Shown here: piece after piece, positions 1 through 64,000 of the stretch
Position numbering within the stretch: the first letter of the stretch is position 1
Layout of the letters: each line of letters begins with the position of its first letter
NCBI RefSeq assembly: GCF_004634385.1
Contig: NZ_CP037895.1
Span: forward strand, 1,525,245-1,589,244
From: Thermaerobacter sp. FW80
Lineage (GTDB): Bacteria > Bacillota > Sulfobacillia > Thermaerobacterales > Thermaerobacteraceae
Length of the DNA: 64,000 nucleotides
Reading direction: 5' to 3'
Program-made: the position numbers and the translations under genes
The notes under the pieces: generated by a model
Seen by the model: only the letters and a program-made list of their open reading frames with translations
What the model was told of the DNA's origin: nothing
Databases searched by the model: none

Positions 1-1
1 C

Positions 2-193
2 CGCGTCACCTTCGCCCCCGGCGGGTACCACGTGATGCTCATGGACCTGAAGCAAACGCTGCACCCCGGGGACCGGGTCGACCTGACCCTGGTCTTCGAG
101 GGCGGCCTGGAGGTGCCGGTGACCGCGGAGGTCCGGGACACGGCCGGCACGAGCACCGGTGGAGGTGGAGGGGAGCATTCGGGAGGGCACTGA
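2..193 (+). CDS. PCuAC-type copper chaperone, C-terminal part only
   Basis: The reading frame enters from outside the window and ends at the TGA at 191-193, leaving 63 residues. The visible sequence has the conserved end of the PCuAC (DUF461) fold: GGYHVMLMDLK, then LHPGDRVDLTLVFEGG and a final strand. PCuAC proteins carry Cu(I) to the cytochrome oxidase CuA site in the periplasm or on the outer face of the membrane. The HVM group matches the second half of the family's Met/His copper motif; the first half lies outside the window. The tail GTSTGGGGGEHSGGH is Gly/His-rich and could add metal-binding capacity, which is inference. Family assignment is fairly sure; the exact oxidase partner is unknown. 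Confidence 0.8.
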   Translation, partial: RVTFAPGGYHVMLMDLKQTLHPGDRVDLTLVFEGGLEVPVTAEVRDTAGTSTGGGGGEHSGGH

Positions 194-409
194 CGCGCCG
201 GCCGGTGGCCGGCAGGCTACCCCGCCCTGGGCCGGGCCGGTAGCCAAGGCGCCGTCCCGCCCTGGGGCATGGACCGCCGCGGCCGGGGAGCCCCGGCTTA
301 GGGGAAGCCCCGGCCGCATCCCCTGGACTTGGCCGGTCGCGCCGGCCCGTTCCCGAATCCTCCGGCCAGGCCGGGGCTCTTGCCCGCGTCGGAGGTTCGC
401 GCGCTCCCC

Positions 410-877
410 CTACGTCCCGGTCACCGGCACGCGCCGCCCGCGCCCCTGATCCTGCACCTTGGGGATCTCGACCCGCAGCACGCCGTTCCGGCAGCGGGCC
501 TGCGCCCCCTCGGGGTTGACCCGCTCCGGCAGCGGCACCACCCGGTGGAACCGGCCGAAGCGCCGCTCCATCAGGTAGTACCCGTCGCCCTCGTTGCGGG
601 TCTCGCGCCGGGTCTCGGAGCGGATCACCACCCGGTCTTCGTAGACGTCCAGCTGGATGTCCTCCGGCTCGACCCCGGGCATCTCCGCTTCAACGACCAC
701 CTTGTCCCCGGCGTCGGTGACGTCGACGGACGGGCGCTGGCCGAAGGCCCAGTCCGCCTCGCCATCCAAAGCGCGCCAGAAGTCCCACGGGCGCCAGAAC
801 ATCTCACGCCAGCTGCCCAGGCCGCGGCCGGCAGGCGCGGGCCACGACCAGCGGTCCAGGTCGGTGCGCATCCCCAC
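410..877 (-). CDS. Hsp20/alpha-crystallin small heat-shock protein
   Basis: An ATP-independent holdase that binds unfolding proteins in the cytoplasm. The 155-residue product has a short Trp-rich N-terminus (SWREMFWRPWDFWRAL), then the alpha-crystallin domain from about residue 45: PSVDVTDAGDKVVVEAEMPG, the strand IQLDVYEDRVVIRSE, YYLMERRFGRFHRVVPLPE, and the conserved NGVLRVEIPK end. I chose the GTG at 877 because AGGAGG at 886-891 lies 8 bases upstream; an in-frame GTG at 886 overlaps that site and an ATG at 871 is further away. It follows the ABC-class ATPase gene by about 42 bases on the same strand, so the two may be co-transcribed. Length and motifs are normal for the family. Confidence 0.93.
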   Translation of the reverse strand: MGMRTDLDRWSWPAPAGRGLGSWREMFWRPWDFWRALDGEADWAFGQRPSVDVTDAGDKVVVEAEMPGVEPEDIQLDVYEDRVVIRSETRRETRNEGDGYYLMERRFGRFHRVVPLPERVNPEGAQARCRNGVLRVEIPKVQDQGRGRRVPVTGT

Positions 878-919
878 GCGGACCACCTCCTGTCCATCGG
901 TGCAGGCGGGCCGTTCCCG

Positions 920-2689
920 CTAGGAAGTATGTCCGCGGGAGTCCTCGCCAACCGCCGGCCCGCGCACCTCCACCCGCAGGGAACGCAGGCGGTTGATGGC
1001 CGCTCCCACCTCGAACAGCCGCGGCAGGGCCAGGTCGCCCGCCGGGGTGGGGAAGGGGGAGACGCGGTCCAGGCCGTGTTCGTCCAGCTCGGCGTACAGG
1101 GCCTCCAGAGCCTCCCGCAGGGTGCGCCGGCCGTCCAGGTAGCGGCCTGTCATGTACCGGATCATGGCGCCCACCGCCCGGGTCTGGGAGGGGTCCACCA
1201 GCTGCTCGACGGCGCTCAGATCGATCTCCTCGACGCCGAAGGTGATCTCGTCGGTGCCGTGGGCGCGGATCTTGACCTTGGCGCCGCGGCGCGGATCCAG
1301 GCTGGCCGGAAGCGGCACCCGCTGGGGTACGGGCGGGAAGGGGCCGGGGTCTTCGGCGATGCGCCCCGTGGGGAAGCGGGCGGCCACCTCCCGGGCCTCG
1401 GCCGTGGCGTCCTGGGCGCGGTAGGCGTCCATCCGGATCACGGTGTCGGCCACGTCCAGGTAGTCGCCCGCCCCGCCCACCACCAGGATGCTGGAGACGC
1501 CCCGGTCGCGGAAGAGCGCCCGCACCCGGTCGATGAAGGGCGTGATGGGCTCGCGGTCCTTGCTGACCAGGGCCTGCATGCGCCGATCCCGGATCATGAA
1601 GTTGGTGGCGCTGGTGTCCTCGTCGATCAGGAGCACCCGCGCCCCCAGCTCCAGGGCCTCCATGATGTTGGCCGCCTGGCTGGTGCTGCCCGAGGCCTCG
1701 TCGGTGGAGAAGCGGCGGGTGTCGGCGTCGAAGGGCAGGTTGCGGATGAACGGGCTGATGTCCACCTGCTCGATGCGGCGGCCGTCCTCGGCCCGGATCT
1801 TCACCGCCGTGGGGTCCGTCACCACCAGTTCCCGGCCGTCGCCGGGGATGTGGTCGTAGACGCCGCGGGCCAGGGCCCGCAGCAGGGTCGACTTGCCGTG
1901 ATAGCCCCCGCCCACGATCAGCGTGACGCCCCGCGGGATGCCCAGGCCCCGCACCTTGCCCCGGTGGGGGGTGTCCAGCTCGACGGCCAGGGAGTCCGGC
2001 GCCGTGAAGGGGATCACCCGCGGCCCGCGCAAGGGCCGGTCGCTGACCCCGCTCTCCCGGGGGAGGATCGCCCCGTCGCCCACGAAGGCCACCAGGCCGT
2101 GCTCGGCCAGCGCCTCGCGCAAGGCGGCCTGGTCCTCGGCCACGGCGACGTGTCGCTCCAGGTCGCGGTGGTCGCTTGGCTTGAGGACCAGGGCCGTCTC
2201 CACCAGCCTCGGGACATCCTGGCACAGCATCTCGATGGCCTGCCGGCCCAGGATGCGACGGCCCGCGGCGGGCAGACCCGCGAAGAAGCGCACCTCCACC
2301 CGATGGGGGTGGACCACGCAGGCCGTCCGCGGGAGGATCTCCTGGCCGGGGCGGTCGACGGTGATCAGACCGCTCTTGCCGCTGCCGCGCCGCGCGGCGG
2401 CGGCCCCTGCCGCGCGGTGGAAGCGGCGCAGCAGCCAGTCCGCGGTGGCGGTGCGGCGAAGGGGCGTGGCGGCGGCCCAGTCCGGCAGCTGCATCCGCGC
2501 CGGCGCCATGATGATGCGAAGCCGCGAGGGGGCGGCGAAGGGGTCCCCCTGGACGTGGTCGATGGCCAGGACGAACGAGCCGAAGTCGTAGCTGCCCGCG
2601 ATGTCCTTGTAGGCCGGGTAGCCGCGGCCGTCGATGCGGCCGAGGATCTGCCGCAGGTCGTCACGGGTGCGGGTCACCGTCGCGCGCAC
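920..2689 (-). CDS. Predicted ATPase of the ABC class (COG3044 family)
   Basis: A soluble 589-residue protein of the poorly characterised PF09818 / COG3044 family. It is not a transporter: there is no membrane segment and no partner permease. The P-loop GGGYHGKST lies near residue 260. A Walker-B-like VLLIDEDTSATNF lies near residue 355, followed by the family's conserved SKDREPITPFIDRV. The N-terminal segment RIDGRGYPAYKDIAGSYDFG is also typical. The GTG at 2689 is preferred because GGAGGT at 2699-2704 is 9 bases upstream; the frame remains open further 5' without a better ribosome site. It is upstream of, and probably co-transcribed with, the Hsp20 gene. The substrate of the family is not established, so I give no function beyond nucleotide hydrolysis. 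Confidence 0.88.
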   Translation of the reverse strand: MRATVTRTRDDLRQILGRIDGRGYPAYKDIAGSYDFGSFVLAIDHVQGDPFAAPSRLRIIMAPARMQLPDWAAATPLRRTATADWLLRRFHRAAGAAAARRGSGKSGLITVDRPGQEILPRTACVVHPHRVEVRFFAGLPAAGRRILGRQAIEMLCQDVPRLVETALVLKPSDHRDLERHVAVAEDQAALREALAEHGLVAFVGDGAILPRESGVSDRPLRGPRVIPFTAPDSLAVELDTPHRGKVRGLGIPRGVTLIVGGGYHGKSTLLRALARGVYDHIPGDGRELVVTDPTAVKIRAEDGRRIEQVDISPFIRNLPFDADTRRFSTDEASGSTSQAANIMEALELGARVLLIDEDTSATNFMIRDRRMQALVSKDREPITPFIDRVRALFRDRGVSSILVVGGAGDYLDVADTVIRMDAYRAQDATAEAREVAARFPTGRIAEDPGPFPPVPQRVPLPASLDPRRGAKVKIRAHGTDEITFGVEEIDLSAVEQLVDPSQTRAVGAMIRYMTGRYLDGRRTLREALEALYAELDEHGLDRVSPFPTPAGDLALPRLFEVGAAINRLRSLRVEVRGPAVGEDSRGHTS

Positions 2690-3053
2690 GCTGGTTCGAC
2701 CTCCGGGAACTCGCGGTCCGGGTGCGCAGCCCGGGACCTCGGTGCCGTCGGCGGGGGACATGCGCACCCGCTTTGCATGTTACCGTGCCCCGCGGGGCGG
2801 GGCTACGCGGTGCGCCAGCAGGCTGGCCCAGGCCATGGCATGGGAAGGCCAAGCAAGGAAATATAGCGTATGCTGTCCTGTCAGTACGCATTCTGTCAAC
2901 GGTGCCGCAGAATAGTCCGAAAAACCCACTGCGGCACAGGAAACGCTGTCCCAGTTGCTCGCAACTCGCCACAGGATCCCTGGATACGTTTGAGGACGCC
3001 CCATCTGGCGGGTACGCTGGAAACATCCCAGTACCAAGTGATGCAAAGGGGGT
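2690..3053. other. Divergent intergenic region with a 9-bp inverted repeat
   Basis: This 364-base gap separates the minus-strand ATPase gene from the plus-strand formamidase gene. It is visibly richer in A and T than its left flank from about 2860 onward. An inverted repeat of GTGCCGCAG (2902-2910) and CTGCGGCAC (2929-2937) sits in it and could be an operator or a small hairpin. On the minus strand a TTGACA lies at 2895-2900, but I see no well-spaced -10 partner. No open frame here has a credible start and no known RNA motif is visible. Confidence 0.5.
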
Positions 3054-4292
3054 GTGTTCATCTTGGGGCGGCCGCTGATCGAAGTCGATCCCACGCGACC
3101 TGTGGAGGAACAGCGGGAGGTCTTACAGAATCGTTGGCACCCGGACATCCCGGCTGTCGTTGAGGTGCGTCCTGGAGACACGTTCGTCGTAGAATGCTTG
3201 GACTGGACCGGGGGACAGGTCCGTAACGATGATGATGCCTCCGACATCCGGGACATGGACCTGACTCCCAACCACCACCTAACAGGCCCCATTGCTGTCC
3301 GTGGAGCGGAACCAGGAGATATCCTGGTGGTCGACATCCTTGACCTGGGTCCGCACCCCAAGATGAAATGGGGCTATACGGGAATCTTCGCGAGGTCCAA
3401 TGGCGGCGGCTTCCTGACGGACCACTTCCCTGAGGCGCATAAAGCGATCTGGGACTTTCACGGTGTTTACGCGACATCCCGACACGTGCCCGGCGTGAAG
3501 ATTCCTGCGATTCCTCATCCGGGCATTTTAGGCACGGCACCGTCTCACGAGTTATTGCAGCGTTGGAACGAACGCGAGCGTAAACTCATTGCACGGGATC
3601 CGAACCGCGTGCCGCCCCTTGCGTTACCGCCAGAGCCGCGTAACGCCATTCTCGGTTCGTTGCGTCCCGGAACCCCGGAATACGAGCGGATTGCCCGAGA
3701 AGCGGCACGGACGATACCCCCACGCGAGAATGGGGGAAACCGCGACATCAAAAACCTCACCCGCGGCGCTCGTGCCTATCTTCCCGTTTACGTACCTGGG
3801 GCAAAGCTGACGGTCGGTGATCTCCACTTCACCCAGGGTGATGGCGAGATCACGTTCTGCGGTGCCATTGAGATGGCCGGGTGGATTGAGTTACACGTCG
3901 ATCTAATCAAGGACGGAATGAACAAGTACGGGATCCGGCATCCGATGTTCGAGCCAAGCCCGATCGAGCCGCGGTTTTCACGCTATCTGGTATTTGAAGG
4001 ATATTCGGTCGATGAAGAGGGGGAACAGTATTACCTGGACCCCCATGTGGCCTACCGACGGGCGTGTCTCGAAGCGGTCGAGTACCTCAAGGGATTCGGT
4101 TATACCGGGGAGGAGGCGTACACCATCTTGGGGGCAGCACCCGTAGAGGGGCGTATCAGCGCGATCGTGGACATTCCTAACGCCTGCTGCACGTTGTGGC
4201 TGCCCACGGAGATCTTTGAGTTCGACATCCGACCCGGGACCCAGGGGCCCGTTGCGCGGGTCCAGGGTGGCCGGCTGGCCCGGGCCAGGTGA
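3054..4292 (+). CDS. fmdA: Formamidase / acetamidase (FmdA_AmdA family)
   Basis: Hydrolyses formamide or short aliphatic amides to the acid and ammonia in the cytoplasm. The 412-residue product matches the FmdA_AmdA family along its length: the start WHPDIPAVVEVRPGDTFVVECLDWTGGQ, then DIRDMDLTPNHHLTGPIAVRGAEPGDILVVDILD, a central GDLHFTQGDGEITFCGAIEM, and the end DIPNACCTLWLPTEIFEFDI. The start is the GTG at 3054, just after an AAAGGGGG stretch. The gene stands alone. Base composition is clearly lower in GC (roughly 53 to 62 percent in sampled lines) than the surrounding 72 to 78 percent, and codons such as GTA, TTA and AAA are common. This suggests acquisition by transfer. Substrate preference between formamide and acetamide cannot be read from sequence. 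Confidence 0.92.
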   Translation: MFILGRPLIEVDPTRPVEEQREVLQNRWHPDIPAVVEVRPGDTFVVECLDWTGGQVRNDDDASDIRDMDLTPNHHLTGPIAVRGAEPGDILVVDILDLGPHPKMKWGYTGIFARSNGGGFLTDHFPEAHKAIWDFHGVYATSRHVPGVKIPAIPHPGILGTAPSHELLQRWNERERKLIARDPNRVPPLALPPEPRNAILGSLRPGTPEYERIAREAARTIPPRENGGNRDIKNLTRGARAYLPVYVPGAKLTVGDLHFTQGDGEITFCGAIEMAGWIELHVDLIKDGMNKYGIRHPMFEPSPIEPRFSRYLVFEGYSVDEEGEQYYLDPHVAYRRACLEAVEYLKGFGYTGEEAYTILGAAPVEGRISAIVDIPNACCTLWLPTEIFEFDIRPGTQGPVARVQGGRLARAR

Positions 4293-4319
4293 GGCGGCGA
4301 GGTGGATCGATCACCGGCA

Positions 4320-4353
4320 AAGGGCGCGGAGGCGGGCCAACCCCCGCGCCCTT
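4320..4353 (+). terminator. Stem-loop after the formamidase gene
   Basis: A 10-bp perfect stem (4320-4329 with 4344-4353, AAGGGCGCGG / CCGCGCCCTT) lies 27 bases after the formamidase stop. Only GTGATTT follows, so the T-run is weak. A terminator is likely but not certain. Confidence 0.5.
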
Positions 4354-4767
4354 GTGATTTGAGGACCGGGGGCGTTGGAGCCTGTTGCTCCGTGAACGCA
4401 CCGCTGGAGCTCCCCGACCGGCCGGGATCCGTCCTGGTTGGATCAGGAGCGGGTGGGCGGTGCGGACGGGGAGGACGTGCTGGTATCCGTCAACGGCGAG
4501 GGGGAGATCGTGCTGAACCCGCTCCCGCGGCCGCGGAGCCTCAAGGCGCTGGGGAAAACGTACTGGCGGTACCGGGTGGCGAGAAGACAGAGGCGCGGAC
4601 GGCCGTTCGCAACCAGCGAGCCTGCCGCTGGGTGGAAGAGCACGGCCTTGAGCCGGTCGAAGGCTCGGTGCTGGCGGGGGTGGCGGCCGGCCAGAGGGCG
4701 CGGTGAGGAGGTCGCCCGTGGCCACGTGGCTGCGGGACACCGACGTCATCCACCCCACACGCCCGCT
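4354..4767 (+). pseudogene. Degraded coding remnant ending at a good terminator
   Basis: No intact gene is visible between the formamidase and the toxin-antitoxin pair, yet this stretch looks like former coding DNA. A frame from about 4438 reads EDVLVSVNGEGEIVLNPLPRPRSL, faintly like a small antitoxin or AbrB-type strand. It then loses sense near 4560, where the frame starting at 4302 reads WVEEHGLEPVEGSVLAG before stopping at 4706. A strong intrinsic terminator follows at 4768-4804, which suggests that a real transcription unit once ended here. I cannot name the ancestor. Frameshifts could also be sequencing artefacts. Confidence 0.25.
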
Positions 4768-4804
4768 CCCCGGGTCGGAATTCCGGCCCGGGGCTTTGGT
4801 TTTT
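4768..4804 (+). terminator. Intrinsic terminator
   Basis: An 11-bp stem (4768-4778 with 4783-4793, one G-T pair) closed by the tetraloop AATT is followed by CTTTGGTTTTTA. This is among the best plus-strand intrinsic terminators in the window, although no intact gene ends just before it. Confidence 0.8.
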
Positions 4805-4984
4805 ACGGGTCGGTTGTCCGCCGGAACCGGGTGTGGCCAGGCCGGAGATGTGCTGGCGCTCCTGTATGGCGCGCGGCACCCTTGGCCAGCATAGGCATAG
4901 AAGAAATGCGCGATACGTGCGAAATGTTGCCCAAGGAGGAGCGGAGGGGCTAGAGTGGTGGTAGGAAGAGAGGGGGTCCGGCTC

Positions 4985-5458
4985 ATGTCCGTGGCGCTGA
5001 ACCTTGACCGGCAGACGGTCGAGGCGTTGCGGCGGACTGCCGCGTCGGATCAGCGTGCGGCGTTGAGGGAGCATCTGCTGGAGCGAGTCGTCGATCCCAT
5101 GCTGGAAGCGATTACGAAGCTCATCAACGAGAACCCCGACGCGGCGCACCAGGGTCTTCGCTTGGAGCTGAGCATCCAGGCCGAGCGGCTTGAAGGAGAG
5201 TATCTGACGACGGCGGAGGTTGCGCGGCGCTTTCGGGTCAGCCAACAGCAGGTGCGCCGATGGTGCGAGAGCGGCCGGATCCAGGCGGAGAGGACGCCTG
5301 GCGGAACCTGGCGAATCCCTGCGGCCCAGTTTCAAGGCAAGCTGACCTCCGTTCCGTTTGAGAGCAAGCAGAAGCCGAAGGACTGGGCGGGCCTGGCAGG
5401 GGCTTGGGAGGACTACCCCGAGCTGGGCCGGCAAATCCGGGAAGATCGCGAGGAATGA
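4985..5458 (+). CDS. Helix-turn-helix (excisionase-type) antitoxin of a TA pair
   Basis: A 157-residue DNA-binding protein. The N-terminal half (about residues 1-65) is helical and may serve in dimerisation. Residues about 67-115 form a MerR/excisionase-type HTH: LTTAEVARRFRVSQQQVRRWCESGRI, then TPGGTWRIPAAQF. The C-terminal tail (KDWAGLAGAWEDYPELGRQIREDREE) probably wraps the toxin, as in other VapB-like antitoxins; this is inference. The ATG at 4985 follows GAGGGGG with 8 bases of spacing and fits better than the GTG at 4955. It ends 3 bases before the PIN-domain gene, the usual antitoxin-first order. Autoregulation by the HTH is expected. Confidence 0.8.
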   Translation: MSVALNLDRQTVEALRRTAASDQRAALREHLLERVVDPMLEAITKLINENPDAAHQGLRLELSIQAERLEGEYLTTAEVARRFRVSQQQVRRWCESGRIQAERTPGGTWRIPAAQFQGKLTSVPFESKQKPKDWAGLAGAWEDYPELGRQIREDREE

Positions 5459-5461
5459 GGC

Positions 5462-5935
5462 GTGGCCGAACAAGAGGCGTTCGTCGTCGATACTACCGTG
5501 GCCACGCACTTCCTCGAAGGACACCCTGCTGTCGTCCAGTGCCTGCAGGAGCTTCGGGCGCGAGGCTGCCGCATCTTCTTTTCAGAAGTGACGCGGGCTG
5601 AATTGCTGAGTACCGCCGGTCTGACACCGGAACGCATTCAGGAGATCGAGGCACTCATGGACCTCTCGGACGATGTGATCGCGGTCGATGCCGAGATCGC
5701 GCGCAAGGCCGGGGAGCTGCGGCGGCTCCGGCAGCGGGGACGGGCAGGCGAGCGGTGCCCGACATGCGGCAAGCGTCTCGAAGGGAAGCTGAAGCTGCCC
5801 GACGCTTTAATCGCGGCAACGGCTCTGTCCGAAGACGCGGTGCTCATAACCGACAACGAGCGGGATTTCCGCGGTTTGCCGATCCAAATTCTGAACCCGT
5901 TAGCCATCGCAAATGGGGATCAGGCAGACCGTTGA
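5462..5935 (+). CDS. PIN-domain ribonuclease toxin (VapC-like) with a CxxC insertion
   Basis: A 157-residue PIN nuclease, expected to cleave RNA with Mg2+ when freed from its antitoxin. The acidic residues expected in the active site are present: Asp10 in FVVDTTVATHFLEG, Glu47 in SEVTRAELLS, Asp114 in KLPDALIAATAL, and Asp131/Asp135 in LITDNERDF. Between the third helix and the Asp114 helix the protein has CPTCGKRLEGKLK (Cys99, Cys102), which is not standard for VapC and could bind metal with a partner. The GTG start at 5462 is 3 bases after the upstream stop, so translation is probably coupled. A terminator follows at 5951. Confidence 0.85.
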   Translation: MAEQEAFVVDTTVATHFLEGHPAVVQCLQELRARGCRIFFSEVTRAELLSTAGLTPERIQEIEALMDLSDDVIAVDAEIARKAGELRRLRQRGRAGERCPTCGKRLEGKLKLPDALIAATALSEDAVLITDNERDFRGLPIQILNPLAIANGDQADR

Positions 5936-5950
5936 GCGAGGCGGGACGCG

Positions 5951-5985
5951 GACCGGGCCGGGTGAGCCGGCCCGGTCCTTTGCCT
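5951..5985 (+). terminator. Terminator of the toxin-antitoxin operon
   Basis: An 11-bp perfect stem (5951-5961 with 5967-5977, GACCGGGCCGG / CCGGCCCGGTC) with a GTGAG loop is followed by CTTTGCCTT. It lies 15 bases after the PIN gene. Confidence 0.75.
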
Positions 5986-6405
5986 TGTATGGGTACGACG
6001 ACCCCCTGGCGGTGTTGGTCTCCAGCCGTTGCGGTGCCGGTCTTACCCGGCGGCCGGCCGGCGCCGGATTCCCGCTTCCTCCGGGGCCGCCTGCTGTAAA
6101 GCAGGTCTTCCGCCCCGTCCACGGGCGTTTCCCGTCTGCGGGCCACTCCCGGCGACGGCGGCCACAAGGCCGCGACATTCCACGCTGTGCTCTCGTCCCG
6201 GTCGAGCCGCCCGAGTCGGGGGTGGCGCGCTGGGGCCTTTCCGATGGTGTCCAGAGAGAGCCGTACCTGCGCCGGGCTTCGCATGCCCGACCCGCCCACG
6301 GTCGGGGAGAGGGTTCCCGTACTCCAGCTCGAATCCCCCCAACAGGTCCATCGCCAGCGAGCCGGCCCGCGGGGGCCGGCTCGACCCATCGACCGAGGTG
6401 ACGTC
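5986..6405. other. 420-base structured gap, no gene assigned
   Basis: No convincing protein gene lies here. The stretch contains several compact hairpins: CCTGCT-GTAA-AGCAGG within 6088-6110, which would have a GNRA tetraloop if transcribed from the plus strand; GCGGCC-ACAA-GGCCGC near 6158-6175; an ACGGG/CCCGT arm near 6120-6135; and a perfect 10-bp stem at 6358-6367 with 6374-6383, just before the next start codon. I compared it by eye with RNase P, tmRNA, SRP, 6S, cobalamin, FMN, TPP, GEMM and T-box signatures and found no match. It may be a leader or a small RNA gene. Confidence 0.4.
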
Positions 6406-8898
6406 ATGACGGGATCCCATGGTGCGACCCAGCCTGCCAACGGCCGGCGCCCCATCACCTCCCGCGACCTGCTGGACCTCCGGTTCGTGGGCGATCCCCG
6501 CATCGCCCCCGACGGGGACCGGGTGGTGTGGGTCGAGCGCTGGATCGACGCCGACCGGAACCAGTACCGGTCCAACCTGTACGCGGCCCCGGCGTCCGGT
6601 GAGGGCCCGCCGGCGCCGCTGACCACCGGACCGGGCATCGACCGGGCGCCCCGGTGGTCGCCTGACGGCCGCTGGCTGGCCTTCCTCTCCGACCGGCCGT
6701 TGCCCGGCGACGGGACAGGGAGGAGGGCCGGCTCCGCAGGCAAGGCCGGCGAGGCCGCCGGCCGGGGGAACGAGAAGCCCCGGCCCCAGCTCTATCTCTT
6801 GCCGGCGCACGGTGGCGAGGCGCGCCTGCTCACCCGCTTCAAGCAGGGGGTGAGCCCCGCCGGCTGGTCGCCCGACGGCCGCTACCTGTCGGTGGTGGCG
6901 CAGGTTCATCCGGAGCGGGGGCTGGAGGCCGTTGGGGACCCCGAGCCGGGCGACGACGATCCGTACCGGCGTCACACCCGCGGCGTGAAGGTGATCCGCC
7001 GGCTGGCCTACAAGTTGGACGGCGTCGGCTACTTCACCGATCACCGCCACCATGCGCTGGTGCTGGACCTGGGGGACGGCGATGCCCACCTGGCGCAGGT
7101 CGCCCCGCCCGGTGCGGCCACCGTACCCTGGTTCCAGATCACCGCGGGCGAGTACGACGTTCGCTGGGTGACCTGGATGCCCTCGGGTCGCGAGCTGCTG
7201 GTGGTGACGAACCCGCATCCCGACGCCGACCGCCAGCCCTGGACCGACGTCTACCTGGTGCCCTTCCACCCGGCCGGCGGGGAGGGCGGGGCCGGTTCCG
7301 GGGCGACCGGCGAGGGGCCCCTCGACCTCTCCCGCGACCCGCTGCCGCCGGGCGTCCGCAAGCTGACCAGCTCGGACCTCGACGTCTACGAAGCGCTGCC
7401 GTCGCCCGACGGCCGCTGGATCGCCGTCCGGGGCCAGGACGCCCGCCGCTACCGGGCCTATAGCAACACCCACCTGTACCTGATCGCCGCCGACGGCAGC
7501 CAGCGGCGCTGCCTCACCGCCGAGGCCGACCTGACGGTGGGCGACGAGAGCGTCAACGATGTCGTCGGTGAGCCCGGGGCCGTGATGGCGTGGGCTCCCG
7601 ACGGGTCGGGTCTCTATGCCCTGGTCAGCCGCCGTGGGGAGGTGCAGCTCTACTGGTTCGGGGTGGACGGGACGATCCGCCCGTTGACCGATGGTCCGCA
7701 GGTGCTGCGGGGGATCAGCATCGACCGGGCGGGCCGGCGCTGCGCCTACCTTCGCTTGACGGCGACGGAGCCGGGCGAGGTGTGGATCGCCGAGCTTCCT
7801 TCCCGGGATGAACCGGCCGCGGCCGCCGTGGGCGGCGGCGGGGCGGCCGCCGCCCCGGGCACGGCAGGGGACGGCCCCGCGGAGGCCGGTGCCGGTTCCT
7901 CCGGCAAGGATGGCCGTACTGCCGCCGTGGAGGCCGGCCTCGCGGCGGCCGACGGTCCGACCGAGGGGCCGGCCGGCGGGGCGACCCGCAACGGCCACCC
8001 CGTGATCCAGGGCCGGCGCCTCTCCCGGGCCAACGACCGGTGGCTGGCCGAGGTGGAGGTCGTCGAGCCGGAGCACTTCACCTTCGAATCCGACGGGAAC
8101 GTCCTCGACGGCTGGCTCATGCGGCCCGTGGGCTTCGAACCGGGCAAGCGGTACCCGGCGATCCTCCAGATCCACGGCGGCCCCATGGCCATGTACGGGT
8201 ACGCCTTCTTCCACGAGTTCCAGCTGCTGGCCGCCCGCGGCTACGCCGTGTTCTACACCAACCCGCGGGGCAGCCAGGGTTACGGCCAGGCCTTCTGTGC
8301 GGCCATCCGGGGCGACTGGGGCAACCGCGACTACCGGGATCTGATGACCTTCGTCGACGCGGTGCTGGAGCGGTACGACTTCATCGATCGACAGCGGCTC
8401 GGGGTGGCGGGCGGCAGCTACGGGGGCTACATGACCAACTGGATCGTCACCCACACCGACCGCTTCCGGGCGGCGGTGACCATGCGCTGCGTGGCCAACG
8501 AGCACAGCTTCTTCGGCACCAGCGACATCGGCTTCTACGACCTCTTCGACCTGGAGGTGCCGCCGTGGGAGGACCCGCTGCGGTACCTGGCGATGTCGCC
8601 CATCCACCACATCGCCCGGTGCAAGACGCCGCTCCTGGTGATGCACTCGGAGATGGACCTGCGCTGTCCCATCGAACAGGCGGAGCAGCTCTACACGGCG
8701 CTCAAGGTCCTCGGCGTGCCGACGGAGTTCGTCCGCTTCCCCGAGGAGAGCCACGGCTTGAGCCGCGGTGGCAAGCCCTGGCACCGGGTCTACCGGCTGG
8801 ATCGCATCGTCGACTGGTTCGACCGCTACCTGCAGCCGGAGCGGTCGACGGGGGCGCGCTCGCCGGCGCCGTCGGAGGAACCGGCGGCCCGGGGCTAG
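6406..8898 (+). CDS. S9 prolyl-oligopeptidase-family peptidase
   Basis: A serine peptidase of the acylaminoacyl-peptidase / dipeptidyl-peptidase group, 830 residues, without a signal peptide and so probably cytoplasmic. The N-terminal half is a beta-propeller with repeated SPDGR / WSPDGR motifs (for example APRWSPDGRWLAFLSDRP). The C-terminal alpha/beta hydrolase carries the catalytic Ser near residue 670 in GGSYGGYMT, Asp near 751 in SEMDLRCP, and His near 783 in EESHGLSR. Between the two domains (about residues 467-530) sits an Ala/Gly-rich linker of about 60 residues that is not normal for the family. The ATG at 6406 follows GAGGTGACGTC with good spacing. It stands alone, with a hairpin immediately upstream. 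Confidence 0.93.
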   Translation: MTGSHGATQPANGRRPITSRDLLDLRFVGDPRIAPDGDRVVWVERWIDADRNQYRSNLYAAPASGEGPPAPLTTGPGIDRAPRWSPDGRWLAFLSDRPLPGDGTGRRAGSAGKAGEAAGRGNEKPRPQLYLLPAHGGEARLLTRFKQGVSPAGWSPDGRYLSVVAQVHPERGLEAVGDPEPGDDDPYRRHTRGVKVIRRLAYKLDGVGYFTDHRHHALVLDLGDGDAHLAQVAPPGAATVPWFQITAGEYDVRWVTWMPSGRELLVVTNPHPDADRQPWTDVYLVPFHPAGGEGGAGSGATGEGPLDLSRDPLPPGVRKLTSSDLDVYEALPSPDGRWIAVRGQDARRYRAYSNTHLYLIAADGSQRRCLTAEADLTVGDESVNDVVGEPGAVMAWAPDGSGLYALVSRRGEVQLYWFGVDGTIRPLTDGPQVLRGISIDRAGRRCAYLRLTATEPGEVWIAELPSRDEPAAAAVGGGGAAAAPGTAGDGPAEAGAGSSGKDGRTAAVEAGLAAADGPTEGPAGGATRNGHPVIQGRRLSRANDRWLAEVEVVEPEHFTFESDGNVLDGWLMRPVGFEPGKRYPAILQIHGGPMAMYGYAFFHEFQLLAARGYAVFYTNPRGSQGYGQAFCAAIRGDWGNRDYRDLMTFVDAVLERYDFIDRQRLGVAGGSYGGYMTNWIVTHTDRFRAAVTMRCVANEHSFFGTSDIGFYDLFDLEVPPWEDPLRYLAMSPIHHIARCKTPLLVMHSEMDLRCPIEQAEQLYTALKVLGVPTEFVRFPEESHGLSRGGKPWHRVYRLDRIVDWFDRYLQPERSTGARSPAPSEEPAARG

Positions 8899-9092
8899 GC
8901 CCGCGGCCGCGACGCGCCAGGCCCAGCTCCTTCTCGGTCGTCCCCCGGGGCGGACCTTGCTCGACAGGGCGTCCGTTGAAGGAGGCGGCGGAGCGGCTGC
9001 GGCGGTCGGTGTTCGTGGAGGACGAGGGCCGGGCGGGCGCGGGCGGTGCTTGCCGCGGCCAGAGGCGGGCAAGGGGGATGGGGGCCGAAGCC

Positions 9093-9911
9093 ATGCTGAT
9101 CGACTACCACATGCACCTGGAGCGGGGCGGGCTGACCCGGGAGTACCTGCTGCGGTTCGTGGAGACGGCCCGGGCCCGCGGTGTGGACGAGATCGGCATC
9201 ACCGAGCACGCGTACAACTTCGTCGAGGGGGCGCCGCTGCTGGGCCGCCCGTGGTACGTGGAGCGCTACAGCAGCGGCTTCCGCATGGCGGACTACATCG
9301 CCCTGCTGCAGGCCGCCCGCGCCGAGGGCCTGCCGGTGAAGGCGGGCATCGAGATGGACTACGTCCCCGGCCGGGAGGAGGACATCCGTGCCTTCCTGGC
9401 TGCCTATCCGCTGGACTTCGTCATCGGTTCGGTGCACTGGATCGACGACTGGGGCTTCGACCTGGATCCCGCCAGCTGGCCCGGGCGCGACGTCCGGGAG
9501 GCGTACCGGCGCTACTTCGACCTGGCGGAGCGGGCGATCCGCAGCGGGCTCTTCGACGTCTTCGGGCACCCCGACGTGATCAAGGTGTTCGGCTACAAGC
9601 TGCCGCCCGAATACCGGGACGAACTGGCCGAGTATCACCGGCGCCTGGCGCGGGCGGCGGCGGAGGCCGGGGTGTGCCTGGAGATCTCCAGCGCCGGGGT
9701 GCGCAAGCCGGTCGGGGAGTTCTACCCGGACCCGGGCATCCTGGATGAGGCGCGACGGCTCGGGGTGCGGGTGACCCTGGCCTCCGACGCCCACGAGCCC
9801 GAACACGTGGGATGGGCGTACCCGGAGCTGGTCGCCTACGCCCGGGCCCATGGATTCGAGACGGTGACGGTGTTCGAGGGGCGGGTGGGGCGACAGGAGC
9901 CGCTGGGATAG
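9093..9911 (+). CDS. hisK: PHP-domain phosphatase, likely histidinol-phosphatase
   Basis: A 272-residue PHP (polymerase and histidinol phosphatase) protein. Metal-binding motifs are visible: YHMHLE at the start, GITEHAYNF, the glutamate of GIEMDYVPGRE, IGSVHWID, FGHPDVIKVFG and LASDAHEPEHVGWAY near the C-terminus. These are the motifs of HisK/HisJ-type histidinol-phosphate phosphatases, which make histidinol. The long his operon at 37-47 kb encodes a HisB with only the dehydratase domain and no other phosphatase, so this gene is a good candidate for the missing step. Other PHP substrates remain possible. The ATG at 9093 gives the usual family start; an in-frame ATG at 9078 would add five residues. 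Confidence 0.85.
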   Translation: MLIDYHMHLERGGLTREYLLRFVETARARGVDEIGITEHAYNFVEGAPLLGRPWYVERYSSGFRMADYIALLQAARAEGLPVKAGIEMDYVPGREEDIRAFLAAYPLDFVIGSVHWIDDWGFDLDPASWPGRDVREAYRRYFDLAERAIRSGLFDVFGHPDVIKVFGYKLPPEYRDELAEYHRRLARAAAEAGVCLEISSAGVRKPVGEFYPDPGILDEARRLGVRVTLASDAHEPEHVGWAYPELVAYARAHGFETVTVFEGRVGRQEPLG

Positions 9912-10092
9912 ATCGCTTGGTGGACGGCGTTGGGGGCGTCCGACGGGGTGGACGGCGCGGGCGCCATGGGGAATCGCAGGACCCCATGGAGCGCGGCGCG
10001 CACGCCGGGGGCTCCCGGAGGGGCCGGCGGTCCGGGACGCCGACCGGTGGCCGCGGGTTCGGATGCCCCCGGGGCGATGGGAGGTGGTGGAC

Positions 10093-10994
10093 GTGGCCGT
10101 CGGCGGGACATGGGGCATCGGGGACCGGGACCTGGAGCTCCTGCTCTGGGCGGCGGCCCTGCGGGCGCAACGAGCGAAGCGGCCCGCCGGCATCGGTGCA
10201 TCGGGGCTGCAGGGTGCCGCGGGCGCCGCCGGGACCGACGCGACGCCCTCGGCCCCGATGCCATCCGGTTCGCAGCCTCCTGAGCCCGTCATCGGCGCCG
10301 CTTCCCGGGCCCGGCCAAACCCCGGGCACCTCGACTTCGCGGCGACGCTGGCGTCGCTCCTCGCGCTGGAGGGCTGGACGGGGGGAGCGGCGCTGGCGGA
10401 AACGGCGCTGGCTTTCGGCATCGCGGCGACGGGCGGACGCGGTTCCCCGGCGACGGTGGGGTGGGGCGCCCTCCCGGGGGCCAGCGGGTTGTGGGGGCCC
10501 TGGCGGCCCTGGGTGCGGCCGGGGCCGACGCCGCCAGCGCGGTCGCCAGCGCAGGAGGGACCCCGTCCGGGGACGATGCGTCGCCATGGCCCCGCGATCG
10601 GCTGGAGACCCTGGCCGATGTGGCCGCCCGCCGCCACGGCCTCGATCCCGCCCTGCTCCGCGCGGTGATCGAGGTGGAATCCGGCTGGAACCCGCTGGCA
10701 CGCTCGCCGGCGGGCGCCCTCGGCCTGATGCAGCTCATGCCGGCCACCGCACGGGCGCTGGGTGTCACCGACCCCTGGGATCCTTGGCAGAACCTCGAGG
10801 CCGGCGCCCGCTACCTGCGCCAGCAGCTGGAGCGGTTTGGCGACATCCGCCTGGCCCTGGCGGCCTACAACGCGGGGCCCGGTGCCGTGCAGCGGTACGG
10901 GGACGTTCCTCCCTATCGCGAGACGCAGGCCTACGTGGAGCGGGTGCTGGCCCTGTGGCGCCGGGGCGGGGCCGATGCCGGCCTGCGCGGCTAG
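10093..10994 (+). CDS. Lytic transglycosylase (SLT domain), apparent frameshift
   Basis: A peptidoglycan lytic transglycosylase resembling Bacillus YjbJ. The catalytic SLT domain is read in the frame ending at 10994: LDPALLRAVIEVESGWNPLARS (catalytic Glu), GALGLMQLMPATARALGV, LAAYNAGPGAVQRYG, then PYRETQAYVERVLAL. Upstream, the N-terminal helical part typical of YjbJ relatives (GDRDLELLLWAAALRAQ, then LDFAATLASLLALEGW) is in a different frame, beginning at the GTG 10093 with GAGGTGG just upstream. The frames must change between about 10430 and 10500, in a G-rich run. Either the gene is broken, the sequence has an indel, or the SLT domain starts alone at the GTG 10461. No signal peptide is evident. 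Confidence 0.75.
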
Positions 10995-11136
10995 CCCCGG
11001 CGTTCGGGGGGTTCCGCCCTCCCGCCGTCCCCGTGTTCCTGCCCTCCACCGCATGCGGCGCGGTCTCGTCACCGGGTGCGCTCGCTGGATGCGGGCCGGT
11101 GGAACGGGACCTGCGGTGCTGGGAGGATGGACGCGG

Positions 11137-11167
11137 AAGGCCTCACCCGCGCCGCGGGTGAGGCCTT
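11137..11167. terminator. Bidirectional terminator between convergent genes
   Basis: A 12-bp perfect stem (11137-11148 AAGGCCTCACCC with 11156-11167) with a GCGCCGC loop sits between the plus-strand transglycosylase and minus-strand metQ. There is no long T-run on either side. Confidence 0.65.
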
Positions 11168-11214
11168 CCGCCTTCCGCCGGCAGGCGACCCGGTTGCACC
11201 CGCTCGCGGCGATC

Positions 11215-12141
11215 CTACTCCAACAGTTCCTGGGCGGGCACGACCGCGCCGTCGTAGTTCTCTTCGATGTACTCCTTGACCTCGGGACCCACCAGGACCT
11301 CCGCCAGCGCCTTGAGCTCCGGCCGGTCCACGTCCTCCGGCCGCACCACCAGCACGTTGGCGAAGGGCGAGTCGGCGTCCTCGATGAACAGCGGCTCGGG
11401 GTTCTTCATCGCCCCCGCCTTCTTCGCCTCCAGCACGTAGTTCGTGTTGATGGCCGCCAGATCCACGTCGGCCAGGGTGCGCGGGATCAGCTCGGCCGCC
11501 ACCTCGCGGATCTCCAGGTTCTTCGGGTTCTCCACGATGTCCCGCACCGTGGCGGTGTAGTCCGCGCCCTCCTCGAGCTTGATCAGACCGGCCGACTGCA
11601 GGAGCAGCAGCGCCCGCCCGCCGTTGGTCGGGTCGTTGGGGATGGCCACCGTGGCGCCGTCCCGCAGCTGGCCGAGATCGCTGATCTTGTCGGAGTAGAG
11701 CCCCATGGGCTCGATGTGCACCTTGGCCAGCGGCGTCAGCTTTGTCCCGTGGTCCGCGTTGAACTGGTCCAGGTAGGGGATGTGCTGGAAGTAGTTGGCG
11801 TCCAGCTCGCCGTCCACCAGGGCCGGGTTGATCTTGGTGTAGTCGCTGAACTCGATGACCTCCAGCTTGATGCCCTGCTTCTCCAGGGCCGGCGCCGCCA
11901 CGTCGCGGAGGATCTCGGCGTGGGGGACGGCGGTGGCGCCGACCTTCAAGGTGACGGATCCCTGCGTGCCCGCGGACCCGTTGCCGCCGGCCGCACCCTC
12001 ATCGGCCGCAGCGCCGGACGAACCGGCCGACGGGCCGCCTCCGCAGCCGGCCGCCACGGCCGCCACCAGCAAGACCGTCAACGACATCGCGATCCGCCGG
12101 ATCCAGCGCCGGCGCGGGGGGAGAGGGGAGCCTGCACGCAT
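11215..12141 (-). CDS. metQ: Methionine ABC transporter substrate-binding lipoprotein
   Basis: The extracellular methionine-binding lipoprotein that feeds MetN-MetI. The 308-residue protein has a lipoprotein signal (RRWIRRIAMSLTVLLVAAVAAGC, lipidated Cys at about 33), a Gly/Ser/Ala-rich spacer, then the NlpA fold: VTLKVGATAVPHAEILRDVA, FSDYTKINPALVDGELDANYFQH, IEPMGLYSDKI, IPNDPTNGGRALLLLQSAGLI, and INTNYVLEAK. The start at 12141 follows AAGGAGGT with 9 bases of spacing. It is the third gene of metN-metI-metQ, but a 26-bp perfect hairpin lies between metI and metQ. That hairpin probably sets the relative amounts of the transcript parts. Upstream control is by the SAM riboswitch at 14325-14637. 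Confidence 0.95.
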   Translation of the reverse strand: MRAGSPLPPRRRWIRRIAMSLTVLLVAAVAAGCGGGPSAGSSGAAADEGAAGGNGSAGTQGSVTLKVGATAVPHAEILRDVAAPALEKQGIKLEVIEFSDYTKINPALVDGELDANYFQHIPYLDQFNADHGTKLTPLAKVHIEPMGLYSDKISDLGQLRDGATVAIPNDPTNGGRALLLLQSAGLIKLEEGADYTATVRDIVENPKNLEIREVAAELIPRTLADVDLAAINTNYVLEAKKAGAMKNPEPLFIEDADSPFANVLVVRPEDVDRPELKALAEVLVGPEVKEYIEENYDGAVVPAQELLE

Positions 12142-12376
12142 CGGGCTGCGACCTCCTTCCCGTCCACCGCTCGGCCGCGTTCGCCATCGGGCGGTGGACG
12201 TGGCTGTTCTCACCCATCGCGTCCCCATCACCCCCTCGCGGACGAACCGGCCGCTCCCGCGGACCATCCCCCATGCCCGCTTGCCGCGCCGACCCGGTGC
12301 CCAAGACCCGGCGTGCTCCATGGGCCGGGACGCCAAGCCGGATCGGGCGGCGGTCCCTGGCCGTCCCGAGCCGCGG

Positions 12377-12432
12377 CCCCCGGCGGCCGGAGGGCGGCGG
12401 ACGCCGGTCCGCCGCCCTCCGGCCGCCGGGGG
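12377..12432 (-). terminator. 26-bp perfect hairpin between metI and metQ
   Basis: Bases 12377-12402 and 12407-12432 are exact reverse complements around the 4-base loop GCCG. The hairpin starts 10 bases after the metI stop codon. There is no T-run, so it may be an mRNA-stabilising or partial-termination structure inside the operon rather than a classic terminator. The remaining gap (12142-12376) shows no gene; the dispersed motif GGACGAACCGGCC occurs at 12240. Confidence 0.7.
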
Positions 12433-12442
12433 CGGTGCCGGC

Positions 12443-13183
12443 TCACCGGTGGTTGAGCCGCCGGGCCAGCGACTCGCCAGCCCACTGGACCAGCTGCACC
12501 AGCGCCACCAGGAGCACCACGCAGGCCAGCAACACCCCGGCCTCCCACCGCTGGTAGCCCATGCGGAAGGCCAGGTCGCCCAGGCCGCCGCCCCCGACGG
12601 CGCCCGCCACCGCGGAGAACTCGATGAGGCCCACGGTGGCGATGGTCACCCCCAGCACCACGGCGGGCAGCGCCTCGGGCAGCAGCACCTTGGTCACCAC
12701 CTGCCAGGGGGTCGCCCCCATGGCGACCGCCGCGTCGATGGTGCCGCGGTCCACCTCCCTGAGCGCGGTCTCCACGACCCGGGCGACCAGGGGCGTGGCG
12801 GCCACCGCCATGGGCGGCACCGCGGCCGCGGTCCCCAGGGACGTGCCCACCAGCAGGCGGGTGAAGGGCGCCAGGGCGATGAGCAGGATGATGAAGGGCA
12901 CCGACCGACCCGTGTTGACCACGAAGGCCAGGAGCGCCCGCAGCGGCGGGAAGGCGGCGATGTGCCCCCGGTCCATCACCACCAGGAGGGTGCCGATGGG
13001 CACCCCGGCCAGGGTCGCGAAGAGGATGGCGAGGCCCACCATGTACAGGGTCTGGCCGGTGGCCTCCACGATGTCGGGTCCGTACTCCGTCAGGGCCGCG
13101 AGCAGTTCGGCCAGTGGTGCGGGGACGAACCCCGCCGCCGTCAGGGTCGAACCGCCCGGCAGCATCGCGCCGGTTCCTCCCAC
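12443..13183 (-). CDS. metI: Methionine ABC transporter permease
   Basis: Integral-membrane component of the MetNIQ importer, 246 residues. Hydrophobic segments include [49 protein letters not shown], and the C-terminal [20 protein letters not shown]. The permease-ATPase coupling loop is clear: [28 protein letters not shown], the EAA-like motif of the family, and [25 protein letters not shown] is diagnostic of MetI. The GTG at 13183 follows GGGAGGTGA with 6 bases of spacing and lies 6 bases after metN. Length is slightly above the usual 215-225 because of an N-terminal extension. Confidence 0.95.
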
Positions 13184-13189
13184 GCACCG

Positions 13190-14098
13190 TCACCTCCCGA
13201 CACGCCATGGGCCGGCGACGCCGGGCGCCGGGAGCCGTCCCGAGGCGGCCGGCAGCGGATGGGCGGCGTCGGGGAGCGGTTGGGCGAGGGGAGCACCCTG
13301 CCCGGCGGTCGCGATCCTCGCCGCGGCGTCGGATCCCGCGCCGTCGCCCGCCGCGGCCAGCAGGCGCCGGGTCGCCTCGGCCTGGGGTCGGCCGAACACC
13401 GCGTCCACGGGTCCGCACTCGGCGATGCGACCGGCGTCCATCACCGCCACCCGCTGGCAGGCCGCCCGCACCAGCTCCAGCTGGTGGGTGATCAGCAGCA
13501 CCGTGATCCCCAGCTCCCGGTGGACCCGCTGGAGCAGCTCCAGCACCGTCCGGCTGGTGGCGGCGTCCAGGGCCGAGGTGGGCTCGTCGCAGAGCAACAG
13601 CTCCGGCTCCGTGGCCAGGGCGCGGGCGATGGCCACCCGCTGCTTCTGCCCGCCGCTGAGCTGGGCGGGGTAGGCGCTCGCCTTGTCGGCCAGCCCGACC
13701 CAATCCAGCAGCTCCTCGACCCGGTGCCGGATGCGGTCCCGCGGGACGCCGGCGATCTCGAGGGGCAGCGCCACGTTGCCCGCCGCCGTGCGGGACCAGA
13801 GCAGGTGGAAGTGCTGGAAGACCAGGCCGATGCGCCGGCGCTGCCGCCGCAGGGCAGCGCCCCGGAGCCGCGTGAGCTCGACGCCGCCGAGGCGGATGGA
13901 CCCCGTCGTCGGGCGCTCGAGCAGGGTGATGCACCGCACCAGGGTGCTCTTGCCCGCCCCCGACGGACCGACGACGCCGAAGAACTCGCCCCGCCGAACC
14001 ACGAGGTCGACCCCGTCCAGGGCCGTGGTGGTCCCGCGGCGGCCGCGGAAGACCTTCACCAGGTTGCGAACCTCCAGCATCGGTTCCGGCATCCGCAT
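13190..14098 (-). CDS. metN: Methionine ABC transporter ATP-binding protein
   Basis: The ATPase of the MetNIQ importer. It shows Walker [10 protein letters not shown] near residue 45, the Q-loop in [28 protein letters not shown] (typical of MetN), the signature [15 protein letters not shown], Walker [13 protein letters not shown] and the switch His in LITHQLELV. MetN normally ends in an ACT-like NIL domain that senses methionine; here the C-terminal part after about residue 235 is only an Ala/Pro-rich tail, so allosteric trans-inhibition by methionine is probably absent. Start codons at 14101, 14098 and 14092 are all possible; a G-rich ribosome site precedes them. First gene of the operon, about 225 bases after the riboswitch terminator. 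Confidence 0.93.
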
Positions 14099-14324
14099 CA
14101 CCCCCGTCGCCCGCGCCGGATCCGGGTTCGGCGGGGGCCCGCGCCCTCCACCGACCCGGCGGCCTCCGCAGCCGGTCGCCTCGGTCCGTGGCGACGCAGT
14201 GCCCGTTCAGGCGGGCCGGTTCGTCCACCAGGCGACCTCTCCGCACCCGGCCGCCTCGGTCCGCGGCGTCGCAGCGGGCAGCCCTGGTCCGCAACCGGGC
14301 GGTCCCGGTCCGGCGACGGGCAAC

Positions 14325-14361
14325 AAAAAGCCATCCTTTCCGAGAGACGCAGAAAGGATGG
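14325..14361 (-). terminator. SAM-riboswitch intrinsic terminator
   Basis: On the minus strand, CCATCCTTT and AAAGGATGG form a 9-bp stem followed by CTTTTTG. The loop contains TCTCTC, which can pair with the GAGAGA at the 3' side of the aptamer P1 helix. That gives the usual S-box choice between antiterminator and terminator. Confidence 0.92.
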
Positions 14362-14380
14362 CCAAAGGGTGCCATCCCTT

Positions 14381-14637
14381 CTTATCTCTCAGAACGGCGT
14401 CCCGGCACCAGGACGCGGTTCTGCGGGAGTTGGCACCACCCGGCGACCGCATCGGGCGCGGCCCCGCGGTCGCGCCCCCGCGACCAGCGGGCATCGCGGC
14501 GGCCCGACCCGAGACCGGACGCCTCCGCGGCCACCGCCGCCGGCGGGCCGAGCCGGAACGGCCGATGGGGCCGCGGTGCGGCCGCACGGAGGTTGCCGTG
14601 GCTTCATTGGGCCCGTCCCTCCGCCACTCTGGATAAG
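14381..14637 (-). promoter_or_regulatory. SAM-I (S-box) riboswitch aptamer with an oversize P3 arm
   Basis: Reading the minus strand from 14637, the class I SAM aptamer is unmistakable. CTTATCCAGAG opens P1, followed by GGCGGAGGGACGGGCCC and ATGAAGCCACGGCAACC. After a long interruption come GGTGCCAACTCCCGCAG, a P4 hairpin and GAGAGATAAG closing P1. The stretch between GGCAACC (14591-14597) and GGTGCCAA (14430-14437) is 153 bases, against roughly 10 to 30 in ordinary S-boxes, so the aptamer spans 257 bases rather than about 110. The inserted part can form its own stem (CGCGGCCCC with GGGGCCGCG). When SAM is bound, transcription should stop at 14325-14361 and metNIQ should be off. Confidence 0.93.
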
Positions 14638-14732
14638 AAGAGATGCGGCGTATTCGGTTGTTCGTGGGCGCCGCCGGGACCGGGCGTCGGGCCGCGGTCC
14701 GGCGGTCGAGCCGGCTCGCGTGTACGCTGCCG

Positions 14733-14762
14733 ATTATGCCGCCGGTTGTGCCCGCCTGTCAA
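14733..14762 (-). promoter_or_regulatory. Sigma-A-type promoter of metNIQ
   Basis: On the minus strand TTGACA (14757-14762) and CATAAT (14733-14738) are separated by 18 bases, close to consensus. Transcription should begin near 14726, about 90 bases before the riboswitch aptamer and just downstream of the asnB stop. Confidence 0.75.
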
Positions 14763-14807
14763 CCGGTGCCCCGTCCGGCCGCGTTCGTCCGGCTGGCTTG
14801 CCCGCCG

Positions 14808-16379
14808 TCACGGCGTCTCCGTCCCCGTGCGGGACGTCCGCTCCCGCCAGCCCGGGGCGTAGAGCTCGTGCGGGTTCAGGCTGCGGCTGCGTCCCACCAG
14901 CCGGGCGGCCAAGCGCGCCCGGGGGCCGAAGGCCTGGCAGAACCAGCGGAAGTAGAGGAGCTCCTCCTTGCTGCCCAGCTCCAGGCCCGGCCACGGCTGC
15001 CGGCCCTCCGCCCACTCGCGGTCGCTGACGGCGGCTTCGGCGAAGCGCTCCAGGGTGGGCCCCACGCCCGTGCCCATGGCGAACTTCGCCTTCTCCCGCT
15101 GCACCACGGCCGCGGGCAGGAAGCGGCGCGCCGCCTGGCGCAGGATCCACTTCTCGGTCCCGGTGCGGTCGTGGATCTTCCAGCGCGGGGGGATGCGCCA
15201 GGCCAGGTCGACCAGGGTCACCGAGAGGAAGGGGACCCGCCCCTCTAGGCCGTGGGCCATGGTCATGCGGTCGACCCGTTGCAGGTTCGTGTTGTGCAGC
15301 GCCAGGGTGATCTCCCGCAGCTCGTCCTGCAGCCGCGCCCGGATCTCCGGCCGCTTGAGGTACTGGTATCCGCCGAAGAGCTCGTCCGCTCCCTCGCCCG
15401 AGAGCACCACCTTGACGTACCGGCGCGCCAGCCGCGACACCAGGTACGTCGGGACGGCGCTGCGCACCAGCGCGGCGTCGAAGGACTCGAGCCGCCGGAT
15501 GACCGCGGGCAGCAGCCCGATCAGCTCCTCCCGGGTGAAGGCGTACTCGTGGTGGACGGTGCCGAGGTGCGCCGCCACCAGCCGCGCGCGCTCCAGGTCC
15601 TCGCTGCCCTCCATGCCCACGGCGAAGGAATGGACCGGCTCTCCGGTCTCGGCCCGCACCTCCGCCACCAGCGCGGCGATCAGGCTGCTGTCCAGGCCCC
15701 CGCTGAGGAACACGCCCACCGGCACGTCGGCCACCAGCCGCCGCCGCACCGCCCGCCGCAGGCGGGCGACGAGCTCGTCCACGGCGGCCTCCGGGCTGGG
15801 CAGGTCGTACCGCACGGGGGGCAGCTCGTAGTACCGGACGAACCCGTCCCGCTCGGTCCAGTAGTGGCCGGGGGGGAACTCCTCGATGGTCTCCACGTGG
15901 GGCAGCAGGGCGCCGATCTCCGAGGCGAAGAGCAGCGCGCCATGGCGGTCGCGCCCGACGTAGAGCGGCTTGATGCCCAGGGGGTCGCGGGCGAGGAACA
16001 GGCCGTCGGGCGTCGCGAGGGCGAAGGCGAACATGCCGTAGAGCCGCCGCACCAGGGCCGGCCCCTCGTCCTCGTAGAGGTGGACCAGGACCTCGGTGTC
16101 GGTCTGGGTGCGGAGGCGGTGGCCGCGGGCGGCCAGCTCGTCCCGCAGCTCGCGGTAGTTGTAGATCTCGCCGTTGAACACCACGCGGATGGAGCCGTCT
16201 TCGTTGGCCAGGGGCTGGTGCCCGCCCGCCAGGTCGATGATGGACAGCCGGCGGTGTCCGAGGGTGATCCGCTCGCCGATCCACAGTCCCTGGTCGTCGG
16301 GCCCCCGATGTGCCATGGCCTCCAGCATGCGGCCCACCGCCTCGCCGCGGGGGGCGGTGGCGCCGGCGATGCCGCACAT
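14808..16379 (-). CDS. asnB: Asparagine synthetase (glutamine-hydrolysing)
   Basis: Makes asparagine from aspartate, ATP and glutamine. The 523-residue protein begins MCGIAGAT, so Cys2 becomes the N-terminal nucleophile of the class II glutaminase domain; HRGPDDQG, LGHRRLSIID and VFNGEIYNYRELR follow. The synthetase domain has the PP-loop VGVFLSGGLDSSLIAALVA, then SFAVGMEGSEDLERARLVA, and VLSGEGADELFGGYQYLK. The start at 16379 is fixed by Cys2 and by AAGGAGG 9 bases upstream. The length is shorter than the 600-residue AsnO type. The leader contains its own terminator at 16445-16490, so expression may be controlled by attenuation. Confidence 0.95.
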   Translation of the reverse strand: MCGIAGATAPRGEAVGRMLEAMAHRGPDDQGLWIGERITLGHRRLSIIDLAGGHQPLANEDGSIRVVFNGEIYNYRELRDELAARGHRLRTQTDTEVLVHLYEDEGPALVRRLYGMFAFALATPDGLFLARDPLGIKPLYVGRDRHGALLFASEIGALLPHVETIEEFPPGHYWTERDGFVRYYELPPVRYDLPSPEAAVDELVARLRRAVRRRLVADVPVGVFLSGGLDSSLIAALVAEVRAETGEPVHSFAVGMEGSEDLERARLVAAHLGTVHHEYAFTREELIGLLPAVIRRLESFDAALVRSAVPTYLVSRLARRYVKVVLSGEGADELFGGYQYLKRPEIRARLQDELREITLALHNTNLQRVDRMTMAHGLEGRVPFLSVTLVDLAWRIPPRWKIHDRTGTEKWILRQAARRFLPAAVVQREKAKFAMGTGVGPTLERFAEAAVSDREWAEGRQPWPGLELGSKEELLYFRWFCQAFGPRARLAARLVGRSRSLNPHELYAPGWRERTSRTGTETP

Positions 16380-16444
16380 CGCGTCCCGCCTCCTTTCCGC
16401 CCGGCCGCTCCCGGCGCCCTTGTGCGCCGGCACGGCCGACTGAC

Positions 16445-16490
16445 AAAAAGACCGGGTGCGTTGGCCCGCGGGCAACGTTCACCCGGTTTT
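16445..16490 (-). terminator. Terminator within the asnB leader
   Basis: On the minus strand ACCGGGTG and CACCCGGT bracket a second arm CGTTG-CCCGCGGGC-CAACG, followed by CTTTTT. The stem is followed by T's in the plus direction too (GGTTTT). On the minus strand it lies between the asnB promoter and start codon, with no gene between, which suggests an attenuator. Confidence 0.75.
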
Positions 16491-16578
16491 CCTCACCCCG
16501 ATGGAACGCCACGGGAAGCGCCGACGGAGCGTCACGGGTACGCCGATGGGGCCTTCGGTGCCAGTCCGTGCGCCTCCC

Positions 16579-16607
16579 ATCACACCAGAAGGGGGGCGCG
16601 GTGTCAA
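16579..16607 (-). promoter_or_regulatory. Promoter of asnB with extended -10
   Basis: On the minus strand TTGACA (16602-16607), a 17-base spacer and TGTGAT (16579-16584) preceded by TGG, an extended -10. Transcription from about 16572 would give a leader of about 190 bases that includes the terminator at 16445-16490. Confidence 0.65.
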
Positions 16608-16749
16608 CTCGCCGGGCAGGCCGGTGGGTCCCTCGGGGCGTCGGCTGCGGTGGGCGCGAGCCGCCCTCCGTCCCTGGCGGGGAGGAATGACCCTCCTTTT
16701 GTTTCCATATCATGTCATACCAGTCTGTCTCCTTCAGCGCCCTGTTCGG

Positions 16750-17297
16750 TGGCCAAGGACAGCCGCATCGGCCGGGCCTGGAGCTACATCCGGGAGGACG
16801 AGGTGGCCGCGGCGGCCATGGGCATCGACACCGGCCGGTACAAGGTGCTGGCCTTCGCCGTCGGCGGCGCCCTGGCCGGGGTGGCCGGGAACCTGTACGC
16901 GGCGAAGATGGGGGTGATCGCGCCGGAGAGCTTCTCCTTCTGGGAGTCGGTGGTGATGTTCGCCATCGTCATCCTGGGCGGCACGGGCTCCATCCCCGGC
17001 GTGTTCCTGGGCACTTTCGCCATGGTGGTGCTGCCCCAGCTCTTCCGCGGGCTGGCCGACTACCGCATGCTGGTCTTCGGCGCGGCCATGGTGGTGCTGA
17101 TGATCGTCCGGCCCGAGGGCCTCTGGCCCAGCCGGCGCTGGCGGCTGGCGATGCGGGGCGGCGACGGGTCGGCCGCCGTGCCGGGGGGCGCCGGCGGATG
17201 GCCCGCCGCGGCGGAGGGTGGGCTCCCCGGCGCGCCGGCAGGCGGCGCGGGCGACGGTCCGGGGGCGGCCGCCGGCGGTGCCGCCGGGGGGAGGTGA
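16750..17297 (+). pseudogene. livM: livM remnant, 5'-truncated branched-chain amino acid permease
   Basis: Only the last third of a LivM permease is present. The recognisable part begins at KDSRIGRAWSYIREDEVAAAAMGIDTGRYK, continues with the membrane segments VLAFAVGGALAGVAGNLYAAKMG and [22 protein letters not shown], then [31 protein letters not shown], and ends in a Gly/Ala-rich tail at the TGA 17295-17297. About 200 residues that should precede are missing, and livH and livK are absent. The break near 16744 abuts an A/T-richer stretch (TTTTGTTTCCATATCATG). A GTG at 16750 could start a short product, but it would lack the membrane core. livG follows by 5 bases, so the operon end was left intact by a deletion or rearrangement. 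Confidence 0.85.
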
Positions 17298-17302
17298 GGG
17301 CC

Positions 17303-18072
17303 GTGGCCCTGCTGGCCGTGGAGGGCGTGACCAAGCGCTTCGGCGGCCTGGTGGCCGTGCGGGACGTCAGCTTCGAGGTGCGCGAGGGCGAGATCCTGGC
17401 CCTGATCGGCCCCAACGGCGCCGGCAAGACCACGGTGTTCAACCTGATCACCGGGATCTACCGGCCCGACGCGGGCGACGTGTTCCTGGGCGGCCGCCGG
17501 GTCACGGGGCTCCCGCCCCACGCCATGGCCGCCCTCGGCGTGGCCCGCACCTTCCAGAACCTGCGGCTCTTCCGCAACTTGACGGTGCTGGAGAACGCGA
17601 TGGCGGGACCCCATCACCGGGCGTGGGCGGGGTTCTGGGCCGCGGTGCTGCGCACCCCCGCCCAGCGGCGGGAGGAGGCCTGGATCCGGGCGGAGGCCGA
17701 GGAGGCGCTGCGCCGCGTGGGCCTGTGGGAGCTGCGCCACGCGCTGGCCCGCAACCTGCCCTACGGCCAGCAGAAGCGCCTGGAGATCGCCCGGGCCCTG
17801 GCCGCCCGGCCGCGGCTCCTCATCCTGGACGAACCGGCCGGCGGCCTCAACGAGCAGGAGCGCGCCGAGCTGGTGGAGCTGGTGCGGCGGGTGCGGGCGG
17901 ACGGCATCACCGTGCTCCTCATCGAGCACGACATGAACCTGGTCATGGGCCTGTCCGACCGCGTGGTGGTGCTGGACAACGGCGTCAAGATCGCCGAGGG
18001 GACGCCGGCGGAGGTGCAGGCCGACCCCCAGGTCGTCGAGGCCTACCTGGGGCGGGAAGAGGATGAGTTCTG

Positions 18073-18073
<1 letters not shown>
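17303..18073 (+). CDS. livG: Branched-chain amino acid ABC transporter ATPase
   Basis: Cytoplasmic ATPase of the Liv importer, 256 residues. It shows Walker [10 protein letters not shown], the family segment [24 protein letters not shown], signature [15 protein letters not shown], Walker [13 protein letters not shown] and switch His in [13 protein letters not shown]. These are hallmarks of LivG. The GTG at 17303 follows GGAGGTGA. It overlaps livF by TGATG. With livM truncated and livH and livK missing here, it can work only with permeases encoded elsewhere. The Walker B codons contain the dispersed motif GGACGAACCGGCC at 17827. Confidence 0.93.
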
Positions 18074-18801
<728 letters not shown>

Positions 18802-18956
18802 GGGCGCGGCCCGCCCGGCCGGGGCAGGCGTCCCGCCGCGGCAGGAAGGAAGCGCCAGCCCGCGGAACTACCGCAAGGGGGACCGGTGGCGAGCGGTGAT
18901 CCCCCGGGTCGGCGCCGGGAGGGGCGACGGCGTGGGCCGCCCGCCGGGCGAACGGC

Positions 18957-19844
18957 TCACCCGGGCGAACCCGGGGCCGGCCCCGCCGGGCCCGGGTCGC
19001 CACCGGCCGCCGGGTCCGCCTCGCGGCCCCGGCGGCCGGCCGTCCCGTTGGCCCTCCCGGGCAGGGACGCGTCGGCCGGCCTGCCGTTGCCGGACTCCGG
19101 CTCGGGCGCCCGCGCGGCGCCCGAGCCGGAGTCCGGCTCTTCCGCCGCGCCCGCGGCCGCGCCGCCCCCGGCGTCGCCGGCGTCGCCCGCCGGGGGGTCC
19201 TCAGGTCCCTGGAGCGGAGGCCCCGCCTCCGCCTCCGGCGGGACGGCCTGGTCCTCGTCGTCCGCGTGCGCGGCGCGCTCCACGGAACCGGCACGCTCCG
19301 CCGTCCCGGTCGGGGAGCCGACGGCACCGGTTGGGGAGCCGGGGGCGGCGGGCGGGCCGGCAGAGGGGCCGGAGGGGGGCGCCGGTGTCGCCCCGCCAGC
19401 CGTCGCCCCTTGGGGGCCCGGGGGTTGCGCCGAGGGGGGCGGGGACGGCCGGCCTTCGGCCGCGGGGATCGCGACCTGTTCCAGACGTCGGGCGAGACGG
19501 TGAAGTTCGTCGGCCAGGCGGTGGAGCTCGTCGGCGAGCTGGGGCAGGAGGGGGGCCTGCTCCCCGCCCGTCCGCGGCGGCACGGGACGGGCGCGTCCCA
19601 CGGCCACGCCCGGATCCCGGGCGGGGTCGCCCCCGAAGGTCTGCAGGACCTCCCACCGCATCGCCATCTGCTCGGGCGAGGGGGTGACCCGGGGGCCGGC
19701 GGCCTGCAACGCCTGGACGAACCGCTGGCACCCGTCCAGCACGGTGCCGCCCGCGTCCAGGGCCTCCTGCACGAAGGCCAGCAGCAGCCGGTCGGCCTCC
19801 GGTTCCCAGAAACGCAGGTGTTCGGGGATGCGTCGGGTGCTCAT
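18957..19844 (-). CDS. RsfA-like (Myb/SANT-type) regulator with a long disordered tail
   Basis: The first 70 residues resemble the RsfA family of prespore regulators: STRRIPEHLRFWEPEADRLLLAFVQEALDAGG, then VLDGCQRFVQALQ and SPEQMAMRWEVLQTFG. The three-helix layout and the Trp/Arg-Trp pattern are those of a Myb-like DNA-binding domain. A coiled segment follows (LADELHRLADELHRLARRLEQV, near residues 100-122), and the last 170 residues are low-complexity Pro/Ala/Gly/Glu. The start at 19844 has GAGGTG 6 bases upstream. No partner gene is adjacent. Spore-formation involvement is inference from the family. The tail contains an exact 21-bp inverted repeat at 19090-19136. Confidence 0.65.
   Translation of the reverse strand: MSTRRIPEHLRFWEPEADRLLLAFVQEALDAGGTVLDGCQRFVQALQAAGPRVTPSPEQMAMRWEVLQTFGGDPARDPGVAVGRARPVPPRTGGEQAPLLPQLADELHRLADELHRLARRLEQVAIPAAEGRPSPPPSAQPPGPQGATAGGATPAPPSGPSAGPPAAPGSPTGAVGSPTGTAERAGSVERAAHADDEDQAVPPEAEAGPPLQGPEDPPAGDAGDAGGGAAAGAAEEPDSGSGAARAPEPESGNGRPADASLPGRANGTAGRRGREADPAAGGDPGPAGPAPGSPG
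19090..19136. repeat. 21-bp perfect inverted repeat inside the RsfA-like coding tail
   Basis: Bases 19090-19110 and 19116-19136 are exact reverse complements around the loop CGCGC. The arms encode the mirrored tail peptides EEPDSGSGA and APEPESG on the minus strand, so the hairpin exists in both DNA and mRNA. Confidence 0.9.
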
Positions 19845-20135
19845 GCCCTTCACCTCGATCCGCCCTGGGGGCGAGTCGCTGCGGCCGACCGGGCCGCGGC
19901 GTGGGGGGCACGCCCCCCACCGCAGGGGGTGCCCGGGTCCGCCCCGAACGACGCCAGGCGGCGTTCGTCCGCAGGGAAGATGTCGGAAATCGTTAGCTGG
20001 TTCTGACAAGGGCTTCGGCAGGCCCGCCCGGGTTCCTGCGCCGGGCGGGCTGCCCGGGGACGCGGACGGATCCCGCCTCCACCGACGCCTTCACCTATAG
20101 AGATTACGCAGCCTCCCGCGGGTGGTGGACGACCC

Positions 20136-21074
20136 TTGGCTTACCTGCTGCTGGCGATCACCCCGCTGCTCTGGGCGGGCAACTGGACCATCGCCAAGGA
20201 GCTGGTGCGCCGCGTCCATCCCGCCGACCTGGTGCTGGTGCGGTGGGTGCTGGCGGCGCTGGTTCTGGCTCCCGTCGTGTACTGGCGGGAGGGCGGGCTC
20301 CCCCGGCCCCGCGGCCGGGAGTGGCTGGCCGTGGCGCTGTGCGGCCTGACCGGCATGGCGGGGTACAACACCCTGCAGTACATCGCCCAACAGCAGACCA
20401 CCAACATCAACGGGACCCTGATCTACACGGCGTCGCCCGCCCTGACCTTCCTGCTGGCGGTGCCCCTGCTCGGGGAGCGGGTGACGGGGCGGCGGGCCGT
20501 GGGCGCCGCCTTGAGCCTCGCCGGGACGGCGTGGATCCTCTCCGGCGGGTCCCTGGCGGTGCTGCGGGCTTGGCGGTTCAACCCCGGCGACCTGCTGATG
20601 GTGGCCGCCTCCGCCAGCTGGGCCGTGTACACCGTGGTCACCCGGGTGGCGACGCGCCGCCTCTCGCCCCTGGGCCTCACCCTCTACGCCGCGGCGGCCG
20701 GCGCGGTGATGACCGCCGCCGTCCGCGGCTGGGACCTGGTGGCCCGGGCGGGGGCCTGGAGCCTCTCGCTCCGCGACACCTGGGCGGTGCTTTACATCGG
20801 GGTCGTCTCGTCCGCCGTCGCCTACCTCTTCTGGAACGAGGGCGTCCGCCGCATCGGTGCCGGCCCGGCGTCCATCTTCGCCAACCTCCTGCCGGTGTAC
20901 ACCGCCGCCCTCTCCATCAGCCTGCTGGGCGAGCGGCTGACGACGGCCCACGTGGTGGGGGGGCTCGCGGTCCTGGTCGGCGTGTACCTGGTGGCCGCGC
21001 CGGGCGGACCGGCGGCGCCCGTGTCCGTCCGCCCGGCGGCCCCGGCCGCCCGTCACCGGGCGGGCGACCGCTGA
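20136..21074 (+). CDS. EamA/DMT-family transporter
   Basis: A ten-helix drug/metabolite transporter of 312 residues, with two EamA repeats. Repeat one begins LLLAITPLLWAGNWTIAKELVRRVHPADLVLVRW; repeat two begins GDLLMVAASASWAVYTVVTRVATRRLSPLGLTLY. The conserved LLPVYTAALSISLLGERLTTAHVVGGLAVLVGVYL closes it. Such proteins usually export amino acids or metabolites; the substrate cannot be read from sequence. The start appears to be the TTG at 20136. A GC-rich hairpin (GCCCGCCCGG / CCGGGCGGGC) lies just upstream around 20030-20060. Confidence 0.88.
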   Translation: MAYLLLAITPLLWAGNWTIAKELVRRVHPADLVLVRWVLAALVLAPVVYWREGGLPRPRGREWLAVALCGLTGMAGYNTLQYIAQQQTTNINGTLIYTASPALTFLLAVPLLGERVTGRRAVGAALSLAGTAWILSGGSLAVLRAWRFNPGDLLMVAASASWAVYTVVTRVATRRLSPLGLTLYAAAAGAVMTAAVRGWDLVARAGAWSLSLRDTWAVLYIGVVSSAVAYLFWNEGVRRIGAGPASIFANLLPVYTAALSISLLGERLTTAHVVGGLAVLVGVYLVAAPGGPAAPVSVRPAAPAARHRAGDR

Positions 21075-21376
21075 TCCGCACCGCCCGATCCCTCGACCCC
21101 TCCCATCCATCGCAGGGCTCCCCTCCGCCGGTCCGCCCCGGCAGCGGATGGCGTTCCCGGCTGGAGCGGACCCCGTGCCCCGCGCCCTTCCCTCGCCCCT
21201 GGCCAGGGCCGGCGGTGACCGGAGACGATCCGCGGGGCCTTCGCGCCCACGGGGTCGAGGGCCGACGAGCACCGCGGGGTGGTCGCCCATCGCCGACAGC
21301 ACCCGGCATCCTTCGCGGCAGGATCCGCCCGTGCCCCTGGCGAACGGTGGGCGGACACGCGCAGGAGGTGGGGGCG

Positions 21377-22984
21377 TTGCGGCGCCATCGGTTGGTGGGC
21401 CGACCGCATCCTGCTGCGGCCCGTCCGTGGATCACCCTCGCGATCCTCCTCGCCCTTCTCGCCGGCGCCGGCTGGGCCTGGTGGCGCTCGGGCACGAGGA
21501 CCGACCCGGCGGCCCCGTCGGCCGGACCGACCGCCGGCCTGCCGCCGGGGTCGGATGCGACCGACGGCGCCCGGGGGCAGGAACCGGACGAGGGGGTGGG
21601 CACCCCGGGCGTCGACGCGAGGGGGACCGCGGCCGCGGACGGTGCGGGCAATCCCCTCTGGCCGGCGGTGCAACCGGTGGACCTGTCGGACGGGTCCGCG
21701 GTCAAGCCGCGCCCGGTGGCCATGGAGGCAGAGGGCGAGACCGGCGTCCTGGCCGTCCGCGGCCAGCGGCTGCGGTTCGTCAACCCGGACGGGATGGCGA
21801 CGGAGATCTTTCGCCTGCCTCCCGGCCACCGCTGGGCGAGCCCGGTGGTGCCGGCGCCGGACGGGAGCGCCGTCGCCTTTCTCACGCGGGCCGAAGCGGG
21901 CACCCCCTACCTCTGGGTGGTGCGCAGCGACCTGACGTCGACCCCCTACGCCGTGCCCGAGGACGTGCGCCGCCCCGCCACCATCGCCTGGGCCGGGCCG
22001 GAGACGCTGGCGGTCGGCGATCCTCCGTACCTCTGGCAGCTGGAGTCGCGACGCTGGTCCCGGCTGCCGGGGGAGCGGCTGGCCTGGGCCGGGCCGCCCT
22101 CGCCGGACGGGCGGTCCTGGGCCTACGGCGCCCTGGGCGCGGAACCGGGTGGCGGGGCGCACCTGTACCTGGTCGATCTCCCGCGGGGCGAGGCACGTCC
22201 CGTGGACCTGGCCAGCGGCCGGGGCGCGGTGGCGCTCCCCGGGCCGTGGCTGGACGAGGGACGTTTCCTCGCCGCGTTGGTGGCCGGCGGGCCCGAGGCC
22301 GTCGGACGAACCGGCGAAGCGCCGGGTCCCGTGCAGCGGGTGGTGACGGTCGAGGTTCCCACCGGCCGCGCCGAGCCGGTGTTCGCCGACCCCGGCGTCC
22401 CGTGGCGGGTGCTGGGGGCCAGCCCGGACGGGCGCTGGTTGGTGTTGGTGCCCGGGGCAGGGCCGGGACAGCCGAGGGCGGACGGCGGCGCCCGTTCCGG
22501 TGGCCCGGCGGGCAGGGGGTCGTGGCGCCTGGTGGACGTCACCACCCGGGAGGCCATCGACCTGCCGGCGGGGCTGGTGCAGGCGGGCGTCGCGTGGGAT
22601 GGCGGCGGCCGGCGCCTCTTCTATCTGGTGGCCGCGGGCGGCAGCGTCCGGCTCGAGGCGCGCTCCCTGGGCGGCCGCCCAGGGGCCGGTTCGTCCGCCG
22701 GGCAGGGCGGGGCCCCCGGGAGCCCGGGCACCGCGGAGGGTGGGGCGGATGCCGACGGGGGGGCGTCCGTCGCGCCCGCACCGGCTCCCGCTGCCAGCGA
22801 GACCTGGCCTCCGGTGCGGACGGCCCCCGGAGCGATCCGCCGGCTGCTGGGCGTGGACCCGGGTGCCGGGGTCGCCTGGGTCGAGCTCCAGGGCGACCCG
22901 GATGCGACGGAGGGCTCCGAAGGCGCCGAGGGCCGCGTGGCCCGCTGGCTGCTGACGGAGGGGCGCCTGGAACCGCTCGAGTAG
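21377..22984 (+). CDS. Membrane-anchored beta-propeller (TolB/WD40-like) protein
   Basis: A 535-residue protein with an N-terminal anchor (PWITLAILLALLAGAGWAWW, about residues 18-37), a Pro/Gly/Asp-rich spacer, and a region of short blades: VLAVRGQRLRFVNPDGMATEIFRL, SPVVPAPDGSAVAFLTRAE, GPPSPDGRSWAYGAL, and VLGASPDGRWLVLVPG. The repeated PDG(R/S) turns are typical of TolB/WD40 propellers facing outward. I do not recognise a specific family. TTG at 21377 follows AGGAGGTG with 6 bases of spacing. A low-complexity Gly/Ala/Pro insertion (near 22680-22800) interrupts the last blades and contains the dispersed motif. Confidence 0.6.
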   Translation: MRRHRLVGRPHPAAARPWITLAILLALLAGAGWAWWRSGTRTDPAAPSAGPTAGLPPGSDATDGARGQEPDEGVGTPGVDARGTAAADGAGNPLWPAVQPVDLSDGSAVKPRPVAMEAEGETGVLAVRGQRLRFVNPDGMATEIFRLPPGHRWASPVVPAPDGSAVAFLTRAEAGTPYLWVVRSDLTSTPYAVPEDVRRPATIAWAGPETLAVGDPPYLWQLESRRWSRLPGERLAWAGPPSPDGRSWAYGALGAEPGGGAHLYLVDLPRGEARPVDLASGRGAVALPGPWLDEGRFLAALVAGGPEAVGRTGEAPGPVQRVVTVEVPTGRAEPVFADPGVPWRVLGASPDGRWLVLVPGAGPGQPRADGGARSGGPAGRGSWRLVDVTTREAIDLPAGLVQAGVAWDGGGRRLFYLVAAGGSVRLEARSLGGRPGAGSSAGQGGAPGSPGTAEGGADADGGASVAPAPAPAASETWPPVRTAPGAIRRLLGVDPGAGVAWVELQGDPDATEGSEGAEGRVARWLLTEGRLEPLE

Positions 22985-23072
22985 CAGCGGTTCCCCCGGC
23001 GGCCGGAAGCGGTTCCGCCGGCGTCGCCCGCGGCGGAGGCATGGCCAGAAGATGGAAGGGCGTTGCGAATCG

Positions 23073-23101
23073 ACTTGTATAGATGACTTGTATAGATGAT
23101 C
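23073..23101. promoter_or_regulatory. Tandem GntR/HutC-type operators before nagZ
   Basis: Two copies of ACTTGTATAGATG (23073-23085 and 23086-23098) lie head to tail just before the nagZ ribosome site. Each extends to an imperfect 16-base palindrome (23073-23088 and 23086-23101). By my count the first matches 12 of 16 positions of the DasR/NagR-type site (A-S-TGGTCTAGACCA-S-T). Both copies contain TATAGAT, which could be a -10 element, so a bound repressor would block RNA polymerase. The GntR/HutC regulator at 31400 is the obvious candidate. Regulator identity is inference. Confidence 0.6.
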
Positions 23102-23126
23102 AGAAGTCCAAGAGGGGGTGCCAGCC

Positions 23127-24956
23127 GTGCGGAGGCGGCGAGGGCGGGGCCGTAGGGTCCTGGGGATGCTGGCGGTCGTCGTGTGGGTGGCCGGGTTCGT
23201 CCTGTCGGTCCCCGCCGCGGCCGGCCCGGCGCGGGACGGGGTGAAGGGCCCGCCGGGCGGCTGGGGGGACGAGCGGGTCCGTCGCGGGTGGATCCAGCGG
23301 ATCGTTGCCCGCATGACCCTGGAGGAGAAGGTCGGCCAGATGTTCATGATCGACGTCTACGGGCGGACCCCCACCGACCCCGACTACGAGGACGAGAACC
23401 TGCGGTCGGGGCGCGGCGTGCGCAACTTCGCCGAGGCCATCCAGCGGTACCACGTGGGCGGCTTCATCTACTTCAACTGGAACGGCAACATCGGGATCCC
23501 CCTGGATCCGCAGCAGGTCCAGAGCCTGTCCAACGGGCTGCAGCAGCTGGCCCGCCAGCAGCGCGTGCCCATCCCGCTGCTGATCGCCACCGACCAGGAG
23601 GGCGGCATCGTCGCCCGGGTGCGGCAGCCGGCGACGGAGTTCCCCGGCAACATGGCCCTGGGCGCCACCCGGTCGGCGGAACTGGCCGAGGCGGCGGCCC
23701 GGATCACCGCCCGGGAGCTGCGGGCGCTGGGCATCAACATGAACCTGGCGCCGGTGCTGGACGTGAACGTCAACCCGGCCAATCCCGTCATCGGCGTGCG
23801 CTCCTACGGCGAGGACCCGGAGCTGGTGGCCCGCCTGGGCGTGGCGCAGGTCCGGGGCTACCAGGGCGAGGGCGTCATCGCCACGGTGAAGCACTTCCCC
23901 GGCCACGGCGACACGGACGTCGACTCCCACTACGGGCTGCCCATCATCCACCACGACCGGGAGACCCTGGAGCGGGTCGACCTGCGCCCGTTCCGCGAGG
24001 CCATCGCCGCGGGCGTCGACGCGGTGATGACCGCCCACATCGTGGTCCCGGCGCTGGACGACGCCGGCCTGCCGGCCACCCTGTCCCGCCCGATCCTGAC
24101 CGGCGTGTTGCGGGAGGAACTGGGCTTCGACGGGGTGATCATCACCGACGCCCTGGGGATGCAAGGGGCGCAGGTCCTTCCCCCCGAGCGGATCCCGGTG
24201 GAGGCCATCAAGGCGGGGGCGGACATCCTGTTGATGCCTCCCGACGTGTCCCTGGCGTTCAACGCGGTGGTGGATGCCGTGCGGCGGGGGGAGATCGCCG
24301 AGCGCCGCATCGACCAGTCGGTGTACCGGATCCTGGAGCTCAAGATGCGCCGCGGCCTCTTCGCCTGGGATCTGCCCGGCGCGGCGGACCTCGCCCTCCT
24401 CGGCACCGCGGAGAGCCAGGCCGTGGCGCGCCAGGCGGCGGACCGCAGCATCACCCTCCTGCGCAATGAGGGGTCGGTGCTGCCCCTGGGCCGCGGGACC
24501 CGGGTGACGGTGGTCGGTCCCCGCACGGCAGGGGCCGAGCTCCTGGCCAGCGAGCTGGCGGCCAAGGGGTTGGCGGTGACGGCCCTGGGCACGGGGCTCA
24601 ACCCCACGGCGAGCGAGCAGGACGAGGCGGTCCGCCGGGCCGCGGCGGCGGACGCGGTGGTGGTGACCACCTACAACGCGCCTTCCTACCCAGGCCAGGG
24701 GCAGCTGGTGGGACGCCTGGTGGCCACGGGCAAACCGGTGATCGTGGCGGCGACCCGCAACCCCTACGACGCCATGGTGCTACCGGCGACAGCCGGCTAC
24801 CTGGCCACCTACGGCCACCAGCCCGTGTCCCTGGCGGCCCTGGCGCGAGTGCTGGTGGGCGAGGTGAACCCGTCCGGCCGCCTGCCGGTGACGGTGCCCG
24901 GGCTCTTCGACTACGGTGCGGGATTGCGCTTCGATCCGGGCTCCGGGGCGCAGTAG
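23127..24956 (+). CDS. nagZ: Secreted beta-N-acetylglucosaminidase, glycoside hydrolase family 3
   Basis: Removes terminal GlcNAc from peptidoglycan fragments outside the cell. The 609-residue product has an Arg-rich start and an export signal (VLGMLAVVVWVAGFVLSVPAAAG). The GH3 core carries the NagZ signature IATVKHFPGHGDTDVDSHYG near residue 255 (general acid/base Asp-His pair) and the nucleophile Asp in VIITDALGM near residue 341. A GH3_C domain follows (ADRSITLLRNEGSVLPL to the end), the two-domain form known from Bacillus YbbD. The start is taken as the GTG at 23127, 8 bases after GAGGGGG. Operators just upstream suggest control by the GntR protein. It heads nagZ-namZ-amlB. Confidence 0.93.
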   Translation: MRRRRGRGRRVLGMLAVVVWVAGFVLSVPAAAGPARDGVKGPPGGWGDERVRRGWIQRIVARMTLEEKVGQMFMIDVYGRTPTDPDYEDENLRSGRGVRNFAEAIQRYHVGGFIYFNWNGNIGIPLDPQQVQSLSNGLQQLARQQRVPIPLLIATDQEGGIVARVRQPATEFPGNMALGATRSAELAEAAARITARELRALGINMNLAPVLDVNVNPANPVIGVRSYGEDPELVARLGVAQVRGYQGEGVIATVKHFPGHGDTDVDSHYGLPIIHHDRETLERVDLRPFREAIAAGVDAVMTAHIVVPALDDAGLPATLSRPILTGVLREELGFDGVIITDALGMQGAQVLPPERIPVEAIKAGADILLMPPDVSLAFNAVVDAVRRGEIAERRIDQSVYRILELKMRRGLFAWDLPGAADLALLGTAESQAVARQAADRSITLLRNEGSVLPLGRGTRVTVVGPRTAGAELLASELAAKGLAVTALGTGLNPTASEQDEAVRRAAAADAVVVTTYNAPSYPGQGQLVGRLVATGKPVIVAATRNPYDAMVLPATAGYLATYGHQPVSLAALARVLVGEVNPSGRLPVTVPGLFDYGAGLRFDPGSGAQ

Positions 24957-25048
24957 CCCCGGAGCCGTACCCTTGGGGGACCGCGGGCATGGGACGTCCG
25001 GGCCCGGGGTTGGCCCGGGGAAACCGGTTCCGCGAGGAGGGGTGTGCG

Positions 25049-26368
25049 ATGAAGCCATCCGCGAGGGGGCGGCTTCGTCCATCCGGGGCGGCCTCGCTGG
25101 CCTCGATGCTCATCGTGGCCCTCGCCGCCTTGGCCCTGGCCACCTTCGGGGCGGAGGGACGGGGTGCCACGGCCCGGCAGCGGGTCCGCACGGGCCTGGA
25201 GGTGCTGCTCGACCATCGGCTCGACCTCATCCGGGGAAAGCGGGTCGGCATCATCACGAATCCCACGGGGATCCTGCCGGACCTGCGCCACGGCGTGGAC
25301 GCCCTGGCGGCGGCGGAGGGCGTCGAGCTGGTGGCGATCTTCGGCCCGGAGCACGGCTTTCGCGGCTCGGCCCAGGCCGGCGGGTCGGAGGGCAGCTACG
25401 TGGACGAGCGCACCGGCGTGCTCGTCTACGACCTCTACGGGAAGGACCGGGACGCCATCGCCCAGCTCTTCCGCCAGACCGGGGTGGACGCCGTGCTCTT
25501 CGACATCCAGGACGTGGGCACCCGCTACTACACCTACATCTGGACCATGGCCGACGCCCTGGAGGCCGCCGCGCTGACGGGGACGGAATTCATCGTCCTC
25601 GATCGGCCCAACCCCACGGGCGGCATCCGGGCGGAGGGACCCGTGCTGGACCCGGCCTACAGCAGCTTCGTCGGCCGCTATCCCATCGCCCAGCGCCACG
25701 GCATGACCGTGGGCGAGCTGGCCCTGATGTTCAACGAGGTGTTCGTCCCCGAGCGCACCGGCGGGCACAGGGCGCGGCTCACGGTGGTCCCCATGCAGGG
25801 CTGGTTCCGCGACATGTACTTCGAGGAGACCGGTCTTCCGTGGGTCATGCCCTCGCCCAACATGCCCACGGTGGACACCGCCATGGTGTACATCGGCACC
25901 GGCCTCATCGAGGGCACCAACCTCTCCGAGGGCCGCGGCACCACCCGACCCTTCGAGCTGGTGGGCGCGCCCTACGTGGACTGGCGCCTCAGCCAGCGCC
26001 TCGACAGCCTGAACCTGCCCGGCGTGCGCTTCCGCGAGGCCTACTTCGCGCCGACCTTCAGCAAGTATGCGGGGCGGACCGTGGGCGGCATCCAGCTGTA
26101 CGTCACCGACCGCGACCGGTTCGACCCGATCCGCACGGCCATCGCCATCATGGTGGAGGCGAAGCGGCTCTACGGCGACCGCTTCCAGTGGCGGTCCGAC
26201 CTGTGGATCGACCGACTCACGGGGTCGAGCTACGTGCGCACGGCCATCGATGCGGGCCGCGGCGTGGATGAGATCGTCGCCGGTTGGCAGCGGGATCTGG
26301 CGGCGTTCAACGCCCTCCGCGAGCGGTACCTTCTGTACCGTCTCCGCGGTGGCGGCCGCTTCCGGTGA
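25049..26368 (+). CDS. namZ: Exo-beta-N-acetylmuramidase NamZ (DUF1343, YbbC family)
   Basis: Releases terminal MurNAc from the non-reducing ends of peptidoglycan chains; it acts after NagZ exposes them. The 439-residue product has a signal-anchor-like N-terminus (SLASMLIVALAALALATFGAEG) and the conserved DUF1343/GH171 blocks: GKRVGIITNPTGI, VAIFGPEHGFRGSAQAG, LFDIQDVGTRYYTYIWTM, VLDRPNPTGG, MPSPNMPTVDTAMVYIGT and EGTNLSEGRGTTRPFELVGAP. These match Bacillus YbbC. ATG at 25049 follows GAGGAGGGG. It lies between nagZ and the AmlB-like gene, the same neighbourhood as in Bacillus. Confidence 0.94.
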   Translation: MKPSARGRLRPSGAASLASMLIVALAALALATFGAEGRGATARQRVRTGLEVLLDHRLDLIRGKRVGIITNPTGILPDLRHGVDALAAAEGVELVAIFGPEHGFRGSAQAGGSEGSYVDERTGVLVYDLYGKDRDAIAQLFRQTGVDAVLFDIQDVGTRYYTYIWTMADALEAAALTGTEFIVLDRPNPTGGIRAEGPVLDPAYSSFVGRYPIAQRHGMTVGELALMFNEVFVPERTGGHRARLTVVPMQGWFRDMYFEETGLPWVMPSPNMPTVDTAMVYIGTGLIEGTNLSEGRGTTRPFELVGAPYVDWRLSQRLDSLNLPGVRFREAYFAPTFSKYAGRTVGGIQLYVTDRDRFDPIRTAIAIMVEAKRLYGDRFQWRSDLWIDRLTGSSYVRTAIDAGRGVDEIVAGWQRDLAAFNALRERYLLYRLRGGGRFR

Positions 26369-26381
26369 GGGGGGAGTTACC

Positions 26382-28259
26382 ATGCGTAAGCCGCGCGGAA
26401 CGGTGGCCGTGCGAGTCCTGGCCCTGGCGCTCCTTCTGGCCGTGACCAGGACCGCGGCAGGCGGGGCCGTGGCGGCAGCGGCGGCTCCACCCGTCCGGTC
26501 GTCCCCGACACCGCGGGAGCCGGGACCGTCGATGGAAGCCGAACGCGGCGGTGCAAGCAAGGCCGGCAGGGATGAAGGCAGGGCCGGGGCCGGGATCCCG
26601 CCGACCACGGCGGCGGACTGGTGGTCGCGCAACCCATCCCGGCTGCTGCAACCGGGGACGCCGGAGGACGCCGGCATGATCGGCGCCTACCTGGACCGGA
26701 TCGACGGTGCCGTCCGCACCGGGATCGAGGCCGGCGTCTTCCCGGGGGCGGTGGTGTTGGTCGCGCGGCACGGCCGCATCGTGAAGCACCAGGCGTACGG
26801 CCATGCCCTGAAGTACGCCACGGACCGGGAGCCCCTCCCTCCGTCCGCCTGGCTGCCGATGCGGCCAGACACCGTGTTCGACCTGGCGTCGGTGACCAAG
26901 CTCTTCACGTCCATTGCCGTCATGCAATTGGCGGAACGCGCGCGGATCGACCTGGACGACCCCGTGGCGAAGTACGTGCCGGAGTTCGGTCTAGCAGGCA
27001 AGGATTTCGTGACAGTTCGGCAACTCCTGACCCATACGTCGGGCCTTCCGGCCTGGAAGCCGCTCTACACGTGGCCGGGGACGCCCGCCGACCGGTTGCG
27101 GGCTGTCCTGGAGACTCCGCTGACCGACCCTCCAGGCACCGTGTACCGTTACAGCGATCTGGGGATGATCGTCCTTGGCGTGCTCGTCGAGCGGGTCTCG
27201 GGGTTGCCGCTGGACCGTTACATCGCGGAACACATCACCGAGCCTCTGGGTATGAGGGACACGATGTTCAACCCACCCGCATCCTTGCGGGAACGCATCG
27301 CCGCCACGGAGTATCAGCCCTGGACGAACCGCAGCCTGGTTTGGGGTTCCGTGCACGACGAGAACGCCCATGCGCTGGGTGGGGTGGCCGGGCATGCCGG
27401 GCTGTTCTCCACAGCCCGGGATCTGGCTGTCTTGGCGCAGGCACTGCTGAACGGTGGGCGCTACGGCAACGCCCGGATCCTGAAGCCGCAAACGGTGAGC
27501 GCGATGATGGTCAACCAGCTGCCTGAGATGCTGGGGAACGATCACGGTCTCGGCTGGGAACTCAACCAAGGATGGTACATGGATGCCTTGGCATCACCAT
27601 TCACCGCGGGACACACGGGGTACACCGGTACGTCCCTGGTTATCGACCCGCGCTCGGAGACGGTGGTCGTCCTGCTGACGAACCGCGTCCACCCGACGCG
27701 CAACGGAGGTAGCGTCAACCCCTGGCGACGCCAGGTGGCCCGTCTGGTGGCCCGATCGCTGCCGGTACGACCTTGGAGCGGCCAACGAGCTTGGTACGGC
27801 GGCATGGGTGACGGCGTTGAGCACACGCTACAGCGGACCATCCCGGTCGACGGCCCGGCTACGCTGCGATTCCACACCTGGTTCGATCTCGAGGAGGGCT
27901 TCGACTTCGGCTACGTGGAGATCTCGTTGGACGGGGGTCAGCACTGGGAACCCTTGCGCGGGCGGCTCAAGGTCCCGCCATCCACGGGGGCTGGGGCCAT
28001 CGGCGGAGCCTCGGTTGCGGTGGAAGGCGTCCTGACCGGTTCCTCGGGTGGCCGGTGGCTGGAGGCGGAACTCGACCTCCCCCCTGCCCGTGGATGGGTC
28101 ACCCTTCGCTTCCGCTACGTCACGGACGCTTCGGTCAACGGGCGGGGCTGGTACGTGGACGAGGTCGTGGTCGTCGGGCAGACGGGGATGATCTGGCGGG
28201 ACCGGGGGGACACGGAGGCAGGGTGGACGGCAAAGGGCTGGACGCTGAGCACCGACTGA
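26382..28259 (+). CDS. amlB: Secreted serine beta-lactamase-fold hydrolase (AmlB/YbbE-like) with extra C-terminal domain
   Basis: The beta-lactamase/PBP4-fold core shows the catalytic SVTK (Ser170, Lys173) in DLASVTKLFTSIAVMQLAE, a YSD motif near residue 257 in GTVYRYSDLG, and GHTGYTGT near residue 410. It begins with an export signal (VRVLALALLLAVTRTAAGG). In Bacillus the neighbour YbbE/AmlB sits in the same MurNAc operon and is thought to act on murein peptides; activity here is inferred from that. The region after about residue 470 (RTIPVDGPATLRFHTWFDLEEGFDFGYVEISLDGGQHWEPL, then GRGWYVDEVVVVG) is a beta-sandwich like those after immune-inhibitor-A proteases, an unusual extension. ATG at 26382 follows GGGGAG closely. 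Confidence 0.85.
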   Translation: MRKPRGTVAVRVLALALLLAVTRTAAGGAVAAAAAPPVRSSPTPREPGPSMEAERGGASKAGRDEGRAGAGIPPTTAADWWSRNPSRLLQPGTPEDAGMIGAYLDRIDGAVRTGIEAGVFPGAVVLVARHGRIVKHQAYGHALKYATDREPLPPSAWLPMRPDTVFDLASVTKLFTSIAVMQLAERARIDLDDPVAKYVPEFGLAGKDFVTVRQLLTHTSGLPAWKPLYTWPGTPADRLRAVLETPLTDPPGTVYRYSDLGMIVLGVLVERVSGLPLDRYIAEHITEPLGMRDTMFNPPASLRERIAATEYQPWTNRSLVWGSVHDENAHALGGVAGHAGLFSTARDLAVLAQALLNGGRYGNARILKPQTVSAMMVNQLPEMLGNDHGLGWELNQGWYMDALASPFTAGHTGYTGTSLVIDPRSETVVVLLTNRVHPTRNGGSVNPWRRQVARLVARSLPVRPWSGQRAWYGGMGDGVEHTLQRTIPVDGPATLRFHTWFDLEEGFDFGYVEISLDGGQHWEPLRGRLKVPPSTGAGAIGGASVAVEGVLTGSSGGRWLEAELDLPPARGWVTLRFRYVTDASVNGRGWYVDEVVVVGQTGMIWRDRGDTEAGWTAKGWTLSTD

Positions 28260-28472
28260 TGGGTTCTTCCGGAGTGACGGTCGGCCTGGCGGGCCGGCCG
28301 TTCCCCAGTCGCCAACCGAGGCGACGTCCACCGACGCGGCGGGAGCCGGAGGCCCCGCCGCGTATTGCGTCCCATTGCGGTCGATGGGGCCGGTTCCGCA
28401 GGCAGAACCGGGGCGCCGTGACGGATCACGGGTCGCTTCCCCGGATTCGGCGGCAGGAGGGAAAGTGGTCAA

Positions 28473-28488
28473 GGTGGTATATACATTC
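28473..28488. promoter_or_regulatory. GntR-type operator candidate before murP
   Basis: GGTGGTATATACATTC contains the perfect palindrome GTATATAC (28477-28484), the GT-N4-AC core used by GntR/HutC regulators, and TGGTATA as in NagR sites. It lies about 65 bases before the murP start in an A/T-richer island (28465-28500). It resembles the paired sites before nagZ less closely, about 10 of 16 positions. Confidence 0.45.
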
Positions 28489-28553
28489 TATCCAGTTCCC
28501 CGCCAGGCCATCGGGCAGGGTCGGGGGACCATCCTGTGAGGGGGTGCGTCCGC

Positions 28554-29927
28554 GTGGCCGAAGAACGAGCCATCGCGCAGACCATACTCGACGTCGTGGG
28601 GCGGGCGAACGTCCGGGCTGCCGAACACTGCATGACGCGGCTGCGGCTGGATCTGGCCGACGTGGAGTCCGTCGACCCCAACCGTCTCAAGAAGATCAGC
28701 GGCGTCAAGGGTGTGGTGCGGACTGGCAACCAGCTGCAGATCATCTTTGGTCCCGGTCTGGCCGAGCGCGTCACGGCGGCGGTGGCGGCCGAACTGCGGT
28801 CGGGAGGTGGGAGCGCGCCGCAGGCCAAGGTGGAGCCGTCCGAGGCGGGCGCCGAGACGCGCCCGGGCGGCGTGCGCAGCTTCCTCAAACGGATCGCCAA
28901 CATCTTCCTTCCCTTGTTGCCTGCCATCATCGGCAGCGGTCTCATCATCGGTCTGACCAACTTCTTCGTCCGGATCGGCTGGATCACCGACCAGACCACC
29001 GTGGCGGGCGTCCCCGTACTAGCCGTTCTCCAGGTCCTGGGCGGCACCTTTCTAGCGTTCATGCACATCCTCGTGGGGATGAACGCAGCCCGGGAGTACG
29101 GTGGCCCTCCGGCCATCGGCGCCTTGGCCGGGATGCTCCTGATCGCGCCGAGCCTGCAGAACATCCCCAACATGGCGCCCGGCCGGGGTGGTATCATCGG
29201 CGCCCTGATCGCCGGCGCGTTCCTGGGGTGGTTGTACAAGACCGTCAATCGGCGGATGCCCGACACCATCAGCGTGATGGCGAGCCCGTTCATCACGGTG
29301 CTGGTGGGTGGCGCGGTAATCCTGTTCGTCGTACAGCCCGTCGGTTTTTACGCGTCCAACTGGATCGCCAACGGCGTGAAGGCCCTGCTGGACGTGGGCG
29401 GTCCGCTGGTGGGCGCCGTGCTGGCCGGGACCTTCTTGCCCATGGTCATGTTGGGGATCCACCAGGGAACGGTGCCGATCCACGTGGAGCTCATCAACTC
29501 CCTCGGCAACACCCCGTTGCTGCCCATCTTGGCCATGGCCGGCGCGGGCCAGGTGGGCGCGTCGTTGGCGGTCTACGTGAAGACGCGCAACCGCGAGTTG
29601 CGCCAGATCATCCTCAGCGCGCTGCCTGTGGGCATCCTGGGCATCGGCGAGCCGCTGATCTACGGCGTGACGCTGCCGCTGGGACGGCCCTTCGTCGCCG
29701 CCTGCCTGGGCGGCGCAGTGGGCGGTGCCTTCATCGCCGTGACCAAGATCGGTGCACTGGCTCTCGGGGTCTCCGGGGTACTCCTGGCCTTCCTGGTGAC
29801 CAATCCGGCGCTGTACCTGTTGGGGATCCTGATCTCGTATATCGCCGGATTCGCCATCTCGTACGCCATGGGATTCGACGAGAGCCTGGCGCAGAACAGC
29901 CAGACCTTCGCCTTCACCGCCGACTGA
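28554..29927 (+). CDS. murP: PTS MurNAc-specific EIIBC component
   Basis: Imports and phosphorylates N-acetylmuramic acid. The 457-residue protein starts with an EIIB domain whose phospho-accepting Cys26 lies in AAEHCMTRLRLDLADVESVD, followed by GVVRTGNQLQIIFGPG. After a linker, the EIIC domain begins FLKRIANIFLPLLPAIIGSGLIIGLTNFF and contains about ten membrane segments and the conserved ILGIGEPLIYGVTLPLG. Length and domain order (B-C, no EIIA) match MurP, which borrows EIIA from the glucose system. The GTG at 28554 is 9 bases from GTGAGGGGG. It lies between the amlB-like gene and murQ, which supports MurNAc over sucrose or trehalose. Confidence 0.88.
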   Translation: MAEERAIAQTILDVVGRANVRAAEHCMTRLRLDLADVESVDPNRLKKISGVKGVVRTGNQLQIIFGPGLAERVTAAVAAELRSGGGSAPQAKVEPSEAGAETRPGGVRSFLKRIANIFLPLLPAIIGSGLIIGLTNFFVRIGWITDQTTVAGVPVLAVLQVLGGTFLAFMHILVGMNAAREYGGPPAIGALAGMLLIAPSLQNIPNMAPGRGGIIGALIAGAFLGWLYKTVNRRMPDTISVMASPFITVLVGGAVILFVVQPVGFYASNWIANGVKALLDVGGPLVGAVLAGTFLPMVMLGIHQGTVPIHVELINSLGNTPLLPILAMAGAGQVGASLAVYVKTRNRELRQIILSALPVGILGIGEPLIYGVTLPLGRPFVAACLGGAVGGAFIAVTKIGALALGVSGVLLAFLVTNPALYLLGILISYIAGFAISYAMGFDESLAQNSQTFAFTAD

Positions 29928-30102
29928 CTGCGCCGAGGGCCGCGGGCTCCAACTGCGGGAGGCTCAACCAGTCACTACCCACCGGTTGGTGTGGTGGTGC
30001 GCCGGACGACCCCAGCGGGCGTGGACCGGCTCGCCGGCGCACCCGACGGGGGTTTCCTGCCCGGTGGCGGGGACGGGTCGCAGCCGGCGAGCCCCCGCCC
30101 GT

Positions 30103-30146
30103 GCGGGACGGATGCCGGCCGCTGGGGTGGCCGGCATCCGTCCCGC
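30103..30146 (+). terminator. 18-bp hairpin between murP and murQ
   Basis: Bases 30103-30120 and 30129-30146 are perfect complements with an 8-base loop (GCTGGGGT). Only TTC follows. It lies about 175 bases after murP and 100 bases before murQ and may reduce read-through. The rest of the 29928-30245 gap shows no gene. Confidence 0.65.
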
Positions 30147-30245
30147 TTCGGGGCTCAGCGGGCTTGCCCATCGGACCATGATCGCGCGACGCGTTCCGTA
30201 AGCCGTGACGTCGACGGGACGTCGTGCGGGCGAGGAGGAGTGGAC

Positions 30246-31259
30246 GTGAACAGCGGACAAGAGGGGAACAGGCCCCAGGGCGGTTCCGTGCCGTCCCACC
30301 GCGGAGTCACGGAGCGGGCGGACTCCGCCCCCACGAGCCGCCGGGTGGACCTGGCGCGGCTGGTGACCGAACAGCCCAACCCGGCCACGGCGACCCTGGA
30401 CACTCTCGACGCCCGGGAGATCTGTCGGCTGATCAACGCCGAAGATCACAAGGTGGCTCCGGCCGTGGCACAGCAGCTGGACGCCATCGCCGTGGCCGTG
30501 GAGCGCATCGCGGAGGCCTTGCGGAAGGGGCACCGCCTGTTCTACGTGGGCGCAGGGACCAGCGGCCGGCTCGGCGTCCTGGATGCGGCCGAGTGCCCGC
30601 CTACTTTCGGGACGGACCCCGAGATGGTCCAGGGCATCATCGCCGGCGGTCCCGTGGCCCTGACACGCGCCGTCGAGGGTGCGGAAGACGACGCCGCGGC
30701 GGGCCGCCGCGACCTGGAAGCCCGCGGCGTGGGATCCGGCGACGTGGTGGTCGCCCTGTCGGCCAGCGGTCGAACACCCTACTGTCTCGGTGCCCTGGAG
30801 CTGGCCAAGGAAGTCGGCGCCTTCACCGTCGCCGTGACGTGCAACCCCGGCTCCGCCATGGGGGCCGTGGCGGACCTGGCCATCGAGGTGGTCGTGGGAC
30901 CGGAGGTGCTGGCCGGTTCCACCCGGATGAAGGCCGGCACGGCGCAGAAGATGGTGCTCAACATGCTGAGCACCGCCGCCATGGTTCGCCTGGGCAAGTG
31001 CTACGGCAACCTGATGGTCGACGTCCGGCCGACCAACGAGAAGCTGGTGGAACGGGCGCGCCGCATCGTCATGCGGGTGGTGGGGTGCGACTACGAGACG
31101 GCCGCCGGACTCCTGGAACGGTCGGGAAACCAGGTAAAGGTGGCGATCGTCATGGGAGTCACGGGGTTGGATGCCGCCGCGGCGCGGCAGCGCCTCGAAG
31201 AGCACGGCGGATTCGTCCGGCGGGTGTTGGAAGCCGTTGGACCCTCCGACCGACGCTGA
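30246..31259 (+). CDS. murQ: N-acetylmuramic acid 6-phosphate etherase
   Basis: Cleaves the D-lactyl ether of MurNAc-6-P to give GlcNAc-6-P, the substrate of NagA two genes downstream. The 337-residue protein shows TEQPNPATATLDTLDAREICRLINAEDHKV, the SIS-domain signature FYVGAGTSGRLGVLDAAECPPTFG, ARAVEGAEDD-like ALTRAVEGAEDD, VVALSASGRTPYCLGAL, EVLAGSTRMKAGTAQKMVLNMLSTAAM and VDVRPTNEKL. All are diagnostic of MurQ. GTG at 30246 has AGGAGG 7 bases upstream; the N-terminal 30 residues are an extra tail. Confidence 0.96.
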   Translation: MNSGQEGNRPQGGSVPSHRGVTERADSAPTSRRVDLARLVTEQPNPATATLDTLDAREICRLINAEDHKVAPAVAQQLDAIAVAVERIAEALRKGHRLFYVGAGTSGRLGVLDAAECPPTFGTDPEMVQGIIAGGPVALTRAVEGAEDDAAAGRRDLEARGVGSGDVVVALSASGRTPYCLGALELAKEVGAFTVAVTCNPGSAMGAVADLAIEVVVGPEVLAGSTRMKAGTAQKMVLNMLSTAAMVRLGKCYGNLMVDVRPTNEKLVERARRIVMRVVGCDYETAAGLLERSGNQVKVAIVMGVTGLDAAAARQRLEEHGGFVRRVLEAVGPSDRR

Positions 31260-31399
31260 CTCCGACCGCGCCAGGCTGTCGATGCGCAGGAGCCAACGTC
31301 GCCGATGGCGGTGGACGACGAGACGGGCTTCGACGTTGGCCTTGTCGGGCCATGCGCGGGTACCTTGGCCTTGTGAACGGGCGGGTGGGGGGGAACCCG

Positions 31400-32206
31400 T
31401 TGATCCGGGGACCCGGTGGACGCGCGACGCTGTACGTCGAGATCATGGAGTACTTGCGGCGCCAGATTCGGGAAGGGCACCTGCGCCCGGGGGATCGCAT
31501 CCCGTCGGAGCGGGAGTTGGCCGAACGGTTCGGCGCCAGCCGCATGACGGTGCGCCACGCCCTGGACCAGCTGGCCTGGGAAGGCGTGATCCGGCGGGAA
31601 CAGGGGCGCGGCAGCTTCGTCGCCGAGCCGAAGATCCCGCTGGGTTTGCAGTTCCTCACCAGTTTCTCGGAAGACATGCGGCGTCGGGGGTTGGTGCCGT
31701 CGTCGCGCCTCATCTCCGTGGCGGTGGTCGAGGCCGAGGACGCCGTGGCCGAGCACCTGGGGTTGGCGGTGGACCGGCGAGTCACGTCCCTACGCCGGGT
31801 CCGGTACGCCAACGACGAGCCGCTGTCCATCGAGCACGTCCAGGTCCCATTTCGGCTCCTGCCCGACCTGGCCGACCACGTCCGGGCGCAATTTCGGGGC
31901 AACCGCGCCACCGCCTTCTCCCTGTACGAGCGGTTCGAGCGGATGGGCATCGTGCTGCAGCGAGCGCGCCAGACCATCGAAGCCGCCGTGGCCACGGTGG
32001 AGCACGCCCGGTGGTTGCACGTGCGGGAAGGGGCACCCTTACTGTTGCTCACCCGCGTCAGCTATGACACCACGGGCCGCCCGGTGGAGCTGGTCCGCTC
32101 GTGGTACCGAGGGGACCGCTACCGGTACGAGACCGAGCTGGTGAGGCCCGCTGCCACCACCCATGCGCTGCCCGCCGCGGCGGGGGACGAGCCGGCGGCG
32201 CAGTGA
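31400..32206 (+). CDS. GntR-family regulator, HutC subfamily (NagR/DasR-like)
   Basis: A transcription factor of 268 residues. The winged helix (TLYVEIMEYLRRQIREGHLRPGDRIPSERELAERFGASRMTVRHALDQLAWEG, about residues 10-70) is followed by a UTRA ligand domain (FSEDMRRRGLVPSSRLISV to RSWYRGDRYRYETEL). UTRA members of this type bind phosphorylated amino sugars such as GlcN-6-P or GlcNAc-6-P. Its place between murQ and nagA, and operator-like palindromes before nagZ and murP, fit a NagR-like repressor of the whole cluster. The TTG at 31400 is preferred because a GGGGGGA site lies just upstream; in-frame ATG 31352 and GTG 31373 lack one. Confidence 0.9.
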   Translation: MIRGPGGRATLYVEIMEYLRRQIREGHLRPGDRIPSERELAERFGASRMTVRHALDQLAWEGVIRREQGRGSFVAEPKIPLGLQFLTSFSEDMRRRGLVPSSRLISVAVVEAEDAVAEHLGLAVDRRVTSLRRVRYANDEPLSIEHVQVPFRLLPDLADHVRAQFRGNRATAFSLYERFERMGIVLQRARQTIEAAVATVEHARWLHVREGAPLLLLTRVSYDTTGRPVELVRSWYRGDRYRYETELVRPAATTHALPAAAGDEPAAQ

Positions 32207-32273
32207 CCCGCGGATGGGGTGACGCCCGGTCCCTTCGGGGGCCCCGAGGGTCGTTGGAGGGGGTGGAGGACGG

Positions 32274-33653
32274 ATGGACCGGAGGACGGTCGCCGCCGGC
32301 GAACAAGTCCTCTGCAGCCGCCGCATCGTCGTGCCCGGTGGCGTCATCGACGGGTACGTCCGCATCGTCGGCGGGCGGATCGCGGAGGTGGGGAGGGGCG
32401 AGCCGCCCGCCGGGCCGCGGGGAAGGGAGACCCGCTTCGACCTGGGCGATGCGGTGCTCATGCCGGGCATGATCGATCTGCACATCCACGGACTGGGCGG
32501 CTGGGACACCTACGACCTGCGGCCGGAGGCGGCGCGGTCCCTGGGCCTCCTGCTGGCGGCCACCGGGACCACCGCCTACTGGCCGACGCTGGCCACGGCG
32601 GCGTGGAGCGACATGGAGGCGGCGTGCGCCTTCTGGGGGGCATTCATCCGGGAGGCCTGGGGCGGCCCGCTGCCCGCAGCGGGGCCGGTTCGTCCAGACA
32701 CCGGGCGGGAGGCGGCCGCGGACGAACCGGCGGCGGCCGCGGCCCCGACGACGTCGGGTGCGGCCGCGGTCGCAACCCATCCCGCCCGGGCCGCCGGCGC
32801 GCGGCCGCTGGGCCTGCACCTGGAGGGGCCCTTCCTCAACCCCCGCAAGCCGGGCGCCATGCGCCCCGAGTGGATGGTGCCGCCCGATCCGGAACGGCTC
32901 GAGGTGCTGCTGGCGCAGGCGGCGGGGACCGTGCGGCGGGTCACCCTGGCACCGGAGCTGCCGGGAGCCCTCCAGCTGGTGCAGCGGCTGCGGGCCCTGG
33001 GCATCGTGGTGGCCGCCGGGCACAGCGAGGCCAGCTACGAGCAGGCGGAGGCGGCGCTGCGGGCCGGGGTGAGCCTGGGCAACCACGTCTTCAACGCCAT
33101 GCCGGCGCTGCACCACCGCGACCCCGGCCTGGTCGGGGCGGTCATGGACCTCCCCTTCGACGCCGAGCTGATCGCTGACGGGGTGCACGTCCACCCGGTG
33201 GCCATGCGGATCCTCTGGCGGCTCAAGGGGACCGAGCGGCTGGCGGTGATCAGCGACGCGGTCGCGGCGGCGCTGCTGCCGCCGGGACGGTACGACCTGC
33301 GCGCCTTCGTGGCCGAGGTGCGGCCGGACGGGACCAGCCGGCTGCCCGACGGCACCCTGGCCGGGAGCACGGCCACCATGCTGCGGTGCCTCCAGGTCCT
33401 GGTGGAGCGGGTGGGCGTGCCGTGGCCGGAGGCCGCCCGCATGGTGGCCGCGGTGCCGGCCCGCATCGCGGGGGTGGGCGAGCGCAAGGGCGCCATCGTC
33501 CCGGGCTACGACGCCGACCTGTTCGCCCTGGACACCGGCGTGGACGGCGGGTGGCGGGTCGTGGCAACCTGGGTGGAAGGGGTGCCCGTCCACGGCCCCG
33601 AGCGGCCGCTGGCGGTGGACGCGCTGCTCAACACCACCCGCCGCGCGGACTGA
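32274..33653 (+). CDS. nagA: N-acetylglucosamine-6-phosphate deacetylase
   Basis: Converts GlcNAc-6-P to GlcN-6-P and acetate. The 459-residue amidohydrolase has MPGMIDLHIHGLGGWDTYD (metal site), GLHLEGPFLNPRKPGAM, AAGHSEASYEQAEAALRAG, NHVFNAMPALHHRDPGLVGAVM, ELIADGVHVHPVAMRILWR and LAVISDAVAAA with the catalytic Asp. Between about residues 138 and 180 there is an Ala-rich insertion absent from ordinary NagA; its DNA carries the dispersed motif in both orientations (32683, 32720). ATG at 32274 follows GGAGGGGGTGGAGG. It sits between the regulator and nagB. Confidence 0.95.
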   Translation: MDRRTVAAGEQVLCSRRIVVPGGVIDGYVRIVGGRIAEVGRGEPPAGPRGRETRFDLGDAVLMPGMIDLHIHGLGGWDTYDLRPEAARSLGLLLAATGTTAYWPTLATAAWSDMEAACAFWGAFIREAWGGPLPAAGPVRPDTGREAAADEPAAAAAPTTSGAAAVATHPARAAGARPLGLHLEGPFLNPRKPGAMRPEWMVPPDPERLEVLLAQAAGTVRRVTLAPELPGALQLVQRLRALGIVVAAGHSEASYEQAEAALRAGVSLGNHVFNAMPALHHRDPGLVGAVMDLPFDAELIADGVHVHPVAMRILWRLKGTERLAVISDAVAAALLPPGRYDLRAFVAEVRPDGTSRLPDGTLAGSTATMLRCLQVLVERVGVPWPEAARMVAAVPARIAGVGERKGAIVPGYDADLFALDTGVDGGWRVVATWVEGVPVHGPERPLAVDALLNTTRRAD

Positions 33654-33699
33654 CGAGTCGCACCCCGTTGCGCCAGCACGACGACGAGGAGGCCCTGCC

Positions 33700-34650
33700 A
33701 TGGCACCCCGCATCCGCATCGCCGATTCCTACGAAGCCATGAGTGCGGCGGCCGCCGAGGCCATCGCCCGCCGCCTGGCGGCGCGGCCGAGCCTGCGCCT
33801 GGCCCTGCCCACGGGACACACCCCGCTCGGCATGTACCGCCGCCTGGTGGAGATCACCCGGCGCGAGGCGCTCTCCTGGGGCCGGGCGCGGATCTTCCTG
33901 CTGGACGAGTATCTGGGGCTCGGTGCCGAGGATCCCCGCTCGTTCCGCCGGTACATGGAGGAGCACCTCCTGCGCCACCTGGATCCGGCGCCGGCCGTCG
34001 ACGCCCTGGACGGGCGGGCCGCCGACCCGGCGGCCGAGTGCGCGCGCTACGAGGAGGCCCTCGCCCGGGAGGGGATCGACCTGGTGGTGCTGGGCATCGG
34101 CCGCAACGGCCACATCGGCTTCAACGAGCCGGGGTCGCCCTTCGACTCCCGCACCCGCGTGGTCACCCTGACGGCGGAGACGCGGCGCGCCAACGCCCGC
34201 GACTTCGGCGGCGACCCCGACGCCGTCCCGCCGCGGGCGCTGACGGTGGGCATCGCCACGATCCTGGAGGGAAGGGAGATCTTCGTCCTCGCCGCCGGGC
34301 AGGCCAAGGCGCCGGCGGTCGCCCGGGCCATCCACGGCCCCGTGGATCCCTCCCTGCCCGCGTCCGTCCTGCAGCGCCACCCCCAGGTCACCTGGTTCCT
34401 CGACCGGGAGGCCGCCCGCCTCCTGGACGGCGCGGGAACGGTCGCGGCGGCCGGCAGCGGCGCCCGCCCCATCCCAGGCGGCGACGGGGCCCGGCCGCCG
34501 GCCGGCGGGCCGCCCGATGGCGACCCGACGGCATCGGGGAGGGGACACCCCGCCCGCGCCGGAGGGACCGGCGCGGGCTCCGCCCCGCGCCGCCCGCGGC
34601 CGGTGCGGCCCACGCCGGCCGGCGAGCCCGGGGTGGACCGCCGTGGCTGA
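33700..34650 (+). CDS. nagB: Glucosamine-6-phosphate deaminase
   Basis: Converts GlcN-6-P to fructose-6-P and ammonia, the exit to glycolysis. Motifs are LALPTGHTPLGMYRRLVE, IFLLDEYLGL (catalytic Asp), VVLGIGRNGHIGFNEPGSPFDSRTRVV with the active-site His, and LTVGIATILEGREIFVLAAGQAKA. The core ends near residue 245; the remaining 70 residues are a Gly/Pro/Ala/Arg-rich tail. The last 8 bases overlap the next gene's GTG start (34643), so the HAD gene is translationally coupled. Confidence 0.95.
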   Translation: MAPRIRIADSYEAMSAAAAEAIARRLAARPSLRLALPTGHTPLGMYRRLVEITRREALSWGRARIFLLDEYLGLGAEDPRSFRRYMEEHLLRHLDPAPAVDALDGRAADPAAECARYEEALAREGIDLVVLGIGRNGHIGFNEPGSPFDSRTRVVTLTAETRRANARDFGGDPDAVPPRALTVGIATILEGREIFVLAAGQAKAPAVARAIHGPVDPSLPASVLQRHPQVTWFLDREAARLLDGAGTVAAAGSGARPIPGGDGARPPAGGPPDGDPTASGRGHPARAGGTGAGSAPRRPRPVRPTPAGEPGVDRRG

Positions 34651-35677
34651 GGAACGGGCCGCCGCGGCCCGACCGACGGGCACCGGCCCGGCGGGGGACG
34701 CGGGCCGCCGCGGGGTGGACGGCGCGGGCAGGGCGGAAGGGGGTCCCGGCCGCGCCTACCGTCTGCTGGCCCTCGACCTCGACGGGACGGTCCTGACGCC
34801 GCAGGGGAGCGTCAGCCCGCGGGTGCGGCGGGCGGTGCGGCGGGCCCTCCGGGCCGGGATCCGCGTGACCCTGGCCACGGGTCGGGTGCTCCCCTCCGCG
34901 TGGGTGTACGCGCGCCTGCTGGGCCTGCGCGGGCCGCTGGTGGTCAGCGACGGTGCGGTCCTGGCCGAGGTGGGGGTCCGCGGTGCCCCCGCCGCCTCCG
35001 GTCCCGGGGCCCGGCCCCGCGGGCCCTGGCGCGTGCTGGACGTCCGGCCCTTCCCCCGCGACCTGGCGGCGGCGGTGGTGGACGATCTGCTGGCGGCGGG
35101 CTGCCCCGTGGTCGTGCAGTTCCCCGAGTTCCTGGCCAGCAGCCGGCGCCCGCCCGTGGGCACCCTGGTGCGATCCCTGGCGCTGCCGTCCCTGCGTCAC
35201 TACTGGGTGCTGCGGCGGTACGCACGGGTCGTCCCCGGACCGCGGTTGGCCCGCTTCGTGGCGGCGGCCCCGCAGCCGCCGGTGAAGATCTCGGCGCTGG
35301 GGCCGGCCGACGCGTTGCGTCCCCTGGAGCACCGGATCCGGGACCGCTATGGGGAGCGGCTCCGCCTCACCCACTCCGGGCCGGGGAGCTTCGACCTGCT
35401 GCCGCCCGGGACCCACAAGGCCTCCGGACTGGCGCGGCTCGCGGCGCGGTTGGGACTGGCCCGCGAGCAGGTGGTGGCGGTGGGGGACAACGACAACGAC
35501 TGCGAGATGCTGCGCTGGGCGGGCCTGGGGGTGGCGATGGGCAACGCGGCCCCGGAGGTGCAGCGCTGCGCCGACCGGGTCACGGCCCCCAACTGGCAGG
35601 ACGGCGTGGCCCGGTTGATCGAAGAGGTGCTCCTCGGCGGCGGCTCCGCCGTCGCCGAGGACCCGACCCACCGGTGA
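34643..35677 (+). CDS. Cof-type HAD-superfamily phosphatase
   Basis: A sugar-phosphate-type phosphatase of 344 residues. HAD motif I is LLALDLDGTVLTPQGS (nucleophile Asp near 44), motif II is VTLATGR, and motifs III and IV are at the C-terminus: GTHKASGLARLAARLG, then VVAVGDNDNDCEMLRWAGLGVAMGNA. A C2B-type cap lies between, as in Cof proteins. The GTG at 34643 overlaps nagB. Coupling to nagB suggests a role in sugar-phosphate overflow or detoxification, which is inference. The N-terminal 35 residues are low-complexity. Confidence 0.9.
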   Translation: MAEERAAAARPTGTGPAGDAGRRGVDGAGRAEGGPGRAYRLLALDLDGTVLTPQGSVSPRVRRAVRRALRAGIRVTLATGRVLPSAWVYARLLGLRGPLVVSDGAVLAEVGVRGAPAASGPGARPRGPWRVLDVRPFPRDLAAAVVDDLLAAGCPVVVQFPEFLASSRRPPVGTLVRSLALPSLRHYWVLRRYARVVPGPRLARFVAAAPQPPVKISALGPADALRPLEHRIRDRYGERLRLTHSGPGSFDLLPPGTHKASGLARLAARLGLAREQVVAVGDNDNDCEMLRWAGLGVAMGNAAPEVQRCADRVTAPNWQDGVARLIEEVLLGGGSAVAEDPTHR

Positions 35678-35908
35678 GCGCACCGTCGGGGGCCGTTGGA
35701 CTCGCGGGCCGACCGCCGCCCCGGGGTGGCGGCCCTGCGAGGCGACGCGGCGACCGCACGGTCCCCGGGAGGACGACCCCCACACAGGTCGAGGCGACGG
35801 GGGCCGCCACCGGGACGACCGCCGAAAGCGGTGGCCGCCGAAAGCGGTACAATGCGATCGGGGCCTCTCCACGGGGCCCCCATCCTGCGACGCCGGAGGC
35901 GTGTGGCT

Positions 35909-36838
35909 GTGGCCCAACCCCACTGGAGCCGCCAGCTGATCTTCACCCTGGCCGGCAACCCCGCCGTCACCCGCTTCGTCACCCACTACGGCATGCGCCT
36001 GGGCGCATCCCGCTTCGTGGCGGGCGAAGACCTGGACGCCGCCCTCGCCGTGGCGCGGCGGCTCAACCAGGAGGGCTTCCCGCTGGCCATCCAGTTCCTC
36101 GGCGAGCACGTGACCCGCCCCGAGGCGGCGGAGGCGGCTGTGGAGGAGTACCTGCGGCTGCTGGCCGCGCTGGAGGAACGCGGCATCGACGCGTACCTGT
36201 CGATCAAGCCCAGCCAGATGGGCCTCGCGGTGGACGAGGAGCTGGCCTACGCCAACTGCCGGCGCATCCTCGAGCGGACGGCGACGGTGGGCCGGTTCGT
36301 CCGCATCGAGATGGAGGACTCGCCGTACACCGAGAGGACCCTGCGGCTGTACCGCCGGCTGCGGCAGCGCTTCGACACCGGGCACGTGGGGATCGTCCTG
36401 CAGGCCTACCTCTACCGGTCGGCCCAGGACCTGGAGGCGCTGGCGGACCTCGAGCCCAACATCCGGTTCGTCAAGGGGGCGTACAACGAGCCGGCGTCGG
36501 TCGCCTACCCCAACAAGGCCGACGTGGACCGCAACTACCGGCAGCTCGTCCAGCGGCACCTGGAGCGGGGCCACTACGCGGCCATCGCCACCCACGACGA
36601 CCGGCTGATCGAGGACCTGCTGGCGTTCATCGAGCGGCGCGGGATCCCCCGGGACCGGTTCGAGTTCCAGATGCTCTACGGGATCCGGCCGCAGCTGCAG
36701 CGGGCCATGCGGGATCGGGGCTACACGATGCGGGTGTACGTCCCCTACGGACGGGAGTGGTACGGCTACTTCGTGCGCCGGCTGGCGGAGCGGCCGGCCA
36801 ACGTGGGGTTCGTCCTGCGGAACCTGCTGCGCGGCTGA
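35909..36838 (+). CDS. putB: Proline dehydrogenase (monofunctional PutB type)
   Basis: FAD enzyme oxidising proline to pyrroline-5-carboxylate. The 309-residue barrel has RFVAGEDLDAALAVARRLNQEGFPLAIQFLGEHV, then DAYLSIKPSQMGL, RFVRIEMEDSPYTERTL, IVLQAYLYRSAQDLEAL, IRFVKGAYNEP, and the diagnostic C-terminal FEFQMLYGIRP followed by VYVPYGREWYGYFVRRLAERPAN (substrate-binding YxxRRxxE). Size fits the monofunctional form of Gram-positives and Thermus. GTG at 35909 is 9 bases from GGAGG. No P5C dehydrogenase gene is beside it in this window. Confidence 0.96.
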   Translation: MAQPHWSRQLIFTLAGNPAVTRFVTHYGMRLGASRFVAGEDLDAALAVARRLNQEGFPLAIQFLGEHVTRPEAAEAAVEEYLRLLAALEERGIDAYLSIKPSQMGLAVDEELAYANCRRILERTATVGRFVRIEMEDSPYTERTLRLYRRLRQRFDTGHVGIVLQAYLYRSAQDLEALADLEPNIRFVKGAYNEPASVAYPNKADVDRNYRQLVQRHLERGHYAAIATHDDRLIEDLLAFIERRGIPRDRFEFQMLYGIRPQLQRAMRDRGYTMRVYVPYGREWYGYFVRRLAERPANVGFVLRNLLRG

Positions 36839-36859
36839 GGATGCCGCCCCCTCGTGGGG

Positions 36860-37085
36860 CGGGCCGCCCGGGTCCCAGCGACGGCGCCGGGGAGTGGCGG
36901 GTGCGGACGAACCCGGCCCGGCCCCGGCCCGGGGCGGCGGGCCGCCGCCGGCCGCGCGGCGCCCTCATGATGCCCGGGTCGGTGGCGGCCTCGGGCGGCG
37001 CGCTGCCGGCGGCCGCGGTGGCCTCATGGGTGCCTGGATCGGTGCTGGCCCGAGGCGGCGGGCTGCCGCCGGCCGCCCGGCAATC
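36860..37085. repeat. Imperfect ~60-bp direct repeats between putB and hisIE
   Basis: The short gap between the convergent putB and hisIE genes holds two clear imperfect copies of a roughly 60-base GC-rich unit: about 36962-37020 and 37021-37080. Both follow the pattern CTCATG..GCC.GG.TCGGTG, then a CGGCGG / CTGCCG.CGGCCG block. A partial third copy lies just before, at about 36920-36960. No gene is supported. Confidence 0.55.
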
Positions 37086-38048
37086 TCACGGCGCCCCAGC
37101 CCGACGCCCCAGCTCGCGGCCCACGTCTTGCCAGCTCACGTCGCGCGCCACCAGGAGGACCGTCAGGTGGTAGAGCAGGTCGGCCACCTCCTCCACCAGC
37201 CGTTGCCGGGACTGGTGGCCGCCGGCCACCACCGCCTCCACCGCCTCCTCGCCGACCTTCTGGAGGATGCGCGCGAGACCGGCCTCGAACAGCCGGGTGG
37301 TGTAGGAGCCCGGCGGGCGCTCCTTCTGGCGCTGGCGCACCACCGCCTCGAGCGCACCGAGCCCGGCGAGACCGCCGGGTGCGCCATCGGCGCTCCCGCT
37401 CGCCATGACGCCGTTGGCGCCCGCCCCCGCACCGCGATGGGCGGCTGCGGTCGCACGGCCGTCGCCGCCGCCACCATTGGCGCCCGCAGCGTCCATGCCG
37501 CGATGGGCGGCTGTGGTCGCATGGCCGTCGCCACCGTTGGCGTCCGCAGCGTCCGAACCGCGGTGGGCGGCTGCAGCCGCCGTGCCGCCGTCGTCACCCG
37601 CATCCGCCCCATCGTCATCGCCGCCCCCATGCGCCGCGGCGCCATCGGCACCTGCGCCCGCCTCGCCGCCGGGACCGGGGGCGGGCTGCGGGGGGCCGGC
37701 GCGGCTTGCCCCGCTCAGGGGCGCGCCGTCGACGCCCCGGTGGAAGCAGGTCCGCTGGCCGGTGTGGCACGCAGGCCCTGCGGGGTCCACCCGGTACAGC
37801 ACGGCGTCCCCGTCGCAGTCGATCCGCACCTCCTGCACCCGCAGCTCGTGGCCCGACGTCTCGCCCTTGCGCCAGAGCCGCCGGCGCGAGCGGCTGAAGA
37901 ACCAGGCCCGCCCCTCGGCCAGGGTGCGGGCCAGGGCCTCCCGGTCGGCGTACGCCAGCATCAGCACGTCGCCCCGGCCCGCGTCCTGCACCACCACCGG
38001 GACCAGCCCGCGCTGGTCGAACCGGACCGCCGTCAGGGTGTGTCGCAT
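37086..38048 (-). CDS. hisIE: Bifunctional phosphoribosyl-AMP cyclohydrolase / phosphoribosyl-ATP diphosphatase
   Basis: Performs steps 2 and 3 of histidine synthesis in one 320-residue chain. The HisI domain (about 1-110) has [47 protein letters not shown], the metal site [11 protein letters not shown], and the cysteines of [12 protein letters not shown]. The HisE domain (about 233-320) has [33 protein letters not shown] and [20 protein letters not shown] 120-residue Gly/Ala/His/Asp-rich linker with 20-22-residue repeats (AAHRGxDAAxANGG) replaces the usual short joint. ATG at 38048 follows AGGTGAG. It is the last gene of the his operon. Confidence 0.95.
37405..37600 (-). repeat. Tandem 60-66-bp coding repeats in the hisIE linker
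   Basis: Three imperfect copies encode [42 protein letters not shown] and [13 protein letters not shown]. The DNA units share GGGCGGCTG(C/T)GGTCGCA and GCCGTCGCC cores. They lie wholly within the linker between the HisI and HisE domains. Confidence 0.85.
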
Positions 38049-38129
38049 CCGTCTCACCTGCCCCCATGGGCCTCTCGCAAACCGCCCCGCGCCGCCTGAG
38101 GGCCAGCGGACACCCCGCGGGGAGCCCGA

Positions 38130-38162
38130 CCGGCCGCGGCGCCCCCTCGGCGCCGCGGCCGG
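38130..38162 (-). terminator. 14-bp hairpin between hisF and hisIE
   Basis: A 14-bp perfect GC stem (38130-38143 with 38149-38162, loop CCCTC) lies in the 154-base hisF-hisIE gap. Without a T-run it is more likely an internal mRNA structure than a full terminator. Confidence 0.5.
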
Positions 38163-38202
38163 GGAGGGCCGCCGCGGGCTGCCGGGCCGACGCCGTGCCG
38201 GC

Positions 38203-39099
38203 TCACGGGGCGGCCTCCGCGGGACCGGCCCCCGCCGGGGCGGCGGCGTCCGGCACGGGTCGCACCGGCACGCCCCTTGCCGCCAGCAGCGCCTTCACCT
38301 CGGCGATGCGCACCTGCCGCCAGTGGAAGATCGACGCCGCCAGGGCGGCGTCGGCACCGCCCCGGGTGAGCACCTCGGCGAAGTGCTCCGCCCGCCCGGC
38401 ACCCCCGGAGGCGATGACGGGCACGTCCACCGCCGCCGCCACCGCCCGCGTCAGCTCCAGGTCGAACCCCGCCTGGGTTCCGTCGGCGTCGATGCTGGTG
38501 AGGAGGATCTCGCCGGCGCCGAGCGCCGCCACCCGTCGGGCCCAGGCGACGGCGTCGAGGCCCGTGGGGCGGCGACCGCCGTGGGTGAACACCGTCCAGC
38601 GGGGCGGCGGAGCCGGGCTGCCCGTCGCGCCGACCGCACCCTCGGCCGCCGCCGCGGGGGGTGCGACCGGCGCCGCCGCTCCGCCGGCGGCCGCCGGGTT
38701 CCTCCCCGCGTCGATGGCCACCACGATGCACTGCCGCCCGAAGCGCCGCGCCGCCTCGGCGACCAGCTGCGGCCGGGCGACGGCCGCGCTGTTGATCGCC
38801 ACCTTGTCGGCGCCGGCCGCCAGAAGCCGCGCGATCTGGTCGCAGTCCCGGATCCCGCCGCCCACGGTGAGCGGGATGAACACCTCCGACGCCACCCGCC
38901 GCACCACCTCGACCAGCGTCTCGCGCCCCTGGACGGTGGCGCTGATGTCCAGGAAGACCAGCTCGTCGGCGCCCTCCCGGTCGTAGCGGCGGGCCAGCTC
39001 CACCGGATCGCCGGCGTCGCGCAGGCCGCGGAAGTGGACGCCCTTGACCACCCGGCCGCCGTCCACGTCGAGGCAGGGGATGATCCGCCGGGTCAGCAC
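38203..39099 (-). CDS. hisF: Imidazole glycerol phosphate synthase, cyclase subunit
   Basis: Forms imidazole-glycerol-P and AICAR using ammonia from HisH. The beta/alpha barrel starts [20 protein letters not shown] (catalytic Asp in CLDV) and shows [92 protein letters not shown] (second catalytic Asp) and [10 protein letters not shown]. Between VVAIDAGRN and the THGGR strand lies an extra ~35-residue Ala/Pro/Gly stretch that lengthens the loop at the catalytic face. GTG at 39099 has a GAGGAGGG site and overlaps hisA by 7 bases. 298 residues against the usual ~253. Confidence 0.95.
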
Positions 39100-40214
39100 C
39101 GTCGGCCCTCCTCTCCGGACGAACCGGCCCCGTCCCGCCGATCCCGGCGCGCCTCCGGCCCTCCGCGTCCGGGCCGCGGGGCGGTGCGTCCCGGCGAGCG
39201 GGGCAGCGAATCGCCGCCGGGCGCCGGGGGTGCCGCGGTCGGCGCCGGGGCGGTCGTCTGCACCCGGGCCGGGGGCTTCGGGCCGGCCAAGTCCTGGGTC
39301 CGGGCCGGGTCCGCCGCCGTCGCCGCCGGCTCCGCCGCCTGGCCGGCCGCCGCCTGCGCCCCCTCCGCGGCGGTCGCCGTCGGCGCTTGGGCCGGGGCTG
39401 CCGCCGTCCGCGCCCGGGCCGAGGGCGGCGGGCCGGTCGGGGGCGCCGCTCCCGACGCCACGGCCAGGGCCGTGGCGAGATCGAGGGTCCCCTCGTACAG
39501 GGCGCGGCCCGCGATGACGCCCCACAGGCCCGCCTCGCGCAGGCGCTCGATGTCCGCCGCGTCCCGCACCCCGCCGGCGGCGATCACGTGGAACCCCGCC
39601 GCCAGGAAGGGCCGGAAGACGGCGGGGTCGACCCCGGCCAGGGTGCCGTCGCGGCCGGTGTCGGTCACCACCAGGTGGGCCACGCCCGCCTCCCGCAGGC
39701 GGGCCAGCAGAGGGGCCAGGGGGGCGTCGGCCGGCGCGGCACCGCCCCGGAGGGTGCCGGCGAGCGCCGCCTGTTCCACCCGGGCCACGGCGGTCCAGCC
39801 CTCCACCGCCGGCCGCCCATCCCTGAGGTCCAGGCTCACCAGCACCCTTCCGGGGTAGCGGCGGGCCACGTCGGCGACCTGCTCCGGGTTCCGGACGGCC
39901 GCGGTGCCGAGGATCACCGCCGCCACGCCCCCTTCCAGGTAGGCCGTGGCCGCCGCCGCATCGCGGATGCCGCCCCCCACCTGCACCGGGACGGGGACGG
40001 CGGCGGCGATGCGCAGGACGAGCTCGCGGTGGACGGGGCGGCCCGCCCGCGCCCCGTCCAGGTCGACCACGTGGAGCCGCGGGGCGCCGGCCGCCGCGAA
40101 GGCCTGCGCGACGGCGACGGGGTCGTCGGCGTAGACCGTCTCGCGGGCGTAGTCGCCCTGCCAGAGGCGGACCAGCCGGCCGCCCCGCAGGTCAAGGGCC
40201 GGGATCACAAGCAC
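39093..40214 (-). CDS. hisA: ProFAR isomerase with a long C-terminal tail
   Basis: Isomerises ProFAR to PRFAR (step 4). The core (about residues 1-245) shows [116 protein letters not shown] and [15 protein letters not shown]. After this a tail of about 125 Ala/Pro/Gly/Thr residues continues to the stop, for a total of 373 against a normal ~245. GTG at 40214 or 40208 gives the start; it overlaps the end of hisH by about 20 bases. Confidence 0.95.
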
Positions 40215-41388
40215 CGCACATCGCCCCGAAGTTCCGCAGGATCTTGAGGCCCACCGGACCGCTCTTCTCGGGGTGGAACTGGGTGCCGGCCACCGGGCCC
40301 CACTCGATGGCGGCGACGAAGGGGCCGCCGTAGTCGGCCAGGGCCACCAGGGGCCCCGCCGGTTCGTCCCCACGGGCGGAGCCCTGGGCGGCCGCCCGCC
40401 CGGGGGCGTCGCCGCAGGCCCCGTCGGGGCGCGGCCGGGGGCGGGCCGGCGCGAGGGGCCACGGCACCCGATACGAGTGGACGAAGTAGGCGTAGAAGCC
40501 CTCGCCCAGCCCGGCCAGGAGGCGGCTCCCCGCCGGCACCGCGACCCGGTTCCACCCCATGTGGGGGACCTTCAGCGGGGCCGCCGCCCCGCTCCGTGCC
40601 GGCTGGGTCGCCCCCACCCCGGCCGGCTGAACCGGCCCGACGCCAGCCGGCTGGGCTGCCATGGCTCCCCCCAGCTGGCTCGCCCCGGCGCCGGCCGCCT
40701 GGGCCGTCGGGGCTCCCCCCGGCTGGCTCGCCGCGGCGCCTGCCGCCTGGACTGCCGTGGCTCCCCGCGGCTGGCCCGGCCCGGCGCCGGCCGCCTGGGC
40801 TGGCCCGCCCCCTGGCGGCTCGGGCACGCCGGGGTGCCCCTCGCCTGCCACCGGGCCGTCTCGCCTGCCGCCCGACCCCGCCGGCGCGGCATCGCCCTGC
40901 CCCGGCGGCGCGTGGCCCCCGCCGGCGGTCGCGGCGGGGCGGTCGGCTGCGCCCCCGTCCCCGGCGACCAGGGCGACCCGCCCCCTCCCGGGCTCCGGTG
41001 GCGACGCAACCGGCGTCCGGGGCGCGGAGGGCGCCGTTGCAGGCCCAGGGGCGAAGGGCTCCGCCCGGCCGGGGAAGAAGCCGAGCCCCGGCCACTCGCC
41101 GTCTTCGCGGCTGCCCTCGAAGAGGAGCTGCATGCCGAGGCAGATGCCCAGCAGCGGCCGCCCCGCCGCCACCAGCCCCCGCAGCACGGGGACCAGGCCG
41201 GTCGCATCCAGCCGCCGCCAGGCGGGTCCGAAGGCCCCCACGCCGGGCAGGACGATCCCGGCCGCCCGGCCGAGTTCGTCCGGATCGCGGGTGAGGCGCA
41301 CGGAGCAGCCGACCCGCTCCAGGGCCTTGCCCAGGCTATGGACGTTGCCCGTACCGTAGTCGACCATGGCCAGGTAGGGACGTGCCAT
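40192..41388 (-). CDS. hisH: Imidazole glycerol phosphate synthase, glutaminase subunit, with ~170-residue insertion
   Basis: Releases ammonia from glutamine for HisF. The N-terminal part has MVDYGTGNVHSLGKALERVGC, VLPGVGAFGPAWRRL and the nucleophile Cys in LLGICLGMQLLFEGSREDG. The C-terminal part has VPHMGWNRV, YFVHSYRVPW, and GTQFHPEKSG with the catalytic His and Glu. Between GLGFFPGRAEPF and KVPHMGWNRV, where normal HisH has about 15 residues, are about 170 residues rich in Ala, Gly, Pro and Gln, including 16-residue repeats (xAAGAxxxQxGGAxxA). Total length is 398 against about 205. ATG at 41388 is used; a 46-residue upstream extension to 41526 is possible. It begins 288 bases after hisB. 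Confidence 0.93.
   Translation of the reverse strand: MARPYLAMVDYGTGNVHSLGKALERVGCSVRLTRDPDELGRAAGIVLPGVGAFGPAWRRLDATGLVPVLRGLVAAGRPLLGICLGMQLLFEGSREDGEWPGLGFFPGRAEPFAPGPATAPSAPRTPVASPPEPGRGRVALVAGDGGAADRPAATAGGGHAPPGQGDAAPAGSGGRRDGPVAGEGHPGVPEPPGGGPAQAAGAGPGQPRGATAVQAAGAAASQPGGAPTAQAAGAGASQLGGAMAAQPAGVGPVQPAGVGATQPARSGAAAPLKVPHMGWNRVAVPAGSRLLAGLGEGFYAYFVHSYRVPWPLAPARPRPRPDGACGDAPGRAAAQGSARGDEPAGPLVALADYGGPFVAAIEWGPVAGTQFHPEKSGPVGLKILRNFGAMCGACDPGP
40600..40810 (-). repeat. 48-bp tandem coding repeats in the hisH insertion
   Basis: Three to five imperfect copies of a 48-base unit (plus-strand core GCCTGG.C.G.CG.GGCTCCCC..GGCTGG) lie inside the hisH insertion. They encode QAAGAGPGQPRGATAV, QAAGAAASQPGGAPTA and QAAGAGASQLGGAMAA, then degenerate QPAGVG units. 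Copies differ mainly by substitutions, so they are not recent identical duplications. Confidence 0.85.
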
Positions 41389-41676
41389 GGCGGTCGGTGC
41401 CTCCTCGTCGCGATGGGTCGCCTCGGCGGCCCGCGGCCGGGGGCCGATCCGCCGCGCCGGCGGACCCGCCGGGGGACGGGCGGCTTCATGTTCGCCGTCC
41501 GAGGCTCCCCGCGCGGCCATCCGCACCCGGTCCGCGGCAGGCCGCGGCCGACGGGGCGGGGGACCCGGCGGCCCGGGGGCCCGGCGGCCCCGCCAAGCCA
41601 GGTCCCTCCAGGGTACCCCTGGTGCAGAGCGGGCCCCGGGCGGGGCGGTGCGGTCCGGGCACGGGGTGGGCGACCG

Positions 41677-42282
41677 TCACTCCAGGACGCCCTTGGTGGA
41701 GAGCGGACCGCCAGCCCGCGGCGCCAGCGCCTGGGCCATGGCGCGCCCCGCCGCCTTCCAGATCGCCTCCAGCCCGTGGTGGGCGTTGCGGCCCCGCAAG
41801 AGATCGACGTGCAGCGTGACGCGGGCCTCCACCGCCACCGCCCGCCAGAACTCCTCGGCCAGCTCGGTGTGGAAGGCGCCGAAGGCGCGGGGCGGGACCT
41901 CCACCGCCCACACCAGGAGGGGACGGCCGCTGCAGTCCACCACCACCCGCGCCAGGGCCTCGTCCATCGGCACGTAGGCGGTGCCGAAGCGGGCCACGGT
42001 GCCGTAGTCGCCGGCCGCCTGCCGCAGGGCGCGGCCGAGGCAGATGCCCACGTCTTCCACCGTGTGGTGCCCGTCCACCTCCAGGTCGCCCCGCGCCACC
42101 ACCTCGAGGCCGAAGCCGGCGTGGACGGACCAGGCGGCCAGCAGGTGGTCGAAGAAGGGGATGCCCGTCTCGATGCGGGCTGCCGGCACGGGCTCCGCGC
42201 CCTCGAGGTCGATCCGGCAGCGGACCGCCGTCTCCCGGGTCTCGCGCTGGACGTGGGCGCGGCGCCCGCTGGGGGCCGTCAT
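41677..42282 (-). CDS. hisB: Imidazoleglycerol-phosphate dehydratase
   Basis: Dehydrates imidazole-glycerol-P to imidazole-acetol-P. The 201-residue protein has HVQRETRETAVRCRIDLEG, TGIPFFDHLLAAWSVHAGFGLEVVARGDLEVDGHHTVEDVGICLGRAL (Mn-binding His cluster HHTVED), GTAYVPMDEALARVVVDCSGRP and TLHVDLLRGRNAHHGLEAIWKAAGRAMAQAL (second HH). It has only the dehydratase domain, with no HAD phosphatase domain. The ATG shares bases with the hisD::hisC stop (ATGA), so translation is coupled. Confidence 0.96.
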   Translation of the reverse strand: MTAPSGRRAHVQRETRETAVRCRIDLEGAEPVPAARIETGIPFFDHLLAAWSVHAGFGLEVVARGDLEVDGHHTVEDVGICLGRALRQAAGDYGTVARFGTAYVPMDEALARVVVDCSGRPLLVWAVEVPPRAFGAFHTELAEEFWRAVAVEARVTLHVDLLRGRNAHHGLEAIWKAAGRAMAQALAPRAGGPLSTKGVLE

Positions 42283-45035
42283 GCGCCCCACCCCGGGCGG
42301 CTGGCTCCGGACGCATCCCGGCGGCTCTCTCCGGACGAACCGGCCGCGGGCCCCGGCCGGGCCGGCCCCTGGCCGGCCCGGGACGGCGCGGCGTCCCCGC
42401 CTCCCCGCACCGCGGCCAGGGCGTCGGCCAGGGCGGCCAGGAAGGCCTGGTTCTCCGCCTCCGTGCCCACGGTCACCCGCAGGTAGCCGGTCAGCGACGG
42501 CTCCCACGGGAAGGCCCGGACGGCGATCCCGCGGCGGGCCAGCGCCTCCGCCAGGGGCCGGGCGTCGGAGGCCGGCTCCACCCGGAAGAGCACGAAGTTA
42601 CCGCGCGAGGGCAGCGGGTGGATGCCGGGGGAGCGGCTCAGCGCCTGCAGGAGCCGGTCGCGGCGGCTGCGGGTGGCCTCGGCCCGTCGCAGGAAGGCCT
42701 CCCGGTGGTCCAGGGCCACCCGCGCCGCCACCAGGGAGAAGGTGTTGACGTTGTACGGCTGTAGCCACCGCCGCAGCCGGTCGGCCACGGCGGGCGCCGC
42801 CACGGCGTAGCCCACCCGCGCCCCCGCCAGGGCGAAGGCCTTGGAGAGGGTGCGCAGCACCACCAGCCGCGGCGGGTGCGGGCTGCGATCCGCCGGATCC
42901 CCCGCGGCGAGGTCGCCAGCCCGTGGCGCCGCCCTCGCCGGCGCGGGACCGCCCGCCCCCGGACGGGCGGCGTCCCCCGCGTCTTCGGGTGTCCCCGCGG
43001 AAGGGTCGTCGCCGGTGCCGGGGCCGGGGCCGACGGCGTCGGGCACGGCGGCCGGGGACCGGTGGCCGGAGGGGGAGGCCGCACCGCGGGCGGCGCAGAC
43101 GGTCCGCGCCGGGGCGCGACGGGCGTCGAGGACGGATTCGCCGGCGAACTCGGCGTACGCCTCGTCCACCACGAGCCACACGTCGGGCCGCTGGAGGAGC
43201 CCCTTCACCACCTCCAGCTCGCAACAGAGGCCCGTGGGGTTGTTGGGCCGGCAGAGGAACACCAGCTTCTCCCCCGGCAAGGCGTCCAGGACCGGCTGCA
43301 GGTCGTCCAGCGTGACCGCCCGCTCGGGAGGGACCGGCACCGGGCGGTAGGGCACCCCCGCCGCCGCGGCCGCGGTGGCGTAGTAGCCGAAGGTGGGGGA
43401 GGGGGCGACGGCGGCGGTGCAGCGGGCGCCCAGGGTCCCCAGCACGGCCTGGACCAGCTCGTCGGAGCCGTTGCCGAGGACCACGGCCTCCTCGGCCGCC
43501 CCGACGTAGGCGGCGATGCGGGCGATCACCTCCCGGCGCAGGTCGCGGGCGGGGTAGCGGTGGGGGGCGGACGACCCCAGCACCCGCTCGAGTTCCGCCA
43601 CCAGCGCCTGCCGGAGCGCGGGTGGCCAGGGCTCGGCCTCGTTGGCGTCCAGCTTGACGGGTGCGGGGCCGTCGGCCACGGCGTAACCAGGGGCAGGTGC
43701 GGCGGCGTCGCCCGGCGCCCGGCCCGCGGACGACGGGGCCGGCGGGTGGGGATCGGCGCCGGATCCGACCGCCTCCCGCAGCCGGATGCTGGCCGCGTGG
43801 GCCGGGAGGCCCTCCGCCTCGGCCAGGGTCCGGGCCGCCGGCGCCCAGGCCGCCACGCCGTCCGGGCTGCCGGCGAAGAAGGGGATGCATCGCACGAAGG
43901 CCTCGGGGCCCAGGGCGGTCTGATGCCGCGCCGCCCCGCCGGTGGGCAGCACGTGGTTCGTGCCCGCCGCGTAGTCGCCGGCCGCCACCGGCGCGAAGGG
44001 TCCGAGGAAGACGGCGCCCGCCGCCCGCACGCGCCCGAGCCACGCCTCGGGGTCGCGGACCTGGAGGCTGAGGTGCTCGGGCGCCAGCCGGTTGGCCAAC
44101 TCCACGGCCTCCGCCAGGCTGGCCGTGGCCACCAGGAACCCGCGCTCGACGGCCGCGGCGGCCACGGCCGCGCGGGGCGTCGCCGCCAGCTGTCGCCGGA
44201 GCTCCTCGGCCACGGCGTCCAGCAGCGCCCCGTCGGGGCTGAGGCACCCCACCACCGCCAGCGGGTCGTGCTCAGCCTGGGCCAACAGGTCGGCCGCCAC
44301 CCAGCGGGGGTCGGCGGCGTCGTCGGCCACGATCACGATCTCGCTGGGGCCCGCCAAGGCGTCGATCCCCACCCGGTGGGCCACCGCGGCCTTGGCCGCG
44401 GTCACGTAGGCGTTGCCCGGCCCGACGATCTTGTCCACCGCCGGCACCCTCTCCGTCCCGTAGGCCAGGGCGGCCACCGCCTGGGCACCGCCGGCGCGCA
44501 CGACCCGGCGAACGCCAGCCAGCGCCGCCGCCGCCAGCACCACCGCGGGGATCGACCCGTCGGGTCGCGGCGGGGTGGCGAGCACGATCTCGCCCACCCC
44601 CACCAGCCGGGCGGGGATCGCCGTCATCAACACGGTGGAGGGGTAGGCCGCCCGCCCGCCGGGCACGTAGATCCCCACCCGGTCCAGGGGGCGCACCAGC
44701 CGGCCCAGTCGGTTGCCGGCCTCGTCGGTCCAGGCCACATCGCCCGGGACGAACCGGCGATGGTAGGCGGCGATGCGGGCCGCGGCCCGCTCCAGGGCCT
44801 CGCGCAGCGGCGCCGGCAGGGCCTCCAGCGCCCGGGCCGGCGCGTCGGGCGGGAGGACCAGTTCGTCCCGGGTGAGGTGGGGGGCGTCGAACCGCCGGGT
44901 GTACTCCAGCAGGGCCTCGTCGCCGCGGCGGCGGACGTCGTCGACGATGGCCTCCGCCGCCGCCCGGATCTCGGGGGAGAAGGGCTCGCGGCGATCCAGC
45001 CCGGCGAGCAGCTGGCTGGGCGTCAGCCGGCGCAT
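42279..45035 (-). CDS. hisDC: Fused histidinol dehydrogenase - histidinol-phosphate aminotransferase
   Basis: One uninterrupted 918-codon frame encodes both enzymes. Residues 1 to about 428 are HisD: DRVGIYVPGGRAAYPSTVLM, IVGPGNAYVTAAKAAV, GIDALAGPSEIVIVAD, LLAQAEHDPLA, NRLAPEHLSLQV and AGTNHVLPTGGAARHQTALG. A Pro/Ala-rich joint of about 25 residues leads to HisC from about 455: KLDANEAEPWPPAL, LGNGSDELVQAVLGTLG, CRPNNPTGL, VVDEAYAEFAGESVL, and the PLP lysine in RTLSKAFALAGARVGYA, ending NFVLFRVEP and GYLRVTVGTEAENQAFL. HisC lacks the usual Y-PG N-terminal arm and carries a further ~70-residue low-complexity insertion before the PLP-lysine strand. ATG at 45035 has AGGAGG 9 bases upstream. An internal start at a GTG before ADGPAPVKLDANE could also release free HisC. 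Confidence 0.93.
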   Translation of the reverse strand: MRRLTPSQLLAGLDRREPFSPEIRAAAEAIVDDVRRRGDEALLEYTRRFDAPHLTRDELVLPPDAPARALEALPAPLREALERAAARIAAYHRRFVPGDVAWTDEAGNRLGRLVRPLDRVGIYVPGGRAAYPSTVLMTAIPARLVGVGEIVLATPPRPDGSIPAVVLAAAALAGVRRVVRAGGAQAVAALAYGTERVPAVDKIVGPGNAYVTAAKAAVAHRVGIDALAGPSEIVIVADDAADPRWVAADLLAQAEHDPLAVVGCLSPDGALLDAVAEELRRQLAATPRAAVAAAAVERGFLVATASLAEAVELANRLAPEHLSLQVRDPEAWLGRVRAAGAVFLGPFAPVAAGDYAAGTNHVLPTGGAARHQTALGPEAFVRCIPFFAGSPDGVAAWAPAARTLAEAEGLPAHAASIRLREAVGSGADPHPPAPSSAGRAPGDAAAPAPGYAVADGPAPVKLDANEAEPWPPALRQALVAELERVLGSSAPHRYPARDLRREVIARIAAYVGAAEEAVVLGNGSDELVQAVLGTLGARCTAAVAPSPTFGYYATAAAAAGVPYRPVPVPPERAVTLDDLQPVLDALPGEKLVFLCRPNNPTGLCCELEVVKGLLQRPDVWLVVDEAYAEFAGESVLDARRAPARTVCAARGAASPSGHRSPAAVPDAVGPGPGTGDDPSAGTPEDAGDAARPGAGGPAPARAAPRAGDLAAGDPADRSPHPPRLVVLRTLSKAFALAGARVGYAVAAPAVADRLRRWLQPYNVNTFSLVAARVALDHREAFLRRAEATRSRRDRLLQALSRSPGIHPLPSRGNFVLFRVEPASDARPLAEALARRGIAVRAFPWEPSLTGYLRVTVGTEAENQAFLAALADALAAVRGGGDAAPSRAGQGPARPGPAAGSSGESRRDASGASRPGWGA

Positions 45036-45778
45036 GCCCGTTCGCCTCCTCGGCCGGCGCCCTGGCGGGCGGCCGCCTCCAGCCGCTCGACCAGCGGCAG
45101 CACCGCCTCCTCCCGCAGCCGCAGGCTCGCCTCGTTGGCGATCAGCCGCGCCGTGCTGGGGAAGAGCACCTCGTACTCCACCAGCCCGTGGGTGCGCAGG
45201 GTGCGACCCGTGGCCACCAGGTCGACGATGACGTCGGCCAGCCCGGCCAGGGGGGCCAGTTCGACGGATCCGGCCAAGGGGATGACCTCGACCTCGACCG
45301 GGCCGCCGCCCAGGGCCCGGCGCGCGCAGCGGGGGTACTTGGTGGCGACGCGCAGCCTTCCCGGCTGGTGCCGGCGCCACGGCCACGTCGCAGCGCCTGC
45401 CGCCGGCCCCGCCACCGCCATGCGGCAGGCTCCGACCCCCAGGTCGGCCAGCTCGACGGCCGCCGGGGCATCGAGCCAGCCGGGGGGTGTCGGGCCGGCC
45501 ATCTCCTCCAGCACGTCCTTGCCGGTGATGCCCAGGTCGGCGCCGCCGAAGGCCACGTAGCTCCACACGTCGCCGGGCCGCACCAGCAAGAGCCGGACGC
45601 CGGCGTCGGCGTCGTCCAGCAGCAGCGCCGGCGGCTCCCCCCCGGTGGCGAGGGGGCGGGCGGCGGCGATGCCGGCCCGGACGCAGGGGTCCGCCACCTC
45701 CGGCAGCATGCGCCCCTTGGGGAGCGCCAGGGTCAGGGGGCGGGGGGTCGGGATGCAAGTTGGAACCTCCACCACCAT
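45023..45778 (-). CDS. hisG: ATP phosphoribosyltransferase, short form
   Basis: First step of the pathway, joining PRPP and ATP. The 251-residue protein is the short HisG form: LTLALPKGRMLPEVADPCVRAG, VRPGDVWSYVAFGGADLGITGKDVLEE, ADLGVGACRMAVAG, VATKYPRCA, GSVELAPLAGLADVIVDLVATGRTLRTHGLVE (PRPP loop ATGRT) and STARLIANEASLRL. It lacks the C-terminal ACT-like regulatory domain and so needs HisZ, whose gene is immediately upstream. The start may be ATG 45778 or one of the next GTG codons. It overlaps hisDC by 13 bases. Confidence 0.95.
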   Translation of the reverse strand: MVVEVPTCIPTPRPLTLALPKGRMLPEVADPCVRAGIAAARPLATGGEPPALLLDDADAGVRLLLVRPGDVWSYVAFGGADLGITGKDVLEEMAGPTPPGWLDAPAAVELADLGVGACRMAVAGPAAGAATWPWRRHQPGRLRVATKYPRCARRALGGGPVEVEVIPLAGSVELAPLAGLADVIVDLVATGRTLRTHGLVEYEVLFPSTARLIANEASLRLREEAVLPLVERLEAAARQGAGRGGERACAG

Positions 45779-45846
45779 CGCTCCTTTGCAGGGTTGCGGG
45801 CCGAGGGGGTGCAGGGTCGCCGCCGGGGGCCGGTCCCTGGCCGGCC

Positions 45847-47400
45847 TCACGCGTCGGGGGGCTCGCCCGCCGGCCACGCCATGCGCAGGACGCGGCGGGT
45901 TCCGTCGAGCCACAGGAGCCGCAGGCACCCCAGGCGACGGGCGGCGGCTGCCGCCTGCTCCTCGCCGGCCAAGCCCGCCATCACCACCGCGGAGGCCCCC
46001 TGGGCGCGGAGCCTTCGGGCCTCCTCCCACAGGCGGGCCGTCACGGCCCAGCGGGCGTCCTCCGGGCCGGCCCCCGCGGAGGGGGCCGGCCCCGCCACCA
46101 GGTAGTCGATGGGCGCGCCGGCGCCTTGGGCTGCGGGAGGTGGGCCGCTTTCGTCCCCGGTGGAGGTGGACCGGCCGACGGTGCCGTCCCAGGCGGCCTG
46201 TGGCCCCGACCCGCCGGCCCGCGTCGCTCCGCCGTGGGCGGCACCGCCCCGCGCCCGGGTCGGGCTAGGCCCGATCGCCGGTGCGACGGCATCCCGCAGC
46301 TCGCGCGCTGCAGGGCCGGGGTCCGGGTCCGGGGTCCCGGCGGCGCCCCCCCGTTCCCCGACCGCCGCCCCCATGGCGACGACCGCGTGCGGGTCGGCCG
46401 CCGCCTCCATCGCCGTCGCCTCGGCCACGGCCTCGACGTCGAAGGCCAGCCCCACCGCCGGCCCCTGGCCACCGAAACGGGCCAGCAGCCCGTCGTACCG
46501 GCCGCCGGCGGCGATGCGCCGCCGGCCCGCGAAGACCTCGACCACCAGGCCGGTGTAGTACTGCAGGTCGCGGACGAGACCGGGCTCCACCCGGATGCGG
46601 GCCACCTGCTTCGCCCCGAAGAGCCGGCCGACGGCCTCCAGCGTCGCGGCAAGGCCTGCGGCCGCCTCGCCGTCCTGCTCCGCCAGCCATTCCCGCGCGG
46701 CATCGGGGGGGAGGCTTCGGACCAGCACCGGGTACAGGCGGGCGGTGGCCGCGGCGCCCAGGGTCGCCTCCAGCTCCCTGCGCAGCGCCACCCGGTCCCG
46801 GCGGACCAGGGCGGCGAGGATCGTCCCCGCCGCCGTGCCATCCACGCCGTGCGAGGCCAGCACCGCCTGCAGCACGCCGACGTGCCCCACCGTCACCCGG
46901 ACGGGGGTGGCGGGGCCGTCGGGCAACGTCCCTCCCAGCCCCAGCCCGTCCAGCGCATCCAGGACCAGGCCCAAAAGTTCCACGTCCCCCGCGGGGGCGG
47001 GGAGACCCAGGAGCTCGACGCCGGCCTGGGTGACCGCGTGGAAGCGGCCGTCCCGCGGATCCCGGCGGTAGACGGCGTCGATGTAGGACAGGCGCCACGG
47101 ATCGGGACCGCGGAAGCGTGGGGCTGCCCAGCGGGCGACGGCGAGGGTGTGGTCCGGCCGCAGCGCCAGGACCCGGCCGGACGGATCGACGAACCGGCAC
47201 AGCGCCGTCTCCGGGAACACCTCCAGCAGAGGGGGGCCGGCCTCTTCCCAGAGCGGCGTCCGCACCCGGCGGTACCCCCAGCGGGCGAACAGGGTGGCCA
47301 GCCGGTGACGGACCGCCTCTTCCCGGTCGAGGGCGACGACGGTGCCGGATCCCCACGCGGGGGATCCCACGGACGTGGCGTGCAAGCTCATGGCGAACAT
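45847..47400 (-). CDS. hisZ: ATP phosphoribosyltransferase regulatory subunit
   Basis: A catalytically inactive HisRS paralogue that forms an octamer with short HisG and mediates feedback by histidine. Class II synthetase motifs are seen: LATLFARWGYRRVRTPLWEEA, FVDPSGRVLALRPDHTLAVARWAA, SYIDAVYRRDP, FHAVTQAGVELLG, then YYTGLVVEVFAG, IAAGGRYDGLLARFG and AVGLAFDVEAV. It lacks an anticodon-binding domain; instead the C-terminal part has a ~90-residue Gly/Pro/Ala-rich insertion before IDYLVAGP. 517 residues against about 390. ATG at 47400 has GGGAG at good distance; ATG 47412 is an alternative. First gene of the operon. Confidence 0.92.
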   Translation of the reverse strand: MFAMSLHATSVGSPAWGSGTVVALDREEAVRHRLATLFARWGYRRVRTPLWEEAGPPLLEVFPETALCRFVDPSGRVLALRPDHTLAVARWAAPRFRGPDPWRLSYIDAVYRRDPRDGRFHAVTQAGVELLGLPAPAGDVELLGLVLDALDGLGLGGTLPDGPATPVRVTVGHVGVLQAVLASHGVDGTAAGTILAALVRRDRVALRRELEATLGAAATARLYPVLVRSLPPDAAREWLAEQDGEAAAGLAATLEAVGRLFGAKQVARIRVEPGLVRDLQYYTGLVVEVFAGRRRIAAGGRYDGLLARFGGQGPAVGLAFDVEAVAEATAMEAAADPHAVVAMGAAVGERGGAAGTPDPDPGPAARELRDAVAPAIGPSPTRARGGAAHGGATRAGGSGPQAAWDGTVGRSTSTGDESGPPPAAQGAGAPIDYLVAGPAPSAGAGPEDARWAVTARLWEEARRLRAQGASAVVMAGLAGEEQAAAAARRLGCLRLLWLDGTRRVLRMAWPAGEPPDA

Positions 47401-47442
47401 CCCCGCTCCCATCCCGGTGACCGTTCCTCCGATGCTTCATTT

Positions 47443-47466
47443 CTTTAGCACATTAACACGTTAAAG
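47443..47466. promoter_or_regulatory. Operator-like palindrome over the his promoter
   Basis: The plus strand has CTTTA at 47443 and TAAAG ending at 47466 as outer arms, with a central TTAA. It also reads as 8-base steps TTAGCACA / TTAACACG / TTAAAGAG. It covers the likely -10 and start point of the his operon. A TrpR-type repressor is a plausible ligand because TrpR proteins bind tandem 8-base-spaced half-sites. The YerC/TrpR-like gene at 52682 is the candidate. Identification is inference. Confidence 0.5.
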
Positions 47467-47478
47467 AGATCCTGCCAA
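47450..47478 (-). promoter_or_regulatory. Promoter of the his operon
   Basis: On the minus strand TTGGCA (47473-47478), a 17-base spacer and TAATGT (47450-47455). The leader to hisZ is only about 45 bases, so there is no room for a T-box or a leader-peptide attenuator. Confidence 0.6.
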
Positions 47479-47519
47479 CCCGCCGCCGCGTCCGACGGCG
47501 CGATGCGGGACGGTTCACT

Positions 47520-48360
47520 GGACCCCGAAGACCCCCTCCGCCGGAGACGGACCCGGACGGGCCGGAAGACGCCGCGGCGAAGACGGCTGGGGTGGAAACG
47601 GTTGGGCAAGGCGCCTCCGGCGCCACCCGGGCGCGGCCGCGAAGGACGCGGCGATCCCGACCGGTGGTGGCGATGCCCGCCATCCGGGGGACGCGGCGAC
47701 CCCGCGAGCGACCAAGACGACCCGCGACCCGGGGGCCTGCATCGGGCCGTGACCCGCGGGGGGCGCTGGCGGTGCGGGGGCATGGGGGGCGGCCGAGACC
47801 GCAGCCGTCACGGCCCGCGGCGGACGGGAACGTCCCGAGGCGGGTGCGCCGTCCTTTCCGGGCGGCCCGGGGAGCGGCCGGAGGGGGCGGGGCGGCATCG
47901 GCGGTGGGGAGGCTCCCGGGGCTGGCGCGTCCTCGCGTCCGGCGGGAGAGGGTTCCGGGATCGCGTGGGGAAATGCCCCTCAGACCGGCCCGAGCCCGGG
48001 TGTGCGATCTCGCCGGCCTGCGGGAGACGGCCGGGTTTCATGGCGGCCGGGGCTGCCCCCGGTGGCCTCCAGGGCCGGCGACCCGGGGGGAGGCGCCCTC
48101 CGCGGCCGGCTTGGGGCGCAGGGCGGGCTGGGCCCGCTCGTCGGGTCGCCCAGGGCCGCCCGTGTCCCGGAGGGCCGACCACGACCGCCCGCACGACCGT
48201 CCTGGATGCCTGTCAGCCGGGACGGCCGATGCCCAGGGGGCCCCAGGGAGGGGCCCGACCACGGCCGCCCGCGCGGCCCCCCGTCGGCGGCGAGGGCCGG
48301 CGGCGCCCGCACGACCCCCCACCGGAGGCGAGGGCCGGCGGTGAAGGAGGACCGGAGACG
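47520..48360. other. 840-base GC-rich gap with degenerate repeats
   Basis: No supported gene. Open frames exist on both strands but are Arg/Pro/Gly-rich and have no recognisable domain or good ribosome site. The right end (about 48170-48350) holds degenerate direct repeats: (G/C)CGACCACG(A/G)CCGCCCG(C), and GCGAGGGCCGGCGG twice. I see no clear terminator or RNA motif. Confidence 0.5.
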
Positions 48361-49494
48361 GTGTACGACGTCATCGTCGTCGGGCTCGGTGGCATGGGCG
48401 GGGCCATCGCCTACCACCTGGCGCGGCGGGGCCGACGGGTGCTGGGCCTGGACCGCCTGGCTCCGCCCCACGACGCCGGTTCGTCCCACGGCAAGAGCCG
48501 CATCATCCGCCAGGCGTACTACGAGGATCCGGCCTACGTGCCGCTGGTGCTGCGGGCCTACGAGCTGTGGGAGGCGCTGGAGCGCGACAGCGGGGAGACC
48601 CTGCTGGTCAAGACCGGCGGCCTGATGATCGGCGCCCCCGATTCGCCCATCGTCGCCGGCAGCACGGAGAGCGCCCGGCGCCACGGGCTGAAGTACCGCA
48701 TGCTGAGCCCGGAGGACGTGGGCCGCTGGTTCCCCGCCTTTCGCCTGGAGCCCCACGAGGTGGCGGTCTACGAGGAAGAGGCCGGGGTGCTGTTCCCCGA
48801 GCGGGCGGTGGCCGCCCATCTGCGGCTGGCGCGGGCCGCGGGGGCGGAGCTGCGGCTCGACGCGCCGGTGGAGTCCTGGGTGGCGGGGTCCGACTCGGTG
48901 TCGGTGCGCACCCCGGCCGGCCGGTATCAGGCGGAGCGGCTGGTGCTGGCGGCGGGAGCCTGGAACCCGCGCCTGCTGGGCGGGGCGTTTCCCCTGGAGG
49001 TGGAGCGGCAGGTGAGCCTCTGGTTCCGGCCCGCGGAGCGGCCCGAGTGGTTCGAGGAGCACCTCCCGGTGTTCATCTGGGACCGCGGTCCGGAGCCCGC
49101 CCTCTACGGCCTGCCGGGGCTGGAGGGGGAGGGTGTGAAGGTCGGGCTCCACCACGGGGGGCAGGTGGGCGACCCGGACCGCCTCCCGCGCCAGGTGACG
49201 GAGGACGACGTCGAGCCCGTGCGCCGGCTCTTGGCCCGGCGCATGCCGCTCCTGGACCCGGAGCCCGTGCAGGCGTCGGTGTGCCTCTACACCAACACCC
49301 CCGACCGCCACTTCCTCGTGGGGACGCATCCCGACCACCCGGCGGTGGTGCTGGCCGCCGGCTTCTCCGGCCATGGGTTCAAGTTCTGCCCGGCGATCGG
49401 CGAGGCGGTGGCCGACCTGATCGAGGGCAAGGCGCGCCGGGATCTGGCGCTCTTCGACCCCCGCCGGTTCCGGGCTGGACCGGGGAGGGCGTGA
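48361..49494 (+). CDS. Monomeric sarcosine oxidase-type FAD enzyme
   Basis: A flavoprotein amine oxidase of 377 residues. The N-terminal Rossmann motif is YDVIVVGLGGMGGAIAYHLARRGRRVLGLDR, followed by PPHDAGSSHGKSRIIRQAYYEDPAYVPLVLRAYELW. The C-terminal part has the segment VCLYTNTPDRHFLVG, whose Cys corresponds to the covalent flavin attachment site of MSOX/MTOX, and AAGFSGHGFKFCPAIGEAVADL. Substrate could be sarcosine, N-methyl-tryptophan or another secondary amine. GTG at 48361 is close to GGAGAC with a stronger AAGGAGG further up. First of four tightly packed plus-strand genes. Confidence 0.9.
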   Translation: MYDVIVVGLGGMGGAIAYHLARRGRRVLGLDRLAPPHDAGSSHGKSRIIRQAYYEDPAYVPLVLRAYELWEALERDSGETLLVKTGGLMIGAPDSPIVAGSTESARRHGLKYRMLSPEDVGRWFPAFRLEPHEVAVYEEEAGVLFPERAVAAHLRLARAAGAELRLDAPVESWVAGSDSVSVRTPAGRYQAERLVLAAGAWNPRLLGGAFPLEVERQVSLWFRPAERPEWFEEHLPVFIWDRGPEPALYGLPGLEGEGVKVGLHHGGQVGDPDRLPRQVTEDDVEPVRRLLARRMPLLDPEPVQASVCLYTNTPDRHFLVGTHPDHPAVVLAAGFSGHGFKFCPAIGEAVADLIEGKARRDLALFDPRRFRAGPGRA

Positions 49495-49498
49495 CGGC

Positions 49499-50422
49499 GT
49501 GGCCGCGCGGGGGACGGCCTACGTGCTGGCGGCGGCGTCCCTGTGGGGGACGCTGGGCATCGTGGCGCGGCTGGCGTACGCAGGCGGGGCGACCCCCGGC
49601 GAGGTGGTCTTCTTCCGCGCCGCCATCGCCTTCGGGCTGGCCTGGGCCGCGGCCTGGCGGCAGGGCGTGTCGCTGGCCGTCCCCCGGCGGCGATGGCCGC
49701 TGCTGGTGGCCTACGGGACCATCAGCGTGGGCCTCTTCTACCTCAGCTACTTCTGGGCGGTGCGGCTGCTGCCGGTGGCGGTGGCGGCGGTGCTGCTCTA
49801 CACCGCACCGGTGCTGGTGGCGGTGCTGGCGCGGCTGCTGCTGGGCGAGCCCCTGGGCCCGCGGCGGGTGCTGGCCCTGGCGGTGGCGGTGGCCGGCGTG
49901 GTGCTGGTCAGCGCCCCGGATCCCGCCGCCGGTGTCCCGTGGGTCGGCCTGGCCGTCGGGCTGTTAGCCGGCCTGACCTACGCCCTCTACAGCATCTTCG
50001 GCAAGCTGGCGCTGCGGGATCTGGACCCGGCCGCGGTGGTGGTGTACACGCTGGGGGTCGGCGCCCTGGTGCTGCTGGTCGCCCTGCCGCCGAGCCGTTT
50101 GCTTCGCCTGGAGTGGACGCCGGCGGTGTGGGGGTGGGTGGTGCTGCTGGGAGCGGGCCCCACGTTCCTGGCCTACCGCCTCTACACCGCCGGCCTGCAG
50201 TGGATCCCCGCCTCCACGGCGGCCATCGTGGCGACGGTGGAGCCGGTGGTGGCGGCCCTGCTGGGCTGGCTGGTGCTGGGGGAGGCGCTGACGGGCGGTC
50301 AAGGGGTCGGGGCGCTGTTGGTGCTGCTGGCCAGCGTGCTGGCCCAGGAGGGCGCCGTCCGCGGCGTGCGGGGACCGGACGGGGGGAAGGAGGCGAGACG
50401 GCCGTGTCCGTCCGCTGGTTGA
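49499..50422 (+). CDS. EamA/DMT-family transporter
   Basis: A ten-helix exporter of 307 residues. The first EamA repeat begins GTAYVLAAASLWGTLGIVARLAYAGGATPGEVVFFRAAIAF; the second begins LAVGLLAGLTYALYSIFGKLALRDLDPAAVVVY, ending with STAAIVATVEPVVAALLGWLVLGEALTGGQGVGALLVLLA. GTG at 49499 lies 4 bases after the oxidase stop. In company with a sarcosine oxidase-like enzyme and a cyclodeaminase it may move amino acids or their products; substrate unknown. Confidence 0.88.
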   Translation: MAARGTAYVLAAASLWGTLGIVARLAYAGGATPGEVVFFRAAIAFGLAWAAAWRQGVSLAVPRRRWPLLVAYGTISVGLFYLSYFWAVRLLPVAVAAVLLYTAPVLVAVLARLLLGEPLGPRRVLALAVAVAGVVLVSAPDPAAGVPWVGLAVGLLAGLTYALYSIFGKLALRDLDPAAVVVYTLGVGALVLLVALPPSRLLRLEWTPAVWGWVVLLGAGPTFLAYRLYTAGLQWIPASTAAIVATVEPVVAALLGWLVLGEALTGGQGVGALLVLLASVLAQEGAVRGVRGPDGGKEARRPCPSAG

Positions 50423-51393
50423 CGGCCGCCGAGGTCGAGCGCTGCCTACCCATGGCCGAGGCCATCGACGCCATGGCCGAGGCCTTCGCGGCCGTCCACG
50501 CCGGTCGGGTGGCCATGCCCCTGCGCCTCGGCCTGGAGGCGCCGGCGGCCGGCGGCACGACGCTGTTCATGCCGGCCCACGATCCCGGCCTCGGCTACAC
50601 GGCGTTGAAGGTGGTCTCCGTCTACCCGGGCAACCCCGCCCGGGGCCTGCCCGCCATCGCGGGCCTGGTGATCCTGCTCGACGCCGGGACCGGCCGGCCC
50701 TTGGCCGTGATGGACGGCAGGGCCCTGACCGCGCTGCGCACGGGGGCGGCCAGCGGGATCGCCACGCGCCTTCTCGCCCGGCCCGACGCCTCGGTGCTGG
50801 CGGTGCTGGGCGCCGGTGCGCAGGCGCCCTACCAGGTGCTGGCCGTGTGTGCGGTGCGGCCCATCCGCCAGGTTCGCATCCACAACCGCACCCGGGCGCG
50901 GGCCGAGGCTCTGGCCGGGCGGCTGGCCGCGCGGCTCGGGCCCGCCGTCGAGGTCCGGGTCGCCGCCACCCCGGCCGAGGCGGCCCGCGGCGCCCACGTG
51001 ATCTGCACGGCGACGGCCGCCACGGAGCCGTTGCTGGGCGCGGCCGACGTGGCCCCGGGGACCCACGTCAACGCCGTGGGCAGCTTTCGCCGCGGGATGC
51101 GGGAGCTTGCCCGCGACCTGGTGGTGCGCGCCCGTCCGGTGTTCGTCGACCAGCGGGAGGCGGCGCGCGAGGAGGCCGGGGAGCTGATCGAGGCGCTGGA
51201 GGCGGGGGCGCTGGCGCCCGGGGATCTGGTTGAGCTCGGTGCCGTGCTGGCCGGGACCCACCCGGGCCGGGTCGACGCCGACCAGGTCACGATCTTCAAG
51301 AGCTGCGGGCTCGCCGCCCAGGACCTCTACGCCGCCGCCCGGGTGTGGGAGCGTGCGCAGGCCCTCGGAGTGGGCCGGGACGTGGCGCTGTAG
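50404..51393 (+). CDS. Ornithine cyclodeaminase / mu-crystallin family enzyme
   Basis: An NAD(P)-dependent enzyme of 329 residues in the OCD/Mu-crystallin family. Motifs are LGYTALKVVSVYPGNPARGLPAIAGLVILLDAGTGRPLAVMDGRALTALRTGAASGIATRLLA, the Rossmann GAGAQAPYQVLAVCAVRPIRQVRIHNRTRARAEALAGRLA, HVICTATAATEPLLGAADVAPGTHVNAVGSF and VTIFKSCGLAAQDLYAA. The family includes ornithine cyclodeaminase, an archaeal alanine dehydrogenase and imino-acid reductases, so the precise reaction is open. An amine or imine role would fit the adjacent sarcosine-oxidase-like enzyme. GTG at 50404 has AAGGAGG upstream and overlaps the transporter gene by 19 bases. Confidence 0.88.
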   Translation: MSVRWLTAAEVERCLPMAEAIDAMAEAFAAVHAGRVAMPLRLGLEAPAAGGTTLFMPAHDPGLGYTALKVVSVYPGNPARGLPAIAGLVILLDAGTGRPLAVMDGRALTALRTGAASGIATRLLARPDASVLAVLGAGAQAPYQVLAVCAVRPIRQVRIHNRTRARAEALAGRLAARLGPAVEVRVAATPAEAARGAHVICTATAATEPLLGAADVAPGTHVNAVGSFRRGMRELARDLVVRARPVFVDQREAAREEAGELIEALEAGALAPGDLVELGAVLAGTHPGRVDADQVTIFKSCGLAAQDLYAAARVWERAQALGVGRDVAL

Positions 51394-51414
51394 ATCAGGG
51401 AAAGGGGGACCCCG

Positions 51415-52368
51415 GTGCATCCGCTGGCGCCGCTGTTGGCCCTGGCCGGGGCCGTGCTGGCGATCTCCTTCTCCTCGGTCCTGATCCGGTTCTCCCAGGC
51501 GCCCAGCGCCGTCATCGCCTTCTACCGCATGGCGTTGACCACGGTGTTGCTGTTGCCCTGGGCGTGGCGGGAGGTGCATCGCGTCCGCCGCCTGCCGCCG
51601 GGCCTGCGGGGGGCCACGGTCCTCAGCGGCGTCCTGCTGGCCGGCCACTTCCTGACGTGGATCGCGTCCCTGCGCTACACCTCGGTGGCCGCGTCCGTCC
51701 TCCTGGTGACGTCCCATCCGCTGTACGTGATGGCCGCCGACGCGTGGCTGCTGCGGGAGCGGGTGCCACCGCGGCGCCTCCTGGGCGCCCTGCTGGCGCT
51801 GACCGGGGTGGCGGTGGTGACCTTCGCGGGCGCGGGGACGGGGGACCTGGCGGCGGGCAGTCGGGCGTTGTACGGCAACTTCCTCGCGGTGGCGGGATCC
51901 TGGTTCTTCGCCGGCTACATCCTGATCGGGCGGCGGGTGCGCCAGGTGCTGCCCGTCATGCCCTACACCACCGTGGTGTACGGGGTGGCCGCGGCGGTCA
52001 TCGCCCTGGGGCTGCTGGCGACCGGGACTCCCTTCGGGCCGTACCCGGGGCGGGAACTCTTGATCTTCGTCGCCCTGGCGGTGGTGCCGACCCTGGGGGG
52101 GCACACGGTCCTCAACTGGGCGCTGGAGTACGTGCCGGCCAGCGTGGTCTCGGTGTCGATCCTCGGCGAGCCGGTGGGGGCGGCGCTGCTGGCCTGGCTG
52201 CTACTGGGGGAGGCGCCCTCGGGGGTGGAGCTGGCCGGCGGGGCGTTGACGCTGGCGGGCCTGTTCATCGCCACCCAGTCGGCCGGGCGGGCGGCCAGCC
52301 CGACGGCCGGCGAGGCGCCCGGGCCGGCGGGCCAGGACGCGCCCCCAGGTCCCTCGCCGGCGCGGTGA
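51415..52368 (+). CDS. EamA/DMT-family transporter
   Basis: A second ten-helix DMT exporter, 317 residues, distinct from the one at 49499. It starts LAPLLALAGAVLAISFSSVLIRFSQAPSAVIAFYRMALTTVLLLPWAW, continues HFLTWIASLRYTSVAASVLLVTSHPLYVMAADAWLL, and repeat two begins YGNFLAVAGSWFFAGYILIGRRVR, ending ASVVSVSILGEPVGAALLAWLLLGEAPSGVELAGGALTLAGLF. GTG at 51415 follows AAGGGGGAC, 21 bases after the cyclodeaminase stop. Substrate unknown. Confidence 0.88.
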   Translation: MHPLAPLLALAGAVLAISFSSVLIRFSQAPSAVIAFYRMALTTVLLLPWAWREVHRVRRLPPGLRGATVLSGVLLAGHFLTWIASLRYTSVAASVLLVTSHPLYVMAADAWLLRERVPPRRLLGALLALTGVAVVTFAGAGTGDLAAGSRALYGNFLAVAGSWFFAGYILIGRRVRQVLPVMPYTTVVYGVAAAVIALGLLATGTPFGPYPGRELLIFVALAVVPTLGGHTVLNWALEYVPASVVSVSILGEPVGAALLAWLLLGEAPSGVELAGGALTLAGLFIATQSAGRAASPTAGEAPGPAGQDAPPGPSPAR

Positions 52369-52681
52369 GGCGGGCGCCGGGGCCGCCCCGTGGCGGGGTC
52401 CGGTCCCCGCGACGGGCCGAGGGCCCTACGAGGTCCCTCCCTCGGCTGCGGCCTTGCCGCCGCGTGGATCCTGCCGCAGCCCCTCGCGTGGATCCTGGAG
52501 CAGCCCCTGGGGTCGAGCCGCCGGTCGGGTCCTCGGGCCGGTGGGCGGGGTCCTGCCGCGGCCGCAGCCGCCTGGGCGTGGGGGTTGCCGTGCTGCCGGC
52601 CGTCGCGCCGCGGGCACCCCTGGCCGTCGCACCGCGGGCGCTGCCGGCGCCACGCCGCGCGTCGGGCGGCCGCTTCGTCCG
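52369..52681. other. Gap with a 24-bp tandem duplication
   Basis: Between convergent genes. A 24-base unit starting GCGTGGATCCTG occurs twice in tandem (52462-52485 and 52486-52509) with three differences. The CGGACGAACC-like motif variant GGCCGCTTCGTCC lies at 52670. No gene or strong terminator is evident. Confidence 0.5.
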
Positions 52682-53110
52682 CTAGGCCGGCGGGGTGGAG
52701 GGGGACCGGCGGGGGGACGGCCGGGCGGGAGGCGCGTCGCCCGCATCGCCGGCTCCGCGCCGGCCCGCCGCGGGCCGGGTCGGTTCGTCGGACGCGCCGT
52801 CCCCCGAAGGCGCCTGCCGTCGCGCCAGGCGCTCCAGCACCAGCCGGTAGCCGTCGGCGCCGTAGTGGAGGAACCGGTTGACCCGGCTGATGGTGGCCGA
52901 GCTCATGCCCGTCTCCCGCTGGATCTGCTCGTAGGTCTGGCCCTGGGCCAGGCGCTGGGCGACCTCGAAGCGCAGGGCCAAGGACTGGATCTCGCCCACC
53001 GTGCAGAGGTCCTCGAAGAAGCGATAGCACTCCTCCAGGTTCTGCAGGGAGAGGATGGCTTCGAAGAGGCGGTCGACGCGAGGGTGTTGGAGGCGCGACT
53101 GGTATGCCAC
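52682..53110 (-). CDS. YerC/YecD-family (TrpR-like) transcriptional regulator
   Basis: A small regulator of 142 residues in the TrpR superfamily. The core matches YerC: LFEAILSLQNLEECYRFFEDLCTVGEIQSLALRFEVAQRLAQGQTYEQIQRETGMSSATISRVNRFLHYGADGYRLVLERL, with the helix-turn-helix at TYEQIQRETGMSSATISRVNRFL. The last 35 residues are a Pro/Ala/Arg tail. GTG at 53110 is 7 bases from a GGGGAGG site. Members of this group have been proposed as histidine-responsive regulators of his genes, and a TrpR-like operator overlaps the his promoter at 47443. The link is inference. Confidence 0.85.
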   Translation of the reverse strand: MAYQSRLQHPRVDRLFEAILSLQNLEECYRFFEDLCTVGEIQSLALRFEVAQRLAQGQTYEQIQRETGMSSATISRVNRFLHYGADGYRLVLERLARRQAPSGDGASDEPTRPAAGRRGAGDAGDAPPARPSPRRSPSTPPA

Positions 53111-53327
53111 CACGGGGCCTCCCCTGTCGGCTGGCGGCGGCCTTGCGCCGGGGTCGGCCTCGCCCCCTGCCGCCGGCCCGGGGGCAGCGCGAGGCTTGCT
53201 CCGGCGGCCGGCCGGCGTCCGTCCCGGCCATGGCGGTCCCGCGACGCGATGGTCCTCCGTCGGATCCCACCGACAGGCCCGCGGCCGACGAACCCGGCGC
53301 CCCCGCGGGCCGCGGCGATCGGTGGGG

Positions 53328-53837
53328 CTACCGGGCCCCCGACCCGTCCGCGGCGCCGCTGCGGCTCCCCGACCCCTCGGTTCCCCGGGTGCGCTCGCGG
53401 GCCCGTCGCTCCTGACACCGCGGGCAGATGCCGTAGAACTCGAACCGCTGGCCCAGGATGACGAAGTCCGACCGCTCGGCGACCCGCTGGCCGATGCCCT
53501 CCAGGGCCTCGGCGTCGACGTCGAAGATGGTCTTGCAGTCCACGCACTGGACGTTGGCGTGGGCATGGGGGTTGCCGTCGTATCGCTGCACGTCGCCGGG
53601 GAAGCCCAGCTGGCTGGCCAGCCCGAGCTCCACCAAGAGCTCCAGGGTGTTGTAGACCGTGGCCGGGCTGATCATCGGGAACCGCTCCCGCGCCTGCTGG
53701 TAGAGCTCCTCGGCGCTGGGGTGGTGCGAGCGGCGCGCGTTCTCCTGGAGCAGCTCGTAGATGGCCAGGCGTTGGGCCGTCACCCGGTAACCGCGATCGG
53801 CCAGGAGTCGCCGGAATTCGTCCATCGCCAGGGCCAT
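53328..53837 (-). CDS. perR: Fur-family regulator, PerR-like
   Basis: A metal-dependent repressor of 169 residues. The winged helix is EFRRLLADRGYRVTAQRLAIYELLQENARRSHHPSAEELYQQARERFPMISPATVYNTLELLVELGLASQL. The regulatory site fits PerR: His in RRSHHPSAEEL, and RYDGNPHAHANVQC with the Asp and two His residues, plus IFDVD. Structural zinc uses CVDC and CPRC. Presence of the Asp rather than Glu in YDGNPHAH favours PerR over Fur or Zur. It lies just after the P1B-4 ATPase gene, a known partner of PerR/Fur. ATG at 53837 is chosen. The C-terminus has a 25-residue extra tail. Confidence 0.82.
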   Translation of the reverse strand: MALAMDEFRRLLADRGYRVTAQRLAIYELLQENARRSHHPSAEELYQQARERFPMISPATVYNTLELLVELGLASQLGFPGDVQRYDGNPHAHANVQCVDCKTIFDVDAEALEGIGQRVAERSDFVILGQRFEFYGICPRCQERRARERTRGTEGSGSRSGAADGSGAR

Positions 53838-53994
53838 CGCCGTCACAACCTTTCCCCGGCGGCATGGCCCGCCGGTCGTCCCATCGGCTGCGGCGCGGTC
53901 GGCGGACGGGCTGCAAAGGTCGCCGAACCGCAAGTCTTGATCGGAATTTTCGCGAATCCCGCTCAAATCAGGCGATCTATCAATCCATCTTCGA

Positions 53995-54024
53995 TTCTTA
54001 CTTTGATCTTATTTTTGCGTGCAA
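53995..54024 (-). promoter_or_regulatory. Promoter of the PerR-like gene
   Basis: On the minus strand TTGCAC (54019-54024), an 18-base spacer and TAAGAAT (-10 at 53995-54000) in the AT-richest stretch nearby (53935-54020). It lies just downstream of the ATPase stop, so the regulator gene has its own start of transcription. Confidence 0.5.
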
Positions 54025-54031
54025 AAACCGG

Positions 54032-56260
54032 TCAAGTGCCCGTCCGCCCGGCGGCCGGCTCGGGCGCCCGTGCCCGGCCCTCTGCTCCCCGCGGCCCGCC
54101 ATCGCCGAAGGGGGCCGGGCGGACCGCCAGCATCCGCAGGCCGTTGAGCATCGCCAGCACCGTGCTGCCCTCGTGGCCCAGGACCCCCAGGGCCAGTTCG
54201 AGCCGTCCCGCCAGGGTCCAGGTGACCAGGGCGGCGATCACCCCCAGGGCGAACGCCAGGTTCTGCCATATCGTGCGGGTGGCGCGCCGCGCCAGGTCGA
54301 AGACGAAGGGCAGCTTCTCGATCTCGTCGCTGACCAGCACCACGTCGGCCGTCTCCAGGGCCACGTCGGTCCCCGCCGCGCCCATGGCGATGCCCACCCG
54401 GGCGCGGGCGAGGGCGGGCGCATCGTTGACGCCGTCACCCACCATGGCCACCGGTCCCAGGGTGCGCGACAGCTCCTCCACCGCCCGCAGCTTCGCCTCG
54501 GGCAGCAGGCCCGCCCGCACCTCGGTGATGCCCACCTGCCGGGCGATGACCGTCGCCACCTCCGGGCGGTCGCCCGTCAGCATCACGGGGATCAGGCCGA
54601 GGCGGCGCAGGGCGGCCACGGCCTCCCGCGCCCCCGGCCGCGGCACGTCCTGGACGGCGATGCAGCCGAGGAGCCGGGACCCGACGCCGACGAAGAGCAC
54701 CGTCTTGCCCTGGCGGGCCAGTTCGTCCACCACCGCTTGCGCCGCCCCGGGATCGGCCCCGTGGCGCCGGGCGAAGTCGCCGTTGCCCGCCCAGGTCACC
54801 CGACCGCCCGCGCGGGCGGCCACGCCGTATCCGGGCTCGGCCCGGACCTCGTCGGCGTCGTGGGGCCGGATGCCCTCCGCCGCGGCCGCCTCGAGCACCG
54901 CCCGCGCCAGGGGATGCTCCGAGAGCCGCTCGGCCAGGGCGGCCGCCTCCAGCACCTCGCGGCGGTCCGCGTCGCCGAGGGGGACCACGTCCGTGACCCG
55001 GGGACGACCGAGGGTGAGCGTGCCCGTCTTGTCGAAGGCGACCACCTTGACGGCGGCCAGTTCCTCCACGTAGCGACCGCCCTTGAGCAGCACCCCGCGA
55101 CGGGCCGCGTTGGCCACCGCCGCCAGGACGGGGGCCGGTGCGCTGATGGCCACGGCGCACGGCGAGGCGACGACCATCAGTACCAGCGCCCGGTAGATCG
55201 CCTGCTGCGGCTCGGCCCCCCACAGCAGGGGGAGGGTGGCCGCCAGGGCGGCGATGCCCACCACGGCGGTGGCGTAGACCTGCTCGATGCGGTCGATCAC
55301 CCGCTGGGTGCGGGAGCGGTCCTCCTGGGCCGCCTGCACCAGGGCGACGATGCGGGCCAGCATGGTGTCGCCGGCGGGCTTGGTGACCTCGATCTCCAGG
55401 GCGCCCAGCTGGTTCATGGTGCCGGCGAAGACCTCGTCGCCCGGTCCCTTGGCCACGGGCACGGACTCCCCGGTGATGGCCGCCTGGTCGACGCTCGAGC
55501 GCCCGCCGACGACCCGGCCGTCGATGGGGATCCGCTCGCCCGGCCGGACGACGATGCGGTCGCCGACGGCCAGTGTCTCGACCGCCACCTCCTCGAGGCC
55601 GCCGTCGGGGCGGCGCCGGCGGGCGGTCTCCGGGGCGAGGTCCATCAGCGCCCGGATCGCCTGCCGGGTCCGGTCCATGGCGTAGGCCTGCAGGGCATTG
55701 CTCAGCGAGAAGAGGAAGAGCAGCGCCGCCCCCTCCTCCCACGCCCCCAGCGCCGCCGCGCCCAGGGCCGCCAGGACCATCAGCAGGTCGACATCGATCA
55801 CCCGCTGCCGCAGGGCCTGGAGACCGGCGATGGCGGCCGGCGTGCCGCCCGCCAGATAGGCGATGCCGTAGAAGAACAGGCTGACGGCCGCCGGCGCCTG
55901 CAGGCGCTCGGCGACCCAGCCGGCCAGCGTGGTCAGCAGGGTGACGGCCGTCAGCACCGCGAGATGGTGCCGTTCCCAGAAGCCCGGCTCGCGGCGGATC
56001 GCCCGAGGCGCCGGTTCGACCGCCGTCGGCGCCGCCGTGCCCGTCGCGGAGGGGGACGGGGTGCTGCCGGCAGCGGCGGCGGGCCCATCGGGGACGCGGA
56101 CGAACCGGCCCGGGGAGGCCGGCGGCTGGCCGCCGCCCGGCGGCGGCACCGCCCCACCGGCGGCCTCCGCCGGTGTCGTGGGTCCGTGGGCGGCCGGGCC
56201 GTCCTGACCATCGGCCCGACGATCGGCGAGCGAACGCGGTAGCGCGGTGAATCCCGCCAC
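54032..56260 (-). CDS. P1B-4-type metal-exporting ATPase (Fe2+/Co2+ group)
   Basis: Pumps divalent metal out of the cell at the expense of ATP. The 742-residue protein has no CxxC metal-binding domain. It has the actuator TGES in AAITGESVPVAKGPGDEVFAGTMN, the membrane metal motif SPC in MVVASPCAVAISAP (near 367), the phosphorylated DKTG in VVAFDKTGTLTLGR (near 410), SEHPLARAVL, MLTGDRPEVA, MVGDGVNDAPALARARVGIAMG, and GHEGSTVLAMLNGLRML (near 698). SPC plus HEG(S/G)T is the P1B-4 signature, as in PfeT and CoaT. The PerR-like regulator downstream fits an Fe2+ exporter like PfeT. GTG at 56260 has an AAGGGGG site. The first 85 residues are Pro/Ala-rich. Confidence 0.9.
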   Translation of the reverse strand: MAGFTALPRSLADRRADGQDGPAAHGPTTPAEAAGGAVPPPGGGQPPASPGRFVRVPDGPAAAAGSTPSPSATGTAAPTAVEPAPRAIRREPGFWERHHLAVLTAVTLLTTLAGWVAERLQAPAAVSLFFYGIAYLAGGTPAAIAGLQALRQRVIDVDLLMVLAALGAAALGAWEEGAALLFLFSLSNALQAYAMDRTRQAIRALMDLAPETARRRRPDGGLEEVAVETLAVGDRIVVRPGERIPIDGRVVGGRSSVDQAAITGESVPVAKGPGDEVFAGTMNQLGALEIEVTKPAGDTMLARIVALVQAAQEDRSRTQRVIDRIEQVYATAVVGIAALAATLPLLWGAEPQQAIYRALVLMVVASPCAVAISAPAPVLAAVANAARRGVLLKGGRYVEELAAVKVVAFDKTGTLTLGRPRVTDVVPLGDADRREVLEAAALAERLSEHPLARAVLEAAAAEGIRPHDADEVRAEPGYGVAARAGGRVTWAGNGDFARRHGADPGAAQAVVDELARQGKTVLFVGVGSRLLGCIAVQDVPRPGAREAVAALRRLGLIPVMLTGDRPEVATVIARQVGITEVRAGLLPEAKLRAVEELSRTLGPVAMVGDGVNDAPALARARVGIAMGAAGTDVALETADVVLVSDEIEKLPFVFDLARRATRTIWQNLAFALGVIAALVTWTLAGRLELALGVLGHEGSTVLAMLNGLRMLAVRPAPFGDGGPRGAEGRARAPEPAAGRTGT

Positions 56261-56329
56261 GGAAGGTGCCCCCTTCGACCGGTCCCCACCCGGATCCCGG
56301 GCGGGGTATTGATACTGACTCCCACTTGC

Positions 56330-56339
56330 ATCAATTGAT
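56330..56339. promoter_or_regulatory. ATCAATTGAT palindrome in the ATPase control region
   Basis: A perfect 10-bp palindrome lies 70 bases before the ATPase start in an A/T-rich island (56305-56370). TATTGATA at 56308-56315 and AATTGATA at 56333-56340 form a 25-base-spaced direct repeat. This looks like an operator, but it does not match the PerR box consensus well, so an ArsR- or MerR-type ligand is also possible. Confidence 0.4.
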
Positions 56340-56370
56340 ATCCCATCTAATTTTGTAACCAGTATAGATT

Positions 56371-56957
56371 TCTGCCGCGCGACGGGTCAATGCCGCCCCG
56401 CGGATGCGGCGCGGCGTGATCCGGCGCCGCCGGCGCCTCCGGCGCCGGCGGAGGCCGTGGAGGCCAAGGGAGGGCAGGCGGACGGTGGGGACGCGGGGGC
56501 AGAGGCGACGGGCGGCGTCGGACGCCGGCCGAGGGAGCGCCGAGGCCAAGGGCGGGCCACCGGCCCCCGGGCACGCAACCGGTCGGCGGGAAGGGCACGG
56601 TCCGGGAGCGGTGACCCGCGCGGGTCCCGGGGTGGGAGGAGGGCGGTGGCCCGCCCCGCGGTCGGCGGGGGGGCGCGGCCGGGTGGACACCGCGCGCAGG
56701 GTCGCGGAGCGGCGATGCGCAGCGCGGAGGAGGCTCGCCGCGGCGCGATCCCATGGCGATGCGGCCGTCGCGCACCGGGGGGGCGGCCGGCGACGACCCT
56801 AGGGGAGGAACCGGCATGGGGCGGCGGAGGCCGTGGGCGACGCCTGGACGAGGGACCCGTGGTGGGCCGCGGGGACGGCGGGGCCGGACCCCGGCCGGGT
56901 GCCGACGCCCGGATGGGCGGGCGGTCGAGGCGTTCGGTCCCCCGATGGGCGGACGCG
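56371..56957. other. ~590-base gap with a strong hairpin, no gene supported
   Basis: An 11-bp perfect GC hairpin lies at 56427-56437 with 56441-56451 (loop TCC). The rest is G-rich on the plus strand. Open frames are Arg/Gly/Pro-rich without domains. It lies between the divergent ATPase promoter and the end of the small membrane-protein gene. Confidence 0.5.
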
Positions 56958-57254
56958 CTAGGCGGTTCGGTCCGTCGCGGCGTTCGCGGCGGACGCGCGT
57001 TGGCGGTAGCGGAGCTCGTAGAGCGCCGCCCCCAGCCCGAGGGCGGCGGCGCTCATCAGCCCGCCGGTCACCAGGACCAGGGGCGCCCGCAGCCACGGGC
57101 TCGCGACGTGCTCCAGGACCGCCACCAGCAGGACCACGGACGCCGTGGTGGCGGCCGCCAGGCCCACCACGGCGCCGCGGAGGCGCGCAGCGGGGTGGGC
57201 TTCGAGCTGGAGGAACCACCGGTGGGCCTTGCTCGGCGTCTTCGCGGCGGCCAC
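56958..57254 (-). CDS. Small two-helix membrane protein
   Basis: I do not recognise a family. The 98-residue product has two hydrophobic stretches (LRGAVVGLAAATTASVVLLVAVLEHV and LRAPLVLVTGGLMSAAALGLGAALYEL) with charged flanks, so both ends may face the cytoplasm. The ribosome site GGGGAGGTGA is strong, 6 bases before the GTG at 57254. Its coding regularity supports a real gene. It is divergent from the DUF554 gene. Confidence 0.6.
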   Translation of the reverse strand: MAAAKTPSKAHRWFLQLEAHPAARLRGAVVGLAAATTASVVLLVAVLEHVASPWLRAPLVLVTGGLMSAAALGLGAALYELRYRQRASAANAATDRTA

Positions 57255-57542
57255 GATCCCTCACCTCCCCGGGAGGGCGTCCGCTTCCCCGGGGCGCCGG
57301 GTCTGCGCGAGGCGCTCGCCCTCCCCGCGGCGTCGGGGGGCCCGTCCCCGCGCCGGGGTGCGCTCGCCGGCGCCCGGTGGAACCGGTTCGTCCGCCATGA
57401 TACCGTGTTGTCGTTCCCGCCGTCTCGATGTCGCCGAGTCCGCTGCGACGCCGCGCGACGCGGGCCAGGGCCGTCGCCGGGGCGTCGCGGTGCGGCCGGG
57501 CGTGGGGCGCGGCGGGGGAGGGGGAACGGAGGCGAGCGGGGG

Positions 57543-58418
57543 ATGAAGGGCCTCGGGACCCTGATCAACGTGGTCACGGTGCTGGCCGGATCCGGCCTCG
57601 GCCTGTGGCTCGGCGCGCGGCTCGCGCCGCGCACGCGCGAGGTGCTGACCGGTGGGCTCGGGGTGGTGACGGTCCTCATCGGGCTGGACATGGCCCGGGA
57701 GACGGCCAACATCCTGATCGTGCTGGGTTCGGTGCTGCTGGGCGGCCTGGTGGGCTCCGCCCTGGCGCTGGAGGCGCGCCTGGACGCCCTGGGCCGGGCG
57801 GTCGAACGGGCGCTGCGGTCGGCGCGCACCGGGCCCGCGGCGGTGGCCGCCGGCGTCGAGGCCGAACCGCGCCCCGCCGAGGTGGCGGCCGCTGGCCCGC
57901 CGGGTAGGCGGTCGGCGACGCGGCATCCTGTGCCCGGGGCGGCGACGACCGCCGGGGAGGAGGCCGGGCGCCCGCCGGCCCGCCCCGGGCCGGCGGAGGC
58001 CGCTGCGGCGGCGGACGGGACCGTGGCCCGCGGCTTCATCGCCGCCAGCCTGCCGTTCTGCGTCGGTCCCATGACCTTCCTCGGCTCCATCCAGGACGGG
58101 CTGACGGGGGACTACCAGCTCCTGGCGGTCAAGGCCGCGCTGGACGGCTTCGCGTCGTTGGCCATGGCGCCGGCGCTGGGGGCGGGCGTCGCCCTGGCGG
58201 CGGTGACGGTGCTCGTCGTCCAGGGTGGCCTGACGATGCTCGCCGGCGTCCTCAGCCCCCTGGTGGAGCCGGCGATGCTGCAGGAGCTGACGGCTGCCGG
58301 CGGGGCCCTGGTGGTGATGATCGGACTCGGCCTCCTGGAGATCAAGCGGCTGCCGGTGGCGGACTTCCTGCCCGCCCTTGGCTTCGCGCCGCTGATCGCC
58401 GCCCTGGTGGCACGGTAG
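57543..58418 (+). CDS. DUF554-family membrane protein (YqgA/YdfK-like)
   Basis: An integral membrane protein of 291 residues. Conserved DUF554 blocks are GTLINVVTVLAGSGLGLWLG, LTGGLGVVTVLIGLDMA, NILIVLGSVLLGGLVGSALALEARLDALG, then GFIAASLPFCVGPMTFLGSIQDGLTGDYQLLAVKAALDGFASLAMAPALGAGV and FLPALGFAPLIAAL. Function of the family is unknown. A ~65-residue Ala/Pro/Arg insertion sits in the cytoplasmic loop after LDALGRAVERAL. The start ATG 57543 has GGAGG 10 bases upstream. Confidence 0.92.
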   Translation: MKGLGTLINVVTVLAGSGLGLWLGARLAPRTREVLTGGLGVVTVLIGLDMARETANILIVLGSVLLGGLVGSALALEARLDALGRAVERALRSARTGPAAVAAGVEAEPRPAEVAAAGPPGRRSATRHPVPGAATTAGEEAGRPPARPGPAEAAAAADGTVARGFIAASLPFCVGPMTFLGSIQDGLTGDYQLLAVKAALDGFASLAMAPALGAGVALAAVTVLVVQGGLTMLAGVLSPLVEPAMLQELTAAGGALVVMIGLGLLEIKRLPVADFLPALGFAPLIAALVAR

Positions 58419-58712
58419 GCCCGGGGTCCCTCGTGCCGTGCGCCGCAGCGCGGCGGGCGCCCGTCCCGTGCCGACGGTGCCCGGCCGCTGGTGCGGTCGA
58501 GGCACCGCCGCGGCGGTGGAGGACGGTCCAGGAGCGGTGAACGCCCCGGCATCCCCGGGCGTAGGGTGATAGGAGCGCAGGACGCTGGCCGCGTCCGCGA
58601 CGGGAGCGTGGGGCGCCGTCAGTGGCGCCTTGCCCGCGCCGGCCGTCGTCGCGCTCGCACGGTTGCCCGTGCGGCCCGTCGCCGTGCGGGGACTCGAGGA
58701 GGGATGCACCCG

Positions 58713-59450
58713 ATGCCTGAGGGAGACGCGACCCGGCCGCACCCGGACGGGCCGGGGGCCGCCGCCCCCGCCGAAGACGACAAGCCTCGTGAGGCGCAGG
58801 ACCACCCCGCCGTCGACGCACCGGCGGACGCCGATCCCCCGCCGCCCGCGGCCGCCGAAGCCTCCGTGCCCGGCGGGACCTCACCCCAGGGGGTGCCGGA
58901 GACCGCCACCGTCCCGGCCGGCGCCGCGCCGGAGGGCCCGCCCCCGTGTCCCGGCGGCCAGACCGTCCGGGTCCAGCCCGGGGACACCCTGTTCCTCCTG
59001 GCTCAGCGGTATGGCGTTCCGCTGGCCGCCGTCATCCTGGCCAACCCGCAGCTCGGCGACCCGGACCGCCTCGTGCCCGGCCAGTGGATCTGCATCCCGT
59101 CGGCGCCGCCGGGCTGTCCCGGGGGCCATCTGGTGGTCGTCCGCCCCGGTGACACCCTCTTCGCCATCGCCCAGCGGTTCCGCGTCCCCCTGGAGGCGGT
59201 GATCGCCGCCAACCCCCAGCTGGCCGACCCCGACCGGATCGAGCCCGGCCAGATCGTCTGCGTGCCGCGTTCGCCGGGGCGCTGCGAGGGCGTCCCCTAC
59301 GTGGTCCAGCCGGGCGACACGCTCTTCGCCATCGCGCAGCGCTTCGGGGTCGACCTCGAGGCGCTGACCGCCGCCAACCCCCAGATCACCAACCCGGATC
59401 GCATCTGGCCGGGCGAGGTGGTCTGCGTCCCCACGGCGCGGGAGGCGTAG
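58713..59450 (+). CDS. Protein with three LysM domains
   Basis: A 245-residue protein with an 80-residue Pro/Ala/Asp-rich N-terminus and three consecutive LysM units of about 50 residues. Each runs V.PGDTLF.(L/I)AQR(Y/F).V.L.A(V/L)..ANPQ(L/I).(D/N)PDR(L/I).PG..(V/I)C(V/I)P. LysM domains bind GlcNAc polymers such as peptidoglycan. There is no signal peptide, so it may be a spore-coat or mother-cell protein, as in SafA-like proteins, or exported otherwise; this is inference. Cysteines recur in each unit (CPGG, CIP, CVP), perhaps for disulfides. ATG 58713 is 10 bases from AGGAGG. Confidence 0.88.
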   Translation: MPEGDATRPHPDGPGAAAPAEDDKPREAQDHPAVDAPADADPPPPAAAEASVPGGTSPQGVPETATVPAGAAPEGPPPCPGGQTVRVQPGDTLFLLAQRYGVPLAAVILANPQLGDPDRLVPGQWICIPSAPPGCPGGHLVVVRPGDTLFAIAQRFRVPLEAVIAANPQLADPDRIEPGQIVCVPRSPGRCEGVPYVVQPGDTLFAIAQRFGVDLEALTAANPQITNPDRIWPGEVVCVPTAREA

Positions 59451-59892
59451 GCGGCGACGTCGCCGCACCGCCGACCGGCGTGCACCGGGGCGGCAGCGAG
59501 CCGCCTGCCGCCGACCCGGCCCCCACCGGTGGGCCCGACCGAGCGCCCTCCGGTGGGGGCCGTCGCGTGCCGCGACGTTGCCTCTTCGCTGGCCGTCCCC
59601 ACGGCTCGGCGTCCACGGCTCGGGATGATCGGGTGCCATGCGGGTGGCCTGTCCCACCGGCTTCCACGGCCGTGCTGCCAGGGCCGCCTGGGCCATGGGC
59701 TGCCACCTGGGGCCACGGGCTCCCGCCACGGGGCATGGCCCGGCCGTTCCCACGCGCTCCGCGGAGCGCGGACCGTGGAACCACGCCGGCACGGGGCCGC
59801 CAGGGCCTGGGCCCGGGGCATACTGCCTCCAGGACGGGGACGAACGGGCAGAGCGTCCCCTGCCGACGGACGTCTGCGAAGGAGCGGAGAGC
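59451..59892. other. 440-base gap after the LysM gene
   Basis: A perfect 13-bp stem (59517-59529 with 59550-59562, CGGCCCCCACCGG) with a 20-base loop may end the LysM transcript, though no T-run follows. The rest shows no gene. A GAAGGAG site at 59879 leads into the next gene. Confidence 0.45.
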
Positions 59893-61389
59893 ATGGAATC
59901 CAAGGGAAGGGACGAGGGCGGCCGGCGATCCCGCCCGGCTGCCCCTTCGGCAGAGGCCGCCGCGGGGACCCGGGCCGAGCCGGATCGCGCCCGCGGCCCG
60001 GCGTCGGGACGGGCCGCCGATGAACCGGCGGAGGGGGCGGGCACCACGCGGCCGCGTCCCCTGGTCGCGCGCCCCATCAGCCTGCGCGCGGCCCAGGGCG
60101 GGGGGCGGCCGACGGGGCCCCTCCCCCTGCCCGCCCTGAGGGCCGCCGGGGAAGGGCAGCCCAGGACTCCGGCGGCGCGCCGCGACGCCCCAGGGCACCG
60201 GGGCACCGCGGGTCCCGGCGCGGCGGCCGGCGACGGCGGGATCGCCGGGGAGGCGGGGGCCGTGGCCGGGCCTGGGCCCAACCAGCGGGACGACATCCGC
60301 CGCTCCCTCTGGGTCCGTCGACCCGACCTCTTCTACGGGCAGCCCAACCGCGGTCACCATCGCGCGGCCTTCGCCGAACCGCTGGTCCCCAGCCGGGAGC
60401 GGCTGGACGGATCCTCTGCCGGGGCCCGCCCCGGGGCGGAGGGCGCGACCGGCGAGGGCGAGGACGCCTCGCGCCACGGGCCGGTGGCGCAGCGCCGCCA
60501 GGGGGTGGACCGCGTGCCCGCGGCCCGCGAGCTCCTCCCCCTGGTGGAGCAGGCCGCGCCGCCCGCGGTCGACTACGCTCCCGGCCGCCCGGAGGAGGGG
60601 CGCGTCGACGACCGGGTGGCTCACCAGCTGACGCAGCGCCCGTCGCCCAGCTCCCAGGGGCGCCCCATCGCGCCCGCGGGCGAGTTCGAGCCGGCCGCGG
60701 CGGCCGCCCCGCCCGCCGGCGCGCAGCCCGCGGCGACGGCGGCCACGCCGGCCGACGGCCGCGGCGATCCGGCGGCCGACGTGATCCCCTCCGTCGAACC
60801 GGCGACGGCGGGCGCCGGGTCCGCCCCGCGGGGACCGGTGCGGGACGAACCGGCTCAGCCGGAGACGCGGGCCGCGACGCCCCGGCCCGAGGAGGCGCGG
60901 GTCCAGGCCGGCGAGGGCGTGCGGGCCGAGGCCGGTGCGTCCGCGCCGGAGACCGCGATGGTGCAGGACGTGGGAGGCGCTCCCGTGCCGTTGAACGCCG
61001 CGGCGGTCCAGGCGGTGGGGGAGGGGCCCGGCATCGATCCTGGACGGGGTGACGCCGCCGGTGGCGGGCCGCCGGTGGCGGCCGAGCCCGCGAACCCGCG
61101 GCTCGACGCAGCGGCGGAGCTGCGGCCGCGCCCCGTGCTGCGTACGCCGCTGCAGCCGCGGGCGGTGGCGACGCGTCCCGCCACCGCCGAGCGGTCGGGC
61201 CGGCTGCCGGGAGACCGGACCACCGACGCCAGTGCCCTGACGCGGGGGGCGATCCGGGAGGCCCGCGCCCGCTGGCAGGCGGCCGGCTCCGTCGAGACGA
61301 GGACGGAGGGGGGCCCCCACCGGACGGGCGACGGCGGCGCGGCGGGCCCCGCGGACGACGGCCGGCGGGAGGAAGGCCCGCGCCGGTGA
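59893..61389 (+). CDS. Long low-complexity (disordered) hypothetical protein
   Basis: No family recognised. 498 residues dominated by Ala, Pro, Gly, Arg and Glu, with no membrane segment or signal peptide. The only stretches with a folded look are RPLVARPISLRAAQGG and DDIRRSLWVRRPDLFYGQPNRGHHRAAFAEPLVPSRERLDG. The AAGGAG site 8 bases before the ATG, and G/C at nearly every third codon position, support coding. A long frame also exists on the opposite strand, which is common at this GC content, so the call is moderate. It may be a spore or surface protein; that is only a guess. Confidence 0.45.
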   Translation: MESKGRDEGGRRSRPAAPSAEAAAGTRAEPDRARGPASGRAADEPAEGAGTTRPRPLVARPISLRAAQGGGRPTGPLPLPALRAAGEGQPRTPAARRDAPGHRGTAGPGAAAGDGGIAGEAGAVAGPGPNQRDDIRRSLWVRRPDLFYGQPNRGHHRAAFAEPLVPSRERLDGSSAGARPGAEGATGEGEDASRHGPVAQRRQGVDRVPAARELLPLVEQAAPPAVDYAPGRPEEGRVDDRVAHQLTQRPSPSSQGRPIAPAGEFEPAAAAAPPAGAQPAATAATPADGRGDPAADVIPSVEPATAGAGSAPRGPVRDEPAQPETRAATPRPEEARVQAGEGVRAEAGASAPETAMVQDVGGAPVPLNAAAVQAVGEGPGIDPGRGDAAGGGPPVAAEPANPRLDAAAELRPRPVLRTPLQPRAVATRPATAERSGRLPGDRTTDASALTRGAIREARARWQAAGSVETRTEGGPHRTGDGGAAGPADDGRREEGPRR

Positions 61390-61565
61390 CGAAGCCCAGA
61401 AGGGCTTGAACCCCAACCAGGACACGAACCCGCGGCGCGGGAGGCCTGATGGGCCCGCGGGAGCGCGGGAGACTCAGGACGTCCTGGACATACGGCGGCC
61501 AGGGACCGACGCGTCCCATGGGGCCGCCGGCCGCGGCCCGCGGCGCGGCGAGGTGAGGCGGTGCG

Positions 61566-62702
61566 TTGACCCCGGTGGAATCGGCCGAGGGGACGGCTCG
61601 GCGGATCCGCGACGCCCTGTGGGGCCTCGCCTGCGGCGAGGCCGTGGGGCGCTGGGCGGCCGCGGGCGGGGCGGTGACGGCGGGCGGCCCGGCCCGGGCC
61701 GGCGGTTGGGTGGAGGGGGCCTTCCGACCGGGGGGCGACGGCCCTGGGGGCCCGGATCCGTCCGCCCTGGAGGCCGGGCCCCTGGCCCTGGAGGTCGCCG
61801 CCTTGGCGAGGGCGGTGGTGGCCGCCGAGGGACAGGTGGGGCCCATGGCCGTCGGCGCCCGCACCGTCGGGACGGGCCTTGGGCCGGCGGTGCGCGCGGT
61901 CCTGGCGGGACTGATCAACCGGCCCGATGACGTGGAGTGGCTGGTGCAGGACGTCGCCGCCCTGGCCACCGGGGAGGGCGGGACCGGCGCCGGCCTGGCG
62001 GGCGGTCCGGCGGCCGACGAACGGGCGCCGCAGCAGGGAGGCGCCGGGCCGGTGGCGGCGGCCGCCCTGGCGGCGGCCGCCGCCGTCGCGGCGGCCGTCT
62101 CGGCGGCCGTGGAGGGCGAGGGCCCCGAAGCCGTCCTCGACCGGGCGGTGACGGCCGCGTCGGTCGCCGTCGGTTGGGCCGCCCCGCATCCGGGGCAGGG
62201 TGGGGCTCGGCGCGGCGATCACCCGGCGGCCGGCACCGCATCCCGACCCCGGGCCGCGCCGGTCCCCGGGGACGAACCGGCCGCTGCCGTGGCCCACGCC
62301 ATCGAGACGCTGCGCCTCACCCTGGCGGGCCGCGGGGCCGCCCTGCCGCCGGGCGGGATCGCGGCCGTGCTGGCGAGCCGCTGGGAGCCCGAGCCGCGCC
62401 CGGCGCGGGCCGTGCCCTTCGCCCTGGTGCTGGCGGCGGCGGCCGGCGACGCCCGGCGGGCGGTGCTCGAGGCCGCGGCGGCGGCCTCGAGCACCGCCCG
62501 CCCCGGCAACGCGGAGCTGGACGGCCGCCCCGCCGACGCGGCGTCGGCCACGGCGGCCCTGGCGGGCGCCGTGGCCGGCGCCCTGTACCCCGGGACGGTC
62601 CCGGCCGAGTGGGTCGCCGCCCTGCGGGAAGGGTCGGGCGGCGGGTCGCGGGCGCCCCTGGAGCTGGACGACCTGGTCCCGGAGCTCCTCCGGCTGCGGT
62701 GA
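61566..62702 (+). CDS. ADP-ribosylglycohydrolase-fold protein lacking the metal-binding acids
   Basis: The ends resemble ADP-ribosylglycohydrolases. RRIRDALWGLACGEAVGRW corresponds to the usual R..GallGla.GDalG, and ADAASATAALAGAVAGALYPGTVPAEWVAALR corresponds to GDtDT.AAiaGalaGA..G...iP..W. In both places the Asp residues that bind Mg2+ are replaced (GEAVGRW; ADAASAT). The middle is Ala-rich, with low-complexity loops near residues 145-240. It is probably a non-enzymatic relative. TTG at 61566 follows AGGTGAGG with 7 bases of spacing. It precedes the two-component genes by 100 bases. Confidence 0.55.
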   Translation: MTPVESAEGTARRIRDALWGLACGEAVGRWAAAGGAVTAGGPARAGGWVEGAFRPGGDGPGGPDPSALEAGPLALEVAALARAVVAAEGQVGPMAVGARTVGTGLGPAVRAVLAGLINRPDDVEWLVQDVAALATGEGGTGAGLAGGPAADERAPQQGGAGPVAAAALAAAAAVAAAVSAAVEGEGPEAVLDRAVTAASVAVGWAAPHPGQGGARRGDHPAAGTASRPRAAPVPGDEPAAAVAHAIETLRLTLAGRGAALPPGGIAAVLASRWEPEPRPARAVPFALVLAAAAGDARRAVLEAAAAASSTARPGNAELDGRPADAASATAALAGAVAGALYPGTVPAEWVAALREGSGGGSRAPLELDDLVPELLRLR

Positions 62703-62802
62703 GCGGTCCGTGCGGGGTTGCCGCGGCCCGGCGGGACGTCCCGGCGGGCCGGGGCGCCGGCGCGCGGCGCCGGCGCACGGTGAACGGGGAGGAGGCGGTG
62801 CC

Positions 62803-63735
62803 GTGGGCGAGCGGATCTTGCTGGTCGACGACGAGGCCGCGCTGGTCAAGGGCCTGCGCCGGAGCCTGGAGCAGGCGGGCTTCGAGGTCGAGGTCGCCAC
62901 CGACGGCCGGCAGGCCCTGGAGCGGTTCGCCGAGGGCGGCATCGACCTCATCATCCTCGACCTCATGCTGCCGGAGATCGACGGGCTGACCGTCTGCCGC
63001 GAGGTGCGCAAGACGTCCCAGGTGCCCATCATCATGCTGACGGCCCGAGACGAGGACGTGGACCGCATCGTCGGCCTCGAGCTGGGCGCCGACGACTACG
63101 TGGTCAAGCCCTTCAACCCGCGCGAGCTGATCGCGCGCATCCGGGCCGTGCTCCGCCGCGTCAAGCCGGTGGGCGGCGTCGCCGTGGGGACGCCGGCCCG
63201 GCCGGGGCGGGCGGCTGCGTCCCCGCCGGCCGGCGGGGCGGGGGGGACGCCGGCCGCCGGGCCTCCGGCAGGTGGAGCCGCGGGGGACGGCACTCCGGCG
63301 GCCGCAGGGGGCGCCGGGGTCCGCAGCGGCCGGGAGGACGCGGCCGCGGGCGCGGCGGCCGACGCCGACGCGGAGGTGCTGGTGCGGGGCCCGCTGCGCA
63401 TCGATCGGGCCCGCTACCGGGTCACCCTCCAGGGGCGGACGGTCGAGCTCACGCCGCGGGAGTTCGACCTCCTGCTGGTGCTGGCCCAGCGGCCGGGGCG
63501 CGTGTACACCCGCGAGCAGCTGCTGGAGCAGGTGTGGGGCTACGACTACGCCGGCGACACCCGCACGGTCGATGTGGCGGTGCGGCGACTGCGCGAGCGC
63601 CTCGAACCGGATCCCGCGCATCCCGTCTTCGTCCGCACCAAGTGGGGCGTGGGCTATTATTTTGCCGAGCCCGAGGAGATCGCCCGGCGTCTCGGGGCGG
63701 ACGACGCCTCGGCGGGCGGCGCCGACGCCCGCTGA
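62803..63735 (+). CDS. OmpR/PhoB-family response regulator
   Basis: DNA-binding regulator of a two-component system, 310 residues. The receiver domain (1-120) has LLVDDEAALVKGL, the phospho-Asp in DLIILDLMLPEIDGL, IIMLTARDEDVDRIVGLELGADDYVVKPFNPREL. The winged-helix domain (about 195-295) has VELTPREFDLLLVLAQRPGRVYTREQLLEQVWGYDYAGDTRTVDVAVRRLRERLE and VRTKWGVGYYF. The joint between them is about 70 Gly/Ala/Pro residues rather than the usual 5-15. GTG at 62803 has GGAGGAGG 7 bases upstream. The kinase gene follows. Confidence 0.95.
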   Translation: MGERILLVDDEAALVKGLRRSLEQAGFEVEVATDGRQALERFAEGGIDLIILDLMLPEIDGLTVCREVRKTSQVPIIMLTARDEDVDRIVGLELGADDYVVKPFNPRELIARIRAVLRRVKPVGGVAVGTPARPGRAAASPPAGGAGGTPAAGPPAGGAAGDGTPAAAGGAGVRSGREDAAAGAAADADAEVLVRGPLRIDRARYRVTLQGRTVELTPREFDLLLVLAQRPGRVYTREQLLEQVWGYDYAGDTRTVDVAVRRLRERLEPDPAHPVFVRTKWGVGYYFAEPEEIARRLGADDASAGGADAR

Positions 63736-63861
63736 CGCGGTGGGGCGCGGGCGCCCCGCCGCCCCTCCGGCGGCCGGCCTTGGGCGTCCCGGCGCGGCGC
63801 CGGGGCCGATGCCGCCGGGGCGCGATCCGCCGGGACCGGTGGCGAGCGGGAGACGGGTGCC

Positions 63862-64000
63862 TTGTCCCTGCGTTGGAAGATCATCCTGGCGCTCTTGGCC
63901 GTCACCCTGACCAGCCTGGCCGTGACCGTGCGGGTCGCCAGCGACACGGCCCTGGGGGTGTTGCTGCGCGATCGCCAGTCGCGCGCGCTGGCCACGGCGG
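63862..64000 (+). CDS. Sensor histidine kinase, N-terminal start only
   Basis: The frame from TTG 63862 reads MSLRWKIILALLAVTLTSLAVTVRVASDTALGVLLRDRQ and runs off the window. A membrane segment right at the N-terminus followed by an extracytoplasmic stretch is typical of sensor kinases. Its position 126 bases after an OmpR-type regulator supports that identity; the kinase domain itself is not visible. Confidence 0.7.
   Translation, partial: MSLRWKIILALLAVTLTSLAVTVRVASDTALGVLLRDRQSRALATA

Follow-up and report, generated by a model that had tools for sequence, protein, structure and literature searches.

A SAM-I riboswitch upstream of metNIQ in Thermaerobacter with a 154-nucleotide, fast-drifting P3 arm

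The minus strand of the 64,000-nucleotide stretch of Thermaerobacter sp. FW80 DNA analyzed here (the window, throughout) carries at 14640-14378 what is, judged from its sequence, a genuine SAM-I (S-box) riboswitch with a hugely extended P3, its antiterminator/terminator following at 14390-14325. We consider it probable, at roughly 0.8, that the element is a standard OFF switch of metNIQ operating by transcription termination and that the arm is a passively carried expansion of the P3 loop. The arm resembles baggage that the RNA tolerates, as riboswitches are known to do, and resembles neither an adaptation to heat nor an additional sensor. The locus illustrates the extent to which a SAM-I P3 loop can be lengthened, with drift in the added part resembling that of spacer DNA and almost no change in the remainder of the switch. 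The promoter boxes and the parts of the switch are listed below in the order of transcription, R2 being a covariance model in which P3 inserts may be long.

14757..14762, minus strand: -35 box TTGACA, from sequence, present in three congeners too
14733..14738, minus strand: -10 box CATAAT, from sequence, with an 18-nt spacer from the -35 box, also present in three congeners
14632..14640, minus strand: P1 5′ strand CUUCUUAUC, pairing perfectly with 14378-14386, R2 parse
14598..14630, minus strand: K-turn, P2 and GGGCCC loop, with the invariant SAM-I columns present
14592..14597, minus strand: GGCAAC, 5′ side of the P3 base and SAM pocket, from sequence and R2
14438..14591, minus strand: P3 arm extension, 154 nt, 85% GC, from orthologue comparison and folding
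14426..14437, minus strand: GGUGCCAACUCC, 3′ side of the P3 base and J3/4, from sequence and R2
14390..14424, minus strand: P4, from alignments, R2 parse and folding
14378..14386, minus strand: P1 3′ strand GAUAAGAAG, from sequence and R2
14371..14390, minus strand: antiterminator 5′ arm, overlapping the P1 3′ strand and pairing with 14342-14362 in the free minimum-energy fold of the window and the orthologues
14325..14363, minus strand: intrinsic terminator hairpin and U run, from sequence, folding once P1 is imposed

The invariant core (AGAG, GGAGGGA, GGCCC, UGA, GGCAACC, GGUGCCAA, UCC, GAGAU) is intact in the window, invariance having been judged from 28 and 24 aligned SAM-I RNAs and the window compared with them by reading. 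P1, P2, the P3 base and P4 are all pairable, with no broken pair in the full-length R2 parse, and folding predicts the antiterminator and terminator to be mutually exclusive. The earlier note on this DNA had reported all conserved S-box elements together with a terminator, and each could indeed be located on the minus strand. Its count of 153 bases from GGCAACC (ending at 14591) to GGTGCCAA (starting at 14437) is exact, and the 10-30 it gave as usual agrees with the 13-30 nt found in most members of the class, a few having 43-62. P4 (14390-14424) is itself longer than its counterparts in the SAM-I RNAs with which it was compared, and nearly constant within the genus.

A default RF00162 scan of the window returned no match at the cut-off of 44.4 bits, and a permissive scan gave 39.8 bits, below that gathering threshold, with the 3′ half of the RNA misaligned into arm sequence. 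R1, a model of 28 SAM-I RNAs of normal length from the class, misparsed the window as Rfam had done and was set aside. R2, built from 24 SAM-I RNAs (15 normal and 9 long-P3) with the metN group of the window excluded, matched the full length at 14639-14379 with 49.4 bits (E 2.8e-12 over the window) and every modeled pair formed, a score that stands after a composition penalty of 35.6 bits; R2 found no second credible match over the 64 kb. The near-identical switch of orthologue G001, with an arm of 81 nt, reaches 65.4 bits on RF00162, above the cut-off. Since this shorter-armed orthologue passes and the long-insert model parses the window fully, the shortfall on Rfam comes from the insert alone, and the sub-threshold score is a limit of the test, not evidence against SAM-I membership. 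Scoring with large inserts allowed, which the earlier note had proposed as a check, gives a complete parse, and the locus exposes a blind spot of Rfam, whereby a clear SAM-I RNA is dropped because of an insert.

Besides the expression platform, the element has metN and metI downstream, as expected for the context of a SAM-I riboswitch; the gene upstream, also on the minus strand, encodes an asparagine synthase. The downstream features are as follows.

14102..14324, minus strand: spacer from terminator to metN, ~190 nt longer than in congeners
13190..14101, minus strand: metN, methionine ABC transporter ATPase; PF00005, best NCBIfam match TIGR02314 MetN at 308 bits (cut-off 499.7)
12443..13183, minus strand: metI, methionine ABC transporter permease; PF00528, best NCBIfam match NF008049 MetI at 193 bits (cut-off 212)
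11215..12336, minus strand: metQ-like substrate-binding lipoprotein open reading frame, with a lipobox-like signal read by eye and an uncertain start

From the terminator to ATGCTGGAG there are 238 nt in the window as compared to 41-51 nt in the congeners, and the spacer harbors a 36-nt direct repeat (14164-14199 and 14239-14274, 89% identical); like the arm, it is a GC-rich insertion that grows fast, so that the leader holds two. MetN has 303 aa, and its match to TIGR02314 ends after the first 241 of the model's 343 positions, so that the protein may be without the C-terminal regulatory domain, in which case feedback would fall to the riboswitch.

Evidence on the evolution of the arm comes from the same-locus switches of three congeners and one sister genus, five genomes with the window. 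Aptamer and platform together span 152 nt, of which 148 are identical between the window and each congener (at least 97% identity within the genus); the sister genus agrees with the window at 139/151. The arm measures 154 nt in the window, 155, 82, and 81 nt in the congeners, and 103 nt in the sister genus, all five genomes retaining at least 81 nt. Its identity between window and congeners is 0.61-0.76 over aligned columns, with indels of ~73 nt and gaps filling half of the arm columns in two of the comparisons, and even these identities are upper limits, as MAFFT aligns GC-rich sequence by chance. As yardsticks against the same congeners, four-fold degenerate sites of metN give 0.65-0.74 and the upstream 150 nt give 0.63-0.70. 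Outside its base, the arm diverges as fast as synonymous and intergenic sites, with much larger indels. Conservation in the arm is limited to its ends, CUCCG(C/U) on the 5′ side and CGGGU on the 3′ side, in all five genomes. Read across the orthologues, the folds continue the stem above GGCAAC/GGUGCC for ~10 pairs, and within this arm base of the window G12-C has become C12-G through changes on both strands, and C6-G has been replaced by G7-C in a shifted register that leaves U6 bulged. The compensatory change is suggestive support for arm-base pairing, drawn from four independent sequences and not a statistic. Covariation across relatives, which had been proposed earlier as a check on the whole arm, is thus confined to its lowest ~10 bp, which persist and show one compensatory change in the window species, with essentially none in the upper arm.

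As an OFF switch that carries its arm passively, the element would work in the canonical manner. High SAM would keep P1 closed; with P1 closed, its 3′ strand would be unavailable to the antiterminator, and the terminator (14363-14325) would form. Without SAM, 14371-14390 would pair with 14342-14362 and transcription would continue. Here we infer SAM binding and termination, as well as neutrality of the upper arm. The 154-nt arm would be an expanded, solvent-facing P3 loop, of which selection would ask only that its base close P3 and that the remainder fold on itself and spare the core, so that length and sequence could drift fast. In SAM-I crystal structures, the distal end of P3 faces away from the core, and this would explain why P3 length is tolerated. 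By computation, the isolated window arm forms 59 pairs; the free minimum-energy fold of the transcript keeps 55 of them, and imposing P1-P3 keeps all 59, so that the upper arm is the same in both predicted switch states.

The window arm, at 85% GC, self-folds at -112 kcal/mol, as compared to an average of -102 for its dinucleotide shuffles, 11 of 500 of which are equally good (z -2.2), and its folding is mostly owed to composition. The earlier description of the arm as highly GC-rich and able to fold on itself therefore stands, but shuffled sequence folds nearly as well. A fold better than chance was considered as a sign of selection and rejected, z being only -2.2 to -0.5 in most orthologues and -2.9 in G002; still, that the window and G002 arms fold slightly better than their shuffles counts against a purely passive arm, and weak selection for arm length may remain compatible with the five genomes. 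The predicted upper-arm shapes differ, with two-armed junctions in the window and G002 and simpler hairpins in G001 and G003. In four of the five genomes, G004 being the exception, the natural arm perturbs the predicted core less than ~90% of shuffled arms do, a difference that also speaks against a passive arm but is not significant.

How unusual such an arm is can be gauged from 129 RF00162 matches in 61 relatives, whose median span is 114 nt and whose longest outside the window locus is 163 nt, as compared to 262 nt in the window. A pattern search of 154 genomes of the class for inserts of 101-161 nt was positive in 3, in each case at the window's locus. A stricter pattern run over 84,980 species genomes found 13 loci, comprising one in the sister genus, one (L068) of another kind, and 11 true long-P3 SAM-I RNAs from Chloroflexota and Actinomycetota (62.6-80.2 bits), a number that is an undercount because the pattern is exact. 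In several lineages, sequence has been inserted or has expanded within P3, and as a natural insertion site P3 is useful to riboswitch engineering. At seven Chloroflexota loci (L057, L060, L061, L065, L066, L067, and L069), the two sides of the arm are complementary arrays of short repeats that make long imperfect hairpins, and the predicted folds of most of these arms are much more stable than those of their shuffles, with z as low as -9.0. The L066 arm (L066:3279-3422) is a dispersed repeat in its own genome, placing such repeats inside a riboswitch aptamer. At L068:5339-5538, the 3′ half of the aptamer (GGTGCCAATTCCGGCAG...GGAAGATG) occurs twice in tandem after a normal P3; it is a partly duplicated aptamer, not a long P3, whose two 3′-half copies could compete for the single 5′ half. 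A degenerate SAM-I-like match at L045:315-414 (minus strand; 37.9 bits), without the usual P2 region sequence, is possibly a variant aptamer or a decayed copy. Literature searches, covering open-access papers, turned up no account of a Thermaerobacter SAM-I riboswitch with a long P3.

The conserved ends of the arm could also serve as strands of a competing set of pairs. In the ligand-free RNA, CCUCCGC could pair with GCGGAGG of P2, and GCGGGUGG with CCAACUCCCGC of J3/4, separating P2 and P3, so that switching would involve the whole aptamer instead of P1 alone; P2 and P3 would then dissolve together with P1, and the variable upper arm would be a passive hinge. We regard both this mode of switching and its consequence for the arm as unlikely. 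The CCUCCGC/GCGGAGG pairing dominates the free ensemble in all of G001, G003, G002, and G004 (mean probability 0.80-1.00) and reaches at most 0.11 in all 53 other SAM-I RNAs folded alike, and its strands are the sole conserved portions of the arm. However, the four cases are all one clade and count once, P3 needs the same residues, and in the window itself the pairing is weak (0.25 at 37 °C and 0.04 at 60 °C), where the changes near the base (C6 to U6, and G to C at -6) suit P3 pairing better. Furthermore, imposing P1 leaves the folding energy of the window RNA at -194.7, the same as for its free fold, and the gaps between folds are 0-10 kcal/mol out of 140-200 under an energy model that ignores the K-turn, the pseudoknot, and the ligand.

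Other explanations would give the upper arm a history or a function of its own. Given that the P3 arm of L066 has ~90 further matches in its own genome, P3 can accept mobile elements, and there is a slim chance that the window arm is likewise an inserted palindromic repeat of the kind seen in Chloroflexota SAM-I RNAs, ancient decayed insertions included; the arm is, however, single copy in its genome. As a dispersed repeat it was rejected, the best other match being 74% over ~70 nt inside a long open frame and a reversed-arm control doing nearly as well. The earlier note had offered stabilization of the SAM pocket at high temperature, which appeals because Thermaerobacter is thermophilic (the optimum of T. 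marianensis is 75 °C; PMC3035304) and the arm is very GC-rich. We judge it very improbable: P3 is of normal length in the genome's three further SAM-I RNAs (loops of 27, 26, and 17 nt), sister species have the same switch with half the arm, the GC content of the arm tracks that of a 72% GC genome, and long P3 arms also occur in bacteria that show no indication of being thermophilic, a bog actinomycete among them. Nor is the P3 base predicted to form more readily at 60 °C in the long-arm group (0.84, 0.83, 0.32, 0.30, and 0.01) than in the same-genome paralogues L001 and L002 (0.96 and 0.94), the third paralogue being at 0.14. The other function suggested in that note, a second regulatory module, here a second sensor or protein-binding module, has next to no chance of being right; the size of the arm would permit one, and the two longest arms are predicted to form three-way junctions, but the orthologue arms share no sequence or structure outside the base, there is no tandem aptamer, an Rfam scan of the arm found no family above chance, and 55 of the 59 arm pairs are kept in both states.

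The arm, read as passively carried on an ordinary metNIQ switch, can finally be set against known systems. With SAM-I riboswitches (RF00162), the element shares the four helices, the K-turn, the invariant core, a terminator-type platform, and a methionine-transport target gene; it differs in a P3 loop of 154 nt versus ~13-30, in a P4 longer than in the relatives compared, and in a sub-gathering score that stems from the insert. The spermidine riboswitches, which are SAM-I variants (PMC10853860), have the same four-helix architecture, yet their SAM-contacting positions are changed in J1/2 and the P3 internal loop and they control polyamine genes, whereas the window has intact invariant SAM-I columns and a metNIQ operon; a change of ligand of that type was considered and rejected, the core residues being unaltered. 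The text on variable insertions in Barrick and Breaker (2007; PMC2258182) does not mention the P3 case found here, and it describes low covariance-model scores for insertions at unusual positions, to which the window is alike. Such insertions are long, nonconserved peripheral stem-loops that leave the core undisturbed. The Thermaerobacter arm is likewise unconserved in sequence and length, self-folding, and without disturbance to the core, its insulation beating shuffles only at the ~10% level, and, going by that text, its best reading is as a variable insertion of this class.

Follow-up and report, generated by a model that had tools for sequence, protein, structure and literature searches.

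We conclude, with a confidence of roughly 90%, that HisR, the product of yerC, represses the his genes of Thermaerobacter sp. FW80 through an element at positions 47443 to 47466 of the window, by which we mean the whole 64,000-nucleotide stretch of DNA that was analyzed (Table 1). The conclusion is carried by the element itself, its conservation, its place upstream of hisZ, and the gene family to which yerC belongs. In the proposed mechanism, yerC would encode a TrpR-family repressor that, when loaded with histidine, sits on the element and covers that part of the his promoter in which the -10 hexamer and the start point are predicted. RNA polymerase would be sterically blocked, and hisZ and the genes behind it would be shut off. 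Most simply, HisR dimers loaded with histidine would be seated in overlapping registers across the -10 region and would block initiation. The earlier note, made from the sequence alone, had named YerC as a candidate repressor of the his operon, and the proposal is supported by a box that matches the published consensus at 12 of 14 positions, by conservation in congeners, and by the presence of yerC in 40 of 40 related genomes with hisG; moreover, the protein is already in print as HisR. The link between YerC and the his genes is thus largely known, and what is added here is its extension to this class and a ladder of half-sites at 8-bp steps. In this very GC-rich genus, histidine synthesis is probably under the control of a regulator known from other lineages, and the ladder is a testable HisR binding mode that resembles tandem binding by TrpR.

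Table 1. Features of the his locus and of yerC, in coordinates of the window
Feature	Position	Strand	Remarks
hisI-hisE fusion, far end of the his cluster	37086-38057	-	PF01502 and PF01503
hisG (extent of family match)	45137-45736	-	TIGR00070 match; contig positions 1570381-1570980
hisZ, first gene of the his cluster	45847-47412	-	TIGR00443, E 1.5e-57, 195 bits, below the curated cutoff of 271.65; PF13393
Second overlapping 20-bp register, 8-bp shift	47441-47460		9/14 matches; opposite shift, 8/14
Stepped HisR operator (predicted)	47443-47466	-	TA half-site centers at 47462-47463, 47454-47455, and 47446-47447, 8 bp apart
20-bp HisR box (published), best register	47449-47468		12/14 matches
Probable extended -10, TGT-TAATGT, inside the operator	47450-47455	-	TAAAGT in three congeners
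Probable -35, TTGGCA	47473-47478	-	Absent from the stricter promoter scan
yerC (hisR), TrpR-family repressor gene	52682-53110	-	142 aa from GTG at 53110; TIGR02531, PF01371

Read on the minus strand from 47466 down to 47443, the element is CTTTAACGTGTTAATGTGCTAAAG, an AT-rich island with a local GC content of 35% compared to 75% around it. The 24-mer occurs at a single site in the 3.04-Mb genome when as many as three mismatches are allowed, and a reversed-pattern control gave no site. The window's operator has three TA rungs, and the pattern TTA-N5-TTA-N5-TTA, or its TAA mirror, was found at one place in the 64 kb, the element itself. Thus, of an initial description of the element as partly palindromic and 8-base stepped, the 8-bp step held and is unique in the window. 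Palindromy is present but unremarkable: the element is self-complementary at 16 of its 24 positions, and 973 24-mers of the window, the element included, equal that level. We therefore rejected palindromy as evidence for an operator. The published HisR-box consensus was derived from other lineages and fits the element without refitting; it scored 10 or more only once in the window, in the best register, and the next best place scored 9. The stepped element upstream of hisZ is confirmed as real.

Three congeners retain the element upstream of hisZ as a 24-bp island with 18 of 24 columns identical and flanks that diverge. The exact core CTTTAN6TAAAG has one site in each congener genome (3/3), always upstream of hisZ. 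The window's own site matches that core only at one mismatch, and this loose core also occurs at three further positions of the same genome. When one mismatch or none was required, the core was found at 4, 7, 5, and 3 places in G000 to G003 (G000 being the genome of the window), and the reversed pattern was found at 5, 10, 5, and 8. The loose core is at or below its control, and specificity therefore rests on the longer element. We claim no further regulon members in the genus, as the core counts at one mismatch or fewer did not rise above the reversed-pattern control.

The distribution of yerC in the class follows that of the his genes. In a set of 61 genomes (the window's and 60 relatives), 44 carried yerC and 40 carried hisG, such that 40 had both genes, none had hisG only, 4 had yerC only, and 17 had neither (Fisher P value of 1e-11, with kinship not corrected). 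Every hisG genome had yerC, and all 17 genomes without yerC were also without hisG. The genomes with yerC and no detected hisG were G019, G029, G055, and G060. Phylogenetic footprinting upstream of hisZ, which the earlier note had put forward as a check, did not refute the proposal: besides the three congeners in which the element is kept, the best box upstream of the his genes scored at least 10 in 34 of the 40 hisG genomes and at least 11 in 20 of them, with 6 of the 40 scoring below 10. Four of the upstream stretches in the class end at contig ends, and the start of the stretch was set by the hisG match in G054 and by a partial hisZ match in G012, G037, and G053.

The gene order in the class also ties the box to hisZ. 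In 24 of the 40 hisG genomes, yerC precedes hisZ on the same strand at a distance of no more than about 10 kb (0.1 to 10 kb); in 14 of the remaining 16, the two genes are on different contigs. Where at most 1.7 kb separates hisZ from an upstream yerC, the best box (scores of 9 to 13) falls between both genes in 16 of 16 genomes, which were picked from the yerC and hisZ match tables. Moreover, of the 44 class loci with yerC, 25 were examined, and none of these had a box of at least 10 ahead of the gene; the best score there was 7 in the window genome and the three congeners and 9 or less in the 21 other loci. Since boxes lie between yerC and hisZ and none of at least 10 lies before yerC, the box governs hisZ and not yerC itself, as far as tested in the class. 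This differs from the published regulon, for which the accessible text reports HisR autoregulation in 183 genomes (PMC9413887). The named yerC loci contribute little more: among 80 of them, a box of at least 12 preceded yerC in 5, and an 8-bp neighbor was present in 5/5.

The association extends to a wider-phylum set of 299 genomes, taken as Bacillota, in which hisZ was matched at an E value of 1e-72 or better in at least 194 genomes and yerC was matched in 202, the two lists not being cross-tabulated. Sixty stretches upstream of hisZ were hand-picked among the matches listed, roughly one from each of 58 families, with two families sampled twice, and "yerC-less" here means outside the 202 genomes with a yerC match. 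Among these 60 stretches, a box of at least 11 was present in 29 of 49 yerC-bearing genomes and in 1 of 11 yerC-less genomes (P value of 0.006). The sole yerC-less genome with such a box was G078, which is listed as 78% complete, and 20 of the 49 yerC-bearing genomes scored below 11.

The operators of both sets are stepped. When the best class box was moved 8 bp in either direction, it still matched a mean of 7.2 and 7.8 of the 14 positions, compared to 1.9 to 4.9 at the other shifts of 1 to 24 bp (34 sites). Because overlap accounts for two of the 14 matches at the 8-bp shift, later counts were restricted to bases outside the box, with a further half-site defined as at least three of four bases matching exactly 8 bp beyond the 20-bp box. 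The ladder counts exclude the 6 of 40 class sites that scored below 10 and the 20 of 49 yerC-bearing wider-phylum sites that scored below 11. Of the class operators, 29 of 34 had a further half-site at 8 bp, as did 25 of 29 wider-phylum operators, whereas 1,000 sets of shuffled flanks gave means of 5.0 of 34 (maximum of 12) and 7.8 of 29 (maximum of 16). Control offsets of 10 to 19 bp reached at most 8/34 in the class and 11/29 in the wider phylum, and yerC-less genomes had the 8-bp half-site in 1 of 11. Background places scoring at least 9 in the window and the loci then compared, which may include real HisR sites, had it in 668 of 3,167 cases. Counted as consecutive TA rungs, at least one further rung was found in 25/34 class and 26/29 other operators (means of 4.8 and 6.8 in 500 shuffled sets) and at least two in 15/34 and 16/29 (means of 0.4 and 1.1, again in 500 sets). 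The 8-bp step is general among HisR operators of the class and the wider phylum.

Farther from the box, the signal is mixed. A second rung, at 16 bp, is conspicuous among the class sites (8 and 8 of 34), whereas in the wider phylum the mean at that offset does not exceed the best offset off the lattice. Off-lattice signals in the wider set include a half-site match 7 bp upstream in 15/29 operators and TA peaks at 13 and 19 bp upstream (12/29 and 10/29), and the class has a TA peak at 26 bp upstream (9/34). These signals may be promoter elements. We do not claim that weak boxes are offset by more rungs, as the correlations had opposite signs (rho of 0.32 and P value of 0.05 for 39 class sites scoring at least 9; rho of -0.29 and P value of 0.13 for 29 others).

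How HisR occupies a stepped operator may be guided by TrpR, as the 8-bp ladder suggests overlapping HisR dimers of the kind that TrpR can form. TrpR and trp operators were reportedly also treated by Lawson and Carey in 1993. HisR and TrpR share a protein family and, according to the accessible text of the papers concerned, TrpR half-sites have an 8-bp spacer (PMC9413887), and TrpR can bind as tandem dimers on synthetic operators (PMC8745587). Unlike HisR, TrpR recognizes the motif TGTAcTnGTnnACnAgTACA and uses tryptophan as co-repressor, and the same text states that HisR does not conserve most of the residues that contact tryptophan (PMC9413887). TrpR-operator structures published in 2025 are of Francisella TrpR with a trp operator and not of HisR (PMC12585640). 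Judging from the arrangement of half-sites, we lean toward an element that would seat more than one HisR dimer in two overlapping 20-bp registers, shifted by 8 bp and sharing a common central half-site. We likewise think it somewhat probable that HisR operators of the phylum are ladders in which TA-centered half-sites recur at 8-bp intervals, with two to six rungs in those inspected, that several dimers sit side by side on them, and that operator length sets how strong and how steep histidine repression is. Such a ladder would alter the scoring of HisR sites, as a 20-bp matrix would see only part of the operator.

Alternatively, HisR might bind the 20-bp palindrome as one dimer, and the outer half-sites might be inert leftovers of register slippage. 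We consider this possible but rather unlikely. In its favor, the motif in print consists of one 20-bp palindrome and, per the accessible text, the 30-bp fragment assayed held one site (PMC9413887); moreover, the 8-bp neighbor is absent from 5/34 class and 4/29 other operators. The excess of 8-bp half-sites over shuffled flanks and over control offsets in both sets argues against a single dimer, and a layout kept across many families would hardly be expected of idle sites. As far as its accessible text goes, the published account treats the HisR site as a palindrome and uses "tandem" only for codons and riboswitches (PMC9413887), and HisR operators with a tandem or stepped layout were not described in the literature searched, which was mostly open access and lay outside the supplements of that study.

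That yerC encodes HisR follows the naming of Ashniev et al. (2022), in whose accessible text YerC orthologues are TrpR-family proteins with the common box cacTTTAnnnnnnTAAAgtg, and HisR of Ruminococcus gnavus binds DNA in vitro in a histidine-dependent manner (PMC9413887). A proposal that this family controls histidine genes is therefore in print, with binding demonstrated for the R. gnavus protein. The published regulon and the one described here are alike in protein family, target operon, 20-bp box, and the expected co-repressor, histidine; the main text of that study makes no mention of Thermaerobacter, Symbiobacterium, or Sulfobacillus. Earlier, in 2013, a HisR motif upstream of hisZ was proposed by footprinting in Clostridium acetobutylicum (PMC3828012), the same place as here but in another lineage, and no stepped layout is seen in the accessible part of that report. 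A literature search on Thermaerobacter and histidine biosynthesis returned no paper.

The Thermaerobacter protein scored 134.2 bits against TIGR02531 (cutoff of 42.2), also matched PF01371, and is the only match to its family in the genome. The solved chains nearest to it, 3frw, 3kor, and 3g1c, are named putative or TrpR-like repressors. All 17 class sequences that were aligned, from the 44 found, have Tyr60, Ala72, Thr73, and Arg76, in agreement with the TrpR-type helix-turn-helix pattern that the accessible text reports for HisR (PMC9413887). Another regulator could act on the element, with YerC controlling something else; four class genomes have yerC and no detected hisG, and binding by YerC in Thermaerobacter is predicted. 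We regard this as very improbable, as a HisR consensus from other lineages fits without refitting, 10 of the 11 yerC-less genomes have no box of at least 11, and yerC precedes hisZ on the same strand within about 10 kb in 24 of the 40 class genomes with hisG.

The promoter over which HisR would act is itself a prediction. The hisZ gene starts at ATG 47412 with GGAGG upstream, and the probable -35 and -10 hexamers are spaced by 17 bp, which would leave a leader of about 30 nucleotides. No promoter was returned under the stricter rule of the promoter scan, and an overlap of the element with the his -10 region and start point is therefore only inferred. The initial claim that the leader is too short for a T-box or attenuator fits these data if the predicted promoter is right. 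No T-box or other RNA family matched at gathering score when the whole window was searched against Rfam, and the search of 47300 to 48400 gave only a subthreshold livK match inside hisZ (24.6 versus 65 bits). No terminator was found in 47300 to 48400, and the leader folds ordinarily (z of -0.24). T-box or attenuator control, which the accessible text of one study describes for his operons in other Bacillota (PMC9413887) and which would make the AT island merely the promoter of an RNA device, was therefore rejected as scarcely credible, and a promoter alone would not yield the HisR consensus and the 8-bp step.

Finally, the surroundings of yerC differ somewhat from the initial description, which had correctly assigned the gene to the YerC family but placed it 8 kb from the element; the distance is 5.2 to 5.7 kb. 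Between yerC and hisZ, at 48361 to 52368, lie four genes on the opposite strand, for an FAD oxidoreductase, an EamA transporter, an ornithine cyclodeaminase family protein, and a second EamA protein. The same cassette is found at this place in the three congeners, and yerC adjoins hisZ in the same-order genomes G005 and G006; perhaps the cassette is an insertion. The distance from the element to the start of the first gene of the divergent cassette is about 210 to 260 bp in the congeners and about 890 bp in the window, and the cassette is a possible but unsupported HisR target. A gene for a Fur-family regulator (53328 to 53966) adjoins yerC, as it does in the three congeners. We also note that the HisI-HisE fusion encoded at 37086 to 38057 has about 128 residues of low-complexity appearance between its PRA-CH (residues 33 to 106) and PRA-PH (residues 235 to 319) domains.
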